Shown: positions 1 through 64,000 of the stretch, one piece after another
How positions within the stretch are numbered: position 1 is the stretch's first letter
Layout: every line of letters starts with the position of its first letter
Source: Alkalihalobacillus sp. AL-G
GTDB taxonomy: Bacteria > Bacillota > Bacilli > Bacillales > Fictibacillaceae
NCBI RefSeq assembly: GCF_030643805.1
Contig: NZ_CP094656.1
Coordinates: 558,001 to 622,000 of the forward strand
Length of the DNA: 64,000 nucleotides
Direction of reading: 5' to 3'
The notes under the pieces: model-generated
Seen by the model: only the letters and a program-made list of their open reading frames with translations
What the model was told of the DNA's origin: nothing
Database searches by the model: none
Made by a program: the position numbers and the translations under genes

Positions 1-176
1 TTTTAGCTGTACTGGGAGGCTTGTTATTATTCTTCGGCCTTTTAATTTCAGATACACCGACTAAAGGCGGAGGCATTCTTTTGGGCATATTAATGGTCAC
101 AGGGGTTTTATGTATGTTTACAGCCTTTATGCTTTACACCCGTTTTGTAAACCGGCTAAAACTTAAGACTTTTTAA
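1..176 (+). CDS. C-terminal fragment of a membrane protein
   Basis: An open frame runs in from the left edge (codons begin at position 3) and stops with TAA at 174-176. The visible 57 residues contain two hydrophobic stretches (LAVLGGLLLFFGLLI and GILLGILMVTGVLCMFTAF) joined by a short Gly/Lys loop, and end in a basic tail. This is typical of the last two helices of a small integral membrane protein. The family cannot be named from this piece. A strong hairpin terminator follows at 213. Confidence 0.6.
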   Translation, partial: LAVLGGLLLFFGLLISDTPTKGGGILLGILMVTGVLCMFTAFMLYTRFVNRLKLKTF

Positions 177-212
177 GTAAAGTAACTAGAAAAATTCAAT
201 TGGAGTAAAAAT

Positions 213-245
213 AATCCCTTGATTCAAGTCGAGTCAAGGGATTTT
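213..245 (+). terminator. Rho-independent terminator
   Basis: AATCCCTTGA (213-222) pairs perfectly with TCAAGGGATT (234-243) around an 11-nt loop, followed by a T run. It closes the truncated membrane-protein gene and separates it from the sigma factor operon. Confidence 0.75.
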
Positions 246-274
246 GCATTTAATCAACTAATGTAAAAATAGGT

Positions 275-300
275 TGTAATTCTATTTAGACTTAATCGTC
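275..300 (+). promoter_or_regulatory. candidate ECF-sigma promoter (autoregulatory)
   Basis: TGTAAT (275-280) is separated by 16 bp from CGTC (297-300). This resembles the tGtAAC/CGTC pattern of Bacillus ECF promoters of the SigX/SigM/SigW group, and it lies just upstream of an ECF sigma gene, as expected for positive autoregulation. The match is inferred by eye; the implied leader is very short. Confidence 0.4.
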
Positions 301-321
301 CAATTAGTAGGAGGGGATGGA

Positions 322-831
322 ATGGGGGAGCATTCAATCGAAGAATGGTTTGAGAGCTATCAGAAAGATATTACAAGCTTTCTTGCTTATTATACAGGTT
401 CACTTGATGTAGAAGATCTTGTCCAGGAAACGTTTTTAGTGGCAATAAATAAATTATCAAATTTTAAAGGGGATTCGCATCCTAAAACTTGGCTCATCTC
501 GATTGCAAGAAATATTGTCATCGATCGTTATCGAAGAAGAAAGGTATGGGAGAGAATCAAGCACGTGATATCTGCAGACGAAACAGCTTCAAACGGCATA
601 GAAAATAAAATAATTGAAAATCTTGATAGTGTGGAATTGGTCAACGCAATCGAACGGCTGTCTCGCCCACATAAAGAAGTCGTGATACTTAGAGGGATTT
701 TGGAGCTATCTTCCGAGGAAACATGCGTTATTCTGAAATGCAGTCAAAATACGGTGAACGTCAAGTTCCATCGGGCTTTAAAAAAGCTGCGGGTGATTTT
801 AGAAAAGGAGGGCTTTAGCTATGAAAGATGA
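322..831 (+). CDS. ECF-type RNA polymerase sigma factor
   Basis: This 169-residue protein has the two-domain layout of extracytoplasmic-function sigma factors. Region 2 (about 10-75) contains the DLVQETFL and KTWLISIARNIVIDRYRR core- and -10-binding motifs; region 4 (about 105-160) carries a helix-turn-helix around SEETCVILKCSQNTV. It directs RNA polymerase to stress promoters and is normally held by a membrane anti-sigma. The next gene overlaps its 3' end by 11 bp and has that architecture, so the pair is translationally coupled. The AGGAGGGG ribosome binding site supports this ATG. It resembles B. subtilis SigX-type factors, but I cannot assign an orthologue. Confidence 0.88.
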   Translation: MGEHSIEEWFESYQKDITSFLAYYTGSLDVEDLVQETFLVAINKLSNFKGDSHPKTWLISIARNIVIDRYRRRKVWERIKHVISADETASNGIENKIIENLDSVELVNAIERLSRPHKEVVILRGILELSSEETCVILKCSQNTVNVKFHRALKKLRVILEKEGFSYER

Positions 832-1507
832 TATTCAAAATAACCTAAGGAACCTTCCAAAGCATTCACTGAACAATGAACAAAAACAGAGAATCCTAGT
901 AAATTTAAGTTCAGAGCAGACAGATGAAAAAGTTACAAAAAGAAGAACGTGGAAACCGCTGCTTGCAGGCATCACTTCTCTAGTATTATTATGTTTTCTC
1001 AGCTTTTATACGATAAATGAGGGTGGTTTATTCAACACAGCAAATGATAGCCGGACGGAATTAAATGAATTGGTCGATCAATTTCCTGAGATCGAAAATG
1101 ACGTCAAAGAATTACCTGAAGGCGTCCGAAATAAAATTAAGGTCCCAACGATAGAATCGATACCGTTTGAGGTTATAAGTGTCCAGGTAAGTCCTACAAA
1201 GAATCCAGTGAAGAACAAAGTGCTCTTAGTTAACGTGATGTTTAACGGTGAAAACAGAACGTTGCACGTTACAACATTTTGGGACGGCTTTAGGAAAGAA
1301 TTTATTGATAATGAGGACGTAGATAAAATAGTAGAATTGGAAACGGGTGAAACGGCAGGTTGGATTGATAAAGAACACGCTAAACTATTGAGGTGGTATA
1401 GTGAGGAACAAAAACAATCGTATGATTTAATGATTATCGTTTTCCCTGATATTGAGAATTCGTATACAAAAGAGGATTTATTAGAGATTGCTAATTCAAT
1501 GTATTGA
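821..1507 (+). CDS. putative membrane anti-sigma factor
   Basis: This 228-residue protein starts inside the end of the sigma gene (11-bp overlap). It has a charged cytoplasmic N-terminus of about 47 residues, one transmembrane helix (about 48-67, LLAGITSLVLLCFLSFYTI) and an extracytoplasmic domain of about 160 residues. That topology and the position behind an ECF sigma gene indicate a regulator that binds the sigma factor until an envelope signal arrives. No zinc-binding HxxxCxxC anti-sigma motif is visible, so it is not a standard ZAS protein. The function is inferred from context. Confidence 0.7.
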   Translation: MKDDIQNNLRNLPKHSLNNEQKQRILVNLSSEQTDEKVTKRRTWKPLLAGITSLVLLCFLSFYTINEGGLFNTANDSRTELNELVDQFPEIENDVKELPEGVRNKIKVPTIESIPFEVISVQVSPTKNPVKNKVLLVNVMFNGENRTLHVTTFWDGFRKEFIDNEDVDKIVELETGETAGWIDKEHAKLLRWYSEEQKQSYDLMIIVFPDIENSYTKEDLLEIANSMY

Positions 1508-1630
1508 TCAGTATTTATTGAAGGGCGTTTTCCATTAAGGTGGTCACGCTCTTTATTATTTTTGGAAGGATATTAAAATGCAGTCTCGAAGCTATGTTTT
1601 TGGAGAGTTTAAATGAGAGGATGATTCCGT

Positions 1631-2407
1631 TTGAGTCGTATAAGAGTGGTAGAAGACCTTCTTTTCGACACGTTCAAAGTATTGAATGGTCTGCCGAATT
1701 ACATCGGGATCGAAGAGAAGGATGCTATAGAGTTCGATCATATGATTATGGAGAGTAAACTTAGAAGGTTGATTTCAATAGGTGAAGACTTACAGATTAA
1801 GAGAATAAGTGCATCCATCAACAGGTCGTCTGAACACTATACTGACCTTTCCAATATCTTAAAAGATTTCAGATTTGAACTTTATGCTTCGAGAGTTGAA
1901 GTCTACCGGGACTTAGATGATCTCGATATTAATATTAACGGGTTCGAATGGCGTTCCTTAAGTGATTTTACAATTTCTGAAGACGAATTCAAGCATTATT
2001 GGGAGCGATGTATGTCTAGTTCCGAAAATGCATCCTCTACACTTTCGATGGACGAACATCTAGATTCAGTAAAAAGTGAGTTAGGGGATAATTGGAGGAG
2101 CTCTTGTAAACTCGTATATGTACAGGATAAACCAATTGGAGTCTCGATTCCTCACATCGAACCTGGTACGCTGGATGAAGGAAGGTTGTTCTACTTCGGA
2201 CTAGTGCCTGAAGAACAAGGGAGAGGGCAAAGTACTCTCATTCACCTGCAATCACTGTCTTTTTTAAAACAAATGGGAGCAACATATTACATAGGAAGCA
2301 CTCATGAAACCAATGTAAGAATGCAAAAAGTGTTCTTGAACAATGGGTGCTCAATCAAGGCACATACTGAATCATACTATAAGTATTTTAAAAACAGGAG
2401 AGTGTAG
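1631..2407 (+). CDS. GNAT family N-acetyltransferase
   Basis: The C-terminal half (about 105-250) is a GNAT acetyl-CoA-binding domain: strand FYFGLVPEEQGRGQST (187-202) contains the Q/RxGxG/A pyrophosphate loop as QGRGQ, and the protein ends in a typical YYKYF segment. The N-terminal 100 residues look like a degenerate GNAT half or a family-specific extension. The start is the TTG at 1631, preceded by GAGAGG at 1615-1620; a longer overlapping frame has no such site. The substrate is unknown. Confidence 0.75.
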   Translation: MSRIRVVEDLLFDTFKVLNGLPNYIGIEEKDAIEFDHMIMESKLRRLISIGEDLQIKRISASINRSSEHYTDLSNILKDFRFELYASRVEVYRDLDDLDININGFEWRSLSDFTISEDEFKHYWERCMSSSENASSTLSMDEHLDSVKSELGDNWRSSCKLVYVQDKPIGVSIPHIEPGTLDEGRLFYFGLVPEEQGRGQSTLIHLQSLSFLKQMGATYYIGSTHETNVRMQKVFLNNGCSIKAHTESYYKYFKNRRV

Positions 2408-2428
2408 ACAAAAGGCCACACTCTCCTG
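2395..2428 (-). terminator. Rho-independent terminator of the 2449-2919 gene
   Basis: CAGGAGAGTGT (2395-2405) and ACACTCTCCTG (2418-2428) form an 11-bp perfect stem. Read on the minus strand it is followed by TTTTT, so it ends the minus-strand gene. Its far arm covers the stop codon of the convergent GNAT gene. Confidence 0.75.
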
Positions 2429-2448
2429 CTCAAAGATAATGCTCAAAC

Positions 2449-2919
2449 CTATTTAACTTCAATTTCGAACTCTTTGTCGCCATCGATTGTCAAATCCGTA
2501 TCTCCAGATTCTTCGAAAGTAAACGACTCAAGTTCATAAATCCCTTTGATTTCAAATTCATCTTTTAGATGATTAAGGGATTCGTTTTCAAGTGGAATGA
2601 CTTTCGAAACCCATGTCTCCTCTTTACCGGATGGATAGTTGATCGTTATTGTTATTTTTCCATCGTCAGTTATATTGATTTTTTCCCAAGTAACTAGACG
2701 GATCTTTATTTTCTTGTCTTCTCTTACAAGACTGTCCGCATAATAGCCGATTTCACCGATTTCTCCAAACACTGTATACTCAGTTCCTTTTACCTGGATA
2801 TCTAGAAATGGTGGTTGATACGTTACCTCGAAATAGATGCCGTATGAAACGGCTAAGACAGCGGCAATCGATAGTCCTTTAATCAGTTTTCCATAAGTGC
2901 CTATTTGAAAGCTGCCCAT
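2449..2919 (-). CDS. uncharacterised membrane-anchored protein
   Basis: The intact frame encodes 156 residues: a transmembrane helix (about 14-30, GLSIAAVLAVSYGIYFEV) followed by a beta-rich extracytoplasmic domain with many charged residues and no family I recognise. The annotated ATG has no good ribosome binding site. In the same frame, codons upstream encode a second convincing helix (IVYIVIGSALIIIILLLLLADKF). A well-placed AGGAG and ATG lie at 3018-3030 but are one base out of frame across a G6 tract. The true product therefore probably has two helices and starts at 3020. Confidence 0.6.
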   Translation of the reverse strand: MGSFQIGTYGKLIKGLSIAAVLAVSYGIYFEVTYQPPFLDIQVKGTEYTVFGEIGEIGYYADSLVREDKKIKIRLVTWEKINITDDGKITITINYPSGKEETWVSKVIPLENESLNHLKDEFEIKGIYELESFTFEESGDTDLTIDGDKEFEIEVK

Positions 2920-3222
2920 AAACTCAGAGTAAGTAGCAAACTTGTCTGCTAGTAATAACAGTAGAATGATTATTATAAGTGCGCTACCGATAACAATATA
3001 AACGATATGAATCCCCCCATTCTTCTCCTAAGTACATATATATGAACCGTAGTGAATTAATGACTATTATACCAAAATATACTATATAAAACTGCGGAAT
3101 TACGATGAAAAGTGTTTTAATAGACATAAGTAGTTTAGAAGAGTTTAGAATGGAAAAAGAAAGAACTTCAAAAATTAAATCGTTGTATTAGATATAATGT
3201 AGATCGAGAAGGGGAGTTCGTG

Positions 3223-4149
3223 ATGGAACTGCAAAAGCAATTTGTTCAGTCTGTTCGCTTATTTTTTAAAGAAAGGGGAGAGGCATGGTTAAACCAGTTA
3301 CCGGAATTGATCCTTTACTGCGAACAAAAATGGTCGATGAAGATGGAAGAAGCGTATTCCCTTTCCGTCAATTATGTCGCGCCTGCAAAAATGGATAACG
3401 GGAGAGAAGTCGTGGTAAAGATCTGCATCTCGAGTGAAGGTTTTCTTGATGAGCTAGAGGCTTTACGATTATTTGGAGAGAAAGGGATTGTCCAGTTGGT
3501 CGATTCAGATTTGGAAAAAGGAATCATCCTTTTAGAAAGGTTATCCCCTGGCCATACCCTTGCTGAATTAGATGATCACGACGAAGCCTGCCGTATCGCA
3601 GCTGAGGTTGTGAGGAATTTGTCTATACCCGCACCGCCTGAAACTAGAATTCCAACGGTAAAAGTTAGGGAAGAAAGTCTTCGGGAGATTGTAAAGCGAC
3701 ATAAGGATGGATTCGGACCTATATCAATAGAAGTGCTGGAACGAGCGTTGAAGATCTTTACATATATGAACGAAACAACTGAAAAACGGCTGCTGCTCCA
3801 TGGAGATTTTCACCATTATAACGTGCTTTCATCTGGGGAAGGGGTGTGGACAGCAATTGATCCGAAAGGCTTGATCGGAGAGATTGAGTATGACCTGATA
3901 CAATATATGCTGAATAAACTGCCAGATCAAGGAGCATATGAAGTAATTGAAAAACGGGCAGATACTTTCACAGAAGAACTCAACTTAAATAGAGAGCGAC
4001 TTCTACTTTGGGGCTATTGCCACACCGTGGTGGCAACAGCATGGTCCGTTGATGATGATGGCTCCTACTGTGAAAGCTTCTACCAAGGTATTGAAATCTT
4101 TGAAAAGCTGTATGAAACTCATTACGGAGCGATAATCGATATGAAGTGA
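3223..4149 (+). CDS. aminoglycoside/hydroxyurea phosphotransferase family kinase (APH(6)-like)
   Basis: The product is a kinase-fold protein of about 308 residues. The Brenner motif LLLHGDFHHYNVL and the metal-binding IDPKGLIGEIEYD segment are diagnostic of the family that includes streptomycin 6-kinases. ATP-lobe features appear in VVVKICIS. It would phosphorylate a small hydroxylated metabolite or antibiotic; the actual substrate is unknown. ATG 3223 is preferred over GTG 3220 because GGGGAG at 3211-3216 lies 6 nt upstream of it. A decayed partial copy of this gene lies at about 11964-12085. Confidence 0.8.
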   Translation: MELQKQFVQSVRLFFKERGEAWLNQLPELILYCEQKWSMKMEEAYSLSVNYVAPAKMDNGREVVVKICISSEGFLDELEALRLFGEKGIVQLVDSDLEKGIILLERLSPGHTLAELDDHDEACRIAAEVVRNLSIPAPPETRIPTVKVREESLREIVKRHKDGFGPISIEVLERALKIFTYMNETTEKRLLLHGDFHHYNVLSSGEGVWTAIDPKGLIGEIEYDLIQYMLNKLPDQGAYEVIEKRADTFTEELNLNRERLLLWGYCHTVVATAWSVDDDGSYCESFYQGIEIFEKLYETHYGAIIDMK

Positions 4150-4195
4150 CGCTTAAAAAGTGGGTAGCGCTACCTTATCTTCCAACATCTGAAAA

Positions 4196-5028
4196 TTATA
4201 ATTTAAACGGTGGGATAAACCGGTTATCTATATCGGTAAACTGATATTCTTTGGCTAAATCACCAACTCTTAACACCTGTCCGCTTTTCTCCATAACGTC
4301 TGGATCGCTTGCCAATGCTTTTATTCCACGTCCAACATAATAAGGAGTTTCCGTTTTCTTTAATTCTTCTGACTCCTGCCAATGCTCCTCATCTACTTTA
4401 TGGTGCTTCAACACAAGCTCCGTCCTCATAAATCCGGGAGAAACTGCAAGAACGGCAATGTTGTCCTGATTTAACTCTATTGATAGTCCATAAGCCATGC
4501 GAATTAGTGCGTTTTTTGCTAAATCGTAATAAAATTGTCCAGTGTACTTGTCATCGTCCCAAAAGGTCGTGTGGATGATGAGGGCTTGTTTATTCTCGCG
4601 AAGTAACGGAATGGCGAAATGATTCGTAGCCAACTGGGCACGCACACCAGCAGTGAACATCGTATCCCAATTCTTCAATGGTAACTCCCAAAATGGTCTG
4701 GCTTCAACACCAAGATCATGCGCCCCCCACACATTATTGATAAGAATATCTAATTTTCCCTGTTCTTTACGAATTTGAGTGATTACGGATTCCGTTTCTG
4801 AATCGTCCGTATGATCACAACGAATCGCAATACCCTTTCCACCAGAAGCTATAATTTGAGAAACGGTGTCATCAATTGTTCCAGGCCAATTATTGGTGGA
4901 AGTCCCTTTAGTGCTACGTCCCGTTACATAAACTGTTGCCCCAGCTTTTCCTAATTCTACAGCAATGCCGGACCGGCTCCTCTGCTTGCTCCTGTTACGA
5001 GAGCAATCTTTCCTGTTAGTCGTTTCAT
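4196..5028 (-). pseudogene. short-chain dehydrogenase/reductase, one-base frameshift
   Basis: Starting at ATG 5028 the sequence encodes the SDR nucleotide-binding start (KIALVTGASRGAG). It then loses one base near 4970-4975 and continues in a second frame with GIAVELGKAGATVYVTGRS, the ILINNVWGAHD segment and the catalytic YxxxK motif (YYDLAK). Both halves together make a complete SDR of about 277 residues, so only one base separates this from an intact gene. The intact downstream frame alone is 178 residues (4196-4732). The gene is divergent from a WYL regulator at 5143 that probably controls it. It is either a recent pseudogene or a base-calling error. Confidence 0.75.
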
Positions 5029-5142
5029 CTATCCCATTCCTTTCATGTGCGTGATATTTTCATTATAATGGTTAATTCTTGACAACAAGTGTCATATTTA
5101 ATTAAATAAATATAATAAATATATATATAAAAGGTGAGAGTG

Positions 5143-6114
5143 ATGCGAGCGGATCGGTTGGTATCTATTCTTTTGTTATTGCAGGCACAAGGGCAAATGA
5201 CAGCAAAAGAATTAGCAGAGAGGTTGGAAGTCTCCGAACGAACCATTTATAGGGATATGGAAGGCTTAAGCGGTACAGGCATTCCAGTTTTTGCAGAGCG
5301 TGGTAAAAATGGGGGTTGGTCATTGTTAGATGACTATCAGACAGACTTAACCGGATTGAAAGAATCTGAAATCCGTGCTTTGTTTGTTTCACCTTCCGTA
5401 CAATTGCTTGACGATCTAGGATTGACCCGTACATCTGAAGAAGCTAGAAATAAACTGATAGCCTCACTTCCTTCAATATACCGTAAAAATGCTAATGATG
5501 TTTGGAACCGCATTCATATTGACACGAGTTCATGGCGAAGGCAAAAAGAAAAAATAGTGTCCTTCGAAGTCCTTAAAAATGCAATATGGAAAGAAAATAA
5601 ATTAAAAATCGTATATCAACGAGCAGACGGAAAAACGGATGATCGTATTGTAGAGCCACTTGGACTGGTGGCGAAGGGGGATCTCTGGTACTTTATCGCC
5701 TCCAAAGAAAATGGTGAAATACGAAATTATAGGGCTTCACGGATTCAATATGCTGTACCTGTTAATGAAACATTTAAACGGCCAAAGAACTTTGATCTTG
5801 CTCAATACTGGAGATCTTCAACAAAAACCTTTTTAGAGAAATTGCCGACTTACGAAGTATGGGTAGAGGTCACGCAGTCTATCTTACCGAGGTTAAAATT
5901 CTCCGGCCGTTTTGTACGTATAAGTGAAATCGGGGATACTAGTAGGGAAGACTGGATACCTGTTAAACTCTCTTTTGATACAGAAGAAGAGGCAAAGGGG
6001 TATGTATTAGGCTTTGCCGACCAAATAAAGGTGATTGAACCCAAAGAACTACACAATAAGATTCTCGAAATGGCTGAATCCGCTGTTGCATTTTATAAAC
6101 AAAACAAAGGATAA
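5143..6114 (+). CDS. HTH and WYL domain transcriptional regulator
   Basis: The N-terminus (about 1-55) is a DeoR-type winged helix-turn-helix (TAKELAERLEVSERTIYRDMEGL), followed by a wing (GKNGGWSL). The middle (about 140-210) is a WYL ligand-sensing domain (GDLWYFIASKENGEIRNYRASRI). ATG 5143 has AAGGTGAG upstream and is preferred over GTG 5134. The divergent SDR gene shares its promoter region, the usual arrangement for a local regulator of that gene. Confidence 0.85.
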   Translation: MRADRLVSILLLLQAQGQMTAKELAERLEVSERTIYRDMEGLSGTGIPVFAERGKNGGWSLLDDYQTDLTGLKESEIRALFVSPSVQLLDDLGLTRTSEEARNKLIASLPSIYRKNANDVWNRIHIDTSSWRRQKEKIVSFEVLKNAIWKENKLKIVYQRADGKTDDRIVEPLGLVAKGDLWYFIASKENGEIRNYRASRIQYAVPVNETFKRPKNFDLAQYWRSSTKTFLEKLPTYEVWVEVTQSILPRLKFSGRFVRISEIGDTSREDWIPVKLSFDTEEEAKGYVLGFADQIKVIEPKELHNKILEMAESAVAFYKQNKG

Positions 6115-6217
6115 ATTCCGAGTTATGGTGTATTGGTTAATGAGCTATTAAACTACTAATTCCACTACGTATTCCGAAGACCCTAAAAATACTGTGTAAA
6201 ACAGATGGGGGATTGAT

Positions 6218-6859
6218 GTGAAGAATTTGTTCTTATTGTTGTTAGGTCCAACTTTGATGATTTTTATTGGATTGCAACTGCTAGAGAATGTTCTGATTAC
6301 TTTTATATTATTTTATAGTTGGTTATTGTTGGTTCCTTTAATCAGTAAAGGCTTTACTATAGGTGAATTAGTCTCGAAGGATCCTCAAAGATCAATTCGG
6401 TATGGGATTTTAAGTGGAGGAGTCTTTTTCCTATTCATTTTTGGAGGTCTGTACTGGTTGCATCCATACTTTATCGATGTAGAGCACCTTCAAAAATTAC
6501 TTACTGAATGGGGCTTTTCAGGCAATGGTGTATTTGGCTTAATCCTTGTTTTACTTATTGTTAATCCAATATTAGAAGAGGTTTATTGGCGAGGATTTAT
6601 GTATACTAGATTAAAAGAAAAAGTGAAACCGATCCATGCGATTTGGATAGCATCAGCCTGTTATACACTTTATCATTTTCTTTCGGTGATTCCGATGTTT
6701 CAGTGGCCGTTAAATGCCATTGCAGTTCTTCCTGTCTTTATTGCTGGTCTTTTTTGGGGATATATGCGTGAGAAAACAGGTTCGATAATCGGAACCGTGA
6801 TTAGTCATGCTTTAGGAGATCTCGGGATTATGTGTGTTTATTGGTTTTTTGTTAAATAA
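6218..6859 (+). CDS. CPBP family intramembrane glutamic endopeptidase
   Basis: A hydrophobic 213-residue protein with about six membrane segments. It carries the CPBP (Abi) signature: EExxxR at 120-125 (EEVYWRG), FxxxH-like TLYHF (H153), and a C-terminal SHALGD (H about 198). These residues form the active site of Rce1-type prenyl-protein and bacteriocin-immunity-type proteases. The start is GTG at 6218, with GGGG about 7 nt upstream. The substrate is unknown. Confidence 0.82.
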   Translation: MKNLFLLLLGPTLMIFIGLQLLENVLITFILFYSWLLLVPLISKGFTIGELVSKDPQRSIRYGILSGGVFFLFIFGGLYWLHPYFIDVEHLQKLLTEWGFSGNGVFGLILVLLIVNPILEEVYWRGFMYTRLKEKVKPIHAIWIASACYTLYHFLSVIPMFQWPLNAIAVLPVFIAGLFWGYMREKTGSIIGTVISHALGDLGIMCVYWFFVK

Positions 6860-6916
6860 CCTGCCGAATTACCGGACATTTGAACTTAATCTTTAGGAAA
6901 AGGGGAGATTATAATT

Positions 6917-7339
6917 ATGTATGAATTAAAAACAAAAGAAAATGACAACAGTGTAATTGAGTTTATTGAAAATGTGGAAAGCCCTAAGAAACGCGAAGAC
7001 GCCTATAAGCTATTAGATATTTTCACTGAAACGACAGGGTATAAAGCGAAGATGTGGGGACCGAGCATTATTGGATTTGGTTCATATCATTACAAATATG
7101 AATCCGGTCATGAAGGCGATGCACCTCTTGTCGGCTTTTCACCTCGGAAAGCAAAAACAAGTTTGTATTTTGCGACGGGAGATAAGAAGCGGGAAGAATT
7201 GTTAAAGGACTTTGGAAAACACACTTCGGGTAAAGCGTGTGTATACATCAATAAGGTGGCAGATATTGATGTTGATGTTTTAAAAGCGCTGATTACCCAA
7301 TCTATAAAGTTTTTAAACGAAATGTATCCCAATGAATGA
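6917..7339 (+). CDS. DUF1801 (YdhG-like) domain protein
   Basis: A 140-residue soluble protein with the DUF1801 pattern: PKKREDAYKLLDIFTETTGYKAKMWGPSIIGFG, then SPRKAKTSLYFATG and a C-terminal helix. Family members are small iron-chaperone- or frataxin-like proteins of uncertain role. The ribosome binding site AGGGGAG is well placed. Confidence 0.8.
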   Translation: MYELKTKENDNSVIEFIENVESPKKREDAYKLLDIFTETTGYKAKMWGPSIIGFGSYHYKYESGHEGDAPLVGFSPRKAKTSLYFATGDKKREELLKDFGKHTSGKACVYINKVADIDVDVLKALITQSIKFLNEMYPNE

Positions 7340-7479
7340 CAGTGATGGATACGATTTTAACAAGGTGGGGGCTGATCCAAGCATCGTCTGGTTGATGTCG
7401 GACAGTCCCATTTGAGTTTTATATTAGGAATTATTCACAATGAGATACATTAAAGTTGCTTAATCCTTACAAAATTAAA

Positions 7480-7525
7480 GGAACTGACCAAAGATAATGT
7501 TATTTTACCTTTGGGTCAGTCCCCT
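7480..7525. terminator. bidirectional terminator
   Basis: GGAACTGACCAAAG (7480-7493) pairs with CTTTGGGTCAGTCC (7509-7522, one mismatch). TTTTT follows on the plus strand and an AT-rich tract on the minus strand. It serves the convergent DUF1801 and symporter genes. Confidence 0.75.
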
Positions 7526-7530
7526 TTTTC

Positions 7531-9015
7531 CTATTTTGTCTTGACTGTTTTTAATTTTCCCAATTCTGTTTTTATATAGCTCAAGAATTCATTTGCTTTT
7601 TTCTCAGGAGCAGTCGTCAATAAACTCACAATGATGAACAGGAGTGAAGATACGACAATTCCCCATATACCTGAAGCAAGTCCCAGAGGTTTTATATTGG
7701 TCAGTTCAAAAAGGATTACCATTAATCCACTTCCAATTACACTTGTTAAAACACCAGCGGAAGTCCCCCTTTTCCAAAAAAAGGCGCCAACGATCGCTGG
7801 AACGGCTACAATTAAACCTGCAGATGAGGCGACAGATAGTACTGCAATCAAATTGACCTCTAACTGTGCAAATAGAAATGCGAGGATTGCAATGACCGGA
7901 ATGACGACTTTTCCGACAAAAAGCTGTTTCTGATCATCCGTTTCATTCTTCAGGTTTCCATAGATATCTCTTGCAAACAGAGAGGATAGTGTAAGCAGGA
8001 TCGAATCAATTGTGGAAATTGCTGCCGCCATGATTCCGACCATCACGATCGCCCCTAGAATCGGAGGAACCAAATCAGAGGATAATAGCTTTGGTGTTGC
8101 AAGATCCGCATTAGCTAAATCAGGAAACATAAGGGAAGCAGAGAATCCCCAGACAACAGATACGATGGTATAAATAAATCCGAATACTAAAAATCCCATC
8201 AACATGTACCTTAAACTTTTCAGTGAGGATGGCATGAACAATCTTTGACTGACCTGTGGATTAGAAAGACTAAAGAAAAACCATGGAATTGTCAGCCCTA
8301 AAAAGGTTGTAAAGCTGAAAAATCCGTTTCCTGGGACAGTCAATGATTCAGGCTGGTCCGTTTTGAGTAAATCGAAAAAGCCACCTAATCCGCCTAATCC
8401 CTTAATAATAAGTAATACCACCACCGTTGATGTAATAATCATCAGCAATGCTTGCAATGAATCTGTCCACGCAACCGATCTGATTCCTGCAATGAAGGAG
8501 AATACGATCGCAAGTACTGTAGCAAGGACAACACCTGTCGTAAAAGGTATCGCATCATTCGTCATCCCTTGCAATAAATAGCCTACTCCAGCCAGTTGAA
8601 CCGCACTGTAAGGGATGAGAAACAGGCAGCTGGTTATTGAAACGACTACTGCTACCATTTTATTATCATAGCGATCCCCTAACATTTCTGACGGTGTTAC
8701 ATATCCATATTTCTTGCCGACTAGCCAGAATCTTGGACCAAAAAAAGCGACTAATGAAACGCCCATAAAATAAATGATTTCAAATCCGAATGCACCAACC
8801 CCGCCTTTGTATGTCAGACCCGCTAAACCGACCAACATAAAAGCGCTATATGTCGTTGCACTATAGCTTAATGCCGATACAAATCCATTCAACTTTCGAT
8901 CGCCGATAAAATAACTTGCCATATTATTTTGTTTGCCGCTTCTTGATAAATAGGCGATATAAAGTGCAATGATGATATAAATAGCAATCGTCCACCAAAC
9001 CATATTCGTACTCAA
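7531..9015 (-). CDS. sodium:solute symporter (SSS family)
   Basis: A 494-residue integral membrane protein with about 13 helices. It has SSS family features: SALSYSATTYSAFMLVGLAG early, GGIRSVAWTDSLQ-type helix (IAGIRSVAWTDSLQALLM), and SQRLFMPSSLKSLRYM. It imports a small solute (proline, pantothenate or a carboxylate type) using the sodium gradient. The TTG start at 9015 has GGGGTGA 6 nt upstream and follows a small membrane gene by 2 bp, so the two are co-transcribed as in YhdT/PanF-type pairs. Confidence 0.85.
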   Translation of the reverse strand: MSTNMVWWTIAIYIIIALYIAYLSRSGKQNNMASYFIGDRKLNGFVSALSYSATTYSAFMLVGLAGLTYKGGVGAFGFEIIYFMGVSLVAFFGPRFWLVGKKYGYVTPSEMLGDRYDNKMVAVVVSITSCLFLIPYSAVQLAGVGYLLQGMTNDAIPFTTGVVLATVLAIVFSFIAGIRSVAWTDSLQALLMIITSTVVVLLIIKGLGGLGGFFDLLKTDQPESLTVPGNGFFSFTTFLGLTIPWFFFSLSNPQVSQRLFMPSSLKSLRYMLMGFLVFGFIYTIVSVVWGFSASLMFPDLANADLATPKLLSSDLVPPILGAIVMVGIMAAAISTIDSILLTLSSLFARDIYGNLKNETDDQKQLFVGKVVIPVIAILAFLFAQLEVNLIAVLSVASSAGLIVAVPAIVGAFFWKRGTSAGVLTSVIGSGLMVILFELTNIKPLGLASGIWGIVVSSLLFIIVSLLTTAPEKKANEFLSYIKTELGKLKTVKTK

Positions 9016-9017
9016 CG

Positions 9018-9200
9018 TTATTCACCCCAATCCTTCGTCAAGAAATAATTGACTATAATAATCATGATTGCGAGAAGTGACCACAATAATAAACTGCCAT
9101 ACCACGCAGCGATATTCGTAAGCAAAGTGTACGGTAGGATGTATCCTATCAGTACAATGCCTAGAATTACGAGTCCCCACTTCCATTCTCTCGATTCCAA
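9018..9200 (-). CDS. small two-helix membrane partner of symporter
   Basis: This gene encodes 60 residues from TTG 9200, which has AGGGGTGA just upstream. A longer frame to 9242 lacks a ribosome site. It contains two hydrophobic helices (WGLVILGIVLIGYILPYTLL and LLLWSLLAIMIIIVNYFL). It ends 2 bp before the symporter gene. Its size and position match the small subunits encoded with many SSS transporters; the role is inferred. Confidence 0.65.
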   Translation of the reverse strand: MESREWKWGLVILGIVLIGYILPYTLLTNIAAWYGSLLLWSLLAIMIIIVNYFLTKDWGE

Positions 9201-9500
9201 ACGATCACCCCTATATTTTTCAAGTAAGATTAGTATGAACACAAACTTAATTGTACATAAGAATACTCATATGTAAAGACACTTATAAAGACACGACGAT
9301 AATAGTTTTAAAGGGTTTCAATTATTGGGAAAATTAGATATAATCTATGTGAAGAATTTCACAAAAACAGTGAAATCATAGCACTGTAAATTGACGCGTA
9401 ACATTCTTAAAAACGTCCACATCTTAGCGAGCAATAGGACGATTAGTCGTTCAGCTAACACTTGAAAGATTTTCTACCTATAAGAAATGAGTTGATTTAA

Positions 9501-10394
9501 ATGAAAAAGAAAGTTGTCTTCGCTGGTGGAACTGGTTTTATCGGTAAATATTTTGAGGGAAAATTCAACGATTTAGGATATGAAGTAAAAATCATCTCAA
9601 GAAAGCCCCCCTTTATTACTTGGAGTGACCACGCCGGAATAGTAGAGGCAATGGAAGATTCCGAGCTATTGGTCAATCTTGCAGGGAAGTCCGTAGACTG
9701 TCGCTACACGAATCAGAATAAGGAAGAAATCGTAACGTCAAGAACAGAGACAACGAAATTACTTGGAAATGCACTATTAGAATGTAAAAATCCACCCCCA
9801 TTATGGATCAATTCGAGTACAGCCACGATTTACAGACATGCTGAAGATCGTCCCATGACTGAGGAAAGTGGTGAAATTGGAACTGGTTTTTCGGTTGACG
9901 TAGCCAAAGAATGGGAGCATGCATTTTTTGGTTTTCAATTGCCAAAAACGAGGCAAGTTGCATTAAGGATTGCGATTGTATTAGGTGAGACTGGTGGTGT
10001 GATGGCACCTTTCAAAAATTTAATCAGATTTGGACTCGGAGGGGTTCAAGGGTCTGGGGATCAGAAATTCAGTTGGATTCATATAGAAGATTTATATAAC
10101 ATCATTCTATTTCTAATGGACAAAGAAGAATTGAGTGGTGTGTTCAATTGCTCGGCACCTCACCCTGTTACAAATCGCCAATTCATGCAGCAGTTGCGCA
10201 AAACGATGAATCGAAAGATAGGCTTGCCATCTCCGAAATGGTTGCTTGAGATTGGAGCATTGTTAATTCGAACAGAAACCGAGTTGATTTTGAAAAGTCG
10301 TTGGGTTATTCCGGAGAGGTTAGAAAGAGAAGGATATAACTTTAAATTCAAAACCATTGAAGAGGCACTTCAACAAATACTGAAGAGAACATAA
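9501..10394 (+). CDS. TIGR01777 family NAD-dependent epimerase
   Basis: A 297-residue extended-SDR protein. It has the Rossmann motif GGTGFIGKYF (9-18), the TIGR01777 hallmark LVNLAGKSVDCRYT, and WINSSTATIYRHAEDRPMTE. The C-terminal DUF1731-type region runs PSPKWLLEIGALLIRTETELILKSRWVIPERL. It corresponds to B. subtilis YfhF-type sugar-nucleotide epimerase-like proteins, whose substrate is unknown. A strong terminator follows. Confidence 0.88.
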   Translation: MKKKVVFAGGTGFIGKYFEGKFNDLGYEVKIISRKPPFITWSDHAGIVEAMEDSELLVNLAGKSVDCRYTNQNKEEIVTSRTETTKLLGNALLECKNPPPLWINSSTATIYRHAEDRPMTEESGEIGTGFSVDVAKEWEHAFFGFQLPKTRQVALRIAIVLGETGGVMAPFKNLIRFGLGGVQGSGDQKFSWIHIEDLYNIILFLMDKEELSGVFNCSAPHPVTNRQFMQQLRKTMNRKIGLPSPKWLLEIGALLIRTETELILKSRWVIPERLEREGYNFKFKTIEEALQQILKRT

Positions 10395-10405
10395 TAAGGT
10401 GTTAC

Positions 10406-10438
10406 TAGTGCAGCCGATAAGGTTGCACTATTTTTTTT
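10406..10438 (+). terminator. Rho-independent terminator
   Basis: TAGTGCAGCC (10406-10415) pairs with GGTTGCACTA (10421-10430) around GATAA, then eight T. It terminates the epimerase gene. Confidence 0.88.
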
Positions 10439-10440
10439 GA

Positions 10441-11787
<1,347 letters not shown>

Positions 11788-11858
11788 AGTCTTCAGAATG
11801 TACGTTACTATAGACTTCCCACAGTAGGTGGCGATCTTTCCTGTGTCCTTTGTTCTGA

Positions 11859-11895
11859 ATAACCTGCAATTTTACTCTGCAGGTTATAGTTTTGG
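11859..11895 (+). terminator. probable terminator of the P450 gene
   Basis: ATAACCTGCA (11859-11868) and TGCAGGTTAT (11878-11887) form a perfect 10-bp stem with a 9-nt loop, followed by AGTTTT. The T run is short. Confidence 0.55.
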
Positions 11896-11963
11896 GGATT
11901 TGTTTGGAAGGGTGGAAAGACTTTTAAGGAGGTAAATAGCTGATGAGGTTGCAATTAGTAGGG

Positions 11964-12085
11964 ACTTTCACTGAAGAACCTAATTTGAATGAAGAGCGAC
12001 TTCTGCTCTGGGCTATTGTCACCCCCTTTTAACAACCGCTTGGTCCGTTGGTGATAATAGAGCCTGAATAACTCTTCTGAAAACA
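11964..12085 (+). pseudogene. remnant of an APH-family kinase gene
   Basis: The nucleotide sequence closely follows the 3' part of the intact kinase gene at about 3965-4085. The shared translation is TFTEExNLNxERLLLW, then one base is lost in the GGG run (CTCTGGGCTATTG versus CTTTGGGGCTATTG). The text continues with GCxTGGTCCGTTG-type matches that read AWSVxD in the parent. Nothing of the N-terminal 240 codons remains. A good AAGGAGG site and ATG at about 11944 now lead into it, giving only about 28 codons. It looks like a relic of a duplication or an earlier paralogue. Confidence 0.7.
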
Positions 12086-12274
12086 GGCGCTACGTATTAT
12101 TAGGTCCACAGTACATTTTCAGCTGCCCTATTTTTAATAGGTATCTGTATATAACAGGCCTCAGTGTGCATTAAAAAAATCCCCAAAAAATAGTTAATCG
12201 GTCCGGTATAATTCATAATTGGTATTCCATACTATTAGTAGCAAATTACCAAATATTTTAGGAGGAAAACATAT

Positions 12275-12430
12275 ATGAACTATGAGTCAAAAATCTTCTC
12301 ACTTATATTAATTGGTGTGACGGGATTTACAATTTATAATCTTAGAAAAAAATTTACCATCAATGCAATGACTACCCGCTTTACCATTCCCATTAAGAAT
12401 CTTGATGAACAAGAAAATTTATTAGATTAA
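12275..12430 (+). CDS. small single-helix membrane protein
   Basis: A 51-codon ORF with an excellent AGGAGG site (12261-12266) 8 nt before the ATG. It encodes MNYESK, a hydrophobic helix (IFSLILIGVTGFTIYNL), the basic RKK stop-transfer, and an acidic tail. No family is recognised. The gene is supported by its initiation signals and helix architecture only. Confidence 0.5.
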   Translation: MNYESKIFSLILIGVTGFTIYNLRKKFTINAMTTRFTIPIKNLDEQENLLD

Positions 12431-12615
12431 AGAACGTCTTGATTTTTAGACTTAATTTCATTAACGAACATTTATGGAAAGGTGGTTTCGGGACTCGTGC
12501 ATAACCTATTCAAAGAAATAATCAAAAAAACAATCGATACAGTCATTGCATTTTATGAATTCGAGTATGAAGACATTTTTTAAAATAAAAGGTAATCCTT
12601 AAAACAACATTGATT

Positions 12616-13518
12616 TTAAACAACATGTAAACAATTTGGATTAGTCCGAATCAGTAAGGGTGTTTGTCCAATTATTTCACCATCGGTATGGAAGGTAAAT
12701 GGAACATCAGATTGTATATCAATTGTTTTGCATCGAAAAGTTGTTACAGAAGGGTGATGAATATGTTTTCCTTGATAGACGTATGGAAACAACTTTATCA
12801 GCCCCCATTTAGACAGGTTTTGGACTATGCAAACGTCTAACCATCCATCATCGATTTTTGCTTGAGGAGATATTTTCATTCCTCCCCCATAAAAGCTCGA
12901 ATTAGCTACAGCCACAAGCCAAACGTTTGATACATATTTACGGTTATCATCAATTGATAGTTCAATGTTTGAAGGTTTGAAGTTCATTAATACTTTGAAT
13001 ACACTTAGTATATATACGGCTTTCCCCATTTGGAATTTATTTAAAATTCCTTTGTAAAAGGATTCATTGGTTGTTTGAGCAACTTGCCCATCAAACCCAA
13101 TACCTGTCACGGTTGTAAAGAACCGTGGTTTATCGTTTCGGCATGTTACTTCACCTAAATCAATTGTACGTATATTACATTCTAGCACCCTTTGCAATGC
13201 ACCCTTCCAATTTAGCGGAATGTTGAGCGCACGGCAAAGATCATTTCCGGAGCCCGACGGTAAAATCCCTAAAGGTTTATCAGAACCAATTAATCCATTT
13301 ATCACTTCATTGACAGTACCATCACCACCGACTGCTACGATTGCTTTCAGGTTCTTTTCACCAAGCATTTCATGGACTAATTGAGTCCCGTGACCCGCTT
13401 TTTCAGTAATGCGAAAGCAGTAAGGGATGTTCCTATCTTTTAAAAAGGACTCCACTTTCTCCCAAACTTTTGCTCCTCTTCCGTTACCAGACCGTTCATT
13501 TATAATAAAGCCATACAT
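12616..13518 (-). CDS. diacylglycerol kinase family lipid kinase (copy 1)
   Basis: A protein of about 300 residues with the DAGK catalytic fold: N-terminal NERSGNGRG phosphate loop, AIVAVGGDGTVNEVINGL (the GGDGT ATP motif), LGILPSGSGNDLCRAL, and the C-terminal DGEI segment. Relatives (DagK, YegS, BmrU, sphingosine kinases) phosphorylate lipid hydroxyls at the membrane. ATG 13518 has AGGTGA 5 nt upstream and is preferred over GTG 13527. It lies 30 bp after a second DAGK-family gene, so the pair is one operon, divergent from a dehydrogenase/aldolase operon. Confidence 0.86.
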   Translation of the reverse strand: MYGFIINERSGNGRGAKVWEKVESFLKDRNIPYCFRITEKAGHGTQLVHEMLGEKNLKAIVAVGGDGTVNEVINGLIGSDKPLGILPSGSGNDLCRALNIPLNWKGALQRVLECNIRTIDLGEVTCRNDKPRFFTTVTGIGFDGQVAQTTNESFYKGILNKFQMGKAVYILSVFKVLMNFKPSNIELSIDDNRKYVSNVWLVAVANSSFYGGGMKISPQAKIDDGWLDVCIVQNLSKWGLIKLFPYVYQGKHIHHPSVTTFRCKTIDIQSDVPFTFHTDGEIIGQTPLLIRTNPNCLHVV

Positions 13519-13548
13519 GATTTTCACCTGTTCTTCAGAAATACATAA

Positions 13549-14445
13549 TTACTTTAAAGTATAGACATTGAGGTGCCCTTGTAATACCTCAAAGTTTAGG
13601 CTATTAATATGTGCTTGTTCGCCATCTAGGTTAAAAGGTAGTAGATCCGTAAATGAAATATCTATAGAACGAATCGCTTGATACTCAAAAATTGTCCGGC
13701 GATCTGGTAGATGAAGCATTTTAAGCAGTAATGTAAAAAATAAACTAAACTTATTTGTTTTTTGTAACGTGATTAAATGAAAATGTCCATCATCACGATT
13801 CATACAATCAATTAACCGATCGAACGGACCCACGGAATTCCCATTCATTATTAAAAACAGAGAGAGCTCACACAATATTTTCTTTTGCGGAAGCGTTATT
13901 GTAATTACATTCGTTTGTTTTGTAAATAAAAAGGATTTAAAAAAAGAAAGGCAGTAAGCCAACTCACCTAACCATGACTTTAGGATAGGAGAAGTTTTAT
14001 ATGTAATATCAGTTAACCAGCCAGCAGCAGCAATATTTGCAAAATAATGATTGCCGATTTTACCAATGTCAATTGATTTTATATTTTGTCTATGGATGAT
14101 AGGCAAAACGTCAACTAATTTGGTCGGCATACCTAAATATTTTGCAAACTCATTACTCGTGCCAAGAGGAATAATTCCAATTTTGGGTCGATATGATTCT
14201 TTAGATATACATTGAATACATCGATTAACCGTTCCATCTCCACCAAAAATAAAAATGGAATGTACGTTATGTCTACAAGCCATTGTTACGGGTTCTTCTA
14301 GTTGGGCAAAATTTTTGATGTGATACGTCGTTATGTCAAAGCCAAGATTAGCAAGATTCCCAATCATTGCAGGTACATGTCTGTGTTTTCTTCTTTTTCC
14401 TGCTCCAGGATTATAAATAACAATCGCTTTTTTATTAGTCTTCAT
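13549..14445 (-). CDS. diacylglycerol kinase family lipid kinase (copy 2)
   Basis: A 298-residue paralogue of the next gene. It has YNPGAGKRRKHRH, IFIFGGDGTVNRCIQCI (GGDGT), IGIIPLGTSNEFAKYLG (the usual GSGND is changed to GTSNE), and a C-terminal LDGEQAHIN. The altered second motif suggests a different lipid substrate or reduced activity compared with copy 1. It is first in the minus-strand operon and shares a 170-bp divergent promoter region with the alcohol dehydrogenase at 14618. Confidence 0.83.
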   Translation of the reverse strand: MKTNKKAIVIYNPGAGKRRKHRHVPAMIGNLANLGFDITTYHIKNFAQLEEPVTMACRHNVHSIFIFGGDGTVNRCIQCISKESYRPKIGIIPLGTSNEFAKYLGMPTKLVDVLPIIHRQNIKSIDIGKIGNHYFANIAAAGWLTDITYKTSPILKSWLGELAYCLSFFKSFLFTKQTNVITITLPQKKILCELSLFLIMNGNSVGPFDRLIDCMNRDDGHFHLITLQKTNKFSLFFTLLLKMLHLPDRRTIFEYQAIRSIDISFTDLLPFNLDGEQAHINSLNFEVLQGHLNVYTLK

Positions 14446-14617
14446 TTAAAGGCCTCATTTATTGTGTTTTGTTTAATAATTAATTTCTCCTATTTAAGAT
14501 ATTTCAATTACTCCTCTATACTCAATATTCAGTTTTGAAAATAAGTGAATAACAAACTCAATAATGGATATATTATCCATTAGTATTGATTTCTTACAGA
14601 AGAGAGGGGGCGGCCCT

Positions 14618-15841
14618 TTGAAAGCAATTCAATTCAATTATCATTTACCACGGTATATTTTGACCAAAATTGCAGGACGTTTTTCGTCAAAAGTGTATTG
14701 GGATACACGATTTTCCTGTTTACAATTTAACGAGCAACATGAACAGGATTTACCAAATGAGAACTGGGTGAAAGTAAAGGTTAAATATAGTGGGATTTGC
14801 GGAAGTGACCTAAATTTAATATTCCTCAATGACAGTCCTGCAACCTCTCCATATGTTTCTTTTCCATTCACAATAGGACATGAAATTGTAGGGGTTGTCA
14901 CTGAGGTGGGAGCTAATGTCAACAATATTGGAAAGGGACAAAGGATTGTGGTTGATCCTATTTTATCTTGTGAGGCAAGAGAGATAGAAAACCCTTGTCA
15001 CCCCTGTCAGGAACAGAATTATAGTTTATGTGAACGAAAAGCAGAAGGTTCTCTGTCACCGGGCTTATTGACAGGGGCTTGTCGGGATACAGGTGGGGGG
15101 TGGAGCTCTAGTTTTGTAGCCCATAAGAGTCAGGTATTTCCACTTCCTGATGAGGTTAATGATTTAAATGGAGTAATGGTTGAGCCTTTAAGCTGTGCCT
15201 TACATAGTGTAATGCGTAATCAGCCGAACAAGGGGGACACGGTTTTGGTAATCGGAGGTGGGGTAATCGGCATCTGTATAATTGCTGCAATTCGGGCCTT
15301 GGACCTGCCTTGTAAAATTGTCAGCCTTGTAAAATATGAATTTCAGGGAAAATTGGCATCCTATTACGGTGCAGATGAAATTATTTACTTGACTCGATCG
15401 GACTATGTTAATGAATTGGTGAAAGAAATCAACGGTTCCGTTTTATCCCCGTTATTTGGTGCGAAGGTCATTGAAGGCGGAGCAGACCTGGTCTTTGAGT
15501 GTGTTGGGAAAAAACAGAGTATTAACGATGCTTTGCGTTTCACGAGGAATGGCGGAAAAGTCGTTCTTTTGGGGCTAGCGGGGATTATGAATGGCATTGA
15601 TTGGACAACGATTTGGTTAAATGAATTAGATGTCAAAGGAAGTTTTGCATATAGCACAGAGGCTTACCAGGGAGAACGTGTAAGAACGTTTGCAATAGCG
15701 ATCCAATTGATAAAGGAAGGTAAAGTGGACCTTTCACCAATGATTACACATCGTTTTCCATTAGATGATTATAAAGGTGCTCTAAAAGCAGCTACAAGTA
15801 AATCAAGTCGTGATGCGGTAAAAGTAGTTTTTGAACCTTAA
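14618..15841 (+). CDS. zinc-dependent alcohol dehydrogenase (MDR superfamily)
   Basis: A protein of about 407 residues from TTG 14618 (GAGAGGGGGCGG upstream); an upstream in-frame ATG lacks a ribosome site. It has catalytic zinc ligands in GICGSDLN and GHEIVGVVTEVG, and a structural zinc loop with Cys spaced as CEAREIENPCHPCQEQNYSLC. The Rossmann motif is VLVIGGGVIGI. An extra N-terminal segment and the modified cysteine loop distinguish it from classical ADH. It is followed 36 bp later by a class II aldolase, so it likely oxidises the hydroxyl that makes a substrate cleavable by the aldolase (inference). Confidence 0.84.
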   Translation: MKAIQFNYHLPRYILTKIAGRFSSKVYWDTRFSCLQFNEQHEQDLPNENWVKVKVKYSGICGSDLNLIFLNDSPATSPYVSFPFTIGHEIVGVVTEVGANVNNIGKGQRIVVDPILSCEAREIENPCHPCQEQNYSLCERKAEGSLSPGLLTGACRDTGGGWSSSFVAHKSQVFPLPDEVNDLNGVMVEPLSCALHSVMRNQPNKGDTVLVIGGGVIGICIIAAIRALDLPCKIVSLVKYEFQGKLASYYGADEIIYLTRSDYVNELVKEINGSVLSPLFGAKVIEGGADLVFECVGKKQSINDALRFTRNGGKVVLLGLAGIMNGIDWTTIWLNELDVKGSFAYSTEAYQGERVRTFAIAIQLIKEGKVDLSPMITHRFPLDDYKGALKAATSKSSRDAVKVVFEP

Positions 15842-15876
15842 CAACAAAAGAACTTACTTAAGAGGAGTAGATTTGG

Positions 15877-16959
15877 ATGAAAAACTTTACAATTACGGGC
15901 ACAAAACCAAGCGGTTTTCTTGAGAATTTTACAAATGGATTAAAAGAAACGTTTTCCGAGAAGGGATACGATTTTGAAGAGAATACGGACAAAGAAATAA
16001 GAGTTGTATTTAATATCATTGAACCTGAAAAACCTAGACCTTTCCGTAGAAAAGCGCAAGCAACATTTGTAATATCAATTCTAGAGGTTAATGCAGAACC
16101 TGAAAACACATTTGAATCGGCATACCCCTACTTGATAAGATCCCTTGCGAATCATTTGATTTATATCCTCCATAGAGGCGATTCGACGGAATTATATTTC
16201 GTGTCTCCTGAACAAGGCTTTTATAAAATGCAATATGGTTCTGAAAGCGACTTTTATGAGAATGTTTATAATAGGCTTGAGCCGATCGCTTCTGCACAAC
16301 TAGTCATCGATAATGACTTTATTTCCGATTTAGATGGTGCTTTTTGGGATGGAAATGAAACAACTAGTAAAATGTATGAGTCTGGGAAAAAATTAGATGG
16401 TATGAATCTGCTTCCAGCACCGTTTCCACTTGAAAAATATTTGAACCAACGGGATATGCGGCAATTAAGAAAGTTGTATGGAATTGGCGGTTTAAGCTAT
16501 GGAAATCTTAGCAGCCGGCATGATGACCGAAATTTCTGGATGAGTGCAAGTGGAATCGATAAATCCAATATGAAAAAAATCGGACAAGATATTTTATATA
16601 TTAAAAGATATAATCCCGACAAAAACACGATGGAAATCAGTATACCCCCGAATGTCAGGCCAAAGCGAGCTTCTGTGGACGCAATTGAACATTGGATGAT
16701 ATATAAGGACCACCCTGATGTAGGTGCAATCGTACATATCCATGCATGGATGGATAATATCGAGGCAACCGAAGTGAACTATCCCTGTGGAACCATACAA
16801 TTAGCAGAAGCTGTTGCAGATCTAGTTAGAAAAGCTCCTGATCCATCTCGAGCTGTAATCGGCTTGAAAAATCATGGTCTTACTATTACCGGGCGGGATT
16901 TAGATGATATTTTTGACCGAATAGACGGGCAGATTGTTCAACAAGTACCAATGGCATAA
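15877..16959 (+). CDS. class II aldolase/adducin domain protein with extra N-terminal domain
   Basis: This 360-residue protein has a class II aldolase fold at about 185-355: GGLSYGNLSSRHDD, metal ligands HIH at 287-289 and H333 (LKNHGLTITGRDLDD). The acidic catalytic position that is Glu in L-fuculose-1-phosphate aldolase appears as D268 (ASVDAIEH). Residues 1-175 form a fused domain I do not recognise. Class II members cleave or epimerise sugar phosphates using zinc. It is cotranscribed with the dehydrogenase and divergent from two lipid kinases. Confidence 0.8.
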   Translation: MKNFTITGTKPSGFLENFTNGLKETFSEKGYDFEENTDKEIRVVFNIIEPEKPRPFRRKAQATFVISILEVNAEPENTFESAYPYLIRSLANHLIYILHRGDSTELYFVSPEQGFYKMQYGSESDFYENVYNRLEPIASAQLVIDNDFISDLDGAFWDGNETTSKMYESGKKLDGMNLLPAPFPLEKYLNQRDMRQLRKLYGIGGLSYGNLSSRHDDRNFWMSASGIDKSNMKKIGQDILYIKRYNPDKNTMEISIPPNVRPKRASVDAIEHWMIYKDHPDVGAIVHIHAWMDNIEATEVNYPCGTIQLAEAVADLVRKAPDPSRAVIGLKNHGLTITGRDLDDIFDRIDGQIVQQVPMA

Positions 16960-17108
16960 CGTTCCATAATCAAGAACGCAGGTTTTTGTTTTGCACCTGT
17001 AACGGATAGGAATGATTGTACCGGTACCTCTATTTTCTAACCCGTTTTTATCAAAGGCAGTATGGGTGTTGAAAATTTTTAGGATGATAAAAAAGCAGGA
17101 GTGAGAAT

Positions 17109-17924
17109 ATGGTAACGAATAAAACTATCGACCCAGTTGCGATCGACCTCGGTCCGATACAAATTTACTGGTATGCAGTCATGATCCTTACCGGCGCATT
17201 TATTGGCCTGTGGCTAGCCGTACGTGAAAGTGAGCGGCATGGTCTCCCGAAAGACACCTTTTTTGATCTAGTGTCTATTGGTATCCCGATTTCAATCATA
17301 TTTGCACGAGCTTATTACGTGATTTTCAAATGGGGTTATTATGCCGAGCACCCGGGGGAAATCATTGCCATCTGGGAAGGTGGGCTCGCTATGCACGGCG
17401 TTCTGATTGGTGCGGTGTTAACCGTCATCGTATATGCGAAAATGCAAGATATTTCTTTCTGGAAACTTGCTGACATTTTGGCGCCAAGCCTGATTTTGGC
17501 TCAGGCAATCGGACGCTGGGGAAATTTTATTAATCAGGAAGCCCACGGTGGTCCTGTAACGCGGGGGTTTCTCGAAGGTCTGTATTTGCCCGATTTTATC
17601 ATTAACCAGATGTACATCGATGGGACATACTATCATCCAACGTTTTTATATGAGTCTCTTTGGAATTTTGGCGGTTTTATCGTACTGATGTCCCTCCGTC
17701 GGGTAAATTTAAGGAGAGGCGAGTTGTTTTTATCATATCTCATTTATTATTCGATCGGCCGTTTTTTTATCGAAGGTATGAGGACAGACAGCTTAATGCT
17801 GACTGAACAGTTACGGGTGGCACAAGTTATTTCCGTAATACTAATCTTTGCAGTGATGGTGGGTATCTGGTACCGCAGGAAAAAAGGATATTCCGATATC
17901 CGCTACTTAGATAATGCAATGTAA
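17109..17924 (+). CDS. lgt: prolipoprotein diacylglyceryl transferase
   Basis: A 271-residue membrane protein carrying the Lgt signature [14 protein letters not shown] (137-150), the early RESERHGL region, and the IEGMRTDSL segment near the C-terminus. It transfers diacylglycerol from phosphatidylglycerol to the lipobox cysteine of prelipoproteins. In Bacillus the main lgt usually sits beside hprK; here it stands apart, so it may be a second copy. GGAGTGAG precedes the ATG. Confidence 0.9.
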
Positions 17925-17996
17925 TAAGATGAAGGTAAAAGGGTCCTAATCTTACATCACAAAATATACTCCTTTTTCAAATAAAAGGATTAAAGG

Positions 17997-19577
17997 ATGA
18001 AGAACGTGCAATACGTTTTAGCCATTGCTATTCTCATTACTATTTTAACGGTCATCTTTTTTATAAAAGCTCGTAAACCAGTAACTCAATCTCTGGAAAC
18101 TAAACTTTTTAAAAGGCCATCGAAGCAAGTGGTACTTTTAATCATTGACTCATTAATGGATGAACCACTACAAAAAGCGATAAAAGAAGGAAGAGTACCC
18201 GCGTTTGAGTTTTTTATGAAACATGGAAGCTATTATCCCAACGTTGTCAGCAGCTATCCAACTATGTCAGTGACTATCGACAGCACACTTCTGACTGGAA
18301 CATATTCGGATAAGCATCAAGTACCAGCTCTCGTTTGGTATGACGAAAAAACTAAACGGTTCGTAAGCTATGGAAGTGCTTGGAAAGAAGTACTTAAACT
18401 AGGAGTAAAAAATGTTGCGAAAGATACTCTATATCATCTGAATCACACCCACCTCAGCCGAAAAGTGAAAACAATCCACGAAGAACTGGCGATGACCGGA
18501 TCACAAAGTTCATCAATTAACGTTCTCGTCTATCGCGGGGAAGATAAAACGATGTTACACCTTCCAAAACTGTTATCGAAGTTAAACATAGTACCAGAAA
18601 AATTACATATCGAGACATCATTACTATTTTCCTATGGTAGACTTGCGCAGTACAGCCCGAAAAACAATCAAAACAATCAGCTATGGAAAGGGGTTGGGTT
18701 CAATGATAAATTTTCTGCTCAGGAATTAGTATTTTTAATTGAAAATGGAAAGTTGCCTGCCTTTACCATAGCCTATTTTCCTGATCTAGATAAAAATGTA
18801 CATAAAAAAGGACCTGTCAATCATTTGGGTGCCATTGAAAAAGTAGACAAGCAGCTACAGGAAATTTTAAATGCTTATGAGTCATGGGATGAGGCGCTAA
18901 ACGATGTAGTTTGGATTGTGATGGGGGATAGTGGTCAAGCTACTGTAGGAAATGATAAAAACAAATCATTCATCGATTTAAGATCGATTTTAGAATCGTA
19001 TAGGATTCACAAGATCACCGAACCAATACAAGAAGACGATCAAATTGTCCTAGGATTAAATGAACGGATGACTTTTATTTATAGCCTTGATGAAGATCTA
19101 TCCCTTGAAGATATCGTCAAGCACTTGAAACGTGACGATCGAATCGGTGTTATCGCATGGAAAAACGGCACTGCAGCGAAGGTGCTTGCAGGAGGAAACA
19201 AAGGCTTGTTAACTTTTGAGCCTAATGGAACTTACAAGGACCGTTATGATCAGTCTTGGTCATTAGTCGGAGAACTTGACGTTTTAGATCTTACCGTAGA
19301 AAATGAGCAAATTGATTATGGAAAATATCCGGATGTCCTTGCAAGATTATACAGTTCCTTAAGCTCCCATCCGGGAAGATATATCGTAGTTGACGCAAAA
19401 CCAGGATATGAATTCGTTGGTGAAGGAAGTCCTACCCATCTGGGTGGTGCATCACACGGGTCTATACACAAAGATGATTCGTTGATTCCGATGATCGTAA
19501 CAGGCACTGATTTGAAACCGAAGCATTTACGAATTGTTGATATGAAATCCTGGATTTTACAAATATTAAAGAACTAA
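17997..19577 (+). CDS. alkaline phosphatase-superfamily (phosphodiesterase-like) protein
   Basis: A 526-residue protein with one N-terminal transmembrane helix (about 4-22), then an alkaline-phosphatase-fold domain. It shows VVLLIIDSLMDEP (metal-ligand Asp), SSYPTMSVTIDSTLLTGTYSDKHQV (nucleophile Thr/Ser region as in nucleotide pyrophosphatases), WIVMGDSGQATVG, and GGASHGS near the end. It probably hydrolyses a phosphoester or phosphodiester outside the membrane; the substrate is unknown. It follows lgt by 72 bp with no terminator between them. Confidence 0.78.
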   Translation: MKNVQYVLAIAILITILTVIFFIKARKPVTQSLETKLFKRPSKQVVLLIIDSLMDEPLQKAIKEGRVPAFEFFMKHGSYYPNVVSSYPTMSVTIDSTLLTGTYSDKHQVPALVWYDEKTKRFVSYGSAWKEVLKLGVKNVAKDTLYHLNHTHLSRKVKTIHEELAMTGSQSSSINVLVYRGEDKTMLHLPKLLSKLNIVPEKLHIETSLLFSYGRLAQYSPKNNQNNQLWKGVGFNDKFSAQELVFLIENGKLPAFTIAYFPDLDKNVHKKGPVNHLGAIEKVDKQLQEILNAYESWDEALNDVVWIVMGDSGQATVGNDKNKSFIDLRSILESYRIHKITEPIQEDDQIVLGLNERMTFIYSLDEDLSLEDIVKHLKRDDRIGVIAWKNGTAAKVLAGGNKGLLTFEPNGTYKDRYDQSWSLVGELDVLDLTVENEQIDYGKYPDVLARLYSSLSSHPGRYIVVDAKPGYEFVGEGSPTHLGGASHGSIHKDDSLIPMIVTGTDLKPKHLRIVDMKSWILQILKN

Positions 19578-19586
19578 TTTCTTTGC

Positions 19587-20519
19587 TTATAATATAGCTT
19601 TTGGTCCGTTTTCATAGGGCTTGATCAGTGCATAGAGTGCTTTAATTGACGGAACCTGCACTCCTTTGTGCTCTGCAAGTTTCATCGCCCCTCCGAGTAA
19701 GTGCTCGACTTCGAGCGGCAAGCCTTTTTCTTTATCACGGTGCATGGATGAGGTTGCTTCACCAGGAAAACGGTGAATTTGGGCAATCGCTTTTTCCACA
19801 TGTTCATCTGTCAATCGCACATCATAGGCATTGGAGAGATCCTTCATTTCATTCAGGACGCTTTTACCTAGTTGTAATGTTGTGTTGTTTTTACGAATGG
19901 TTCCAATATTCAAGTCACCAGCAGTCGTCACACCTGAGAAAGCATTGATGAACGTGTATTTGAGCCAGAGATTGAGCAGGATTTCGTCACTCACAATGCT
20001 ATTCATATTCGCTGCTTCAAAGGTTCGTTGAAGCTTCCTGCAAAACCTATGCTGTGACGGGTGGAGGGCGCCGAACGTCAAGTCATGCTGTTCACTCGAA
20101 TGGACGACATTTCCGTTTTCGTCTAATGTTGAAATGATGTGGATCAACCCACCTAGAACTGCTTCTTCTCCAAGCTTTTGTTGAAGTGCATCGATATGCG
20201 TGATCCCGTTTAACACCGGTAAAACCTTTGCGCCCTTGTTGACGAGCTTTTTTAATGTGGAAAAAAGGGAATCGTTCAGGTGATAGCTTTTGACAGACAG
20301 AAAAACAAGGTCTGCTTGTTCGATTTCATCGGTATGTTCAACCAGGTTCGGTTGTTCAATCCGGTAATCACCCTGAGGACTTTGAATTGAAAGGCCATTT
20401 TCCTTAAGCTGGTTTGCGCGACGATTCCGTACGAGAAACTGGACTGGAATTCCTGCCTCATGCCATCTTGCTCCGAAATATGCCCCGAGTGCTCCTGCAC
20501 CGACTACGACAATTTTCAT
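19587..20519 (-). CDS. panE: 2-dehydropantoate 2-reductase (ketopantoate reductase)
   Basis: A 310-residue NADPH-dependent reductase. It has an N-terminal GAGALGAYFGARW dinucleotide motif, the LVFLSVKSYHLNDSL segment, VLPVLNGITHID, the catalytic Lys in LWLKYTFINAFSGVTTAGDLNIG, and HRFPGEATSSMHRD. It converts 2-dehydropantoate to pantoate for CoA synthesis. It is convergent with the phosphodiesterase-like gene, with only 9 bp between the two stops and no obvious terminator. Confidence 0.88.
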   Translation of the reverse strand: MKIVVVGAGALGAYFGARWHEAGIPVQFLVRNRRANQLKENGLSIQSPQGDYRIEQPNLVEHTDEIEQADLVFLSVKSYHLNDSLFSTLKKLVNKGAKVLPVLNGITHIDALQQKLGEEAVLGGLIHIISTLDENGNVVHSSEQHDLTFGALHPSQHRFCRKLQRTFEAANMNSIVSDEILLNLWLKYTFINAFSGVTTAGDLNIGTIRKNNTTLQLGKSVLNEMKDLSNAYDVRLTDEHVEKAIAQIHRFPGEATSSMHRDKEKGLPLEVEHLLGGAMKLAEHKGVQVPSIKALYALIKPYENGPKAIL

Positions 20520-20703
20520 GTAACCACCATCCTTTTTAAAAGTACATATGTAGAATAAATTCGCTAACGAAAGATCAATTCCTTTGTTTTATAAACGTAG
20601 GATTATGGACAGTCTACAAATGAAACCTATTCAAGAAATGGCTGGTAGTGTACGCTAGTATCAGCGATAAGGATCGTAATTATAGATATGAGTAAGGAGA
20701 TTA

Positions 20704-21846
20704 ATGCGGATGACAACGAATTGGGATTATATATCGACAACAAAACCATTTATCCAAAAGGTATGGGAGAAGGCGGGATTTAATGAACCGACGACCATTC
20801 AGACGGAAGCAGTTCCGTTCATTTTAGAGGGCAAAGACGTAATTGCGGAATCGCCGACTGGTACAGGAAAAACCCTCGCTTATCTGCTGCCGATTTTAGA
20901 ACGGATTGATGTGGAACAAAATGATCCGCAGGCTGTAATCCTCGCATCTTCACGTGAATTGGTCATGCAGATTTTTGAAGAGGTACAGAAATGGACGGAG
21001 GACAGCGGGATCAAGGGTGCGTCAATAATCGGTGGCGCAAACCCGAAACGGCAGCTCGAAAAATTAAAGAAACATCCTCAAGTGATCATCGGGACACCGG
21101 GCCGGGTGGAAGAGCTGATTAAAATGAAAAAGTTGAAAATGCATGAGGTGAAAACAGTGGTTCTTGATGAAGTCGATCAATTACTCGTGCCAGAACATCT
21201 CGGTACGGTTCGAGCGATCATCAAGTCGACCTTGAACGATCGCCAGTTATTGCTATTTTCAGCGACCTTATCTGAAAAAGCAGTGGAGATCGGCAAGGAG
21301 CTTACTGCAAATACTGAGGTGATCAGGGTTAAACAACAGGCGATTAAGCAGGGCGATGTTGATCACCTATACTTTATCAGTGAACGTAGAGATAAAATCA
21401 AGGTACTGGAGAAGTTTGCAAGAATGACTGACGTCAAGGCACTTGCATTCGGCAAAGATATTGGGGAGCTTCAAGTTTTAAAAGAGAAAATGGATTACAA
21501 AAACGTACCAGTGGGACTGCTTCATAGCGAGTTGAAGAAAAACGAAAGACAGACAGCACTCAAACAATTCCGCAGCGGTAAAACGAGCCTGCTTTTAGCA
21601 ACGGATGTAGCAGCACGCGGTTTAGACGTAAAAGGTTTGACGCATGTGATTCAGATCGATGTGTCCGAGGATAAGGGGCAATACCTCCATCGTGCTGGGA
21701 GAACCGGACGAGCTGGTGCGAGCGGTACTGTCGTTACAATCGTTACGAAGGGTGAGGAGCAGTCGTTGAATCGAATGGCCCGTGCTCTCGATATTCAGCT
21801 TCAAAAGAAGTCATTTTACAAAGGGAAAATAGTTGATGAGCGCTAA
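20704..21846 (+). CDS. yfmL: DEAD-box RNA helicase (YfmL-like)
   Basis: A short helicase of 380 residues with Q motif (EPTTIQTEAVPF), motif I SPTGTGKT (50-57), Ia SSREL, II DEVD in place of DEAD, III SAT, and C-terminal LATDVAARGLDVKG and HRAGRTGRAG. It lacks the long C-terminal RNA-binding tail of CshA/CshB. The size and the DEVD variant match B. subtilis YfmL, which affects ribosome biogenesis in the cold. An AAGGAG site precedes the ATG. Confidence 0.85.
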   Translation: MRMTTNWDYISTTKPFIQKVWEKAGFNEPTTIQTEAVPFILEGKDVIAESPTGTGKTLAYLLPILERIDVEQNDPQAVILASSRELVMQIFEEVQKWTEDSGIKGASIIGGANPKRQLEKLKKHPQVIIGTPGRVEELIKMKKLKMHEVKTVVLDEVDQLLVPEHLGTVRAIIKSTLNDRQLLLFSATLSEKAVEIGKELTANTEVIRVKQQAIKQGDVDHLYFISERRDKIKVLEKFARMTDVKALAFGKDIGELQVLKEKMDYKNVPVGLLHSELKKNERQTALKQFRSGKTSLLLATDVAARGLDVKGLTHVIQIDVSEDKGQYLHRAGRTGRAGASGTVVTIVTKGEEQSLNRMARALDIQLQKKSFYKGKIVDER

Positions 21847-21868
21847 GTAAGACGAACTGGGGGATGAG

Positions 21869-22621
21869 ATGCATACAAATAAATTTTCTGTAATTGCACA
21901 TCGAAATCACGAAATCTGTAATCCGATCAGTAAAGAAAAACTCATGAATGTCATTGATAAAGTTCAGCTTGATCGTGGTCAAGCTATACTTGATGTTGGA
22001 GCAGGCAAATGTGATGTGCTTATCCAATTGGTCCGAAAATATGGTGTGATCGGAACTGCGGTTGAAATTGAAGAGGCTTATTTAAATGAAGCAAAGGGTC
22101 GAACTAGTGACCTGATCGATTCAGAGCAACTCAGCTTTATCCAAGAGGATGCGAAACAGGTTATTGAACGTTACAAGGAATCATTTGATATGGCAATCTG
22201 CCTTGGGGCAACCCATGCGCTTGGTGACTATCGATCGACGTTGGAGCAATTGAGTGAAACGATCAAACCAGGTGGGTATTTGTTGATCGGGGAAGGATAC
22301 TGGAAACGAAAACCGGACCCTGATTATTTGGAGGCATTAGGAGCGGAGGAAGAGGAGTTGCTGACCCATTATGAGAATATTGCGCTTGCTGAACAACTGG
22401 ATTTAATCCCGATGTGGGCGAGTGTTACGAGTGAAGATGAATGGGATGCATACGAGTGGCTATATTCTTCATCCATGGAAAGATATTGTTTGGAGCATCC
22501 AGAGGATCCGGATGTCGAGTGGATGAACGAACGGATCCGAAAGTGGCGATCCACCTATTTACGTTGGGGCAGAGACACGCTCGGCTTCGGACTATATTTG
22601 TTTCAAGTTAAGAAAGTGTAA
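21869..22621 (+). CDS. class I SAM-dependent methyltransferase
   Basis: A 250-residue protein with the Rossmann methyltransferase motifs ILDVGAGKCDVLIQLVRKYG (motif I), AVEIEEAYL (motif II), FDMAICLGATHALGDY (post-II) and KPGGYLLIGEGYW (motif III). It has a long Trp/Glu-rich C-terminal region. The methyl acceptor is unknown. It lies 22 bp after the helicase gene and is probably cotranscribed. A terminator follows at 22674. Confidence 0.85.
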   Translation: MHTNKFSVIAHRNHEICNPISKEKLMNVIDKVQLDRGQAILDVGAGKCDVLIQLVRKYGVIGTAVEIEEAYLNEAKGRTSDLIDSEQLSFIQEDAKQVIERYKESFDMAICLGATHALGDYRSTLEQLSETIKPGGYLLIGEGYWKRKPDPDYLEALGAEEEELLTHYENIALAEQLDLIPMWASVTSEDEWDAYEWLYSSSMERYCLEHPEDPDVEWMNERIRKWRSTYLRWGRDTLGFGLYLFQVKKV

Positions 22622-22673
22622 AAAATACTTTCTATAGTATAGGCGTAACTACGACACCTCTCTCGCCTAAAGG

Positions 22674-22695
22674 CTCGGCAATCGCCGAGTTTTCT
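22674..22695 (+). terminator. Rho-independent terminator
   Basis: CTCGGC (22674-22679) and GCCGAG (22684-22689) form a tight 6-bp GC stem with loop AATC, followed by TTTTCTTT. It ends the helicase/methyltransferase unit. Confidence 0.8.
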
Positions 22696-23060
22696 TTATA
22701 TAAGGCTGTTTTCTAAAAGATTGTTGCTATCGACTATAAAATATTTGTGAAGCTTATTGCATGATAACAGCCCCTGATGCTGAGTAAGGATTCACTCTAT
22801 TTACCGGAACAAGGAGATCTTATTTTCACTAAAACCTCATGATTTTCAGATTTAACGGAACAAGAAGACCTTATTTGGTTAAATACTGCTGAATATGGCT
22901 CACTTTTTGAGGAATAGAGGCTTTGAGTTCCACTAAGAATCGGAAAAAGCGATTTTTGTCACAGATAAGGGCTCTGGGTTCCGAAACCATTCATTTTGCC
23001 TAAAATGTTCGCCTCATTTTTGCACTGTTAAAGCAACAATCTATAACAGCCTTATATAAA
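22695..23060. mobile_element. MITE-like element with perfect terminal inverted repeats
   Basis: The 366-bp segment begins with TTTATATAAGGCTGTT (22695-22710) and ends with its exact reverse complement (23045-23060). The similarity continues inward as AGATTGTTGCT on the left and AGCAACAATCT on the right. It holds no ORF with coding signals. Inside are two related sub-repeats around CGGAACAAGGAGATCTTATT and CGGAACAAGAAGACCTTATT. The outer TTATATAA is itself palindromic and may be the target duplication. It fits a non-autonomous transposable element inserted between two terminators. Confidence 0.65.
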
Positions 23061-23078
23061 AAGTAAGTGAAGACAATG

Positions 23079-23113
23079 AAAGCTGTCCAGTAGTTCTATC
23101 GGACAGCTTTTTC
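23079..23113. terminator. hairpin terminator
   Basis: AAAGCTGTCC (23079-23088) pairs perfectly with GGACAGCTTT (23101-23110), followed by TTC. Its position after the convergent YwbE gene suggests it ends that gene on the minus strand and can act in both directions. Confidence 0.65.
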
Positions 23114-23124
23114 TTATGTTTTCG

Positions 23125-23328
23125 TTATTCATTGTTGGAAAGGATATCCTGGACACGTCCGACCTGTCCATCCTCTAGGCGTACTTTGATACCGTGTGGA
23201 TGGAACTTTGAATTCGTTAGAATATTCTTTACGGTGCCTCGCGTTTTCGCTCCAGTCCGTTGATCTTTTTTTAAGACGATGTTCACTTCAATCCCTGGTG
23301 TAATGTCTTTTCGATTTTGTCCGTTCAT
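23125..23328 (-). CDS. ywbE: YwbE family protein
   Basis: A 67-residue protein matching the YwbE family along its whole length: ITPGIEVNIVLKKDQRTGAKTRGTVKNILTNS, then HPHGIKVRLEDGQVGRVQ. The compact beta-rich sequence resembles a KOW/SH3-like nucleic-acid-binding fold. Its role is uncharacterised. GGAAG lies upstream of the ATG. Confidence 0.85.
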   Translation of the reverse strand: MNGQNRKDITPGIEVNIVLKKDQRTGAKTRGTVKNILTNSKFHPHGIKVRLEDGQVGRVQDILSNNE

Positions 23329-23547
23329 TTGGGGCCATACTTCCTTTCGATACGACGTTCCATTATTTATGCACGTAACTAGTATACACTTTACCCTTCA
23401 CAAAATTAAGGAAGAATTAGAGATAACTTTTTGTCGTTGAAAAGTATTTTTCTTCCAATTGATTTTTTACTAGTGAAAAAGATTCATAAGTCGATGGATT
23501 GTGCAATAAAATCAGGGATGAGGTGTCAAAACTAAAAGGGGGATTAC

Positions 23548-24354
23548 ATGAATATTTTACGGTTAGGTCATGCGATGTACTTGCTCACAAGCAAAGAGGG
23601 AAAGCGGTATTTGATCGATCCATTTTTCGATATGAATCCTGGATGTCCTGCGGAATTTCAAACAGAATCTTTTATGAGAAGAATTGATGCGGTCTTTTTG
23701 ACGCATGGACATTTTGACCATACAAGTGGATTACAAAAACTAAAAGATGCTCAACCGGACTGTCTGGTTATCGCACAGTACGACCTTGCGATGATTCTCA
23801 TGCAAAAGGGACTTCAAAACGTGTACCCATTGAACTTAGGAGGTTCGTTTCAGCTAGCCGATGTAAAGGCAACGATGGTGCAGGCGAGGCATACGTCCAG
23901 TTATGGGGAAACGGAAGGGACTCCGATTTATGCAGGCGAATCAGCGGGTTTTGTATTTGATTTTACAGATGACCATACGCTGTACCATTCTGGTGATACG
24001 ACACTTATGATGGATATGAAATTAATTCAAGAGGTATACGAACCGACAGTTGCAATATTAAGTTCGTCAGGACAATTTACAATGGGTCCGAAAGAAGCAG
24101 CATATGCGGTAGAGCATTTACTTGATGTAGACTATGTAATTCCGAGTCATACGTTCCCGACGAAGGAAACGGCAGCTTCACCTGAGGCATTGGAAGCACT
24201 TTTGGGTACATTTCCTATTATAGAGACGATGATGGATAAGGATAAAGAATTGGAAGAGGAATTAGCGGATGAAAAACATACAAAAGTCGTTGTGATGGGA
24301 TATGGGGAGGAAGTAACGTTTAAGAGAGGAAAAGTCCCTGTTTACAAATTATAG
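23548..24354 (+). CDS. metallo-beta-lactamase-fold metal-dependent hydrolase (UPF0173-like)
   Basis: This 268-residue protein has the MBL zinc motif THGHFDHTSG, a later LYHSGDT metal-ligand loop, and the IPSHTFPT His near the end. It starts NILRLGHAMYLLTSKEGKRYLIDPFFDMNP. This is the layout of the UPF0173/UlaG-like hydrolases. The substrate is unknown. AGGGGG precedes the ATG and a terminator follows. Confidence 0.85.
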   Translation: MNILRLGHAMYLLTSKEGKRYLIDPFFDMNPGCPAEFQTESFMRRIDAVFLTHGHFDHTSGLQKLKDAQPDCLVIAQYDLAMILMQKGLQNVYPLNLGGSFQLADVKATMVQARHTSSYGETEGTPIYAGESAGFVFDFTDDHTLYHSGDTTLMMDMKLIQEVYEPTVAILSSSGQFTMGPKEAAYAVEHLLDVDYVIPSHTFPTKETAASPEALEALLGTFPIIETMMDKDKELEEELADEKHTKVVVMGYGEEVTFKRGKVPVYKL

Positions 24355-24383
24355 ACCACTGAAGAATAGGTAAGAAGGTAATC

Positions 24384-24420
24384 GGACCAAAGCGGCGAAA
24401 CCACCGTTTTGGTCCTTTGA
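24384..24420 (+). terminator. terminator after the MBL-fold gene
   Basis: GGACCAAAGCGG (24384-24395) pairs with CCGTTTTGGTCC (24404-24415, with a G-T wobble), followed by TTTGACTTTT. It also insulates the lia promoter region downstream. Confidence 0.65.
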
Positions 24421-24561
24421 CTTTTGGTGCAATCCTATTTTCGTACAGGCCTTATGAACTACTACGTCTCAAGTCTTAGAAAAAGTTAAAGCGGAGGCTC
24501 CTTATGGGAATATGGTTTTCCAGATAGGATAGAGACATAAGGAAAAAGGAGGGACATAACA

Positions 24562-24909
24562 ATGAAAAAATTTGGATTACTCGTTCTCGGTGGAATTGCT
24601 GCCATCGTGCTGCTAGCAAATCTCGGTCCAATGATCGGACTCGCAATCAGCCTCGTTATCCTGTATTACTCCGTCAAACAATTTACGAAGACGGATTCTA
24701 CCGGAGCGAAAGTTGGCTGGGCGATAGTAGGGTTGATCGCGCTGGCTGTTACCGCTTCGAACGTTCCAGCTGTTCTAGGCATAGCGGCGTTGTATATTCT
24801 TTACGTCGTTTATAAGAATTGGAACAAGGAAGATGAAGTGGTAAAAGAAGAAGTCAACGATCCATTCACGAATTTTGAACGCCAGTGGTCAGAGCTAAAG
24901 CGCAGCTAA
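24562..24909 (+). CDS. liaI: LiaI-like membrane protein
   Basis: A 115-residue protein with three hydrophobic segments (about 5-36 as a pair, and 50-82) and a charged C-terminal tail ending DPFTNFERQWSELKRS. Gene order (small membrane protein, PspA, LiaF, LiaS, LiaR) identifies it as the LiaI equivalent. In B. subtilis LiaI recruits the phage-shock protein LiaH to the membrane under cell-wall stress. The 140-bp leader must hold the LiaR-dependent promoter; GTCTCAAGTCTTAGA at about 24466-24480 is a possible LiaR site, but I cannot confirm it. Confidence 0.72.
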   Translation: MKKFGLLVLGGIAAIVLLANLGPMIGLAISLVILYYSVKQFTKTDSTGAKVGWAIVGLIALAVTASNVPAVLGIAALYILYVVYKNWNKEDEVVKEEVNDPFTNFERQWSELKRS

Positions 24910-24980
24910 TTCAGCACGAACAACTTCACTCACTATGCACAACCAAACCAATCATTTTTAATAAAAGGAGAGAATTACTA

Positions 24981-25634
24981 ATGGCAAATGTATTCAAACG
25001 TTTAAAAAACACGCTTGAAGCGGATTTTCACGAAATGCTAGATTCCAAGGAACAAAAGAACCCGATCGCATTGCTGAACCAATATTTACGCGAGTGTGAG
25101 CGAGAGGTTGAAAAGGTTCGAAAGCTTGTTGAACGACAATATTTGCTGAAGGAAGAGTTTACCCGCGAGTACAATCAAGCGTATGAGCTTGCTGCAAAAC
25201 GGAAGCGTCAGGCAGAGGTTGCATCCGAAGCTGGAGAAACAGAGCTTCATCAATTTGCACTTCAAGAGCAGGTCCAATATGAGGAACGGACTGCCCGTCT
25301 GAAGGAATCCCGCGATCAGGCGATCCAGCATCTCGGTGAGCTTGAGCAAAAGTATGAGGAAATGAAGCATAAGATCAAGGACATGCACATTAAGCGGATG
25401 GAGCTGATGGGAAGAGAAAACATGACACGTGCCCATCACAAAATGAATAACGTGCTTGACTCAACAAAACATTCCGACAAGCCGTTCTCCCGTTTTGAGG
25501 AGATGGAAAATTACTTGGATCGTCTGGAGCATCAAGTAAACACAGGGTACCACCGTCATACGATCGATGCGCGAATTGCCGAGCTTGAGAAACAGTTGAA
25601 GAATGAAAAGGAAAAATCTACTACAACTGCATAG
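24981..25634 (+). CDS. liaH: PspA/IM30 family protein (LiaH-like)
   Basis: A 217-residue almost entirely alpha-helical coiled-coil protein. It begins MANVFKRLKNTLEADFHEMLDSKEQKNPIALL and continues with the typical PspA pattern QYLRECEREVEKVRKLVERQYLLKEEF. It forms oligomers that stabilise the membrane during envelope stress. The ATG at 24981 follows AAAGGAGAG; an upstream extension overlapping the liaI-like gene has no ribosome site. An attenuator-like hairpin lies after it. Confidence 0.88.
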   Translation: MANVFKRLKNTLEADFHEMLDSKEQKNPIALLNQYLRECEREVEKVRKLVERQYLLKEEFTREYNQAYELAAKRKRQAEVASEAGETELHQFALQEQVQYEERTARLKESRDQAIQHLGELEQKYEEMKHKIKDMHIKRMELMGRENMTRAHHKMNNVLDSTKHSDKPFSRFEEMENYLDRLEHQVNTGYHRHTIDARIAELEKQLKNEKEKSTTTA

Positions 25635-25653
25635 GGAAGTTTTGGTATGATAG

Positions 25654-25680
25654 AAAGGCGTAGTTCTCTGCGCCTTTTCC
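25654..25680 (+). terminator. intra-operon terminator/attenuator
   Basis: AAAGGCG (25654-25660) and CGCCTTT (25671-25677) form a stem, extended by one G-T pair inside, followed by TTTCC. Its place between the PspA gene and liaF would let the effector genes be made in excess over the regulators. Confidence 0.6.
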
Positions 25681-25834
25681 ACATGAATGAATTTTCTTGT
25701 TTAAAATTCGATAGCCATTTAATGGAGTTCGACTAACTACTTTACATCCTGTGAAAACGTCGAACTGACTTACATCGTGTGAGCCTCCGGATTTTTAAAA
25801 ATACATTATAAAAAAACAGAGAGGAGGGTCCTTC

Positions 25835-26569
25835 ATGTTCAACAAATCACGAACAGATGTCATCAGCTGGTTTTTTGTTATCGGTGTGCTCCTTTTGTTA
25901 TTGGAGATATCGTTCAACGGCGGGGGCCCCATCTTTTTATTTATCATAACGATCGGGTGTATTTATTTCGGTCGAAAACGCTACCACCGTACAACTGGAA
26001 AAGTGCTTTTCTGGTTCGGGACGATTGGCTTTATTTTCACGATTTTAAATACGGTTGCGTTCCGATTTCTATTGTTTGCGGTGTTGATCTACGTCATTGT
26101 CAGATTTGCACAATCGAAACAGCAGCCATCGCATGTGAAACCGGATTTTACGGAAAAGAATATAGATGTTACCGAGAAAATGATTTACCGCCGAAAACCA
26201 CTTCTGCAAAATGTAATTTTCGGAAGGCAAGCAACTCCAGATGCTGCTTATGAATGGGATGATGTCAATATCCAGTGTGGAATCAGCGACACGGTGATCG
26301 ACTTGAGCAATACCGTTTTACCGAAAGGCGAATCGGTCATTTTCGCTCGAGGTTTTATCGGAAATATAAAGGTGCTCGTTCCATATGAGGTTGAGGTTAG
26401 CATCAGTCATTCCGTTTTTGCCGGATCAAGTGAAATATTCGATCGGGTCGAAGATAGGCTCTGGAACCAGAGTCTTTTGTACAAAACTGAAGGGTACGAC
26501 GGGGCATCGCATAAAGTGAAAATCTTCACCTCCATGATGATCGGGGACATTGGGGTGAAGCGGATATGA
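25835..26569 (+). CDS. liaF: LiaF-like cell-wall stress response inhibitor
   Basis: A 244-residue protein with four N-terminal hydrophobic segments (about 10-90) and a soluble C-terminal domain, as in the LiaF/VraT family. That domain includes the conserved stretches DDVNIQCGISDTVIDLSNTVLPKGE, the FARGFIGNIKVLVPYEVEV strand set and the SHKVKIFTSMMIGDIGV end. LiaF keeps the LiaS kinase in its inactive phosphatase state. Its stop overlaps the start of liaS by 4 bp. Confidence 0.9.
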   Translation: MFNKSRTDVISWFFVIGVLLLLLEISFNGGGPIFLFIITIGCIYFGRKRYHRTTGKVLFWFGTIGFIFTILNTVAFRFLLFAVLIYVIVRFAQSKQQPSHVKPDFTEKNIDVTEKMIYRRKPLLQNVIFGRQATPDAAYEWDDVNIQCGISDTVIDLSNTVLPKGESVIFARGFIGNIKVLVPYEVEVSISHSVFAGSSEIFDRVEDRLWNQSLLYKTEGYDGASHKVKIFTSMMIGDIGVKRI

Positions 26570-27615
26570 GCATCGTTCAGCGACAAGTCATGCTTGGGAT
26601 CGCCGTTTCATTTTCAGTTTTGCTCCTGTTCTCGGCTGTCTTTTTTTACGCTTATCCATTAGTTGAATGGTCGCAGCTATGGGAACGGAACGTATTCGAT
26701 CTTCCGTTTGTGCTCGTCGTCCCGGCATTGTGTGTTTCGGCAGGGCTCGCTTTTGGGGTAGCTTCAGGCTTTTATTGGCGGAAAAACTTCGATTTTCTTG
26801 AAGCTGGGCTTACTCAACTTCAACGAGGGCGAACTCTCAGTCCTGCGGAAAATGGAGTGATGAAAACCCACGAGCTCGAACAGATCTGGACTCATATAGA
26901 AAAAGTACAGCATCATATCGCAGAGCAAACGAAGCTCTCGCAAAAGCTAGCCAACGAAAAAGCAGAGGATCAGGAAAAGCAGATTCAAAAGATGGTTTCA
27001 GAAGAACGCAATAGGCTTGCCCGGGAACTCCACGATTCGGTCAGTCAGCAGCTGTTCGCTGCGTCGATGCTCATGTCTGCGGTCAACGAATCGAACGATG
27101 AAGGTGAAACTAAACGAAAGCAGCTTCAACTAGTTGAGGAAATGATCCACCAATCCCAGCTTGAAATGCGCGCATTGCTGCTTCACCTCCGTCCTGTTGC
27201 TTTAAAAGGGAAGTCCTTGAAGGAAGGGATCGAGGAGCTTTTACGTGAATTGGTGCAAAAGGTTCCGATTGAAATCGAGTGGAAGGTCGAGGAACTGACG
27301 CTTGAAAAAGGGATCGAAGACCATCTGTTCCGGATTTTACAGGAGTCCGTATCGAATACATTACGACATGCGAAAGCACATTCATTGAACGTTCTATGTA
27401 TCCAACGAGAAGACATCGTGCGACTGCGGGTTGAGGATGACGGGGTCGGTTTTAACGTAGAAACGGCAAAGACCGGCTCTTACGGGTTGCAAAACATGCA
27501 CGAACGAGCCGTCGAACTAGGCGGAACGATGAAAATCGTCAGCGTTCCAAATAAAGGGACGAGGTTAGAAGTGACGATTCCAATGATTCGAGAGGAGGAA
27601 GTTGATAATGATTAA
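26566..27615 (+). CDS. liaS: LiaS-like sensor histidine kinase
   Basis: A 349-residue kinase with two membrane helices (about 8-30 and 48-70) separated by a very short loop, as in intramembrane-sensing kinases. It has a coiled linker, the HisKA_3 dimerisation motif ERNRLARELHDSVSQQLFA (His156), and an HATPase domain with SNTLRHAKA and VEDDGVGFN. It phosphorylates LiaR. It overlaps liaF by 4 bp and liaR by 8 bp. Confidence 0.92.
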   Translation: MSIVQRQVMLGIAVSFSVLLLFSAVFFYAYPLVEWSQLWERNVFDLPFVLVVPALCVSAGLAFGVASGFYWRKNFDFLEAGLTQLQRGRTLSPAENGVMKTHELEQIWTHIEKVQHHIAEQTKLSQKLANEKAEDQEKQIQKMVSEERNRLARELHDSVSQQLFAASMLMSAVNESNDEGETKRKQLQLVEEMIHQSQLEMRALLLHLRPVALKGKSLKEGIEELLRELVQKVPIEIEWKVEELTLEKGIEDHLFRILQESVSNTLRHAKAHSLNVLCIQREDIVRLRVEDDGVGFNVETAKTGSYGLQNMHERAVELGGTMKIVSVPNKGTRLEVTIPMIREEEVDND

Positions 27616-28240
27616 AGTGTTATTTGCGGATGATCATGAAATGGTGCGGATCGGTGTCTCATCGTATCTTACCAACCAGCCGGATATCGAGGTTGTCGGA
27701 GAGGCAAGTGATGGTGGTGAAGCGGTGGAGATGGCTTTAGAGCTGCGACCGGATGTTATTTTAATGGATCTGGTGATGAAGGAAATGGACGGCATCGAAG
27801 CAACGAAGCGAATTACCTCTGAGTGGCCGGAAGCAAAGATTATCATTGTGACAAGCTTTCTCGATGACGAAAAGGTGTATCCTGCGCTGGAGAGCGGGGC
27901 AACGAGCTATATGCTAAAGACGTCGAAAGCGAGTGAGATTGCCGAAGCGGTGAGGGCGACTTTCGAAGGTCAAACTGTGCTCGAGCCTGAAGTGACAGGG
28001 AAAATGATGACGAAAATGCGTAGAGGGAATAAGCGCCCCGCACACGAGGAGCTGACAAGCCGCGAGCTAGAAATCCTCATGCTGATGACAGAGGGCAAGA
28101 CAAATCAGGAAATTGCCGATGAACTGATCATTGCATTGAAAACAGTGAAGACGCATGTCAGCAATATTTTAGACAAGTTGGACGTTCAGGACCGAACGCA
28201 AGCCGTCATCTATGCATTTAAAAATGCGCTCGTGAAATAA
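27608..28240 (+). CDS. liaR: LiaR-like response regulator (NarL/FixJ family)
   Basis: A 210-residue regulator. The receiver domain has ADDH (acidic pocket) and Asp54 in ILMDLVM; the GerE-type DNA-binding domain (about 145-205) has LTSRELEILMLMTEGKTNQEIADELIIALKTVKTHVSNIL. ATG 27608 follows GAGGAGGAAG and overlaps the kinase stop. It activates the lia operon when phosphorylated. Confidence 0.93.
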   Translation: MIKVLFADDHEMVRIGVSSYLTNQPDIEVVGEASDGGEAVEMALELRPDVILMDLVMKEMDGIEATKRITSEWPEAKIIIVTSFLDDEKVYPALESGATSYMLKTSKASEIAEAVRATFEGQTVLEPEVTGKMMTKMRRGNKRPAHEELTSRELEILMLMTEGKTNQEIADELIIALKTVKTHVSNILDKLDVQDRTQAVIYAFKNALVK

Positions 28241-28361
28241 AGCTTGAAGGAAATTTTTCACGGTGAAAAGCAACCAAAATAAAAAACTTATTTACACTTA
28301 AACAAACCTGACCGATGGCGGGTAAAACCACTTTATTCTAGCACGTCTGGGAAAAATTCGA

Positions 28362-28389
28362 TTGACATATTGGAAAAACATGATACGAT
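28362..28389 (+). promoter_or_regulatory. sigma-A promoter of thiamine locus
   Basis: A consensus TTGACA (28362-28367) and TACGAT (28384-28389) are separated by 16 bp. They lie 32 bp upstream of the TPP riboswitch, which places the start of transcription at about 28396. Confidence 0.75.
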
Positions 28390-28420
28390 AGCTTCGAAAT
28401 CAAAATTAAATAGAACGATT

Positions 28421-28511
28421 CCACTAGGGGGGCCTTCAAAAAGGCTGAGATTAAAGTACGACTTTAAGACCCTTAGAACCTGAACTGGCTCATACCAGCG
28501 TAGGGAAGTGG
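28421..28511 (+). promoter_or_regulatory. TPP riboswitch (THI element)
   Basis: All conserved parts are present: the GGGGGGCC...GGCTGAGA pyrimidine-sensor arm (28427-28450), the variable P3 arm TTAAAGTACGACTTTAA, GACCCTTAGAACCTGAACTGG (28468-28488, split here as GACCCTTAG + AACCTGAACTGG), and the GCGTAGGGAAGTGG pyrophosphate-side end. The P1 3' strand GGGAAGTGG (28503-28511) can also pair with CCACTTTCC of the downstream terminator. Ligand binding therefore favours termination and absence of TPP favours read-through into the thiamine genes. Confidence 0.96.
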
Positions 28512-28563
28512 CGGAAGTTATCAGGCTTACTTACATACTTGGTGAAGATGCCTATAAAACCAC

Positions 28564-28601
28564 AACCACTTTCCTTGCGAGACGAGGGAAGTGGTTTTTT
28601 T
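28564..28601 (+). terminator. riboswitch expression-platform terminator
   Basis: AACCACTTTCC (28564-28574) pairs with GGGAAGTGGTT (28586-28596) around TTGCGAGACGA, followed by a run of T. Its 5' arm is complementary to the 3' strand of riboswitch P1, the usual mutually exclusive arrangement. Confidence 0.9.
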
Positions 28602-28758
28602 CATGTTGGCGGGAAGTTTTTTTCTAATCGGAAGATTTACGGTTGTAAATCGATCAGTACTGGATATTTACGGGTCTTCAAGTGCATAAAGCGGTGCTAA
28701 TTTACCCGGTTGGTCCTATTTTTGGATTTAGGTAGTATTTTTCTAGATGAAATTATCC

Positions 28759-28838
28759 AAATACATGTCTAACTACGGAAATACATGTCTAACTCCAGAA
28801 ATACATGTCTAACTTCGGAAATACATGTCTAATCAGGA
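28759..28838 (+). repeat. 20-bp tandem repeat, four copies (locus A)
   Basis: ATACATGTCTAACT recurs at 28761, 28781, 28801 and 28821 (the last one ends AATC), with a 6-nt variable spacer (ACGGAA, CCAGAA, TCGGAA). The unit contains the palindrome ACATGT. The same repeat occurs at 56161-56254. It separates the TPP riboswitch terminator from tenA, in a 330-bp stretch with no gene. Confidence 0.9.
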
Positions 28839-28929
28839 AAAACTGCACGAACCCGACTACCCGGAATGACTCCACCGAAACAAACTGACCTGTCGAAAGT
28901 GGATCGTACTAAAAAAAGGAGATGATCAG

Positions 28930-29625
28930 ATGTTGTTTTCACAGGAACTTAGGAAAGAAGCGGATCAGATTTGGGAGGCAAGCTTTCAACATCCATTCGT
29001 AAAAGGAATTGCGGACGGGACACTGCCACCAGAAAACTTCCGTTATTACGTGCTTCAGGATGCTTATTACTTATCTCATTTTGCAAAAATTCAAGCGTAC
29101 GGTGCGGTGAAGGCTGCGGACCTACAAACAACATCGCGGATGGCTGCACATTCCCTTGGAACATACGAAGCAGAGCTTTCACTGCACGAGAATTTTTCAA
29201 AACGACTCGGAATAACAGCGGAAGAACGGACAAACTTTAAACCAGCACCAACCGCTTACGCCTACACATCTCACATGTACCGGGCAGCAAATCTCGGACA
29301 CCTTGGTGACATTATTGCAGCGATTTTACCGTGTTATTGGCTTTACTACGAAATCGGCGAACGCTTGAAAAATGCATCTCCAAAAGAGCCGATCTACCAA
29401 GAGTGGATTGCTGCATATGGAGGGGAGTGGTTCCGCGAGTTAGTTGAAGAACAGATTAAACGCCTGGATAAAATCGCAGATACAGTAACAGAAGAAGATC
29501 GTGAACGAATGAAAGAGCACTTCATCATCAGTAGTCAGTATGAACTGGAATTTTGGGAAATGGCCTATACGCTTGAGGCTTGGCCATTCAGCCTGAATCC
29601 AGCGCTGACTCCCGAGAAGGCTTAA
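28930..29625 (+). CDS. tenA: thiaminase II / aminopyrimidine aminohydrolase TenA
   Basis: A 231-residue protein with TenA active-site residues: Asp44 in LQDAYYL, Tyr and Glu residues in HMYRAA and QYELEFWEMAY, and catalytic Cys135 in ILPCYWLYYE. TenA deaminates aminomethyl aminopyrimidine from degraded thiamine to HMP, which feeds thiamine synthesis. It is the first gene behind the TPP riboswitch, and AAAGGAG precedes the ATG. It is followed directly by an uptake system for thiamine precursors. Confidence 0.95.
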   Translation: MLFSQELRKEADQIWEASFQHPFVKGIADGTLPPENFRYYVLQDAYYLSHFAKIQAYGAVKAADLQTTSRMAAHSLGTYEAELSLHENFSKRLGITAEERTNFKPAPTAYAYTSHMYRAANLGHLGDIIAAILPCYWLYYEIGERLKNASPKEPIYQEWIAAYGGEWFRELVEEQIKRLDKIADTVTEEDRERMKEHFIISSQYELEFWEMAYTLEAWPFSLNPALTPEKA

Positions 29626-29644
29626 ACGAAAGGAGCAATCATTC

Positions 29645-30226
29645 ATGTCAAAAGGACTGAAATTAACCGACGTATTAGTTACCATTGTTATTGCAATCGT
29701 ATTTGGAATCATCTACAAGCTTTGGGGGCCGCTTTATGCTTTTGTAAAACCGTTCGGACTTCAGCTTGATCAGCTCATTTACGGCATGTGGTTCATCGCC
29801 GCAACTGTAGCCTTTCTTATCATCCGAAAACCGGGTGTGGCATTTCTCGCCGAATTCGCTGCAGCTTCAGGGGAGTTTTTAATGGGATCGGAATGGGGGC
29901 TTCAAGTACTCATGTCCGGGGTCGTACAGGGACTTTTTGCAGAATTCATCTTCATGGCGTTCCGATATAAGCGTTTCGATATCATGATTGTATCCCTCGC
30001 TGCAATTGGTTCAGCGATCGGCTCACTCATTATGGATTATTACAACGGATATATTGGTGACTTGGCGCTTTGGAATCTCAGCTTGTTGGTCGGATTCCGT
30101 TTTATCGGATCGATCTTAATCGCCGGGGTCGGTGCATATTATCTAGTTAAAGCGCTTGAGGCGACAGGTGTAACAAGCTTGGTCCGACCGACAACAAAAC
30201 AGGATTATGATGCGCTTGATCAGTAG
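29645..30226 (+). CDS. ykoE: ECF transporter S component YkoE (HMP/thiamine precursor)
   Basis: A 193-residue membrane protein with about six helices and the YkoE hallmarks: LTDVLVTIVIAIVFGIIYKLWGPLY, YGMWFIAATVAFLIIRKPGVAFLAEFAAASGEFLMGSEWG, and VQGLFAEFIFMAFRYKR. It is the substrate-binding subunit of an energy-coupling factor transporter for hydroxymethylpyrimidine or related thiamine fragments. It sits between tenA and its ATPase and T-component. Confidence 0.93.
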   Translation: MSKGLKLTDVLVTIVIAIVFGIIYKLWGPLYAFVKPFGLQLDQLIYGMWFIAATVAFLIIRKPGVAFLAEFAAASGEFLMGSEWGLQVLMSGVVQGLFAEFIFMAFRYKRFDIMIVSLAAIGSAIGSLIMDYYNGYIGDLALWNLSLLVGFRFIGSILIAGVGAYYLVKALEATGVTSLVRPTTKQDYDALDQ

Positions 30227-30238
30227 TGAGGTGATCCA

Positions 30239-31687
30239 ATGACGAAATTTGCGGCCAGTGTGAAAAACTTGAGGCTGACGTATCCTGGCGATCAAGAATT
30301 AAGATTCAAGGATTTATCGATTTCCTTTAAAAAAGGTGAGAAGGTGCTGCTGTTAGGACCTTCCGGTTGTGGGAAGTCGACGTTTCTTCAGGTTCTATCT
30401 GGACTGATTCCAAATTCAATCGAGGTGCCGGTAAAAGCAGAGGAGATTATGCTGCCCGATTCGTGGGGCTATGTATTTCAGGATCCGGACACACAATTTT
30501 GCATGCCGTATGTCGATGAGGAAATCGCCTTTGTGCTCGAAAATTTACGTATTCCACGAGAAAAGATGCCCGAGCGAATTCGTACTCTTTTAGCAGAAGT
30601 TGGCTTAGAATTTGAAGACATCCATACGAGCATTCAAACCCTATCAGGAGGGATGAAGCAACGCCTGGCGATTGCATCGGTGCTTGCCCTTGACCCGGAT
30701 GTCCTGTTTTTGGATGAACCGACGGCGATGCTGGATCCACAAGGCACAACAGCGATTTGGGATACGGTGAAAAAGGTGGGCGAGGACAAAACTCTGATTA
30801 TCGTGGAACACAAGCTGGATCACGTTCTCGACATGGTCGACCGTATAGTTTTATTCAATACGGAAGGTGAGATTATTGCTGACGGGAAAAAAGATTACAT
30901 TCTTTCACATTATAAAAAAACGTTAAAGGAACTAGGTGTCTGGTATCCCGGTGTTTGGGTGGATTACTTGCATTCAAATCCCAGACGGGCGGTTTATGAA
31001 CGGAAGGCAGAACAAATAATTGAACTGAACGATTTTAAAGGGTTACGGAAAAAATCATCGGCGATTACCGTTCCAGCCGCAAGTATTGCTTCAGGTGAAT
31101 GGATTGCGATAACAGGTACGAATGGAGCAGGAAAATCTACGCTGCTGCTTTCGCTCATGCAGTTTTTAAAGACGAAAGGATCTTATACGCTTTTCGGGAA
31201 TTCGGTGAAAAAAGCAGCTCAAGTAACGGAACATCTTACGTACGTGTTTCAAAATCCGGAGTTCCAGTTTGTGACCAATTCCGTCTATGATGAGGTCGCC
31301 TATGCGCTTAGGCTCGACAAGATGGATGAAAAGATGATCACCGAGGAGGTCAACGAACGCCTTGATTGTTTTGGATTGAGTAGGCTCCGTAAACATCATC
31401 CTTACCAGCTGTCAATCGGACAAAAACGGAGGCTAAGTGTTGCCGCATCCATTATAAAAAGTCAGCCGGTGCTCTTGCTAGATGAACCGACGTTCGGGCA
31501 GGACTCTAAGAACACGTTCGCGTTACTGGAGTTGCTTGAGGGATATCGTGAAAAGGGGACGACGATTTTGATGGTGACCCATGATGAAATGATTGCCCGG
31601 CATTTTGCCACCCGTGTTTGGAAGATTGAGAGCGGTCAGCTGATGAACGACTCGTTCAACGTAGAAAAAGAATTGGTCAACGCTTAG
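30239..31687 (+). CDS. ykoD: ECF transporter duplicated ATPase YkoD
   Basis: A 482-residue fusion of two ABC ATPase domains. The first has Walker A GPSGCGKST, signature LSGGMKQR and Walker B VLFLDEPTA. The second has Walker A GTNGAGKST, signature LSIGQKRR and Walker B VLLLDEPTF. This double A-component energises YkoE together with YkoC. The start ATG 30239 lies 12 bp after the ykoE stop with GAGGTGA upstream. Confidence 0.93.
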   Translation: MTKFAASVKNLRLTYPGDQELRFKDLSISFKKGEKVLLLGPSGCGKSTFLQVLSGLIPNSIEVPVKAEEIMLPDSWGYVFQDPDTQFCMPYVDEEIAFVLENLRIPREKMPERIRTLLAEVGLEFEDIHTSIQTLSGGMKQRLAIASVLALDPDVLFLDEPTAMLDPQGTTAIWDTVKKVGEDKTLIIVEHKLDHVLDMVDRIVLFNTEGEIIADGKKDYILSHYKKTLKELGVWYPGVWVDYLHSNPRRAVYERKAEQIIELNDFKGLRKKSSAITVPAASIASGEWIAITGTNGAGKSTLLLSLMQFLKTKGSYTLFGNSVKKAAQVTEHLTYVFQNPEFQFVTNSVYDEVAYALRLDKMDEKMITEEVNERLDCFGLSRLRKHHPYQLSIGQKRRLSVAASIIKSQPVLLLDEPTFGQDSKNTFALLELLEGYREKGTTILMVTHDEMIARHFATRVWKIESGQLMNDSFNVEKELVNA

Positions 31688-31699
31688 GGGTGGCATAGA

Positions 31700-32497
31700 A
31701 TGAACCTTGATTTTACACATAAAAAGACGTGGCTATACCGGATCAACCCGAGCTTGAAGCTTTTTGTCATGGTACTCTTGTTTATCGGTGTACTGCTCGT
31801 CCATCAGCTGAACTTGATCCTTTATATCACCGTTGCAGCTTTGCTGTTACTTGTCCTGTTTTCAGGACATCCGCCTAAACGTCTTGCATTGTTATCGATT
31901 CCGTTCATCGTTGTTTTCGTGTCAACAGCGTCATCGATGATCCTATTTGGAAAAGGGGAGACGACGTGGTTCAAATGGGGTCTGATCCATATTACCGAAG
32001 AGAGCTTTTATCGCGGAATTCATATCGGGTTCCGGGCACTTGTTTATGCGGCACTCGGATTGATGTTTGCTTTGACCACTCGGCCGGTTTTTCTGTTCTA
32101 TTCGCTCATGCAGCAAATGAAGTTGAGTCCAAAATATGCTTATAGCTTTATGGCTGGATTTCGGTTGATTCCAATCATGTTTGAAGAGTTCCAGACGATT
32201 CGCAATGCGATGATTGTACGTGGCGTTCAACAACAAAAAGGAATTCGGAGCTTTTATTTTAAGCTGAAGTCGTATTCGATTCCGCTCTTGTCCCAAAGCA
32301 TCAGGCGGGCACATCGGATCGCAGTTTCGATGGAAGCGAAGCGTTTTTCAGAAGTGAAGGAGCGGACGTATTACTACAAAATAGGGTTCTCGCTGTTTGA
32401 TGTGCTGTTTATTGTAAGTCTCGCCGCATTGATCACCGCATCATTCATGTTGGCCGAACTCGCCCCAATCTTTCCAACATGGGACGTCCGCCATTAA
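31700..32497 (+). CDS. ykoC: ECF transporter transmembrane component YkoC (EcfT)
   Basis: A 265-residue EcfT-family membrane protein with N-terminal helices (FVMVLLFIGVLLVHQLNLILYITVAALLLLVLF). The coupling helices carry the Ala-Arg-Gly-type motif AMIVRGVQQQKG, and a later RRAHRIAVSMEAKRFSE holds the second coupling motif. It links the YkoD ATPases to YkoE. A perfect inverted repeat follows its stop codon. Confidence 0.92.
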   Translation: MNLDFTHKKTWLYRINPSLKLFVMVLLFIGVLLVHQLNLILYITVAALLLLVLFSGHPPKRLALLSIPFIVVFVSTASSMILFGKGETTWFKWGLIHITEESFYRGIHIGFRALVYAALGLMFALTTRPVFLFYSLMQQMKLSPKYAYSFMAGFRLIPIMFEEFQTIRNAMIVRGVQQQKGIRSFYFKLKSYSIPLLSQSIRRAHRIAVSMEAKRFSEVKERTYYYKIGFSLFDVLFIVSLAALITASFMLAELAPIFPTWDVRH

Positions 32498-32522
32498 TCG
32501 ACAAGTGCCTGTCACTTGTCGA
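32498..32522 (+). repeat. perfect 10-bp inverted repeat between ykoC and tenI
   Basis: TCGACAAGTG (32498-32507) and CACTTGTCGA (32513-32522) flank CCTGT. There is no T run, so it is not a standard terminator. It may be an mRNA processing/stability hairpin or a small dispersed repeat. Confidence 0.7.
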
Positions 32523-32541
32523 ATGAGAGAGAGGTGCTGTG

Positions 32542-33153
32542 ATGGAGTTGCATGCTATATCCACAGGTAAGCAGTCGGTTGAAGAATTTGTGGAAATTGC
32601 TTCAGGTATCCATCCCTATATCGATGCGATTCATATTCGTGAAAAGCAGCGGACGGCAAAGGAAATCATCGCCATTATCGAAAAATTAATGTCCAGACAG
32701 GTTCCACTCCAAAAAATCATCGTCAATGACCGGGTCGATGTTGCGTTCGCCACCGGGACGAGAGGAGTACAGCTTGCACACCATAGTATCGATGTGGGGA
32801 CAGTTCGGCGTACGTTCCCTGGCCTGGCTATCGGTTGTTCGATCCATTCACCTGGTGAATTGGAAAAGGCCGAGCAGGATGGAGCCGATTATCTCATCTT
32901 TGGTCACATTTTTACGACGGAATCAAAGCCTGGACTTGCTCCACGCGGCTTAACGAATTTACAAACAATCGCACAAGCTAGCAAACTACCAGTCATTGCA
33001 ATCGGCGGTATCCATCCTGACAATGTAGAACAAGTACTCGATGCCGGGGCAAGCGGAATCGCGGTCATGTCGGGAATCTTTGAAGCAAGTGATCCATTGA
33101 AGGCAGCGTACGACTATTATTCTAGGGTGAAAGGTCGGGATTCCCCTCAATGA
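32542..33153 (+). CDS. tenI: thiazole tautomerase TenI
   Basis: A protein of about 203 residues with a ThiE-like TIM barrel. It carries the catalytic His in LIFGHIFTTESKPG, where ThiE has a GPxxPT-type loop; this marks TenI, which aromatises the ThiG product carboxythiazole phosphate. Phosphate-binding loops are AIGGIHPDN and GIAVMSGIF. Its position before thiO matches the B. subtilis operon. The start is GTG 32539 or ATG 32542. Confidence 0.9.
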   Translation: MELHAISTGKQSVEEFVEIASGIHPYIDAIHIREKQRTAKEIIAIIEKLMSRQVPLQKIIVNDRVDVAFATGTRGVQLAHHSIDVGTVRRTFPGLAIGCSIHSPGELEKAEQDGADYLIFGHIFTTESKPGLAPRGLTNLQTIAQASKLPVIAIGGIHPDNVEQVLDAGASGIAVMSGIFEASDPLKAAYDYYSRVKGRDSPQ

Positions 33154-33312
33154 ATCTCCAGCTCGTCCCGTAACCTGATAGTGGATTTGCTAATGCAAAT
33201 CCAACCGATTAAAAGAACAATAGTCCTCTTTCGTGCTGGCAAACTTCAAGAAATGCACAAATAGGGAAAGAAACATTAGATAGAATGTACTAACACACTT
33301 AGGAGGTGCTGA

Positions 33313-34449
33313 ATGCGAAACCACTTTGACGTGATAATCATTGGCGCAGGTGTGATTGGAAGTTCGATCGCTTTTAACCTTGTGAAACAGGGTCGATCCG
33401 TTCTCGTCCTTGAAAAAGGAAGGATCGCCAGTCAATCCTCAAGTGCGGCTGCGGGAATGTTAGGGGCACAAACTGAGCTGGAGAACGACAGTCCATTGTT
33501 CCGTCTGGCAAGAGAGAGCAGAGGCATGTTTCCTGATTTGGCTCTTGAATTGAAAGATTTAACTGGCATCGACATCGAACTTTACCAGAACGGTATGTTG
33601 AAAGTGGCACGCTCAGAGGAGGAGGCATCGGAGTTTCAAAGGTTCATAGCATTGCAACAAAAACTCGGGGAAGAAGCGTCATGGATCGACCCGTATGAAT
33701 TACAACAACGAGAACCACTTCTTGAAAAAAAACTTTACGGTGCGATGTCCATTCCAAACGATGGGAATGTATCAGCTCCCAATCTAACAAAAGCTTTATC
33801 AGCTGCTGCCATGACATCTGGTGCGGAAATTAAGGAATTTACCGAGGTGTCAGAGTTTGTAACAGACGGTAACGGCATTACAGGAGTCATCACAACTACA
33901 CAGGAAGCCTATCACGCGGATCGAGTAATTGTAGCAGGTGGTGCTTGGAGTCGTCGACTTTTAAAAGATGCAGGGCATGAACTTGACACCTATCCTGTAA
34001 AAGGGGAATGCTTTTCAGTCAAAACCGAAAAGCCGATCGTAAACGCGACGATTTTTTCAAAGGGTTGCTATATCGTTCCGAAATCGGGAGGCCGGCTGAT
34101 CATTGGCGCAACCGAAAAAGCCCATTCTTTCGATCAAAAGGTTTCACTCGAAAGTATCGCAGCCATGATGGGACGTGCAACCGAGCTGATCCCAGCTCTG
34201 AATCAAGCAGAGTGGGATGACGCGTGGGCAGGCATACGCCCACAAACAAAGGATGGCCTTCCTTACTTGGGAGTGCACCCGGAAATCAACGGGTTGTTCA
34301 TTGCGACCGGCCATTATCGGAACGGAATTTTACTGGCACCAATCACAGGAAAGTTGATGGCTGATCTGGTCGAGGGTATCGGGATGAACAAAGATTGGGC
34401 TACGGCATTTCGTCTCGAACGTAACGTGATAGGAGTTGAAAAACAATGA
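33313..34449 (+). CDS. thiO: glycine oxidase ThiO
   Basis: A 378-residue FAD-dependent amino-acid oxidase: N-terminal DVIIIGAGVIGSSIAFNL dinucleotide motif, QSSSAAAGMLGAQTE, and a C-terminal GLFIATGHYRNGILLAPITG flavin-binding end. It oxidises glycine to the dehydroglycine needed by thiazole synthase in aerobes. AGGAGGTG precedes the ATG. A 160-bp gap after tenI includes a hairpin (TGGATTTGC/GCAAATCCA, 33182-33203). The stop overlaps the thiS start by 4 bp. Confidence 0.94.
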   Translation: MRNHFDVIIIGAGVIGSSIAFNLVKQGRSVLVLEKGRIASQSSSAAAGMLGAQTELENDSPLFRLARESRGMFPDLALELKDLTGIDIELYQNGMLKVARSEEEASEFQRFIALQQKLGEEASWIDPYELQQREPLLEKKLYGAMSIPNDGNVSAPNLTKALSAAAMTSGAEIKEFTEVSEFVTDGNGITGVITTTQEAYHADRVIVAGGAWSRRLLKDAGHELDTYPVKGECFSVKTEKPIVNATIFSKGCYIVPKSGGRLIIGATEKAHSFDQKVSLESIAAMMGRATELIPALNQAEWDDAWAGIRPQTKDGLPYLGVHPEINGLFIATGHYRNGILLAPITGKLMADLVEGIGMNKDWATAFRLERNVIGVEKQ

Positions 34450-34649
34450 GGCTACGCATTAACGGTGACACGGTTGAAGTACCTGATACGGTTGCGACGG
34501 TGTCTGAGCTTGTCGAGTATTTTGAACTGAACAATCGAGTCGTCATGGTTGAGCTGAATGAAAACATTTTAGATAAACAAACCCATCCGGAAGCTAAGGT
34601 GGCGGATGGGGACAAACTTGAGATTGTACAATTTGTAGGAGGCGGTTGA
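34446..34649 (+). CDS. thiS: sulfur carrier protein ThiS
   Basis: A 67-residue ubiquitin-fold protein ending in the required Gly-Gly (VQFVGGG), which is adenylated by ThiF and thiocarboxylated. It begins [14 protein letters not shown] and contains [11 protein letters not shown]. It overlaps thiO by 4 bp and ends 1 bp before thiG. Confidence 0.93.
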
Positions 34650-34650
34650 T

Positions 34651-35418
34651 ATGTTGAAAATCGGTAGCTTTGAATTTAACTCAAGACTTTTACTCGGTAC
34701 AGGAAAATACCCGGATTTTGATACGCAAAAGAAGGCGGTCGAAGTATCAGATACTGACATTTTAACGTTTACAGTGCGGCGAATGAACATATTCGAACCA
34801 AGTCAACCCAACTTTTTAGAGAAACTTGATCTTGAAAAATATACTCTTTTACCGAATACTGCCGGAGCTAAAACAGCAGAGGAAGCGGTTCGATTCGCAA
34901 AGCTCGCAAAAGCATCTGGACTTTGTGACATGGTAAAAGTTGAAGTGATCGGCTGTCAAAAGACGTTGCTACCGGATCCGATCGAAACCTTAAAAGCGAC
35001 AGAAGAGCTTTTAAAAGAAGGATTCATAGTTCTTCCGTATACGTCTGATGATGTTTTGCTCGCTAGAAGATTAGAAGAGCTTGGTGCACATGCGGTTATG
35101 CCAGGTGCCTCTCCGATTGGTTCTGGACAAGGAATCATCAATCCGTTGAACTTGAGTTTTATTATCGAACAGGCGAATGTACCTGTCATTGTCGATGCTG
35201 GGATCGGTTCACCTGCAGACGCAGCGATTGCGATGGAGCTTGGGGCAGATGGTGTTTTACTAAACACAGCAGTTTCAGCGGCTGAAGATCCAGTGAAGAT
35301 GGCTGAAGCAATGAAACTGGCGATTGAAGCAGGGAGACTCGGGTTTGAGGCAGGTCGAATTCCGAAAAAGCGCTATGCGACCGCAAGTAGTCCAGCGGAA
35401 GGCTTGAGCATCGGTTAA
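34651..35418 (+). CDS. thiG: thiazole synthase ThiG
   Basis: A 255-residue TIM-barrel enzyme. Lys96 (MVKVEVIG) is the Schiff-base lysine for deoxyxylulose 5-phosphate. [15 protein letters not shown] and [16 protein letters not shown] are family blocks. It builds the thiazole from DXP, dehydroglycine and ThiS thiocarboxylate. Its stop overlaps thiF by 1 bp. Confidence 0.96.
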
Positions 35419-36434
35419 TGGACCGCTATTCAAGACAAACGCTATTTGCTCCGATAGGTAAAACCGGACAGCAAAAACTCTGGGAAAAGCATGTACTCAT
35501 GATTGGAGCAGGAGCCCTCGGAACAGGCAATGCAGAAGCACTCGTCCGCGCTGGTATCGGACAACTGACGATCGTTGACAGGGATTATGTCGAGTGGAGC
35601 AATCTTCAACGCCAGCAGCTTTACAGTGAGGAAGACGCCGGAAATCGAATTCCGAAAGCAGTGGCAGCGAGAGAACGTTTAGCTCAAATCAATTCAAATG
35701 TTGAAATCAGAGATCACGTTCTCGATGCTACTCCACAGGAACTTGAGCGGCTTATAGACAATGTCGACCTAATTATCGATGCGACCGATAACTTTGATAC
35801 AAGGTTGTTGATCAATGATATTGCACAAAAGTATAGCATTCCATGGATTTACGGGGCATGTGTCGGGAGTTACGGGATCAGTTATACGATTGTGCCTGGA
35901 GAAACACCTTGTCTCAATTGTTTGCTGGAAACCGTTCCGATTGGGGGAGCAACGTGTGACACGGCGGGAATCATCAGTCCGGCCGTACAAATGGTCGTCG
36001 CCTATCAATCGGCTGAGGCTTTGAAAATTTTAGTTGAGGATTGGAGTTCGCTCCGCCGTAAGCTCATTTCCTTTGATCTATGGGCAAATCAGCATACCGC
36101 AATCGACATAACGAAGGCGAGAAAGGAAGATTGCCCATCTTGCGGCAAGAACCCGATCTATCCATTTTTATCGTATGAAAATCAAACGAAAACAGCGGTT
36201 CTTTGTGGACGGGATACGGTCCAGATCCGGCCTGCCGATCGACAATCAAGAGACTTGGACGAATTAGAAAAAGTGCTTTCGACTCAAAATGGAACGCTTG
36301 AAAAAAATCCGTATTTATTGTCCTTCACAACCGGAGAGCATCGCCTTGTCATTTTTAAAGATGGACGTGTGCTCGTTCACGGCACAAAAGACATTACGGA
36401 AGCCAAAACGCTTTACCACCGATTTCTTGGCTAA
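35418..36434 (+). CDS. thiF: ThiS adenylyltransferase ThiF
   Basis: A 338-residue E1-like enzyme with ATP-binding MIGAGALGTGNAEALVRAGIG, the RQQLYSEEDAG segment, and the zinc-binding cysteines CLNC and CPSC. The GGATCDTAGII region carries the sulfur-relay cysteine position. A C-terminal extension of about 80 residues beyond the catalytic core is present, as in other Bacillus ThiF/MoeB proteins. It activates the ThiS C-terminus. Confidence 0.92.
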   Translation: MDRYSRQTLFAPIGKTGQQKLWEKHVLMIGAGALGTGNAEALVRAGIGQLTIVDRDYVEWSNLQRQQLYSEEDAGNRIPKAVAARERLAQINSNVEIRDHVLDATPQELERLIDNVDLIIDATDNFDTRLLINDIAQKYSIPWIYGACVGSYGISYTIVPGETPCLNCLLETVPIGGATCDTAGIISPAVQMVVAYQSAEALKILVEDWSSLRRKLISFDLWANQHTAIDITKARKEDCPSCGKNPIYPFLSYENQTKTAVLCGRDTVQIRPADRQSRDLDELEKVLSTQNGTLEKNPYLLSFTTGEHRLVIFKDGRVLVHGTKDITEAKTLYHRFLG

Positions 36435-36449
36435 AGGGAGGTGCACAAA

Positions 36450-37256
36450 ATGACGTATAAAGCATTAACAATCGCAGGCTCTGATAGTGGAGGCGGTGCA
36501 GGTATCCAGGCCGATTTGAAAACATTCCAGGAGCTCGATGTATATGGGATGTCGGTGATTACCGCACTTACAGCACAAAACACACTTGGCGTTCAGGGTG
36601 TTCATCCGGTTCCAGTAGAATTTGTAAGTGAGCAGCTTCAGTCGATAGCGGATGACTTGGAGCCAGATGCACTCAAGACTGGCATGCTTTTTAGCGCCGA
36701 AATCATTGAGACGGTTGCCAACCATGTAAAAAAACATAAGTGGACAAGGCTGATTGTCGATCCTGTAATGATCGCGAAAGGTGGGGCATCACTTCTACAA
36801 CAAGAAGCGGTTAAAGCCCTCCAGGAAAAACTCTTACCCTCAGCGTATGTCGTTACGCCGAATATACCAGAAGCAGAGGTGTTGACCGGAGTTGTGATCC
36901 AATCGGAAGAAGACCGTAAAAAGGCAGCGATCAAGCTTTATCAGATGGGTGCTGAACATGTTGTCATAAAAGGCGGACATAATGAGGATAAGGCAGTTTC
37001 AGTCGACCTTCATTACGATGGCAGCCAATTTCACACATTTAAAGGGCGCCGATTTGAGACGAAGCATACACATGGAACTGGATGTACGTTTGCTGCTGTT
37101 ATAACGGCGGAAGTAGCGAAAGGACACTCGGTACAAGCTGCGATTGGAACCGCAAAGGAGTTCATTACAGCTGCAATCGAGAATGAGCTCGGCATCGGGT
37201 CAGGTCACGGACCGACGAACCACTGGGCGTATCGGAAGGCAGGTGTTCGAACATGA
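36450..37256 (+). CDS. thiD: HMP/HMP-phosphate kinase ThiD
   Basis: A protein of about 268 residues in the ribokinase superfamily: TIAGSDSGGGAGIQADLKTF at the substrate site, VVTPNIPEAEVLTG, VIKGGH, and the catalytic THGTGCTFAA anion hole. It phosphorylates hydroxymethylpyrimidine twice. ATG 36450 is 8 nt from GGGAGGT, so the GTG at 36441 is unlikely to be the start. The 3' end overlaps thiE by 4 bp. Confidence 0.95.
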   Translation: MTYKALTIAGSDSGGGAGIQADLKTFQELDVYGMSVITALTAQNTLGVQGVHPVPVEFVSEQLQSIADDLEPDALKTGMLFSAEIIETVANHVKKHKWTRLIVDPVMIAKGGASLLQQEAVKALQEKLLPSAYVVTPNIPEAEVLTGVVIQSEEDRKKAAIKLYQMGAEHVVIKGGHNEDKAVSVDLHYDGSQFHTFKGRRFETKHTHGTGCTFAAVITAEVAKGHSVQAAIGTAKEFITAAIENELGIGSGHGPTNHWAYRKAGVRT

Positions 37257-37921
37257 AGCTGAATCCAGGACATTTAGAAATCTATTTTATAATGGGGTCT
37301 GTCAATTGTAAAAAGGATCTTAGACATGTGCTAGAAGAAGCACTTCAAGGTGGAGTGACGATGTTCCAGTTCCGTGAAAAAGGTGCTGGCTGTTTACAAG
37401 GAGAGGAAAAGGTAAAGCTTGCGAAAGAATTGCAGTTCATTTGCCGCTCTTTCGAAGTCCCTTTTATCATTAATGATGATGTCGAGCTTGCGGTCCAAAT
37501 CAATGCGGATGGTGTTCATATCGGCCAAGAAGATACTACGGTTTCTGAAGTGCGGGCTATCATTGGTGCTGAGCGGATTCTCGGTGTCTCTGCGCATGAC
37601 GTGGAGGAAGCGAAAAGCGCGGTTGATGCAGGAGCCGATTATCTTGGGGTCGGCCCGATGTACCCAACAAAAACGAAAGCTGATACTCGAGCTGTTCAAG
37701 GTCCTAACGTGATTCGAGCGATTCGTCATGAGGGAATCAGCATTCCGATTGTAGGGATCGGTGGCATCAATGAATCGAACGCTGCGGAAGTGGTTATGGC
37801 AGGAGCGGATGGAATTGCCGTCATCTCCGCAATCAGCCTTGCCGATGATCCAAAAGCATCAACCCAACGACTTCGAAAAACAGTTCGAACACTAGAGGGT
37901 TTCAGATGTAAAACCTACTAA
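37253..37921 (+). CDS. thiE: thiamine-phosphate synthase ThiE
   Basis: A 222-residue TIM barrel that couples HMP-PP to thiazole phosphate. Motifs: FQFREKGAG, FIINDDVELAVQINADGVHIGQED, ADYLGVGPMYPTKTKAD (the ThiE GPxxPT loop that TenI lacks), and PIVGIGGIN. It ends the operon, so all enzymes from precursor salvage to thiamine phosphate lie together here; thiC and thiM are not in the window. Confidence 0.95.
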   Translation: MKLNPGHLEIYFIMGSVNCKKDLRHVLEEALQGGVTMFQFREKGAGCLQGEEKVKLAKELQFICRSFEVPFIINDDVELAVQINADGVHIGQEDTTVSEVRAIIGAERILGVSAHDVEEAKSAVDAGADYLGVGPMYPTKTKADTRAVQGPNVIRAIRHEGISIPIVGIGGINESNAAEVVMAGADGIAVISAISLADDPKASTQRLRKTVRTLEGFRCKTY

Positions 37922-38004
37922 TGACATTGAAATATTCCTGTAATTTTAGACATGGTATTCTGAGTTAATACCAAAAGGGGAAAATGAATAAACGGTACAA
38001 GGGC

Positions 38005-38421
38005 TTATTTTACTTTCCTTAAGCCCTTCCCTTGAAGAATGTCTTGGATACCTTCTTCACAAACTCCATATGAACGCCAGGAACAATTTTCGCATACACT
38101 TTGTATATCGGAGGAGACGACATGCTTTCGGATGCACGACTCAATCTCCTCCCATTTCAGTATTTGTCCAATTCCAAGTCCCAATTTCTCTAAAATGGCT
38201 TCATCTCTTTCATAAATAGTGTTGTCCTGGCAGTGGTACTCACCTGAGTTCGGGTACTTATCACACAACTGATCAGGTCCATTTACAAGCTGAATCCACG
38301 TCTTAGGGTTTTCTCTCAACGTTTGATGTATACGTGTCATATTTTCCACGTATTGTTTGGAATAACCCATTCCCCGATAGCCTAGAAGGCAAAAAAGATG
38401 ATGACCTCGTAGCTTATACAT
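38005..38421 (-). CDS. DUF1284 domain protein
   Basis: A 138-residue protein that opens with the DUF1284 hallmark YKLRGHHLFCLLGYRGMGYS. It has clustered cysteines (CDKY, CQDN, CIRK, CENCSW, GVCEEGI), suggesting metal or iron-sulfur binding. ATG 38421 has AGGTG upstream; the longer frame into the neighbouring gene lacks a site. The function is unknown. A hairpin (AAGGGCTT ... AAGCCCTT) surrounds its stop. Confidence 0.8.
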   Translation of the reverse strand: MYKLRGHHLFCLLGYRGMGYSKQYVENMTRIHQTLRENPKTWIQLVNGPDQLCDKYPNSGEYHCQDNTIYERDEAILEKLGLGIGQILKWEEIESCIRKHVVSSDIQSVCENCSWRSYGVCEEGIQDILQGKGLRKVK

Positions 38422-38467
38422 ATTTTCACCTAATTTAAATTTATTTGGTATAAATGCGGGCTTCGCT

Positions 38468-38905
38468 TCAATCAATTACCACCCGTAACTCCTCGGTCAT
38501 TTGTTCCACAAGCTCTGGACGTCCATGAAATTGAGCTGGGGTATTTTGAAAAAGTTCGATTCGCCAGTTCCCTTCGCTTTTCACAGCTACAAGTGTTTGA
38601 TGAGCATTGAATTCTGGATCGATTTCTGATTTTCCCGGAGGAATCATTCCAACTATCGATCTTAAGATCACTGCATTTTCACCAACTGGCCGAACACTTT
38701 TAACTTTAGTGATGAAGGGTGGTGTTTCATGTTCTTTAAAAATCGGGTCAAGGTGTAAATAAATCTCATCGCGACCGATTACGTGGCTTCCGTCAAAACC
38801 GATAAGCTCGCCCGTATCTGTAAACTGTTCAGCTATTCCACCTGCATTTCGATCATTCCAAGCGTCAATCAAATTCTCATAAAGTGTTACAACCTCATTT
38901 TCCAT
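38468..38905 (-). CDS. SnoaL/DUF4440-like NTF2-fold protein (SgcJ/EcaC type)
   Basis: A 145-residue cone-shaped NTF2-like protein: LYENLIDAWNDRNAGGIAEQFTDTGELIGFDGSHVIGRDEI, then ILRSIVGMIPPGKSEIDPEFNAHQTLVAVK and WRIELFQNTPAQFHGRPE. Members occur as small enzymes or binding proteins in many pathways, so the substrate cannot be named. GAGGGAGG precedes the ATG. It is followed 46 bp later by the DUF1284 gene, likely one transcript. Confidence 0.8.
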   Translation of the reverse strand: MENEVVTLYENLIDAWNDRNAGGIAEQFTDTGELIGFDGSHVIGRDEIYLHLDPIFKEHETPPFITKVKSVRPVGENAVILRSIVGMIPPGKSEIDPEFNAHQTLVAVKSEGNWRIELFQNTPAQFHGRPELVEQMTEELRVVID

Positions 38906-39074
38906 CGTTTATTCCTCCCTCAAGTTTTATGTATTTTCGTACGTTTTTTCGGCACAGCTAAATAGCTTTCCTTTCAATATTACCATTTTATCAAAGTACA
39001 AAGAGTTCTTTCCATTTTGTTGGTAACTAATGCTACAATTAAAAGTGTAATCCAATTATATAGGAGAAATTTTT

Positions 39075-39629
39075 ATGAAAAAATACTTATATACGAGTTT
39101 CTTAATGTTGCTATTACTCATAACTGCCTATGAGGTGACAGTAGAAAATGAATCCTCATCTGTTGAGACTGTAAGCCCTTCACAATTAACTAAGGAAGAT
39201 AAACGTCTTTTAGATGGGGTTGGGATGGATGATGTATTTGTGTTTGATCTCGATTTGAACAATACATCCTCAAGTCGTATAGATACCTGGATTGAATACT
39301 ATGAATACGGTGTGAAGAAAGAAAAAATAGCTGGTATTGGAATGGAAAACTTACTCGGTGATACCGAAACTATGAAGCTGATATATTCAAGGGCATCCTT
39401 TAATACTGGTGAGGAAAATCAAGAATATGACAGATTTGTCATTTCGATTCTCTCAGATGGCGGCATTGGTAAAGGAGACAACGTCTTAAAGAGGGATAAG
39501 ATTGTTGGTGGACGTTTAACAGATAAAATTAATAAAGCAAAGACATTGCTACATGGAAAACCACAAACGCTCGCTGTCATCATAGAATCAAGCGGTAGGT
39601 CGATGGTACACCGAATTACATCTATTTAA
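39075..39629 (+). CDS. uncharacterised secreted protein
   Basis: A 184-residue protein with an N-terminal signal-like helix (KKYLYTSFLMLLLLITAYEVTV) without a lipobox cysteine. The extracytoplasmic domain is acidic, with repeated Ser/Asp stretches. I do not recognise a family. TAGGAG 8 nt upstream supports the ATG. Confidence 0.6.
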   Translation: MKKYLYTSFLMLLLLITAYEVTVENESSSVETVSPSQLTKEDKRLLDGVGMDDVFVFDLDLNNTSSSRIDTWIEYYEYGVKKEKIAGIGMENLLGDTETMKLIYSRASFNTGEENQEYDRFVISILSDGGIGKGDNVLKRDKIVGGRLTDKINKAKTLLHGKPQTLAVIIESSGRSMVHRITSI

Positions 39630-39716
39630 ATAATACAAGAGATTTCATTGAAGAAATTAAACGATACGACCGTGTTTATCTATTTAAAGTAAAGCTTTCA
39701 AAGGTTGGAGATCAGA

Positions 39717-40025
39717 ATGGGAAAAACTAAACAATTTTTAAAAAATATGTTCCGTCGGAGGGAAGAATTTTATCTAAGTGGCTTGATTACATATTCGATC
39801 GGTTTGATTATCGTCCTTTATATCACAACAAATCCGATTGATGATTATTTCGCGTTGTTTCTTATATTACTTTTTGTAATGACGGTTCTACACTTCTTGG
39901 AAAAATTATTAAAGTACCTTTTAAAAGGCAATAATCGTGAACTAAGATATTCATTGTTTCTTAAGACGACTATTATCATCTTTCTTCTTAAAATAACCAT
40001 AGATGCATTCATCATCTTTTCATAA
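39717..40025 (+). CDS. small integral membrane protein
   Basis: A protein of about 102 residues with three hydrophobic helices (YLSGLITYSIGLIIVLYI, YFALFLILLFVMTVLHFL, TTIIIFLLKITIDAFIIF) and basic loops. No family is recognised. ATG 39717 is chosen because GGAG lies 6 nt upstream. A strong terminator begins at its stop. Confidence 0.55.
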   Translation: MGKTKQFLKNMFRRREEFYLSGLITYSIGLIIVLYITTNPIDDYFALFLILLFVMTVLHFLEKLLKYLLKGNNRELRYSLFLKTTIIIFLLKITIDAFIIFS

Positions 40026-40061
40026 AACGGGGCACCTCAAAAAGGCTGCCCCGTTTTTTAT
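40024..40061. terminator. bidirectional terminator
   Basis: AAAACGGGGCA (40024-40034) pairs perfectly with TGCCCCGTTTT (40047-40057), with T runs in both reading directions. It separates the small membrane gene from the convergent rarD. Confidence 0.88.
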
Positions 40062-40999
40062 TAATTATAGGATTTTGCTTTTGATAGTCTTGGCTCAAAT
40101 CGTGCGAGCAGTTTTGTGTTTGCAAACGAGAAAATCGCAAGTGCTGTCCAGATGAAGATAAACGATATGAGATGAACTTGTGAGAATGGCTCATCATACA
40201 GGAATATCCCTAGAAACAGCATAATTGTCGGCGCGATGTATTGGAGGAACCCGATCATCGATAACGAAATTCGGTTGGCACCTGTCGCAAACAGCAACAA
40301 TGGGATGGCTGTTACAACTCCTGCCCCGAAAAGAAGTAACGCTGTACTCATATCGCCAAATTGAAATGCACTTGTTCCATTTCCGCCAATCATCCCAATG
40401 TAAATAAGAGCTACTGGTGTGATCAGCATCGTTTCAATTGTAAGTCCGGTTAATGCCCCGAGAGCCACCAGCTTTTTTAACAAACCATAAAAACCAAAGC
40501 TTAGAGCTAGTGAGAATGCGACCCATGGGAATGACCCGAAATGTAAGGTCAGATTCAAGACACCGGCCAAAGCGAGTAAAAAGGATACGAGCTGCCAAAA
40601 GGAAAGTCGTTCTTTTAAAACAATGATCCCTAATAGCACACTTATAAGCGGATTAATGTAGTATCCGAGACTTGCTTCGACTACATGATCATTGTTCACA
40701 GCCCAAATGTAAGAAAACCAGTTTAAACTGATAAATAATGAAGCAAAAATGATGCCGAACAGCTTTTTCCGATTGGATGCGAGTTCTTTCAGCTCGCGGA
40801 CAAACTTCTTCAATCTCCGCATTAAAAAAAGAATAAAGAGCATAAATGCAAAGGACCAGATGATTCTGTGGGCGAGAACCTCTCCTGATGGGACATGGTC
40901 GACAAGCTTCCAATAGAGCGGAAGAAATCCCCATAGAATGTACGCCCCAGCAGTCGCAGCAACCCCAATAACCTGTTCTTTTCTTTGTTCTTCGTTCAT
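40061..40999 (-). CDS. rarD: EamA family transporter RarD
   Basis: A 312-residue protein with ten helices in two EamA repeats. It begins GVAATAGAYILWGFLPLYWKLVDHVPSGEVLAHRIIWSF, the RarD signature, and continues SLNWFSYIWAVNNDHVVEASLGYYINPL. RarD-type proteins are drug/metabolite transporters; chloramphenicol export has been suggested in Pseudomonas. The substrate here is unknown. Confidence 0.92.
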   Translation of the reverse strand: MNEEQRKEQVIGVAATAGAYILWGFLPLYWKLVDHVPSGEVLAHRIIWSFAFMLFILFLMRRLKKFVRELKELASNRKKLFGIIFASLFISLNWFSYIWAVNNDHVVEASLGYYINPLISVLLGIIVLKERLSFWQLVSFLLALAGVLNLTLHFGSFPWVAFSLALSFGFYGLLKKLVALGALTGLTIETMLITPVALIYIGMIGGNGTSAFQFGDMSTALLLFGAGVVTAIPLLLFATGANRISLSMIGFLQYIAPTIMLFLGIFLYDEPFSQVHLISFIFIWTALAIFSFANTKLLARFEPRLSKAKSYN

Positions 41000-41155
41000 G
41001 ATGAGGACCTCGATTCAAGTAAAAAACAATTAGAATAGAACAAGTTTAGTACCATTTGAATCGAAATACAATCAGAATGCCTGTGAATTGGAAAAATGGT
41101 TAAAATTACATGGATGCTGTCCGATCATCCTGTAATGGTTGTTCGACTAATGTCC

Positions 41156-41467
41156 GATATGGAATTAACAAAAATTAGGATAATGTGCGCTGAATAGGAC
41201 GTAATCGGATATGGGATTAACAAAAATTAGGGGAATATGCACCGAATAGGACGTAATCGGATATGTAATTAACAAAAATTAGGATAATGTGCGCTGAATA
41301 GGACGTAATCGGATATGTAATTAACAAAAATTAGGAGAATGTGCGCTGAATAGGACGTATTCGGATATGAAATTAACAAAAATTAGGGGAATGCTCACCG
41401 AATAGGACGTAATCGGATATGGAATTAACAAAAATTAGGGGAATGCCCACCGAATAGGACGTAATCG
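41156..41467 (+). repeat. 52-bp tandem repeat array, six copies
   Basis: The unit starts GATATGGAATTAACAAAAAT, continues with TAGGggAATGtgCgCtGAAT and ends AGGACGTAATCG. GATAT recurs at 41156, 41208, 41260, 41312, 41364 and 41416, an exact 52-bp period. Copies differ at a few positions. The last two copies overlap the 3' end of the minus-strand membrane-protein gene and supply its final codons and stop. Confidence 0.95.
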
Positions 41468-42182
41468 TCGCTTTCCGTATAAATACAAACGGCAAATACG
41501 TAACTATGAATACAACGATCGTTACGACTGCAAGGCTTAGAATATACATCCAGCCTCCGTCCCCGAACCAACTTAAAGGGGTGTTCGTAATCGGTGGACC
41601 TTCTAGAAACATATAATTTGAGCCGATTTTCTCATTCAACAATGCAATTGGGAGCGCTAAAACGTTAATGAGTAATGCAGACTTCCAAATCGCTGTAAAT
41701 GTAGGACGATACCCTTGCACAATAGCATAAAACAATACGGTTAACGGTAACGCTATGTGCTGCAGGAAAAATTTCGAAAACCGATAATGCGGGAATCCGT
41801 AAAGTAAATCAGGTGTGATGATGGCCAAGAGCGGCGGGATGAGCGCGATATAGTAAAGAAATTCAAAGCGTTCTGCGGAAGGCTTTAGTAAAAAATAAAT
41901 CGCTAAAAATGTGCTTATCGAGCATAATTGAACAGGAATATGGATGGTCGGATCCCAGACCCCATAACGAAAGCACCAGATTTGAAAAGTAACTTCAGAT
42001 AGTACGAGAATGGTTAAAAAAGTCCAGCGAAATAGATTTTGAGTCAATGAACTTGTACGGATTTTCGCTCGAAAAAAAATAATAGAAGCTAAAAGAACGA
42101 CAAACAAACCGAGCATTGCAAAATGCCCAGCTGAAAACAGTTGAAAGTTGACTAACATTTCTGGTGAAAAGACCCGCCCCAT
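41373..42182 (-). CDS. ywaF: YwaF/TIGR02206 family membrane protein with repeat-derived C-terminus
   Basis: A 269-residue protein with about seven helices: FSAGHFAMLGLFVVLLASIIFF, RYGVWDPTIHIPVQLCSISTFLAIYFL, and the GFPHYRFSKFFLQHIALPLTVLFY region match TIGR02206/YwaF proteins. ATG 42182 (MGRVFSP) is the family start; an upstream TTG/ATG extension is unsupported. The natural end appears to be YLPFVFIRK; the last 33 residues (from ATITSYSVGIPLIF on) are translated from the 52-bp repeats. The function is unknown. Confidence 0.75.
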   Translation of the reverse strand: MGRVFSPEMLVNFQLFSAGHFAMLGLFVVLLASIIFFRAKIRTSSLTQNLFRWTFLTILVLSEVTFQIWCFRYGVWDPTIHIPVQLCSISTFLAIYFLLKPSAERFEFLYYIALIPPLLAIITPDLLYGFPHYRFSKFFLQHIALPLTVLFYAIVQGYRPTFTAIWKSALLINVLALPIALLNEKIGSNYMFLEGPPITNTPLSWFGDGGWMYILSLAVVTIVVFIVTYLPFVFIRKATITSYSVGIPLIFVNSISDYVLFGEHSPNFC

Positions 42183-42305
42183 AACAATCACACCACTTTT
42201 CTTTAATACTTTATTTTTTATTTTATCAAATAAAGGTAATCCAAGTTTTGACAATTAATGAAACTCATCTAATAATAGAATAGTAATGATAAGGAGATGA
42301 TCAAA

Positions 42306-42539
42306 ATGGATGATATAGGAATGTGGACCGCACTTACTTCGGTAATCGGAATTATTTACTTCCTATTTATACTGTTTGCAGTCATTTTGTCAATTGTATT
42401 AACCTTTAAAGTGATGAACTTTATGAAGCGGAAAACCAATAATGATGAACGGCTTATCCAAGCAATTGAAAAACTCGGGCAAAATCACGTTTCGGGTAGT
42501 CAATCGAAGGCATCTTTGGAAGAGCCTCCTCATAATTAA
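42306..42539 (+). CDS. small single-helix membrane protein
   Basis: A 77-residue protein with one long helix (SVIGIIYFLFILFAVILSIVLTFKVM), a basic stop and a soluble tail. ATG 42306 lies 9 nt after AAGGAG; an ATG at 42297 is too close to it. No family is recognised. It lies 32 bp before the nitrilase gene and may be cotranscribed. Confidence 0.6.
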   Translation: MDDIGMWTALTSVIGIIYFLFILFAVILSIVLTFKVMNFMKRKTNNDERLIQAIEKLGQNHVSGSQSKASLEEPPHN

Positions 42540-42571
42540 AACTAATTATTAAAGAAGGAGTTCCAACTAAT

Positions 42572-43342
42572 ATGAAACTGAACGTCCACGTGGGACAATT
42601 TGCAATGAATTTCGATATCGAGCATAACCTTAACCATATCCTCAATATGATTAATCAAGTAGAGGTAGAAGAACTTCTAATCTTGCCTGAAGGAGCTTTA
42701 TCAGGTTACTCGGATGATCTCAGCTTTTTAAAATCAATTGATCAAATAGAACTAGTTGAAGCGATAGAAACCATCGTCCAGAAAGTGAAGGAACGTCGGA
42801 TCCATCTCGTATTTGGATCTTGCTTATTTAAGGATGAAAAATGGTATAATGCTGGAATCTATGTTTCACCTGAAGGAAAGTTGAGTATCCATTATAAAGT
42901 GAACCTTGCAACACATGAGCGAGAGGTTTTTACTGCGGGTAATCATTTAACTGTATTTGAAATGCAAGTCCAACAGAATGTAATAAAATTCGGCATACAG
43001 CTCTGCAGGGAAATCCGTTTTCCTGAACAATGGAAGTTTTTAAGTTTACAAGGGGCTCAGTTCATTGCCTACTTAACAAACGTGACCTCAACTGAAAATG
43101 CATACGTATGGAAAAGCCATCTAGTAAGCAGGGCTGCTGAAAATCAGCGCTTTGTGCTCGTATCAAATGTTGCACATGAGCAGCAGGGATGTCCGACAAT
43201 GATTGTTTCCCCTAAAGGTGAGGTCCTAATCGAAGTTTTGTCTGAATCTGTTGAATTGAAAAAAACAACGATTGATTTGACTGAAACCTCAGATTGGTAT
43301 TTGGATCAGAGCCGGACTGATGTTGTTAAGGTTGGAATATAG
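42572..43342 (+). CDS. carbon-nitrogen hydrolase (nitrilase superfamily)
   Basis: A 256-residue nitrilase-fold amidase with the catalytic triad visible as Glu40 (LLILPEGALSGY), Lys109 (IHYKVNL) and Cys145 (GIQLCREIRFPEQW). The SRAAENQRFVLVSN helix is also typical. It hydrolyses a non-peptide C-N bond; the substrate is unknown. AGGAG precedes the ATG. Confidence 0.87.
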   Translation: MKLNVHVGQFAMNFDIEHNLNHILNMINQVEVEELLILPEGALSGYSDDLSFLKSIDQIELVEAIETIVQKVKERRIHLVFGSCLFKDEKWYNAGIYVSPEGKLSIHYKVNLATHEREVFTAGNHLTVFEMQVQQNVIKFGIQLCREIRFPEQWKFLSLQGAQFIAYLTNVTSTENAYVWKSHLVSRAAENQRFVLVSNVAHEQQGCPTMIVSPKGEVLIEVLSESVELKKTTIDLTETSDWYLDQSRTDVVKVGI

Positions 43343-43445
43343 GCGGGACTGTTCAAATTTTATATTTTGAATATGTATAAAAATAAAGGAGTTTCGACAG
43401 GGATGCTGAAATTATTAATATAATCCAATGTTGGGTGGTGACGGC

Positions 43446-43694
43446 ATGAGGCTAGTCAAACACTTGAACGATTTTCAGCACATACAGAGGCAGGGTATAG
43501 GGTTCTTTATTATTTTGGATAATGCAAACCCTGTTAAAGTTCATTCTGTTGGTTGTTCTTGGGTGAAGGAAGAGAATTTCATCCGAAAAGTCCTGACGAA
43601 CAAAGAAAAGCATGGAAGCTATTACTGGGTACAATATTGGAGTGAACACTACCCATCGTTTAAGGAAACACCCTGTCGTAAATGCATGAGTTAA
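43446..43694 (+). CDS. small protein of unknown function
   Basis: An 82-residue protein from ATG 43446 (GGGTGGTG 5 nt upstream). It has the sequence DNANPVKVHSVGCSWVKEENF and a C-terminal CRKCMS, giving three cysteines that could bind a metal. I do not recognise a family. A terminator follows. Confidence 0.5.
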   Translation: MRLVKHLNDFQHIQRQGIGFFIILDNANPVKVHSVGCSWVKEENFIRKVLTNKEKHGSYYWVQYWSEHYPSFKETPCRKCMS

Positions 43695-43747
43695 GCTAAT
43701 CCTTACATGAGAGTTTAAATAATTAAAGTCATAATAAACTGGATTCT

Positions 43748-43783
43748 ACTCGTCCTGATTTTTTAAAATGGGCGAGTTTTTTA
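43748..43783 (+). terminator. Rho-independent terminator
   Basis: ACTCGTCC (43748-43755) pairs with GGGCGAGT (43770-43777, one G-T pair), followed by TTTTTTATTTT. Confidence 0.75.
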
Positions 43784-43932
43784 TTTTGTGATGAATGTGG
43801 AACTATGTTTCGTACTTAATTAGCAACATATGTTACGGGAAAATTAAAAAGGTAACACCACTTTTTGATCGAATTGGTATAGAGAGAATTGATGAGGAAC
43901 GATCGAAATTAGGAAACTAGGAGGAAGATAAC

Positions 43933-44325
43933 ATGATTAAAAAGATGGGACACGTGACTGTTCTTGTCCATGATTATGATGAAGCAGTTGAATTTTACAG
44001 AGATAAAGTTGGGTTTGAGGTAGCTGAAGATATCGATTTTGGCCCGGAACAACGCTGGGTTACCGTACATGCTCCAGAACAGGATACGATGTTGATAACC
44101 TTTGTAAAAGCAGATACTGAAGAAAAGAAAGCACTTGTTGGAAAGCAGGCAGCGGATCATGTTTTCTTGACGGTCAGTACCGATGACTGTATCGGCGATT
44201 ATAAGCAGATGAAGGAAAAAGGTGTGAAGTTCCATGGCGGACCTACCGATGTACCGTGGGGGATTGAAGTCGTCTTCGAAGACTTGTATGGAAATCGAAT
44301 CGATTTAGTTGAACCGATGTTGTAA
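43933..44325 (+). CDS. VOC family (glyoxalase/bleomycin-resistance-like) protein
   Basis: A 130-residue vicinal-oxygen-chelate protein: IKKMGHVTVLVHDYDEAVEFYRDKVGFEVAEDI, the middle DHVFLTVSTDD strand, and PWGIEVVFEDLYGNRIDLVEP at the end. H7 and the terminal Glu are the usual metal ligands. The substrate is unknown. It begins a run of four close genes on this strand. Confidence 0.87.
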   Translation: MIKKMGHVTVLVHDYDEAVEFYRDKVGFEVAEDIDFGPEQRWVTVHAPEQDTMLITFVKADTEEKKALVGKQAADHVFLTVSTDDCIGDYKQMKEKGVKFHGGPTDVPWGIEVVFEDLYGNRIDLVEPML

Positions 44326-44338
44326 GGGAGTTTTATAA

Positions 44339-44896
44339 ATGTATGCAGTTGTAGGGTATTTGGACAAACAGACCGAGCAAAATGTCAAATCTATTGGCAA
44401 TGAACTATTTGAACAGAATATCACCGACTATGCAACAGGGGAACAAGGATATAGACCACATATCACATTTGCGAGCTTCGAAGAAATTGATGTTAAAGTT
44501 TTCGCAACAGAGTTGGAGCTTTATTTTTCTAACTGCAAACAAATCCAGTTAACATTTCCGAGTCTAGGAATCTTTCTGAATACCGGAATTCTTTATCTTG
44601 CACCACGAGTATCTGAAAGCCTACTCCATTTTCACAAAAATTTTCACGATGCTATTGAACCTTTTAAGGATGGTGGAAATTCTCTTTATTCACCTGAAAA
44701 CTGGGTACCGCACTGCACGATAACAGCGTATTTAAATCAAGAACAGCTTCTAAAAGCGGTAGAACATTGTAATGGCGCGATCACCCCTTTAAAAGGAACG
44801 ATTTCAGAGGTTGGTTTAATTAAAGTGAATTTTAATGATGAAGACAAGGTGACAGGAGAACTACTATCTGTCATTTCTTTAAAAGAAGACTCTTGA
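44339..44896 (+). CDS. 2H phosphoesterase / 2'-5' RNA ligase-like protein
   Basis: A 185-residue protein with two HxT/S motifs characteristic of the 2H superfamily: RPHITFAS (H41-T43) and VPHCTITA (H125-T127). These proteins act on 2',3'-cyclic phosphates or 2'-5' linkages. The gene follows the VOC gene by 13 bp. Confidence 0.82.
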   Translation: MYAVVGYLDKQTEQNVKSIGNELFEQNITDYATGEQGYRPHITFASFEEIDVKVFATELELYFSNCKQIQLTFPSLGIFLNTGILYLAPRVSESLLHFHKNFHDAIEPFKDGGNSLYSPENWVPHCTITAYLNQEQLLKAVEHCNGAITPLKGTISEVGLIKVNFNDEDKVTGELLSVISLKEDS

Positions 44897-44913
44897 TGTT
44901 CGAGGTGTGACGA

Positions 44914-45429
44914 ATGAAAGCAGCCTTTTTCGATCGTGATGGGACGATTATTCGTGATTATCCAGATGAAGATTGGAGTCACGTACAAGATCCTGAATTT
45001 ATCGATGGCTCTCTTGAAACGCTGTCCGTTTTAAGAAAACAGGGTTACCACATCATCATCATTACGAATCAGTATTTAATTAATGAAGGTTATATTACGT
45101 TTGCTCAATACAAGAGGATTAACGATAAGATGCTTGATAATATTCGGGAATACGGGGTTAACGTGGCGGATGTATTCCACTGCCCACATCGACGTGATGA
45201 AGGATGCGTATGCATCAAACCGAACAAAGGTATGGTTGACCAAGCGTTAAAAAAGTATCCTAAAATCAATTTGAGTGAGTCTTTTATAGTAGGAGATTCG
45301 ATAAGTGATATGGAGCTTGCCGTAAGATGTAGAATGAAGGGGTATTGGATTTCTCCATCCGCTCGTAGTAATAATCCATTAATTACGAGGGTAGATCATA
45401 TTAAAGAGATAATATTGTTGTTTGAATAG
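44914..45429 (+). CDS. HAD-IIIA family phosphatase (GmhB/HisB-N-like)
   Basis: A 171-residue HAD phosphatase: FFDRDGTIIRDY (nucleophile and acid Asp 7 and 9), IIITNQYLI (motif II Thr), and FIVGDSISDMELAVRCRMKG (motif IV). The zinc loop CPHRRDEGCVCIKP places it with GmhB-type enzymes, which remove phosphate from heptose bisphosphate, or with histidinol phosphatase. No heptose genes are nearby, so the substrate is open. Confidence 0.85.
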   Translation: MKAAFFDRDGTIIRDYPDEDWSHVQDPEFIDGSLETLSVLRKQGYHIIIITNQYLINEGYITFAQYKRINDKMLDNIREYGVNVADVFHCPHRRDEGCVCIKPNKGMVDQALKKYPKINLSESFIVGDSISDMELAVRCRMKGYWISPSARSNNPLITRVDHIKEIILLFE

Positions 45430-45441
45430 GGGGTTGCAAAA

Positions 45442-45669
45442 TTGGAACGGCTTCTAGTTAAGACAGGAATCTACAGTTTCATCATTTCATTTTCACTTAT
45501 GTTTGTTTTCATTCCACGTGAGAGGGAAAAGGAATTCACCCATGAAGCAATAACAGAACTGATGAATGTAGGAGATTATTTCTTCATGATTGGACGATAT
45601 TCCGTTATGATCATGATTGCTGCGGTTGTTTTGACTTTTGTAGGCACGAAAATTCGTCAAATGGATTAA
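45442..45669 (+). CDS. small two-helix membrane protein
   Basis: A 75-residue protein starting at TTG 45442 behind AGGGGG. The helices are IYSFIISFSLMFVFI and YFFMIGRYSVMIMIAAVVLTFVG. No family is recognised. Its 3' end overlaps the end of the convergent small gene at 45611. Confidence 0.5.
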   Translation: MERLLVKTGIYSFIISFSLMFVFIPREREKEFTHEAITELMNVGDYFFMIGRYSVMIMIAAVVLTFVGTKIRQMD

Positions 45670-45874
45670 TACATAAATAAAGACCGTTATCATGATCATT
45701 TGAATGATTAGATAATCGGCCTTTATGTTTCCTCTGATATAATTTGTCTTTTTTTGTTTTGGTCGTTCGTGTTCGCATGTCTGCAAAAGCGTACGTTCCG
45801 CGACCTGATTCAGGGTTTAACTTCCCTTCCTGCACTTTTTTTTGGCGGATCCTTTGTGCTCGGCTTTTTGCCAT
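45611..45874 (-). CDS. small basic conserved protein
   Basis: An 87-residue protein with a strong AAAGGAGGAA site. The N-terminus MAKSRAQRIRQKKVQEGKLNPE and the later ADMRTRTTKTKKDKLY form a Lys/Arg-rich pattern that I have seen in short uncharacterised Bacillus proteins. The last 35 residues are encoded across a long hairpin (45673-45727) that looks like a transcription terminator, so the original stop codon may have been lost and the tail may be non-native. It overlaps the convergent gene by 59 bp. Confidence 0.6.
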   Translation of the reverse strand: MAKSRAQRIRQKKVQEGKLNPESGRGTYAFADMRTRTTKTKKDKLYQRKHKGRLSNHSNDHDNGLYLCINPFDEFSCLQKSKQPQQS

Positions 45875-45941
45875 AGAGCATTCCTCCTTTTAATGAATTC
45901 CTACAATTATATCATGGCAATTCCCAAATGTATGTAGGCGG

Positions 45942-45965
45942 AAACCCGGCATCCACCGGGTTTTA
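45942..45965. terminator. hairpin terminator
   Basis: AAACCCGG (45942-45949) and CCGGGTTT (45956-45963) form an 8-bp stem immediately after the minus-strand lipoprotein gene. The T run is short in either direction. Confidence 0.6.
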
Positions 45966-45970
45966 TACCA

Positions 45971-46537
45971 TTATTGAATCGCAATGTCCTCTTTAAGGAT
46001 AGTGATTTTGACTTCATCACCATCTACTTTCGGGTCGATGACCAATTGGTATTCGTCTTTTTGAGGAACATCAAAGGCGATTTGCCCTTTCACTTTACTG
46101 TTCGGTTGAACGCTGCTTATTTCACTGAAGTTGGTGTCTTGACGTGATGCATAGCTTTCTTGGAAGATTTCACCATCAGGCGTACGAAGTGTAAAGGTGT
46201 AGTCAAGCCCTTCTATTGGTTCATCGGTTTTATTTTCAATAGTCGCATTAATGACAAAATAACCATCATATTGTGGTTCATCGTATTCGACAGCTTTCGT
46301 GACCCAAAGAGGGTTGTCCACAGTAATTTCAGCACCGTCAATCGTTACCGGTACCCCAACGGTAGCCTCTTCGGCAGATTCTCCTTCATCCCTGTTATCG
46401 TTCATTTCACTTGTTTCATCGTTACTTATCGTCTCTTCCTGAGCGGGTTCTTCGTTTCCTTCATTATCTGAGGCTCCTTGTGCATCCTCTTCACCACAAG
46501 CACTCAAAATTAATGCAGAACCTAAAACACCGATCAT
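45971..46537 (-). CDS. DUF4352-type lipoprotein
   Basis: The ATG frame gives 188 residues: short hydrophobic segment, lipobox LSAC, an acidic Glu/Asp-rich linker (about 16-55), then an immunoglobulin-like DUF4352 domain (VGVPVTIDGAEITVDNPLWV, GYFVINATIENKTDEPIEGLDY). The annotated ATG lacks basic residues before the helix and has no nearby ribosome site. Six codons upstream, at 46553-46555, an ATC sits exactly 8 nt from AGGAGG and would add LRKFL, making a normal lipoprotein signal. The start is therefore uncertain. Confidence 0.78.
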   Translation of the reverse strand: MIGVLGSALILSACGEEDAQGASDNEGNEEPAQEETISNDETSEMNDNRDEGESAEEATVGVPVTIDGAEITVDNPLWVTKAVEYDEPQYDGYFVINATIENKTDEPIEGLDYTFTLRTPDGEIFQESYASRQDTNFSEISSVQPNSKVKGQIAFDVPQKDEYQLVIDPKVDGDEVKITILKEDIAIQ

Positions 46538-46569
46538 GAGAAACTTTCGTAAGATACTATCTACCTCCT

Positions 46570-46935
46570 GTGTAAATTGATTTATCGTTCTTATTTAACG
46601 CCATTCCCATTAATGTAATAGTTAAACATTATCTTGAAACGTTTTTGTAATATATGTAGTATTCATTTTTATAAATGAATCGTTGATCGCTTGGTGTAAG
46701 CGGAAACATCCTCGTAAATAATTTACCATCAACGAAGAATATAAATGGAAGTGAAAATTCAGGTTTTGAATTCCGTATGATGGGCTATTGGAATATACTG
46801 AACGTAGCCGTGAAAAATACCTGCGAGAAATGTCCTTGACGGGGTAACTTATGATAAAATTAGTGACATAACTAAATTTTCGATATAAATACTTAGGTAA
46901 GCCATTTCATTTTTCTGTAAGGAGCGTTTTTATAG
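46570..46935. other. intergenic region, 366 bp
   Basis: I see no gene here. It contains an AT-rich perfect hairpin ATTCATTTTTATAAATGAAT (46661-46680) and must hold the divergent promoters of the lipoprotein and the alpha/beta hydrolase operon. No promoter is convincing enough to call. Confidence 0.5.
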
Positions 46936-47712
46936 ATGAAGATTGATCTTGGAGGCATCAACGTCAATTACCGTGTCTCCGGTGAGGGGAGAAGCATCCT
47001 TTTACTGCACGGATGGGGCACGAGTTTACAAAGCTTCGAGTCTGTTCACAATTTTTTAGAAAAGAATTTTAAAGTCTATTCGATTGATTTTCCTGGTTTC
47101 GGTGAGAGTCCAGAGCCTCCAGAACCGTGGGACGTTAAGAATTATACAGATATGCTCGGGCAGTTTATAACTGAGTTAAACATTGAAAACCCGATTCTTA
47201 TGGGCCATTCCTTTGGCGGAAGGATTTCAATCCGATACGCAACGGATCATCCGGTTCATAAAATCATCCTTGTCGACAGTGCAGGTGTGAAGCCGAAGCG
47301 GAAGATGGACTACTATGTGAAGGTTTACACGTATAAGTTTTTCAAAAATATCCTGAACCTGCCGATCCTCCGGAATTATAAGGAGGACATTTTGACCAAG
47401 GTAAAAGGTAAACTGGGCTCAGCAGATTACAAAAATGTTTCCGGGGTCATGCAGCAAACGATGGTGAAGGTCGTCAACGAAGATCTCCAGAAGTTCATGC
47501 CTGAAATTAAAGCTCCGACCTTGCTTATTTGGGGTGAAAACGATACCGCAACTCCTGTAGAAGACGCGAAGATCATGGAACGGGCGATCCCGAATGCAGG
47601 GCTTGTTGTTTTGAAAAACGTCGGGCATTACTCATATCTTGAAAAGCTCAATGAATTTCTAGTCATTATCGATAACTTCCTTGAAAAAGATAAGGAGTGG
47701 AACGATGCTTAG
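46936..47712 (+). CDS. alpha/beta hydrolase
   Basis: A 258-residue alpha/beta hydrolase with the oxyanion HGWGTS, the nucleophile elbow GHSFGG, the acid in LLIWGENDTATPVED, and the catalytic His in VLKNVGHYSYLEKL. It lacks a signal peptide and is probably cytoplasmic. Its stop overlaps the Mur ligase start by 8 bp and a Ddl-type ligase follows. The three form a tight operon, suggesting that the hydrolase activates or edits the product of the ligases (inference). Confidence 0.85.
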   Translation: MKIDLGGINVNYRVSGEGRSILLLHGWGTSLQSFESVHNFLEKNFKVYSIDFPGFGESPEPPEPWDVKNYTDMLGQFITELNIENPILMGHSFGGRISIRYATDHPVHKIILVDSAGVKPKRKMDYYVKVYTYKFFKNILNLPILRNYKEDILTKVKGKLGSADYKNVSGVMQQTMVKVVNEDLQKFMPEIKAPTLLIWGENDTATPVEDAKIMERAIPNAGLVVLKNVGHYSYLEKLNEFLVIIDNFLEKDKEWNDA

Positions 47713-49294
47713 TCTATTGTTTTTAGTCGGTGTTGTATTCTGGGGACTTTATACCGCATCACGATTACGAAGAGCCATCCATATGCTTCAGCAGAACTCG
47801 TATCGGAACGAGCGCTTTTTACGTTGGATGAAGGAAAATCGCGGAAAGGTGTTTCAAATTCGTGATTTTATTCCGCTATTAACTGTAATTGTCGCATTTG
47901 TCGATATCCTGGATAATGTCGCGATTCTTTTGTTTATTGCACTTTATTTGATTTTATACTTAGTTCGAGAAACGGGAAAAGAAAAGAAGAAGCTTGCGGT
48001 AACAGCTCGGGTGAAGCGCTTGATGACGACTACAGCGATTGTTGTCGTGCTTATCGGCGGTTTAAGCTTCTATTTTGAAATGCTTCAAAACCTAGTGCTG
48101 ATTCCTTTATTACTAACGTTTGTTGCACTTAATATAGTAAGCTTTTACGTTGTGCTCGTTGTAAACTCGATCAACCTTCCAATCGAAAAGCAGATCAACC
48201 AGCATTATTTTAACGATGCAGAACGGATTATAAAAGAGTCCAAAAACCTTGAAGTGATCGGAATAACCGGCAGCTACGGGAAAACGAGTACGAAGCATGT
48301 GCTGAATACGATTGTTTCGTCTCATCATAATGTTCTGATGACGCCTGAGAGCTATAACACAAAGCTTGGCGTTACGATCACAATTCGGAACATGCTGCGT
48401 CCGTTCCACAATTATTTCATTGCTGAAATGGGTGCAAAGCAAGAATACGATATTAAGGAAATTTGTGACCTTGTTCATCATAAATATGCGATTGTGACTG
48501 CAATCGGTGAACAGCATCTTGAAACGTTCAAAACACTTGATACTATTAAAAAAACGAAATTCGAAATCGTGGATACATTGCCGGATGACGGGGTTGCCTT
48601 TTTAAATAAAGACGACAAAAACATCATGTCGATGACGCCGAAAAGCAATTGCCGCGTCGTTTATTACGGGATTCATTCTGAGGGTCTTGATTACCGGGCA
48701 GAGAACATCTCGTTCTCGGCAAAAGGGACTTCTTTTAACGTTGTAAGAACAGACGGAACAACGATTGCGATTCAAACGAAACTTCTTGGTGAACATAACA
48801 TTTACAACATTTTATCCGCTATTGCAGTCGCTTCTGAACTCGGTGTCCCGAAGGAAAAAATGGCGGTCGCAGCCAAAAAGATCGCACCTGTACCACACCG
48901 TATGGAGATACGGAAGCATGCATCGAACATAACGATCATCGACGATGCGTTCAATTCGAATCCAGTCGGCTCGAAAATGGCACTCGATGTGTTAGGGCAA
49001 ATGGATGGATTCAAAGTGTTGATTACGCCTGGTATGATTGAGCTTGGCGATGAGGAGTATGCGCTTAACAAAAAGCTTGGACAGCATGCTGCCAAGGCTT
49101 GCGATTATGTGATTTTAGTCGGTAAAAAACAAACGAAACCACTTCAAGATGGGTTAAAGGAAGAGCAGTACCCTGAAACCCGATATTACGTGGCGCAAAA
49201 TTTAGATGACGCAATTGCAAAAATGAATGAAATAGCTAAAGAGAAGACGGTCGTTCTGATTGAAAATGACCTGCCAGATACATTTAATGAATAG
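47705..49294 (+). CDS. membrane-anchored Mur ligase family protein (MurF-like)
   Basis: A 529-residue protein. The first 160 residues hold about five hydrophobic helices in place of the usual UDP-sugar-binding domain of MurF. A Mur ligase core follows: P-loop ITGSYGKTSTKH (187-198), the EMGAKQEYDI acidic site, HNIYNILSAIA and the C-terminal domain motif DDAFNSNPVGSKMAL. It forms an amide bond with ATP, but the missing first domain and added membrane part point to a membrane-bound acceptor instead of UDP-MurNAc-tripeptide. The start ATG 47705 follows AAGGAGTGG. Confidence 0.82.
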   Translation: MLSLLFLVGVVFWGLYTASRLRRAIHMLQQNSYRNERFLRWMKENRGKVFQIRDFIPLLTVIVAFVDILDNVAILLFIALYLILYLVRETGKEKKKLAVTARVKRLMTTTAIVVVLIGGLSFYFEMLQNLVLIPLLLTFVALNIVSFYVVLVVNSINLPIEKQINQHYFNDAERIIKESKNLEVIGITGSYGKTSTKHVLNTIVSSHHNVLMTPESYNTKLGVTITIRNMLRPFHNYFIAEMGAKQEYDIKEICDLVHHKYAIVTAIGEQHLETFKTLDTIKKTKFEIVDTLPDDGVAFLNKDDKNIMSMTPKSNCRVVYYGIHSEGLDYRAENISFSAKGTSFNVVRTDGTTIAIQTKLLGEHNIYNILSAIAVASELGVPKEKMAVAAKKIAPVPHRMEIRKHASNITIIDDAFNSNPVGSKMALDVLGQMDGFKVLITPGMIELGDEEYALNKKLGQHAAKACDYVILVGKKQTKPLQDGLKEEQYPETRYYVAQNLDDAIAKMNEIAKEKTVVLIENDLPDTFNE

Positions 49295-49306
49295 GGGTTG
49301 GCGTGA

Positions 49307-50512
49307 ATGAAAATTAAAGTTGGTGTCTTTTTTGGTGGGGTATCGGTCGAACACGAAGTCTCCGTGATTTCAGCACTACAAGCGATTAATGCGATGGACC
49401 ACGATCAATACGAACCGATTCCGATCTACATTAGTAAAAATAAAAACTGGTATACTGGCGAAGCCCTTTTTGAAATTGATAACTATAAAAATATGAGCGA
49501 TTTGCTGAAGCAGTGTCAGCGAGTCATCATTACAACCGATGATAGCGGGCGACCGGTCATTGAGAAGCATTCGACAGGTATGTTCGGTAAGCGGTTCGTT
49601 TCAGAAATCGATGTTGCATTTCCTGTCATCCATGGTACGTATGGTGAAGACGGTGTGCTCCAAGGATTTCTTGAGCTGCACGGCCTCCCGTATGTCGGCT
49701 GTGATGTGTTCTCGTCTGCAGTCGGAATGGATAAAGTGATGATGAAGCAGATCCTTCGAGACTCAGGGGTTCCGATTTTGGATTACGTTTGGTTCTACTC
49801 CTCTCAATGGTTGAATCGTCAAGACGAATTGATCGGTAAGGTTGAGCAGGAGCTTGGTTATCCGGTCATTGTAAAACCAGCAAACCTAGGCTCAAGTGTT
49901 GGAATCAGTAAAGCTGCCGACCGCGAAGAGCTTGAGGAAGCAGTTGAACTTGCAATGGGATTTGCAACCAAGCTTGTCGTAGAAAAAATGGTTACAGACT
50001 TGCAGGAAGTCAACTGTTCGGTCGTCGGTGATTATGAAGATGCGGAAAGTTCAGTGTGCGAGGAAGTATTGAGCAGCACGGATATTTTAACGTATCAGGA
50101 TAAATATCAGAGCGGTGGAGGCTCCAAAGACGGCGGTTCCTCGAAAGGAATGGAAAGCACGAATCGTAAAATCCCTGCGGAACTGTCTGATGAAATTACG
50201 GCCCAGGTGCAAGGTCTTGCAAAGGATACGTTCCAAATCCTTGGATGTGCTGGAGTTTCGCGGGTCGACTTTTTGATCGATAAAGCGTCTGAATCGGTTT
50301 ATGTGAATGAAATCAATACGATTCCTGGCTCACTGTCGTTCTATTTATGGGAGCCAACAGGAAAACCGTTCAAGCAGCTTACGACAGACTTGATACAAAT
50401 CGCATTGAAACGCCATCGTGAGCGTGAGTCATTGAACTTCTCTGTCGATACGAACCTGTTCGCCATGCACAGCGGCGGAGCAAAAGGCGGAAGTAAAGGA
50501 AAACTAGGATAA
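49307..50512 (+). CDS. D-alanine--D-alanine ligase family ATP-grasp protein
   Basis: A 401-residue ATP-grasp ligase. The N-terminal GGVSVEHEVSV contains the catalytic Glu; FPVIHGTYGEDG, VIVKPANLGSSVG (ATP Lys190) and NEINTIPGSLSFYLW complete the Ddl set. The omega loop, which selects the second substrate in Ddl, is DILTYQDKYQ and carries a Gly/Ser-rich insertion (about 269-285), and the C-terminus ends in a GGAKGGSKGKLG tail. It is longer than usual Ddl (about 350-360). It may be a Ddl paralogue with another acceptor. Confidence 0.85.
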   Translation: MKIKVGVFFGGVSVEHEVSVISALQAINAMDHDQYEPIPIYISKNKNWYTGEALFEIDNYKNMSDLLKQCQRVIITTDDSGRPVIEKHSTGMFGKRFVSEIDVAFPVIHGTYGEDGVLQGFLELHGLPYVGCDVFSSAVGMDKVMMKQILRDSGVPILDYVWFYSSQWLNRQDELIGKVEQELGYPVIVKPANLGSSVGISKAADREELEEAVELAMGFATKLVVEKMVTDLQEVNCSVVGDYEDAESSVCEEVLSSTDILTYQDKYQSGGGSKDGGSSKGMESTNRKIPAELSDEITAQVQGLAKDTFQILGCAGVSRVDFLIDKASESVYVNEINTIPGSLSFYLWEPTGKPFKQLTTDLIQIALKRHRERESLNFSVDTNLFAMHSGGAKGGSKGKLG

Positions 50513-50535
50513 GCAGGGACCTCCCTGCTTTTTCT
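50511..50535 (+). terminator. Rho-independent terminator
   Basis: AAGCAGGGA (50511-50519) pairs with TCCCTGCTT (50522-50530) around a short loop, followed by TTTC. The stem overlaps the stop codon of the ligase gene. Confidence 0.8.
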
Positions 50536-50751
50536 TATACGTTTGGAAGGTATGATTTTTCAGGAAGAAGTACATCGACGTTTTGGGAATGGTCTAAGTC
50601 TTCCTTTTAAGTAGAAAGTACCTTTGCATCCTTTATGGCCAGGCTTGTCTTTCAAGTTTCAATTTTTTGATAAAAAACCACATAGGGAAGCTTCGGACTT
50701 GATTTTATACATGGAAAATACCGAAGTTAACTGACGGAATGGAGGCTCCAT

Positions 50752-51465
50752 ATGCATTCAATACCATTACTTCACCCGGTAAAGGAATGGAAAAAAACTG
50801 AGATACATGATAATGGAGAAAAGCTCGTATCGACTCAGAGTAGAGGTTTAAATCGAGTCATTTCTAAACCGCAGTATAAAAAGATGGGTATTCCAGGTGC
50901 ACTTGATGAGATCTATGTTCGGTCAGGTGTCGTAGAAAGGCTGGAAGAAGCTGCGGGGCAATTGCCTAATGGATATAGATTGCTTGTTTGGGATGGTTGG
51001 CGTCCATTTAAAGTTCAGCAGCATATTTATGAATCGTATTTGAACCAGCTTGTAGTTGAGCATCCGGACTGGTCCGAGGAGCGTTTGCACGAAGGCACAC
51101 GTCAATTTGTCTCATTTCCATCTGATGATCATGACACCCCAGCCCCACACATAACTGGAGGTGCAGTCGATCTTACAATTGTTGATGGGATAGGTGTACC
51201 TTTACCGATGGGAACCGATTTTGATGATTTTTCGGAGCAGGCGCGGACTCGGTTTTATGAGGAAAAAAGTGAACATGGCAAATTACTAGACGTGGAAAAT
51301 GAGTATTTGGCCAATCGAAGAATGCTATATCAGGCGATGACTTCAGTTGGATTTACTAATTATCCAGAAGAGTGGTGGCACTTCGATTACGGAAATCAGT
51401 GGTGGGCAAAAAGTAGCAATCAACCAGCAGCACTTTATGGATTAGCGAGGTTGGATAGTCATTAG
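50752..51465 (+). CDS. VanX-type D-alanyl-D-alanine dipeptidase (M15D)
   Basis: A 237-residue zinc peptidase. Residues align with VanX: Arg84 (WDGWRPFKVQQ), zinc ligands His133 and Asp140 (HITGGAVDLTI), catalytic Glu207 and zinc ligand His210 (EEWWHFDYGN). No signal peptide is visible, so it is cytoplasmic. It would hydrolyse D-Ala-D-Ala or a related dipeptide. It lies 240 bp after the Ddl-like ligase, behind a terminator, so it is adjacent but separately expressed. It is not a full van cluster: vanH and vanS/R are absent. Confidence 0.87.
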   Translation: MHSIPLLHPVKEWKKTEIHDNGEKLVSTQSRGLNRVISKPQYKKMGIPGALDEIYVRSGVVERLEEAAGQLPNGYRLLVWDGWRPFKVQQHIYESYLNQLVVEHPDWSEERLHEGTRQFVSFPSDDHDTPAPHITGGAVDLTIVDGIGVPLPMGTDFDDFSEQARTRFYEEKSEHGKLLDVENEYLANRRMLYQAMTSVGFTNYPEEWWHFDYGNQWWAKSSNQPAALYGLARLDSH

Positions 51466-51833
51466 TAAAGTTGGTTGCTCAGTAAGTTGAAACAATCAGT
51501 AATCATTGATTTTATCCATTTATCAGAGCAAAAACATTTATATTAAAGGGAAATACGAGAAGTCGTCGAATATTTTATTAACTACAACTATTTGCTTACA
51601 AATTCTGGCGATTATGAAGTTAGTCCTATTTATAGCCGACAAAAGAACACGATATGGGATTGTTCATATGTACTTGAAAATGAGAGACAAGCTTAATCCG
51701 TCCAAAATTAATTGAATATTACGAATGTTTTTTTGTATGCGCTTACATAGGTGTTTGTACACGCTGTTCCAGAAGAAGGGCGTTGCAATAGAAAAGAGGG
51801 TTTAAGATAAGGAAAATCGTTAGGAGGAGATCA
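51466..51833 (+). other. intergenic region upstream of the second symporter
   Basis: The 370 bp contain a possible 69-codon frame (51506-51715) with a hydrophobic stretch but no ribosome binding site, so I do not call it. A cre-like site lies at 51734-51747. No other element is seen. Confidence 0.5.
51734..51747 (+). promoter_or_regulatory. candidate CcpA-binding cre site
   Basis: TGTATGCGCTTACA matches the cre consensus TGNAANCGNWNNCA at all but one fixed position (T for A at position 5). It lies about 100 bp upstream of a symporter operon, where CcpA would give carbon catabolite control. Confidence 0.5.
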
Positions 51834-51835
51834 TG

Positions 51836-51952
51836 ATGTTGGGAATGGAAAGTGTTTCGATTGCATTAGTATGGATCCTTACTGTTTTGTCAGCTATCGG
51901 TTGTACAATCTTTGGAGCAGTAATGTGGAATCGGGGGGGTGACGCTGAATGA
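51836..51952 (+). CDS. symporter small accessory protein
   Basis: A 38-residue single-helix protein (LGMESVSIALVWILTVLSAIGCTIFGAVMWNRGG) with AGGAGGAG just upstream; ATG 51833 is also possible. Its stop codon overlaps the symporter start in an ATGA junction. The sequence and position match the small proteins encoded directly before SSS-family symporters. It probably stabilises the transporter. Confidence 0.8.
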   Translation: MLGMESVSIALVWILTVLSAIGCTIFGAVMWNRGGDAE

Positions 51953-53529
51953 ATATGGCAGTATTGATTCCGTTGGTTCTTGTTTACATGGCTATTATGA
52001 CGGGTCTTGCTTATTATGGATACAAAAAGACGACGACTGAATCGGATTACCTTGTAGGGGGACGCAATATCCATCCTGCTGTTATGGCGCTTTCATATGG
52101 AGCCACTTTCATCAGTACTTCAGCACTTGTTGGATTTGGCGGAGTTGGATCTATTTTTGGAATGGGTCTTTTATGGTTGGCGTTCCTGAATATCGTCCTC
52201 GGCATTTTTGTGGCCTTTGCCATATTCGGAACCAAAATCCGAAGGCTCTCCTTAAAGCTTGATGCAACGACTTTTCCTTCATTGTTAGGGAAAAGGTATG
52301 ATTCAAAGTTTATTACTGTGTTTGCGGGAGCAATGATCTTTATTTTCATGCCTGCATATACGAGTATCGTGCTTATCGGGGGTGGACGTTTCCTTCAAGA
52401 ATCCCTTTCCATTAATTTTAATATTGCTTTATTCGTTCTTGCAGCAATCGTAGCATTGTATGTTATTAGCGGCGGTATTAAAGCCGTCATGTATACCGAT
52501 GCATTCGGTGCAGTGATTATGTTAATCGGAATGGTTGTGTTCCTTGTAGTAACATACATAGCTGTCGGAGGCGTTATTGATGGTCATGCTGCTTTAACAG
52601 CAATCAAGGATATGGTACCTGAATCTCTTGCTGCAGGTGGACATCAAGGTTGGACGAGCATGCCGGCATTAGGTTCTCCGTTGTGGTGGACACTTGTAAG
52701 TACGATCATTATGGGTGTTGGAATCGGAGTTTTAGCACAGCCACAGCTTGCGATGCGTTGTATGACGGTAAAGGATGACCGTGCATTATATCGTTCCGTC
52801 CTAGTCGGTGGAATTTTCATCTTCTTCATGACAGGTGCTGCTTTCATGATTGGACCTCTAAGTAACGTATATTACATGGAAACAACAGGTCAACTTGCGA
52901 TAAGTGCAGCAGGAGGGAATTCCGATTTAGTTATCCCGATATTCATTAATGATATTATGCCAAATTGGTTTGTTTATCTGTTTACGTTAACATTGCTATC
53001 TGCTACAATCTCAACGGTAAGTTCCTTAATTCATGTACAGGCAACCGCTTTCGGTGAAGATATTATGAATACGCTTGGAATCAAAGCAGGATTCAAGAGT
53101 AAAAAAAGCCTTTCACGTCTTGGCGTTATTGTTGGTGTGATTGCTGCAATTATCCTTGCTTATCTTCTTCCTGGAGGAATCATCGCACGTGCAACAGCAT
53201 TCTGGTTCGGAATTTGTGCTGCAGGATTTTTGCCAGCACTGATCGGCGCGCTCTATTGGAAAGGTGCAACTAGAGCTGGGGCTATCTACAGCATCATTAC
53301 TGGCTTTGCGGTAAGTATTATCGGATTTTTGTTCCTTCATGCTGCAGAGTCCGGGGCCATCGGGTTATCAAACGCCATGTTTGGTAAAGATGCACTCTTA
53401 GCATTCCCATGGACACATATTGATCCGTTATTTTACGCACTTCCGCTTTCAACAATTGTGTTTATCGTTGTAAGCTTACTAGATAAAAGTAAAGAAGTAA
53501 GCGAAGATTTCGGACAGAGAGCAGTCTAA
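51949..53529 (+). CDS. sodium:solute symporter (SSS family), second copy
   Basis: A 526-residue transporter with about 13 helices: SDYLVGGRNIHPAVMALSYGATFISTSALVGFGG, ISGGIKAVMYTDAFGAVIML (SSS signature), and AQPQLAMRCMTVKDDRALYRSV. It differs clearly from the symporter at 7531 and is paired with a different class of small partner. The upstream cre-like site suggests a carbon source (acetate or other carboxylate) as substrate, which is inference. Confidence 0.88.
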   Translation: MNMAVLIPLVLVYMAIMTGLAYYGYKKTTTESDYLVGGRNIHPAVMALSYGATFISTSALVGFGGVGSIFGMGLLWLAFLNIVLGIFVAFAIFGTKIRRLSLKLDATTFPSLLGKRYDSKFITVFAGAMIFIFMPAYTSIVLIGGGRFLQESLSINFNIALFVLAAIVALYVISGGIKAVMYTDAFGAVIMLIGMVVFLVVTYIAVGGVIDGHAALTAIKDMVPESLAAGGHQGWTSMPALGSPLWWTLVSTIIMGVGIGVLAQPQLAMRCMTVKDDRALYRSVLVGGIFIFFMTGAAFMIGPLSNVYYMETTGQLAISAAGGNSDLVIPIFINDIMPNWFVYLFTLTLLSATISTVSSLIHVQATAFGEDIMNTLGIKAGFKSKKSLSRLGVIVGVIAAIILAYLLPGGIIARATAFWFGICAAGFLPALIGALYWKGATRAGAIYSIITGFAVSIIGFLFLHAAESGAIGLSNAMFGKDALLAFPWTHIDPLFYALPLSTIVFIVVSLLDKSKEVSEDFGQRAV

Positions 53530-53569
53530 GAGAAAGATGTCAAAAGAATATAAGGATAAGATAAACTGT

Positions 53570-53620
53570 ACCCTGTAGAGTAGACACATTAAAAAAAGGT
53601 CTACTCTGCAGGGTCTTTTT
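53570..53620 (+). terminator. strong terminator within the IS left end
   Basis: ACCCTGTAGAGTAGAC (53570-53585) pairs with GTCTACTCTGCAGGGT (53599-53614) over 16 bp with one wobble, followed by CTTTTTG. It would stop transcription from the symporter gene entering the transposase. Confidence 0.8.
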
Positions 53621-53659
53621 GTGTACAATTAGAGTGAAAAATGGGATGGGAGAACACAC

Positions 53660-54079
53660 ATGAGTAAAAAATGCTTCACAAAAAAAGAGATCGAACTATT
53701 ATCAAAAAATCCTTATGTTAAGTCCGTTACTTCAAAAGCCATCACCTATACTGATGAATTCAAGCAGCTGTTTATTGTTCAAAAGGAACGTGGGAAATTC
53801 TCTAGAGAGATTTTTGAAGAGTACGGGTTTGATACAGAGATTATTGGAACTAGACGTATTAAATGTTCTGCTGAAAGGTGGGGGAAAGCCTATCGTAAAA
53901 ATGGAGCACTGGGACTTCAGGATGCAAGAAGAGGACAATCAGGAAGACCAAGGAAAAGAGAACTTTCCAATGAAGAAAAATATGCAAGGTTAGAGGCGGA
54001 AAATAATTTATTGAAAGCAGAGAACGAATTGCTAAAAAAGATAAAGTTCGCCGAAAGGGGGCTAAAGAAAAAGAACTGA
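53660..54079 (+). CDS. IS3-family transposase OrfA
   Basis: A 139-residue protein with helix-turn-helix regions (TDEFKQLFIVQKERGKFSREIFEEYGFD and RIKCSAERWGKAYRKNGALGL) and a C-terminal leucine-zipper-like coiled coil (YARLEAENNLLKAENELLKK), typical of IS150-type OrfA. An A6G slippery sequence near its end shifts ribosomes into orfB. Confidence 0.85.
   Translation: MSKKCFTKKEIELLSKNPYVKSVTSKAITYTDEFKQLFIVQKERGKFSREIFEEYGFDTEIIGTRRIKCSAERWGKAYRKNGALGLQDARRGQSGRPRKRELSNEEKYARLEAENNLLKAENELLKKIKFAERGLKKKN
54034..54040 (+). other. programmed -1 frameshift heptamer
   Basis: A_AAA_AAG in the OrfA frame (54034-54040) is the classical slippery site of IS3-family elements. After slippage the frame reads KVRRKGAKEKELILSADQKF and enters OrfB without a stop. 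Confidence 0.8.
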
Positions 54080-54995
54080 TCTTATCAGCTGATCAGAAGT
54101 TCGTCCTCATTCGATACATCATTGAGAAATATAAGTTAAAAAACATGATCACTTACCTTTGTAAATCTGCAGGCGTATCTCGTCAAGGCTACTATAACTA
54201 TTTTTCAGCGAAACAAGTAAAGCGAAGAAGGGAAAAAGAGAAAAAGGATGAAGTTGTCCGGGATGTTATTCTCAAAGCCTTTCACTTTAAGAACCGTAAA
54301 AAGGAGCCCGCCAAATTAAAATGATACTGGCAGGTCAATTTAATATTGTCTATAACCTTAAAAGAATCGGGAGAGTCATGAACAAGTATGGCATTGTATG
54401 TCCTATCCGGAGAGCGAATCCTTACAAGCGTATTATGAAAGCCACCCAGGAGCACAAAGTCGTTTCGAACCAGCTTAACAGAGAGTTCAAACAGGAAGTA
54501 CCTTATAAGGTGCTGCTTACAGACATCACATATCTCTACTTCGGGAAAGGGGAAAGGGCTTATTTATCAACCATTATAGATGCCTCTACCAATGAAGTAT
54601 TGGCCCATAATGTTTCGGATCGAATTACGCTCGACATCGCTATGGACACGCTTAAGAAGTTAAAGAAGAATAGGAAGGTTAAACTGGCTAAAGGAGCCTA
54701 CATCCATTCTGATCAAGGGAGTCATTATACCAGCCCTGTATATCAAAAGTTGGTGAAGAAACATCGACTGGGCCAGTCCATGTCCAGAAGGGGGAATTGT
54801 TGGGACAACGCCCCACAGGAATCCTTTTTTGGTCATTTCAAAGATTTAGCTGAAATAAAATCCTGTAAAACACTGAAAGATCTTAAACGGGAAGTAAAAA
54901 CTGCCATTAAATACTACAACTCCTATAGATACCAATGGAATATGAAAAAGATGACCCCCGTTCAATACAGAGATCATCTTCTTAACGCAGCCTAG
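54041..54995 (+). pseudogene. IS3-family transposase OrfB (DDE), frameshifted
   Basis: In the -1 frame from the slippery site, OrfB runs as ELILSADQKFVLIRYIIEKY and FHFKNRKK. Near 54303 one G is missing (AAGGAGCC where AAGGGAGCC is expected) and the reading ends at TGA 54323. The rest continues from 54321 in another frame with ARQIKMILAGQFNIVYN, catalytic Asp (LLTDITYLYF), Asp (HSDQGSHYTS) and Glu (PQESFFGHFK). The DDE set is complete, so decay is recent or the base is a sequencing error. Confidence 0.8.
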
Positions 54996-55032
54996 CCTTT
55001 TTTAAAATTGTCCTTTACAAGGGGTACAGATT

Positions 55033-55058
55033 AAGCAGGGGTTTCCCTGCTTTTTCTA
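55033..55058 (+). terminator. Rho-independent terminator
   Basis: AAGCAGGG (55033-55040) pairs with CCCTGCTT (55045-55052) around GTTT, then TTTC. It was probably the original terminator of the symporter gene before the insertion sequence arrived; it may also end the convergent NERD gene. Confidence 0.75.
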
Positions 55059-55088
55059 TTGTGATGAATAAATTACATAAAGGAATAT

Positions 55089-56057
55089 TTATTCAGGGGA
55101 AGATAATTGGTATTTGCGATCTTTAAAAGTACCTGTAAATGGGAGGTTTTGAGAAAATAATAATTTGTTTGCAATTGTGGGAGAGGAGATGTTCAAAAAC
55201 TCTCTGCACTGTTTATTCGTAATGGTTGTGTTTAATAAGAGGGCGTAATCATTTAAGGTATCGATATGGGCTTCCTTAGATACCGTTTTACAAAAAAGAC
55301 AACTCCACTTTCCACGTAACCGTATCATAGGTATTTTATAACAAGATGGACAATGAACCCCGCTAATAATTTCTGACTGGTCTAACCCAAAATAATCGAG
55401 AATGTTTGTATCTAATGGCGTATGTTTTTTGTTTAGGAGACGTGCCAATTTTTTTATGTCCTTTTGAGTGAAGATATCACCTTTGAAACGTAGATCTATC
55501 TCTTCAATTCTATCGGGTATGGTGGCTGCATGAAGGACTTTTTTAGTGATATCGGGTTGATTACTCATTGTTCGGAAGCCTGTTCGTGGATTACTGATAA
55601 CTACAAGAGGAATTATCGGTATTTGAGGGAATTTAGCTTTTTGAATCAAAGTGGAGAGCTGGTTTTGCTGCCGATTGACTTGGGTAATGGGGTCAGGGTA
55701 AACCTCTACACGATCATCGTATTCTCGTATGAGCTGCTTAGCCTTTTGGTCGAACGTCAACATACCAGAATGATTTTTCACTTCTAAAAGTAAGGATACA
55801 TTTGTAGATAAAAGAAGGGTATCCATTTGAAAGTAGTGACCTTTCCCATCTGGTAGCCTTAAACCTTTAAGAATTAGGTATTTGTTTTCAGGCAGATATG
55901 AAAGATAGTAATCGGAGGATTCCTCGCCTCTATGGCCTGAGGACCTATTTCTCAATTCTTTTTCAATTTTTGGTCGTTTCGGATGTGTTGGGGATATCCG
56001 GCGGAGTAATGCAACCAACTTTTGAATAATTAAAGGTACTTTACGTTTTATCTTCAA
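55089..56057 (-). CDS. NERD domain protein with C-terminal zinc ribbon
   Basis: A 322-residue protein. The NERD nuclease-related domain (about 35-150) shows GHRGEESSDYYLSYLP, YFQMDTLLLSTNVSLLLEVKNHSGML (the D...ExK core) and DPITQVNRQQNQL. A C-terminal four-cysteine zinc ribbon follows (CPSC ... CLFC, about 232-254) and then a possible winged-helix segment. The family is thought to act on DNA, but its role is not known. AAAGGAGTGG precedes the ATG. Confidence 0.85.
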   Translation of the reverse strand: MKIKRKVPLIIQKLVALLRRISPTHPKRPKIEKELRNRSSGHRGEESSDYYLSYLPENKYLILKGLRLPDGKGHYFQMDTLLLSTNVSLLLEVKNHSGMLTFDQKAKQLIREYDDRVEVYPDPITQVNRQQNQLSTLIQKAKFPQIPIIPLVVISNPRTGFRTMSNQPDITKKVLHAATIPDRIEEIDLRFKGDIFTQKDIKKLARLLNKKHTPLDTNILDYFGLDQSEIISGVHCPSCYKIPMIRLRGKWSCLFCKTVSKEAHIDTLNDYALLLNTTITNKQCREFLNISSPTIANKLLFSQNLPFTGTFKDRKYQLSSPE

Positions 56058-56159
56058 ATAACCACTCCTTTAATTTAAAGTAATAGAATAATTCTTTAAA
56101 AATTGAGGATTTCCTTCAATTTTTATTAAAGAGTTTGGAGGGTCGTAAAGAAATTATAA

Positions 56160-56258
56160 AAATACATGTCTAACTCGGAAAATACGTGTCTAACTTCAAA
56201 AATACATGTCTAACTCGGAAAATACATGTCTAACTTCAAAAATACATGTCTAACCTGA
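56160..56258 (+). repeat. 20-bp tandem repeat, five copies (locus B)
   Basis: ATACATGTCTAACT starts at 56162, 56182 (as ATACGTG), 56202, 56222 and 56242. The spacers alternate between CGGAAA and TCAAAA, giving a 40-bp higher-order period. It is the same family as the array at 28759-28838. Confidence 0.9.
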
Positions 56259-56647
56259 ATTTCGTTATAAAAAAGGAAGATTTACATTTGTGAAGGTTGA
56301 ACTCGATAAATGGGTTCTCCCTTGAGCCGGTGTAGTCATCGTTTGGGATGAAAAGAATGAGACTCCGACGATAAAATCAAACTACAACCTCGAAAAATCA
56401 GTCCACGTGTAAAGTAGAGTGATTATGAAACTCGCTCATTTGTACTTGTCTAATCGGCAATACGAAAGGATCCGTTACCGCTTTTGGGTCAGTTTTTTAA
56501 ATCAAATATAAATCCTCCGATATGATCATCTGGATAGCGAAGAAAATTCAGGCTTTTTTAGAAAAAGAATGTAAATAATGGAACATTTCTGTCTTTAAAA
56601 CGTTTATACTAGTATCAACTAGAGATATAAAGGAGAGGTTACGGGTC
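56259..56647. other. intergenic region upstream of the PBP gene
   Basis: About 390 bp without a convincing gene. It follows the repeat array and must contain the PBP promoter. TATACT at 56605-56610 is a candidate -10 box, but no good -35 is visible. No other structure is seen. Confidence 0.4.
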
Positions 56648-58723
56648 ATGGAACAGTTAGAGACAAAGAAAAAGAAGAAAAATTTTCTCCCTCTAAGATT
56701 AAATCTACTGTTCTTGTTTGTTTTTTTGTTGTTCGGACTACTGATCATTAGGCTTGGATTCGTACAAATCGTTAACGGTGATTACTTTCGTACACAGTCG
56801 GAGCTTACAAAAACGATACAAGCATCTGTCCAAACGGAACGAGGAAAAATGTTCGACCGTCATGGACGGCTTCTTGTTGGAAACGAGCCTTCATTTGCAC
56901 TTACGTACATAAGGGTCCAAGGAGTAACACAGGAGGATCATATTCGGTATGCGGATAAACTCTCGGAGTTCATCGACATGCCGATTGAAGATGTTACAGA
57001 ATCTGATCTAAAAGATTATTGGATTGCTGAAAAGGGACTGGAAAATGCCTTCACGTTGAAATTGACAGAGGAAGAGCTTGATCCCGATAATCTTTCGAAC
57101 GAAGAACAATATGAATTATTAAGAGAACGGATTACTGCGGAAGATCTTAAACCGATCACATCCGACGACCATTTGATGGAAGTCGTCGCAATTAAGCGTG
57201 AATTGGATAAAGCGTCGAACCTGAATATTACGTATGTGAAAAAAGGGTTGAAGACAAAAGAGGTTGCACGAATTGGTGAGCACCTTGGAGAACTAGAAGG
57301 ACGCTTCAGCATTGCCTCTGCATCCGATCGTGTCTACCCGAATGGATATACATTCTATTACGGACATATGGGGGCGATTCCGGCCGAGCTTCTAGATCAA
57401 TATTTACTTCGAGGTTATGCACAGAACAACGAGGTAGGAACGAGTTACCTTGAGAAAAAATACGAGGGGCTATTAAGCGGCCGGGAAAAGACGTTCACTT
57501 TTACGACGACAAAAAGTTTACAGCCGATCGGCAATCCGAAGGTTTCAATGGGAAGCCGTGGTTATGATTTAGTGTTATCGATCGACATAGCTCTGCAAAA
57601 AAAGATCGGTGAGATACTCGAACGAAAGATCATTGAAACGAGAAATGTTGGGGAAGGACCGGTTACAAGTGCATATGCTGTAATGATGAATCCGAATACA
57701 GGTGAAGTTCTTGCAATGGTTGGAAGAGAATTAGAAGACGGGAAATTTACCGATGACTCCTATGCCACCTTGCAAAAATCATTTGAAGTCGGATCAACGG
57801 TCAAAGGTGCGACGATTCTGGCTGTCCATCAGCTTGGAGATCGTATTCCATCTATAAATGACAAAACGATCAGACTTGGCCAAGCAGATGACTTTAGTTC
57901 ATATACACCTGGAATTGGTTGGGTAGATGATATTGAAGCACTAGAACAGTCTTCGAACGTTTACATGGGGATGTCAATCGGACGAATTGCTGGTTTCCAA
58001 TTTGCAAATACTGGCGGGGCATATCAGGCAAGGGTCTTTAACAATGATCGATACCGTACAACTTTTCAAAACTTAAGAGATGTTTATGCACAGGTAGGTC
58101 TCGGCGTAAAGACAGGTATTGACCTTCCCGAAGAGGGTCTTGGATATGAAGGTCCGATTTCCCAAAATCCTGGGGTTTTGCTGTATTATACGATTGGTCA
58201 GTATGATACGTATACGCCGATTCAAATGGCGCAATATGTATCAACGATCGCAAATGGTGGCTATCGTGTTCAACCGCATTTATTGAAAGAAGTGCGGAAG
58301 TCAACTGGAACAAACGAAGAGTTAGGACCTTTAATTTCTGAATATGAGACACAGGTCATTAACCGGATTGATAATACAACAGAGTCATTAAAACGTGTAC
58401 AGCAGGGATTTTATCAAGTGACGCATGGAAATCGAGGAACTGCACGTGGAAATGGGCCAGGAGGGTTAAGTGATACTAAGATTGCAGGAAAAACAGGAAC
58501 TGCACAAATTGACGGACCTGGCAGGTACAATTTAACATTTGTCGGCTACGCACCTTATGATGATCCTGAAGTTGCCTTTTCGGTCATCGTTCCGAATTTG
58601 AACAGTGGGCATGTGAATGTCGAAATTGCAAAAGAAATCGTCAAAGCTTATCAAGAAAGCAAATCTCCTCAGCCTGAAACTTCAACTGATAAAGAAAATG
58701 AAGATGCTCAGAGTGACTCTTAA
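56648..58723 (+). CDS. pbpA: class B penicillin-binding protein (PbpA/PBP2a-like transpeptidase)
   Basis: A 691-residue protein: a Lys-rich N-terminus, a single membrane anchor (about 18-42), a dimerisation domain (starting IQASVQTERGKMFDRHGRLL), and a transpeptidase domain. The active-site motifs are S-x-x-K in FEVGSTVKGAT, S-x-N in EQSSNVYMGM, and KTG in IAGKTGTAQ. It crosslinks peptidoglycan during elongation, like B. subtilis PbpA/PbpH. AAAGGAGAG lies upstream. Confidence 0.9.
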   Translation: MEQLETKKKKKNFLPLRLNLLFLFVFLLFGLLIIRLGFVQIVNGDYFRTQSELTKTIQASVQTERGKMFDRHGRLLVGNEPSFALTYIRVQGVTQEDHIRYADKLSEFIDMPIEDVTESDLKDYWIAEKGLENAFTLKLTEEELDPDNLSNEEQYELLRERITAEDLKPITSDDHLMEVVAIKRELDKASNLNITYVKKGLKTKEVARIGEHLGELEGRFSIASASDRVYPNGYTFYYGHMGAIPAELLDQYLLRGYAQNNEVGTSYLEKKYEGLLSGREKTFTFTTTKSLQPIGNPKVSMGSRGYDLVLSIDIALQKKIGEILERKIIETRNVGEGPVTSAYAVMMNPNTGEVLAMVGRELEDGKFTDDSYATLQKSFEVGSTVKGATILAVHQLGDRIPSINDKTIRLGQADDFSSYTPGIGWVDDIEALEQSSNVYMGMSIGRIAGFQFANTGGAYQARVFNNDRYRTTFQNLRDVYAQVGLGVKTGIDLPEEGLGYEGPISQNPGVLLYYTIGQYDTYTPIQMAQYVSTIANGGYRVQPHLLKEVRKSTGTNEELGPLISEYETQVINRIDNTTESLKRVQQGFYQVTHGNRGTARGNGPGGLSDTKIAGKTGTAQIDGPGRYNLTFVGYAPYDDPEVAFSVIVPNLNSGHVNVEIAKEIVKAYQESKSPQPETSTDKENEDAQSDS

Positions 58724-58740
58724 TCGGGTCGCTCTTTTTC
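58710..58740 (+). terminator. Rho-independent terminator
   Basis: AGAGTGAC (58710-58717) pairs with GTCGCTCT (58728-58735) with one wobble, followed by TTTTC. The stem spans the last codons of the PBP gene. Confidence 0.7.
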
Positions 58741-58823
58741 GATAATATTGAATCTGGAAAAATTAAAGAGCCCAATTCTCCAAGTTTCCATTGTCTGAAG
58801 AATTCGACTCCTTTTGCAAAGAA

Positions 58824-59195
58824 TTACGTTATGCTTTTTATATTTTTTAAAATGTTGTAAACGAATAGCAATACACTGACCACTGTAATTGTAGCACCTA
58901 CTGCAATCACGGGTTCAACTTGCGTATGGCCGTGAACGATGAATGCCAGCCCGATCATCATAATCGGGAGCCCGATATTGTGTCCCCAAAAATGGATCTT
59001 CGCTAGTTTCGTTTCTGAAGCAGCAGGAAATAAGTGATAAATAATACCTGCAAGCGTCAATGCAGTCCATCCCAACAAATTGATGTGAACGTGGACAGGG
59101 ACAAGGTTATAAGAATGAGACATCGACATGTACATCCCTAACAGAACGCCAATTGCAAAATACACCGCTGAAATTTTGATCAATTTTACACTCAT
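58824..59195 (-). CDS. short CcoN/cytochrome oxidase subunit I-like membrane protein
   Basis: A 123-residue protein with four helices. The first two (IKISAVYFAIGVLLGMYMSMSH and PVHVHINLLGWTALTLAGIIYHLFPA) resemble the N-terminal part of cbb3-type oxidase CcoN/NorB, including His in HVHINLLGW. Later helices keep HFWGHNIGLPIMMIG. It is far too short to be a catalytic oxidase. ATG 59195 follows AGGAGG. It may be a heme- or redox-related stand-alone module; the role is unknown. Confidence 0.75.
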   Translation of the reverse strand: MSVKLIKISAVYFAIGVLLGMYMSMSHSYNLVPVHVHINLLGWTALTLAGIIYHLFPAASETKLAKIHFWGHNIGLPIMMIGLAFIVHGHTQVEPVIAVGATITVVSVLLFVYNILKNIKSIT

Positions 59196-59295
59196 TAAAA
59201 TCCTCCTTTCGTTTTGAAACAAAAAATTTTATACTTATAAATACGTAATCTTGGAAACATTTAGCACAGAATATAGGGAAGAAGGAGGGGGAAAT

Positions 59296-60033
59296 ATGGA
59301 ACAGATTGCAGTCATTTCTGATGTTCATGGCAACATACCAGCCTTAGAAGCAGTTCTTAATGACATTGAACGCAGAGGTATCGAGAGAATCATCTGTCTT
59401 GGTGACATGGTCGGAAAAGGACCTTGCTCAGAACTGGCAGTCGATATCGTACGTGAAGGTTGTGAGGTTGTAGTTAGAGGAAATTGGGACGATTCGATTA
59501 CGAAACCTGCTGAAACGGAGGTGGGAACGTACTACCAAAACCAGCTTGGTCAAGATCGACTCGACTATTTGAAAACACTTCCTTATTCCGTTCAGTTTTG
59601 GATGAGTGTCCGTTTTGTCCGGCTTTATCACGCATCCCAGGAAAGTGTGTATACGAGAATTCACCCTAGTCATCCACATGAAACACGTCATGCCATGTTT
59701 GAAAATACAGATGCAACTGGGGAGGGGCCAAATGGGATCGAACCAGACGTAGTCGGTTATGGGGACATACATAATGCCTATATTCAGCATCTAAGAATCG
59801 GGAGTGTCGGTAATCCACTTGAACGAACGGACGCATCATACGCAATATTGGAAGGGGATTACGGTGACGATCGTCCTGGCATGTTCAATGTACAGCTTGT
59901 GCGGGTACCTTATGATATAGAGCTTGCGGTAGCTCAGGCAATCGAAAGAAAGGTGCCTGAACTGGAGTATTATCTTGTGGAACTTCGAACAGGTGTCTAC
60001 CGAAGATCCCAAAAGAAACTGGCTCATCAATAA
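59296..60033 (+). CDS. metallophosphoesterase family protein
   Basis: A 245-residue calcineurin-like phosphoesterase: ISDVHGNIPALEAVL (metal ligands D and H), CLGDMVGKGP, VVRGNWDD (GN-D/H motif variant GNWD), and VGYGDIHNAY in place of the usual GHTH. ATG 59296 follows GAAGGAGGGGG; the upstream extension lacks a site. The substrate is unknown. Confidence 0.86.
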   Translation: MEQIAVISDVHGNIPALEAVLNDIERRGIERIICLGDMVGKGPCSELAVDIVREGCEVVVRGNWDDSITKPAETEVGTYYQNQLGQDRLDYLKTLPYSVQFWMSVRFVRLYHASQESVYTRIHPSHPHETRHAMFENTDATGEGPNGIEPDVVGYGDIHNAYIQHLRIGSVGNPLERTDASYAILEGDYGDDRPGMFNVQLVRVPYDIELAVAQAIERKVPELEYYLVELRTGVYRRSQKKLAHQ

Positions 60034-60098
60034 TGATGTTTATTCAGGCTTATTATAGGAATACTTTTAAAAGACTTTAATGAGAGGAGGCGTTAGCT

Positions 60099-60563
60099 AT
60101 GAGTACTCAATTAGAAATTGGACAGCCTGCACCGGACTTTTCACTTTCTTCAACAAGAGGCGAAAAGATTTCATTGTCCGACTTTAAGGGCAAGAAGCAC
60201 GTATTAGTCGCCTTTTACCCATTAGACTTCACCCCTGGATGAATTAAGGAAATCACCTCTTGGAAAGAGGACTTCAAGCAATTTGAAAACAGTGAAACAG
60301 AGCTTCTTGCGATCAGCGTCGATCACATTTACGCACACAATGTATTTGCGGCAAGCCTAGGTACCCTTCCATACCCGTTATTATCTGATTGGCATAAAAA
60401 AACGGCCAAGGAGTACGGGGTGTTTAACGAAGAGTACGAAACAGCGAAACGGTCGGTCTTTTTAGTGGATAAAGATGGGGTTGTCCGTTTTAAAAACACT
60501 ACCTTTGATGCCAATGATCGTGATCAATACTTAGAGGTGTTCTCGAATTGCGAAAGGTTATGA
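60099..60563 (+). CDS. probable selenocysteine-containing peroxiredoxin (AhpC/TSA type)
   Basis: Reading TGA at 60240-60242 as selenocysteine gives a 154-residue thioredoxin-fold peroxiredoxin. It starts MSTQLEIGQPAPDFSLSSTR and continues SLSDFKGKKHVLVAFYPLDFTPG, then U48, IKEITSWKEDFKQFE, ISVDHIYAHNVFAASLG and KRSVFLVDKDGVVRF. Residue 48 is exactly the peroxidatic position of the conserved PxxxTxxC motif (P41, T45). The frame after TGA is fully open and well conserved in style for over 100 codons. A SECIS-like hairpin follows. AGAGGAGG precedes the ATG. A conventional caller would split or miss this gene. Confidence 0.82.
60243..60270 (+). promoter_or_regulatory. candidate bacterial SECIS element
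   Basis: CCTCTT (60256-60261) and AAGAGG (60265-60270) form a perfect 6-bp stem with apical loop GGA. The loop begins 19 nt after the UGA and has G in its first two positions. Both features fit the published bacterial SECIS pattern (short loop with an early G, roughly 16-37 nt from the UGA). Confidence 0.7.
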
Positions 60564-60620
60564 ATTTAGCACGTAATCGTCGGAAATAGATGAACTAAAC
60601 ATGAAGCAGGAGTGGTAGAA

Positions 60621-61214
60621 ATGGACTTAACCCGGTTACAGCAGCAAATGTCGTTTTTATTGGAAATTGATCAGTTGAAAAACGTGTTGCGTCAGACGTA
60701 TGTCTCCGACCGATCTCGTCGGGAAAATGATGCTGAGCATTCGTGGCATTTAGCGATGATGGCCTTAACGCTTGAGGAATATGCGAATGAAAAAAACATC
60801 AACCTCCTTCACGTCATTAAAATGCTGCTCATTCATGATCTTGTTGAAATTGATGCAGGAGACACGTTTGCTTATGACAATAAAGGTTATGAAGACAAGG
60901 ATGAACGTGAGCGGGAAGCGGCGGATCGCATATTTAATCTGCTGCCGGAGAATCAGGCTGCGCACATTTTTGATTTGTGGGAGGAGTTCGAAGCTCGCGA
61001 AACGCCAGAGGCAAGGTTTGCGGCAGCTCTGGATCGGTTACAGCCAATGCTATTGAATTCGATTACAAAAGGTGCATCCTGGCAAAAACACGATATTCGT
61101 AAGGAACAAGTCCTGAAGCGGAATGCTCAAATTGCAGAGGGTTCAAAGGATCTTTGGGAATACGCGCAAGCTGTCATTGAGGATTCAGTGGAAAAAGGAT
61201 ATTTGAAGGTTTGA
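60621..61214 (+). CDS. HD domain phosphohydrolase (YfbR-like 5'-nucleotidase family)
   Basis: A 197-residue HD protein: RRENDAEHSWHLAMMALTL (metal His), LLIHDLVEIDAGDTFAYD (HD pair and the following E/D), and an ARFAAALDRLQPMLLN segment. It resembles YfbR/HDDC2-type deoxynucleoside monophosphatases. ATG 60621 with CAGGAGTGG upstream is preferred over GTG 60612. A terminator follows. Confidence 0.85.
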   Translation: MDLTRLQQQMSFLLEIDQLKNVLRQTYVSDRSRRENDAEHSWHLAMMALTLEEYANEKNINLLHVIKMLLIHDLVEIDAGDTFAYDNKGYEDKDEREREAADRIFNLLPENQAAHIFDLWEEFEARETPEARFAAALDRLQPMLLNSITKGASWQKHDIRKEQVLKRNAQIAEGSKDLWEYAQAVIEDSVEKGYLKV

Positions 61215-61247
61215 TTTCATGATTGGAGAATTGAATAAACTTGTTGG

Positions 61248-61278
61248 CAAAGCGGACTACTGTTCGCTTTGTTTTTTT
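61248..61278 (+). terminator. Rho-independent terminator
   Basis: CAAAGCG (61248-61254) pairs with CGCTTTG (61265-61271), followed by seven T. Confidence 0.82.
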
Positions 61279-61640
61279 ACAGGTCTTTATCATGGAGTCA
61301 TGTTTAAGGTGAGACATATCTGTTCGATTTCACACGAATTTAATTGAATAAATGCTCGAAATACTTTGTTATATGTTCCATCGTAATCCGAAAATCAGCA
61401 AATTCCCCTTCTGATCAGCAGTATTCCCAACGAATTTATGACACTTTTCGGGTGCATACAGACTATAGTCCGCTTACATTTTTCACGGGTATTTTGAACT
61501 GTTTATAATTTATTTAGGATCTACTAGACTAACTCTGAAGTCCTATTTTATATCAGAATTATTAATAATAACGTTCCTCGACCCGATATCAGAAGGAGCA
61601 GTCTTTATAACGTTCCATTTCTGTAATAGGGGTGTCATAT
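61279..61640. other. intergenic region upstream of the YfhO gene
   Basis: About 360 AT-rich bp with no gene. A direct repeat ATAACGTTCC occurs at 61568-61577 and 61607-61616. It must contain the promoter for the YfhO gene, but none is clear enough to call. Confidence 0.4.
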
Positions 61641-64000
61641 TTGAATTTCCGAATTAGTTCCAGCTTTTTAGCTTATACATGTTCTTTTTGTTTACCGATT
61701 ATAATTTTATGCTCGATATTCGTTCTGAGTGAAGTTTATCCCTTTGGTGAGGGTATGGTCTTGATTACAGATCTATACCACCAATATGTCCATCATTATA
61801 GTTACATTCTAGAAGCGGTAAAAGGGGATGAAAGCTTACTATACAGTTGGACTGCAGGGTTAGGTTCCAATTTTATTGGAAATATTGCCTATTATACCGC
61901 AAGCCCATTATTGATCATCCTTTTTTTCTTTCCAGAACGACTTTTACCAGAAGCTGTATTAGTTTTGATTTTAGTTAAGTTTGGTTTATGTGGATTATCA
62001 ATAAGTTACTTCATAAGGAAGAAGTTTACGACAATCAAATTATATGAGGTCGTTTTGTTTTCCTGTTTCTATGCTCTAATGTCGTATAACATTACATACT
62101 ATTACAACGTCATGTGGTTAGATGGTGTAATTTTACTTCCATTAATCATACTTTCAGTTGATGCAATTTTACATAATAAAGGAATAACGCCATATGTGAT
62201 CATATTATCACTTTTGTTTATTTCTAATTTTTATATATCTTATATGATCGGTCTGTTTGTTTTTCTGTATTTTATTATTGACCTTCTTTTGCTTAAAAAG
62301 GTCAAACCTGACTATGAGGCAAAAGCTGTATTTCTTAAGTTTGTTAAAGGGACCTCAATATCTATAGGACTCACCGCCTTTTTAACAATCCCGACCTTTT
62401 TTCAGCTTATGAATTCATTGGGTTATGATCAACAAGATTCACATAATGATTTCAGTATGAATTTTATATTAAAACTGTTCAGTGGTGTATTTGATTCCGT
62501 AGAGAATGGATCGCCGAATATCTATATTGGTACCTTCGTTCTTTTGCTCGTACCAATCTTTTATATTTGTAAAATCAATTGGTATGAAAAAGTGAAATGG
62601 AGCATTTTGTTCTCTATTCTCGCGATTAGCTTTGTCGTACCACCATTAAATCTATTCTGGCATGCGGGGGATATTCCGAATTGGTTCCCGTATCGATACT
62701 CTTTCATTTTCTCTTTTATTCTTTTTTATATGAGTCTGGCAGCTTTCGAAAAAGTTCATACGATTAGATTTAAGATATTGATTCTACCTATTTTATTCTC
62801 TGCAATTATGGTAACAGTGATGTCCTTTACTAATGAGGGAGAACTTAACATTGTTGCAAACAACACTACTATTTTCTTGTTATGCGTAGTTATTTTAATG
62901 AAAAAATTAAATATTAAAAAGGCAGCTATTATTACACTAGTCCTTTATACATTAATAGAGTTATTTTTTAATAGTGCTGTCGTTTATCTTAAAGTAAATG
63001 GAGAACTGCTTCGTCCAAATCGTGATCAATACACAATATTTGATGAGTATAAAAGCGCGATAGATCAAATAAAAACATTGGATCCGATGCCTTATTTTCG
63101 TATTGAAACAGATGCAAATAAGACGAATAATGACTCATTAACACTCGATCATAGTAGTGTTGGTCACTCAAGTTCAATGTTAGATAATGATCTGATTAAA
63201 ACGATGGATTCACTTGGAATCTATTCAAGAAAAGCAAATTATAGCAGAAAGGGCAGTACCATACTTACTGATTCTCTTTTTGGTTTAAAGTATTTTGTAA
63301 GTTCCAGTGAACTGGAGGATGACGGATATGAACTCGTATCAAGAGCGAACAAATTGTACATTTATAGAAATAATAATTATTTGCCAATTGGATATCCAGT
63401 CGTAGAGAACATTAAGAACTTAAAAATAGAGGACATCCAAAATCCTTTTGAATTTCAAAGTAAGATTTACCAAACCCTATTTGAAACCAAAGATACTTTG
63501 TTTGAGCTAATTAATCCAGAAAAAATTCAGTATCAACATGCAAAACTCGAAGGCTTGGATAATAGTAAAAAACTGATTGGACACGGAAAAGATGGAGATA
63601 TAACAATTAAGTATTTTTTAAATGTTAATTCCCAGTCCCGCTTATATGCTTTGTTTGACATCGCAAATGCGAAAGACATGGAAGGCCTTAACGTTTTTAT
63701 TAATGGTAAGGAAGCAGATGAATATATTACTAGCCATTTTATAGGAATTTTAGAGCTCGGGAAGTTCAACAATGAACAAGTAGTTATAGAACTTCATTTT
63801 GATGAAGAAGTAGTTGAATTTGCAAGTGATGAATTATTTTATCGGATCAACACAAAGAACTTTTCTAAGTATGTAAATCAGATTGATCGAGATGCATTTA
63901 CGATCACAGAATTAAAAGGAAATAAGATGAAGGCTCATATCACTATCAATGAGGAAGATCAATTATTATTTCTATCCATTCCATGGGACGAGGGCTGGAG
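61641..64000 (+). CDS. yfhO: YfhO family membrane protein (5' part, runs off the window)
   Basis: An open frame from TTG 61641 (AGGGGTG upstream) continues to the edge, about 786 codons without a stop. It has about a dozen helices and the YfhO hallmarks: LITDLYHQYVHHY, SWTAGLGSNFIGNIAYYTASPL near the N-terminus, MWLDGVILLPLI, and PNWFPYRYSFIFSF. A long extracytoplasmic region ends with LLFLSIPWDEGW. YfhO is a GT-C-type protein implicated in glycosylating lipoteichoic acid in B. subtilis. Confidence 0.9.
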   Translation, partial: MNFRISSSFLAYTCSFCLPIIILCSIFVLSEVYPFGEGMVLITDLYHQYVHHYSYILEAVKGDESLLYSWTAGLGSNFIGNIAYYTASPLLIILFFFPERLLPEAVLVLILVKFGLCGLSISYFIRKKFTTIKLYEVVLFSCFYALMSYNITYYYNVMWLDGVILLPLIILSVDAILHNKGITPYVIILSLLFISNFYISYMIGLFVFLYFIIDLLLLKKVKPDYEAKAVFLKFVKGTSISIGLTAFLTIPTFFQLMNSLGYDQQDSHNDFSMNFILKLFSGVFDSVENGSPNIYIGTFVLLLVPIFYICKINWYEKVKWSILFSILAISFVVPPLNLFWHAGDIPNWFPYRYSFIFSFILFYMSLAAFEKVHTIRFKILILPILFSAIMVTVMSFTNEGELNIVANNTTIFLLCVVILMKKLNIKKAAIITLVLYTLIELFFNSAVVYLKVNGELLRPNRDQYTIFDEYKSAIDQIKTLDPMPYFRIETDANKTNNDSLTLDHSSVGHSSSMLDNDLIKTMDSLGIYSRKANYSRKGSTILTDSLFGLKYFVSSSELEDDGYELVSRANKLYIYRNNNYLPIGYPVVENIKNLKIEDIQNPFEFQSKIYQTLFETKDTLFELINPEKIQYQHAKLEGLDNSKKLIGHGKDGDITIKYFLNVNSQSRLYALFDIANAKDMEGLNVFINGKEADEYITSHFIGILELGKFNNEQVVIELHFDEEVVEFASDELFYRINTKNFSKYVNQIDRDAFTITELKGNKMKAHITINEEDQLLFLSIPWDEGW

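Follow-up and report, generated by a model that had tools for sequence, protein, structure and literature searches.

The gene at 60099–60563 of the window (the whole 64,000-nucleotide stretch analysed, positions 558001–622000 of a single-contig genome of 4,155,898 bases) appears to encode a selenoprotein, a peroxiredoxin whose nearest solved structure is AhpE, with selenocysteine (Sec) as its peroxidatic residue. We put the probability of this reading at about 0.96 and infer the presence of Sec in the protein: the in-frame UGA is very probably read as Sec because the genome holds the Sec machinery and relatives keep both the codon and the hairpin behind it. All window features described here lie on the forward strand.

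A probable ribosome-binding site (GGAGG, 60086–60090), read from the sequence, lies 8 nt 5' of the ATG. As the first-pass annotation had proposed, one peroxiredoxin frame runs through 60099–60563, interrupted solely by the TGA of codon 48 (60240–60242) and followed by 106 sense codons and a TGA at 60561–60563, giving 154 residues if this last codon is the stop. With cysteine put for the UGA residue, the frame scores 125.3 bits against the AhpC-TSA family PF00578 (cut-off 26). The PxxxTxxC/U active site is present (P41, T45 and residue 48, in PLDFTPGU), as is the conserved arginine R118, which we take to be the catalytic Arg of peroxiredoxins. Codon 48 had been described as the position of the catalytic Cys, with an alignment of residue 48 proposed as a check; the peroxidatic column is Cys or UGA in 34/34 aligned, chosen homologues, and every listed homologous locus has TGA, TGC or TGT at this codon. 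The gene thus has the pattern of a bacterial selenoprotein, an in-frame UGA where homologues have Cys. Codons 3' of the TGA are under strong purifying selection, of the same kind as those 5' of it: past the TGA, the comparison with the nearest relative gives a dN of 0.059 with synonymous sites saturated, and that between two further orthologues (L055 and L056) a dS of 0.31 and a dN of 0.012. A dead tail is therefore excluded, and the 106 downstream codons are intact and family-like with no further lesion, as first described.

TGA occupies codon 48 in all 33 orthologues found (at least 52% identity), one of them plasmid-borne. This number comprises 26 from 34 genomes of the family, two new ones from 398 Bacilli genomes drawn from a larger group, four from named genomes and the plasmid form. 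Each of the 26 family orthologues holds one TGA, at codon 48, and their distribution follows genus lines (8/8 genomes of the strain's own genus, 18/18 of a second genus and 0/8 of two others). The 398 Bacilli genomes gave four matches at E 1e-35 or better, all four with TGA and two of them already counted. Loci L062–L066, whose codons equal those of L033–L036 and L038, were left out of the count. Named carriers include Pseudalkalibacillus decolorationis, P. salsuginis, Halalkalibacter urbisdiaboli, Litchfieldia alkalitelluris, Evansella tamaricis and Bacillus taeanensis. The strain had been called a member of the Bacillaceae; its nearest relatives, two of them named Pseudalkalibacillus, would place it instead in the Fictibacillaceae. 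The genus is probably Pseudalkalibacillus, on the basis of two congeners whose gene is identical to that of a named Pseudalkalibacillus, the other congeners being filed as Bacillus, Alkalihalobacillus and Rossellomorea.

The plasmid form (L163:2977-3462, NZ_CP019641.1) is carried by a mobilizable Planococcus lenghuensis plasmid, is 62% identical and has its TGA in the same place. It is annotated as one CDS across its TGA, so that normal annotation need not miss such a gene, as the first-pass annotation had supposed it would. Plasmid searches returned 12 records at E 1e-20 or better and, of the two read, one (H1) has TGA and the other (H5) a Cys codon; six pattern matches were found on viral contigs, none of them confirmed.

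Of 132 loci encoding a relative, 80 were kept, with TGA in 13 (nine Bacillales, four Chloroflexota) and TGC or TGT in 67. These loci were picked out by exact matches to peptide patterns taken from the query, a procedure that can miss orthologues lacking them. Cys homologues in this set are at most 50% identical and no close Cys form showing a switch from Cys to Sec was found among the 80. The statement that all orthologues carry TGA depends on where the limit of orthology is drawn, as Cys is already present in the homologue ranked next, which is 50% identical.

The genome carries the machinery needed to read UGA as Sec. Whether it does so was left as a check by the first-pass annotation, for which a complete lack of the machinery would have counted as refutation, and all four components are present: a tRNA-Sec with anticodon TCA (57.7 bits, cut-off 47), selB (354 bits), selD (413 bits) and selA (561 bits), each above its cut-off and all within ~9 kb (2.040–2.049 Mb). 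Together with the TGA or Cys found at residue 48 in homologues, this supports the selenoprotein interpretation first put forward. The selD gene has an in-frame TGA of its own (KGGUGCK), as do 14/14 SelDs from 15 fetched sel clusters, the fifteenth cluster being without SelD. A rhodanese-domain protein, which we take to resemble the selenouridine synthase MnmH/YbbB, is encoded ~6 kb before tRNA-Sec. Between selB and selD lies a PhnDCE-like (phosphonate-type) ABC transporter (L018:11438-13868), made up of a substrate-binding protein (PF12974, 245 bits), a permease and an ATPase. It is found inside 10 of the 15 fetched clusters (six from the strain's own genus, four from the second carrier genus of the Sec peroxiredoxin) and is absent from five (the second cluster of one congener, and four from the two genera without the Sec peroxiredoxin); our literature search gave no title on a PhnDCE-like transporter in sel clusters among the matches listed.

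Across the family, selA, selB and tRNA-Sec were each detected in 32/34 genomes. One genome (G030, gene locus L034) has the TGA gene with none of the three detected, and a DNA search of it with the 18-kb sel region matched just short repeats like those near the end of the region. Three other genomes (G022, G028 and G029) retain flanking parts of the region, including a small gene which presumably corresponds to yneF, and G030 lacks these too. In G022 neither the machinery nor the orthologue is present, with the flanks in place. The failure of the whole 18-kb region and its flanks to match points to, without proving, an assembly gap in G030, which we consider the likeliest explanation, the alternative being a large deletion. 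A congener (G031, L152; 160 contigs, contamination given as 5%) carries an additional set of selB, selA and tRNA-Sec on a separate contig, with selD and the transporter absent in the 9 kb fetched; this second cluster is possibly contamination.

Behind the UGA lies a bSECIS-like hairpin (60256–60270) with a 6-bp stem, CCTCTT/AAGAGG, and a GGA loop (60262–60264). Stem length and loop agree with the first-pass annotation, which had the hairpin start 19 nt after the UGA; it begins 13 nt past the UGA, and 19 nt is the distance from UGA to loop. The bSECIS model quoted in PMC13188914 has an apical loop of 3–9 nt with G in the first two positions, 16–37 nt from the UGA, and the hairpin fits it in both loop and spacing. 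A bacterial SECIS search, also suggested at the outset, gave no match to Rfam RF00031 in the genome and none in any control either, and a full Rfam scan of 60000–60700 returned no SECIS family and one chance-level match, to a snoRNA family; these Rfam negatives do not argue against a bSECIS. On its own, the hairpin could have arisen by chance: its folding energy is unremarkable (two stretches gave z values of -0.85 and +0.09) and an equally good one stands behind 3.0% of the window's 2599 TGA sites, in a scan that admits only loops starting with GG.

It is conservation in orthologues that makes the hairpin convincing. All six pairs are kept in 32/32 aligned orthologues (29 distinct rows, 174/174 cells paired), and pairing falls to 66–67% when the partner strand is slid. 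The plasmid orthologue, excluded from this count, also has six pairs, the outermost being U-G. Both-sided changes occur at three of the six pairs, as many being reached in 1/500 shuffles, and the other three pairs are invariant; these changes are confined to two distant orthologues (L142 and L143). The variety of pair types in the stem is not unusual, as 90/500 shuffles match it.

A conserved stem might also be a by-product of a conserved peptide, with UGA still read as Sec and some other element guiding its insertion. The encoded peptide TSWKE is indeed nearly invariant, and on folding energy the hairpin does not reach significance. Synonymous sites, however, show almost no variation in this segment, in contrast to the rest of the gene: mean synonymous entropy is 0.25 bits over the five usable codons of 53–58, compared with 1.32 in 69 other constant codons and a degeneracy-matched expectation of 1.15 bits, a value as low being reached in 0/20000 draws and in none of 46 six-codon runs elsewhere. 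Furthermore, in orthologue L143 the peptide has changed from TSWKE to ALWKR, yet the six pairs are kept through both-sided changes. We therefore regard a by-product as very improbable.

The same observations bear on two explanations that do without Sec. Bacteria can decode UGA with near-cognate tRNAs, hence the codon could specify an amino acid other than Sec, or could end a regulated short product. Against such a reading stand the Sec machinery of the genome, the conserved hairpin with its compensatory change and fitting distance, and the Cys found at this position in all 13 Cys homologues aligned; we consider it very improbable. A Cys codon mutated to nonsense, or misread as such, would require a single base, TGA being one base from both TGC and TGT, and G030 has the TGA with no machinery detected; a pseudogene or sequencing error is nonetheless extremely improbable, given that all 33 orthologues share the TGA and that the codons on either side of it are under strong purifying selection. 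Selenocysteine at codon 48 remains the reading we adopt.

The second TGA, codon 155 (60561–60563), is taken as the stop. Its counterpart in 7/7 congeners is TGT (Cys), after which come a single codon and TAA; here ATT and TAG come next. The C-terminus carries a C-x3-C motif in 7/7 congeners, of which codon 155 occupies the last Cys position, and C-x2-C in 18/18 orthologues of the second genus; the plasmid form has one Cys, and 6/6 other, more distant orthologues have no Cys within the last 14 residues. A weak hairpin (TCGTC-GGAAATA-GATGA, 60577–60593) lies 13 nt past the second TGA, a suitable distance, with one as good behind 6.5% of the TGA sites of the window and a folding energy that is not unusual (z 0.21). 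Codon 155 could be a second Sec, making a double selenoprotein whose tail, C-x-x-x-U-I, would hold a selenol-thiol pair at the C-terminus, similar to the tail seen in Sec thioredoxin reductases and placed to resolve oxidised Sec48. We consider this unlikely, and adopt the plain alternative of a stop that trims two residues.

For codon 48 a working scheme can be proposed. The ribosome would reach the observed UGA of codon 48, SelB and Sec-tRNA(Sec) would bind the hairpin 13 nt on, and Sec would be inserted in place of termination. By analogy with the family, the selenolate of PxxxTxxU would reduce a hydroperoxide, and the resulting selenenic acid would in turn be reduced by a thiol. In Pseudalkalibacillus and the second carrier genus, resolution of the oxidised Sec may fall to a Cys or Cys pair near the C-terminus, and in the six distant orthologues an external thiol would serve, since their tails are without Cys.

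Of the solved structures, those of AhpE match best (Rv2238c/MT2298; E about 1e-25, residues 4–145). The likeness to AhpE consists in this match; the AhpE active site is Cys and not Sec in the alignment shown, and unlike AhpE many relatives of the codon-48 peroxiredoxin have a C-terminal Cys pair. The first-pass annotation had called the enzyme PrxU-type, a loose label that does not fit because the NCBIfam PrxU model, NF040737, gives 83.6 bits and its equivalog cut-off of 270 is unreached; PrxU belongs to the same superfamily, with 233 model positions compared with 154 residues here. None of the 14 listed NCBIfam models reaches its cut-off with the codon-48 peroxiredoxin. PrxU is reportedly the name given to a Sec-containing peroxiredoxin from Eubacterium acidaminophilum. 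The Sec peroxiredoxin from that organism figures among the references of PMC13188914.

Sec peroxiredoxins with TxxU are already known, and those in the available portions of the tables of PMC9312934 and PMC13188914 share with this enzyme the AhpC-TSA family, PxxxTxxU, and a UGA with a downstream hairpin; these portions give one reference protein for the family and name no Bacillales member. TGA at the same position was also found in 4/4 Chloroflexota peroxiredoxins (L082, L116, L117, labelled Dehalococcoidia, and L121), which differ in their motif, AWYVLAFTGGU, and are 39–42% identical. A tree was built from 34 chosen rows, including 19 of the 33 orthologues (the plasmid form among them) and two of the four Chloroflexota forms. 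The 19 Bacillales Sec forms group together with support 92/94 (not starred), apart from the two Chloroflexota Sec forms, in a tree that carries a long-branch warning and places the Cys homologues weakly; all Sec rows fall on one side of a branch in 19% of bootstrap trees. Either one or two origins of Sec in Bacillales and Chloroflexota peroxiredoxins are possible.

Other genes of this genome also contain in-frame TGA codons. PF00578 has 11 matches in the genome, of which three hold one TGA, the codon-48 gene included. An AhpC-like peroxiredoxin (L006:1429-2064) has UGA at FTFVU and scores 176.7 bits with the PrxU model (cut-off 270), and a ResA/TlpA-like protein with TPR-like repeats (L017:5469-6245) has the motif WASWURC and scores 114.5 bits with the WAxxUGC model (cut-off 300). 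Each is probably a further selenoprotein. Hairpins whose loops start with GG were detected behind the TGAs of the AhpC-like, ResA/TlpA-like and selD genes too, and hairpins as good stand behind 1.4%, 0.8% and 0.7%, respectively, of the window's TGA sites (2599 in all). The window itself has seven other frames of over 110 codons with exactly one TGA, under a filter that omits frames with two TGAs, the codon-48 peroxiredoxin included.

The codon-48 peroxiredoxin gene is genuine; its kind is already known, and in this lineage it can easily escape notice. A 2016 survey counted 91 Sec peroxiredoxins in 78 organisms, and Bacillales are not named for them in the parts of it covered here (PMC5029168). 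Among the papers searched, none dealt with selenocysteine and Fictibacillus or with selenium and Pseudalkalibacillus. The gene documents the use of Sec in bacilli, an order (Bacillales) credited with three selenoproteins in a 2006 survey (PMC1794560), and it belongs to an enzyme group in which every orthologue found (33/33) is the Sec form. The sel genes form a compact cluster, the minimal hairpin has undergone compensatory changes and the C-terminal thiols differ between lineages, which makes this group a test bed for how Sec peroxiredoxins are made and recycled.
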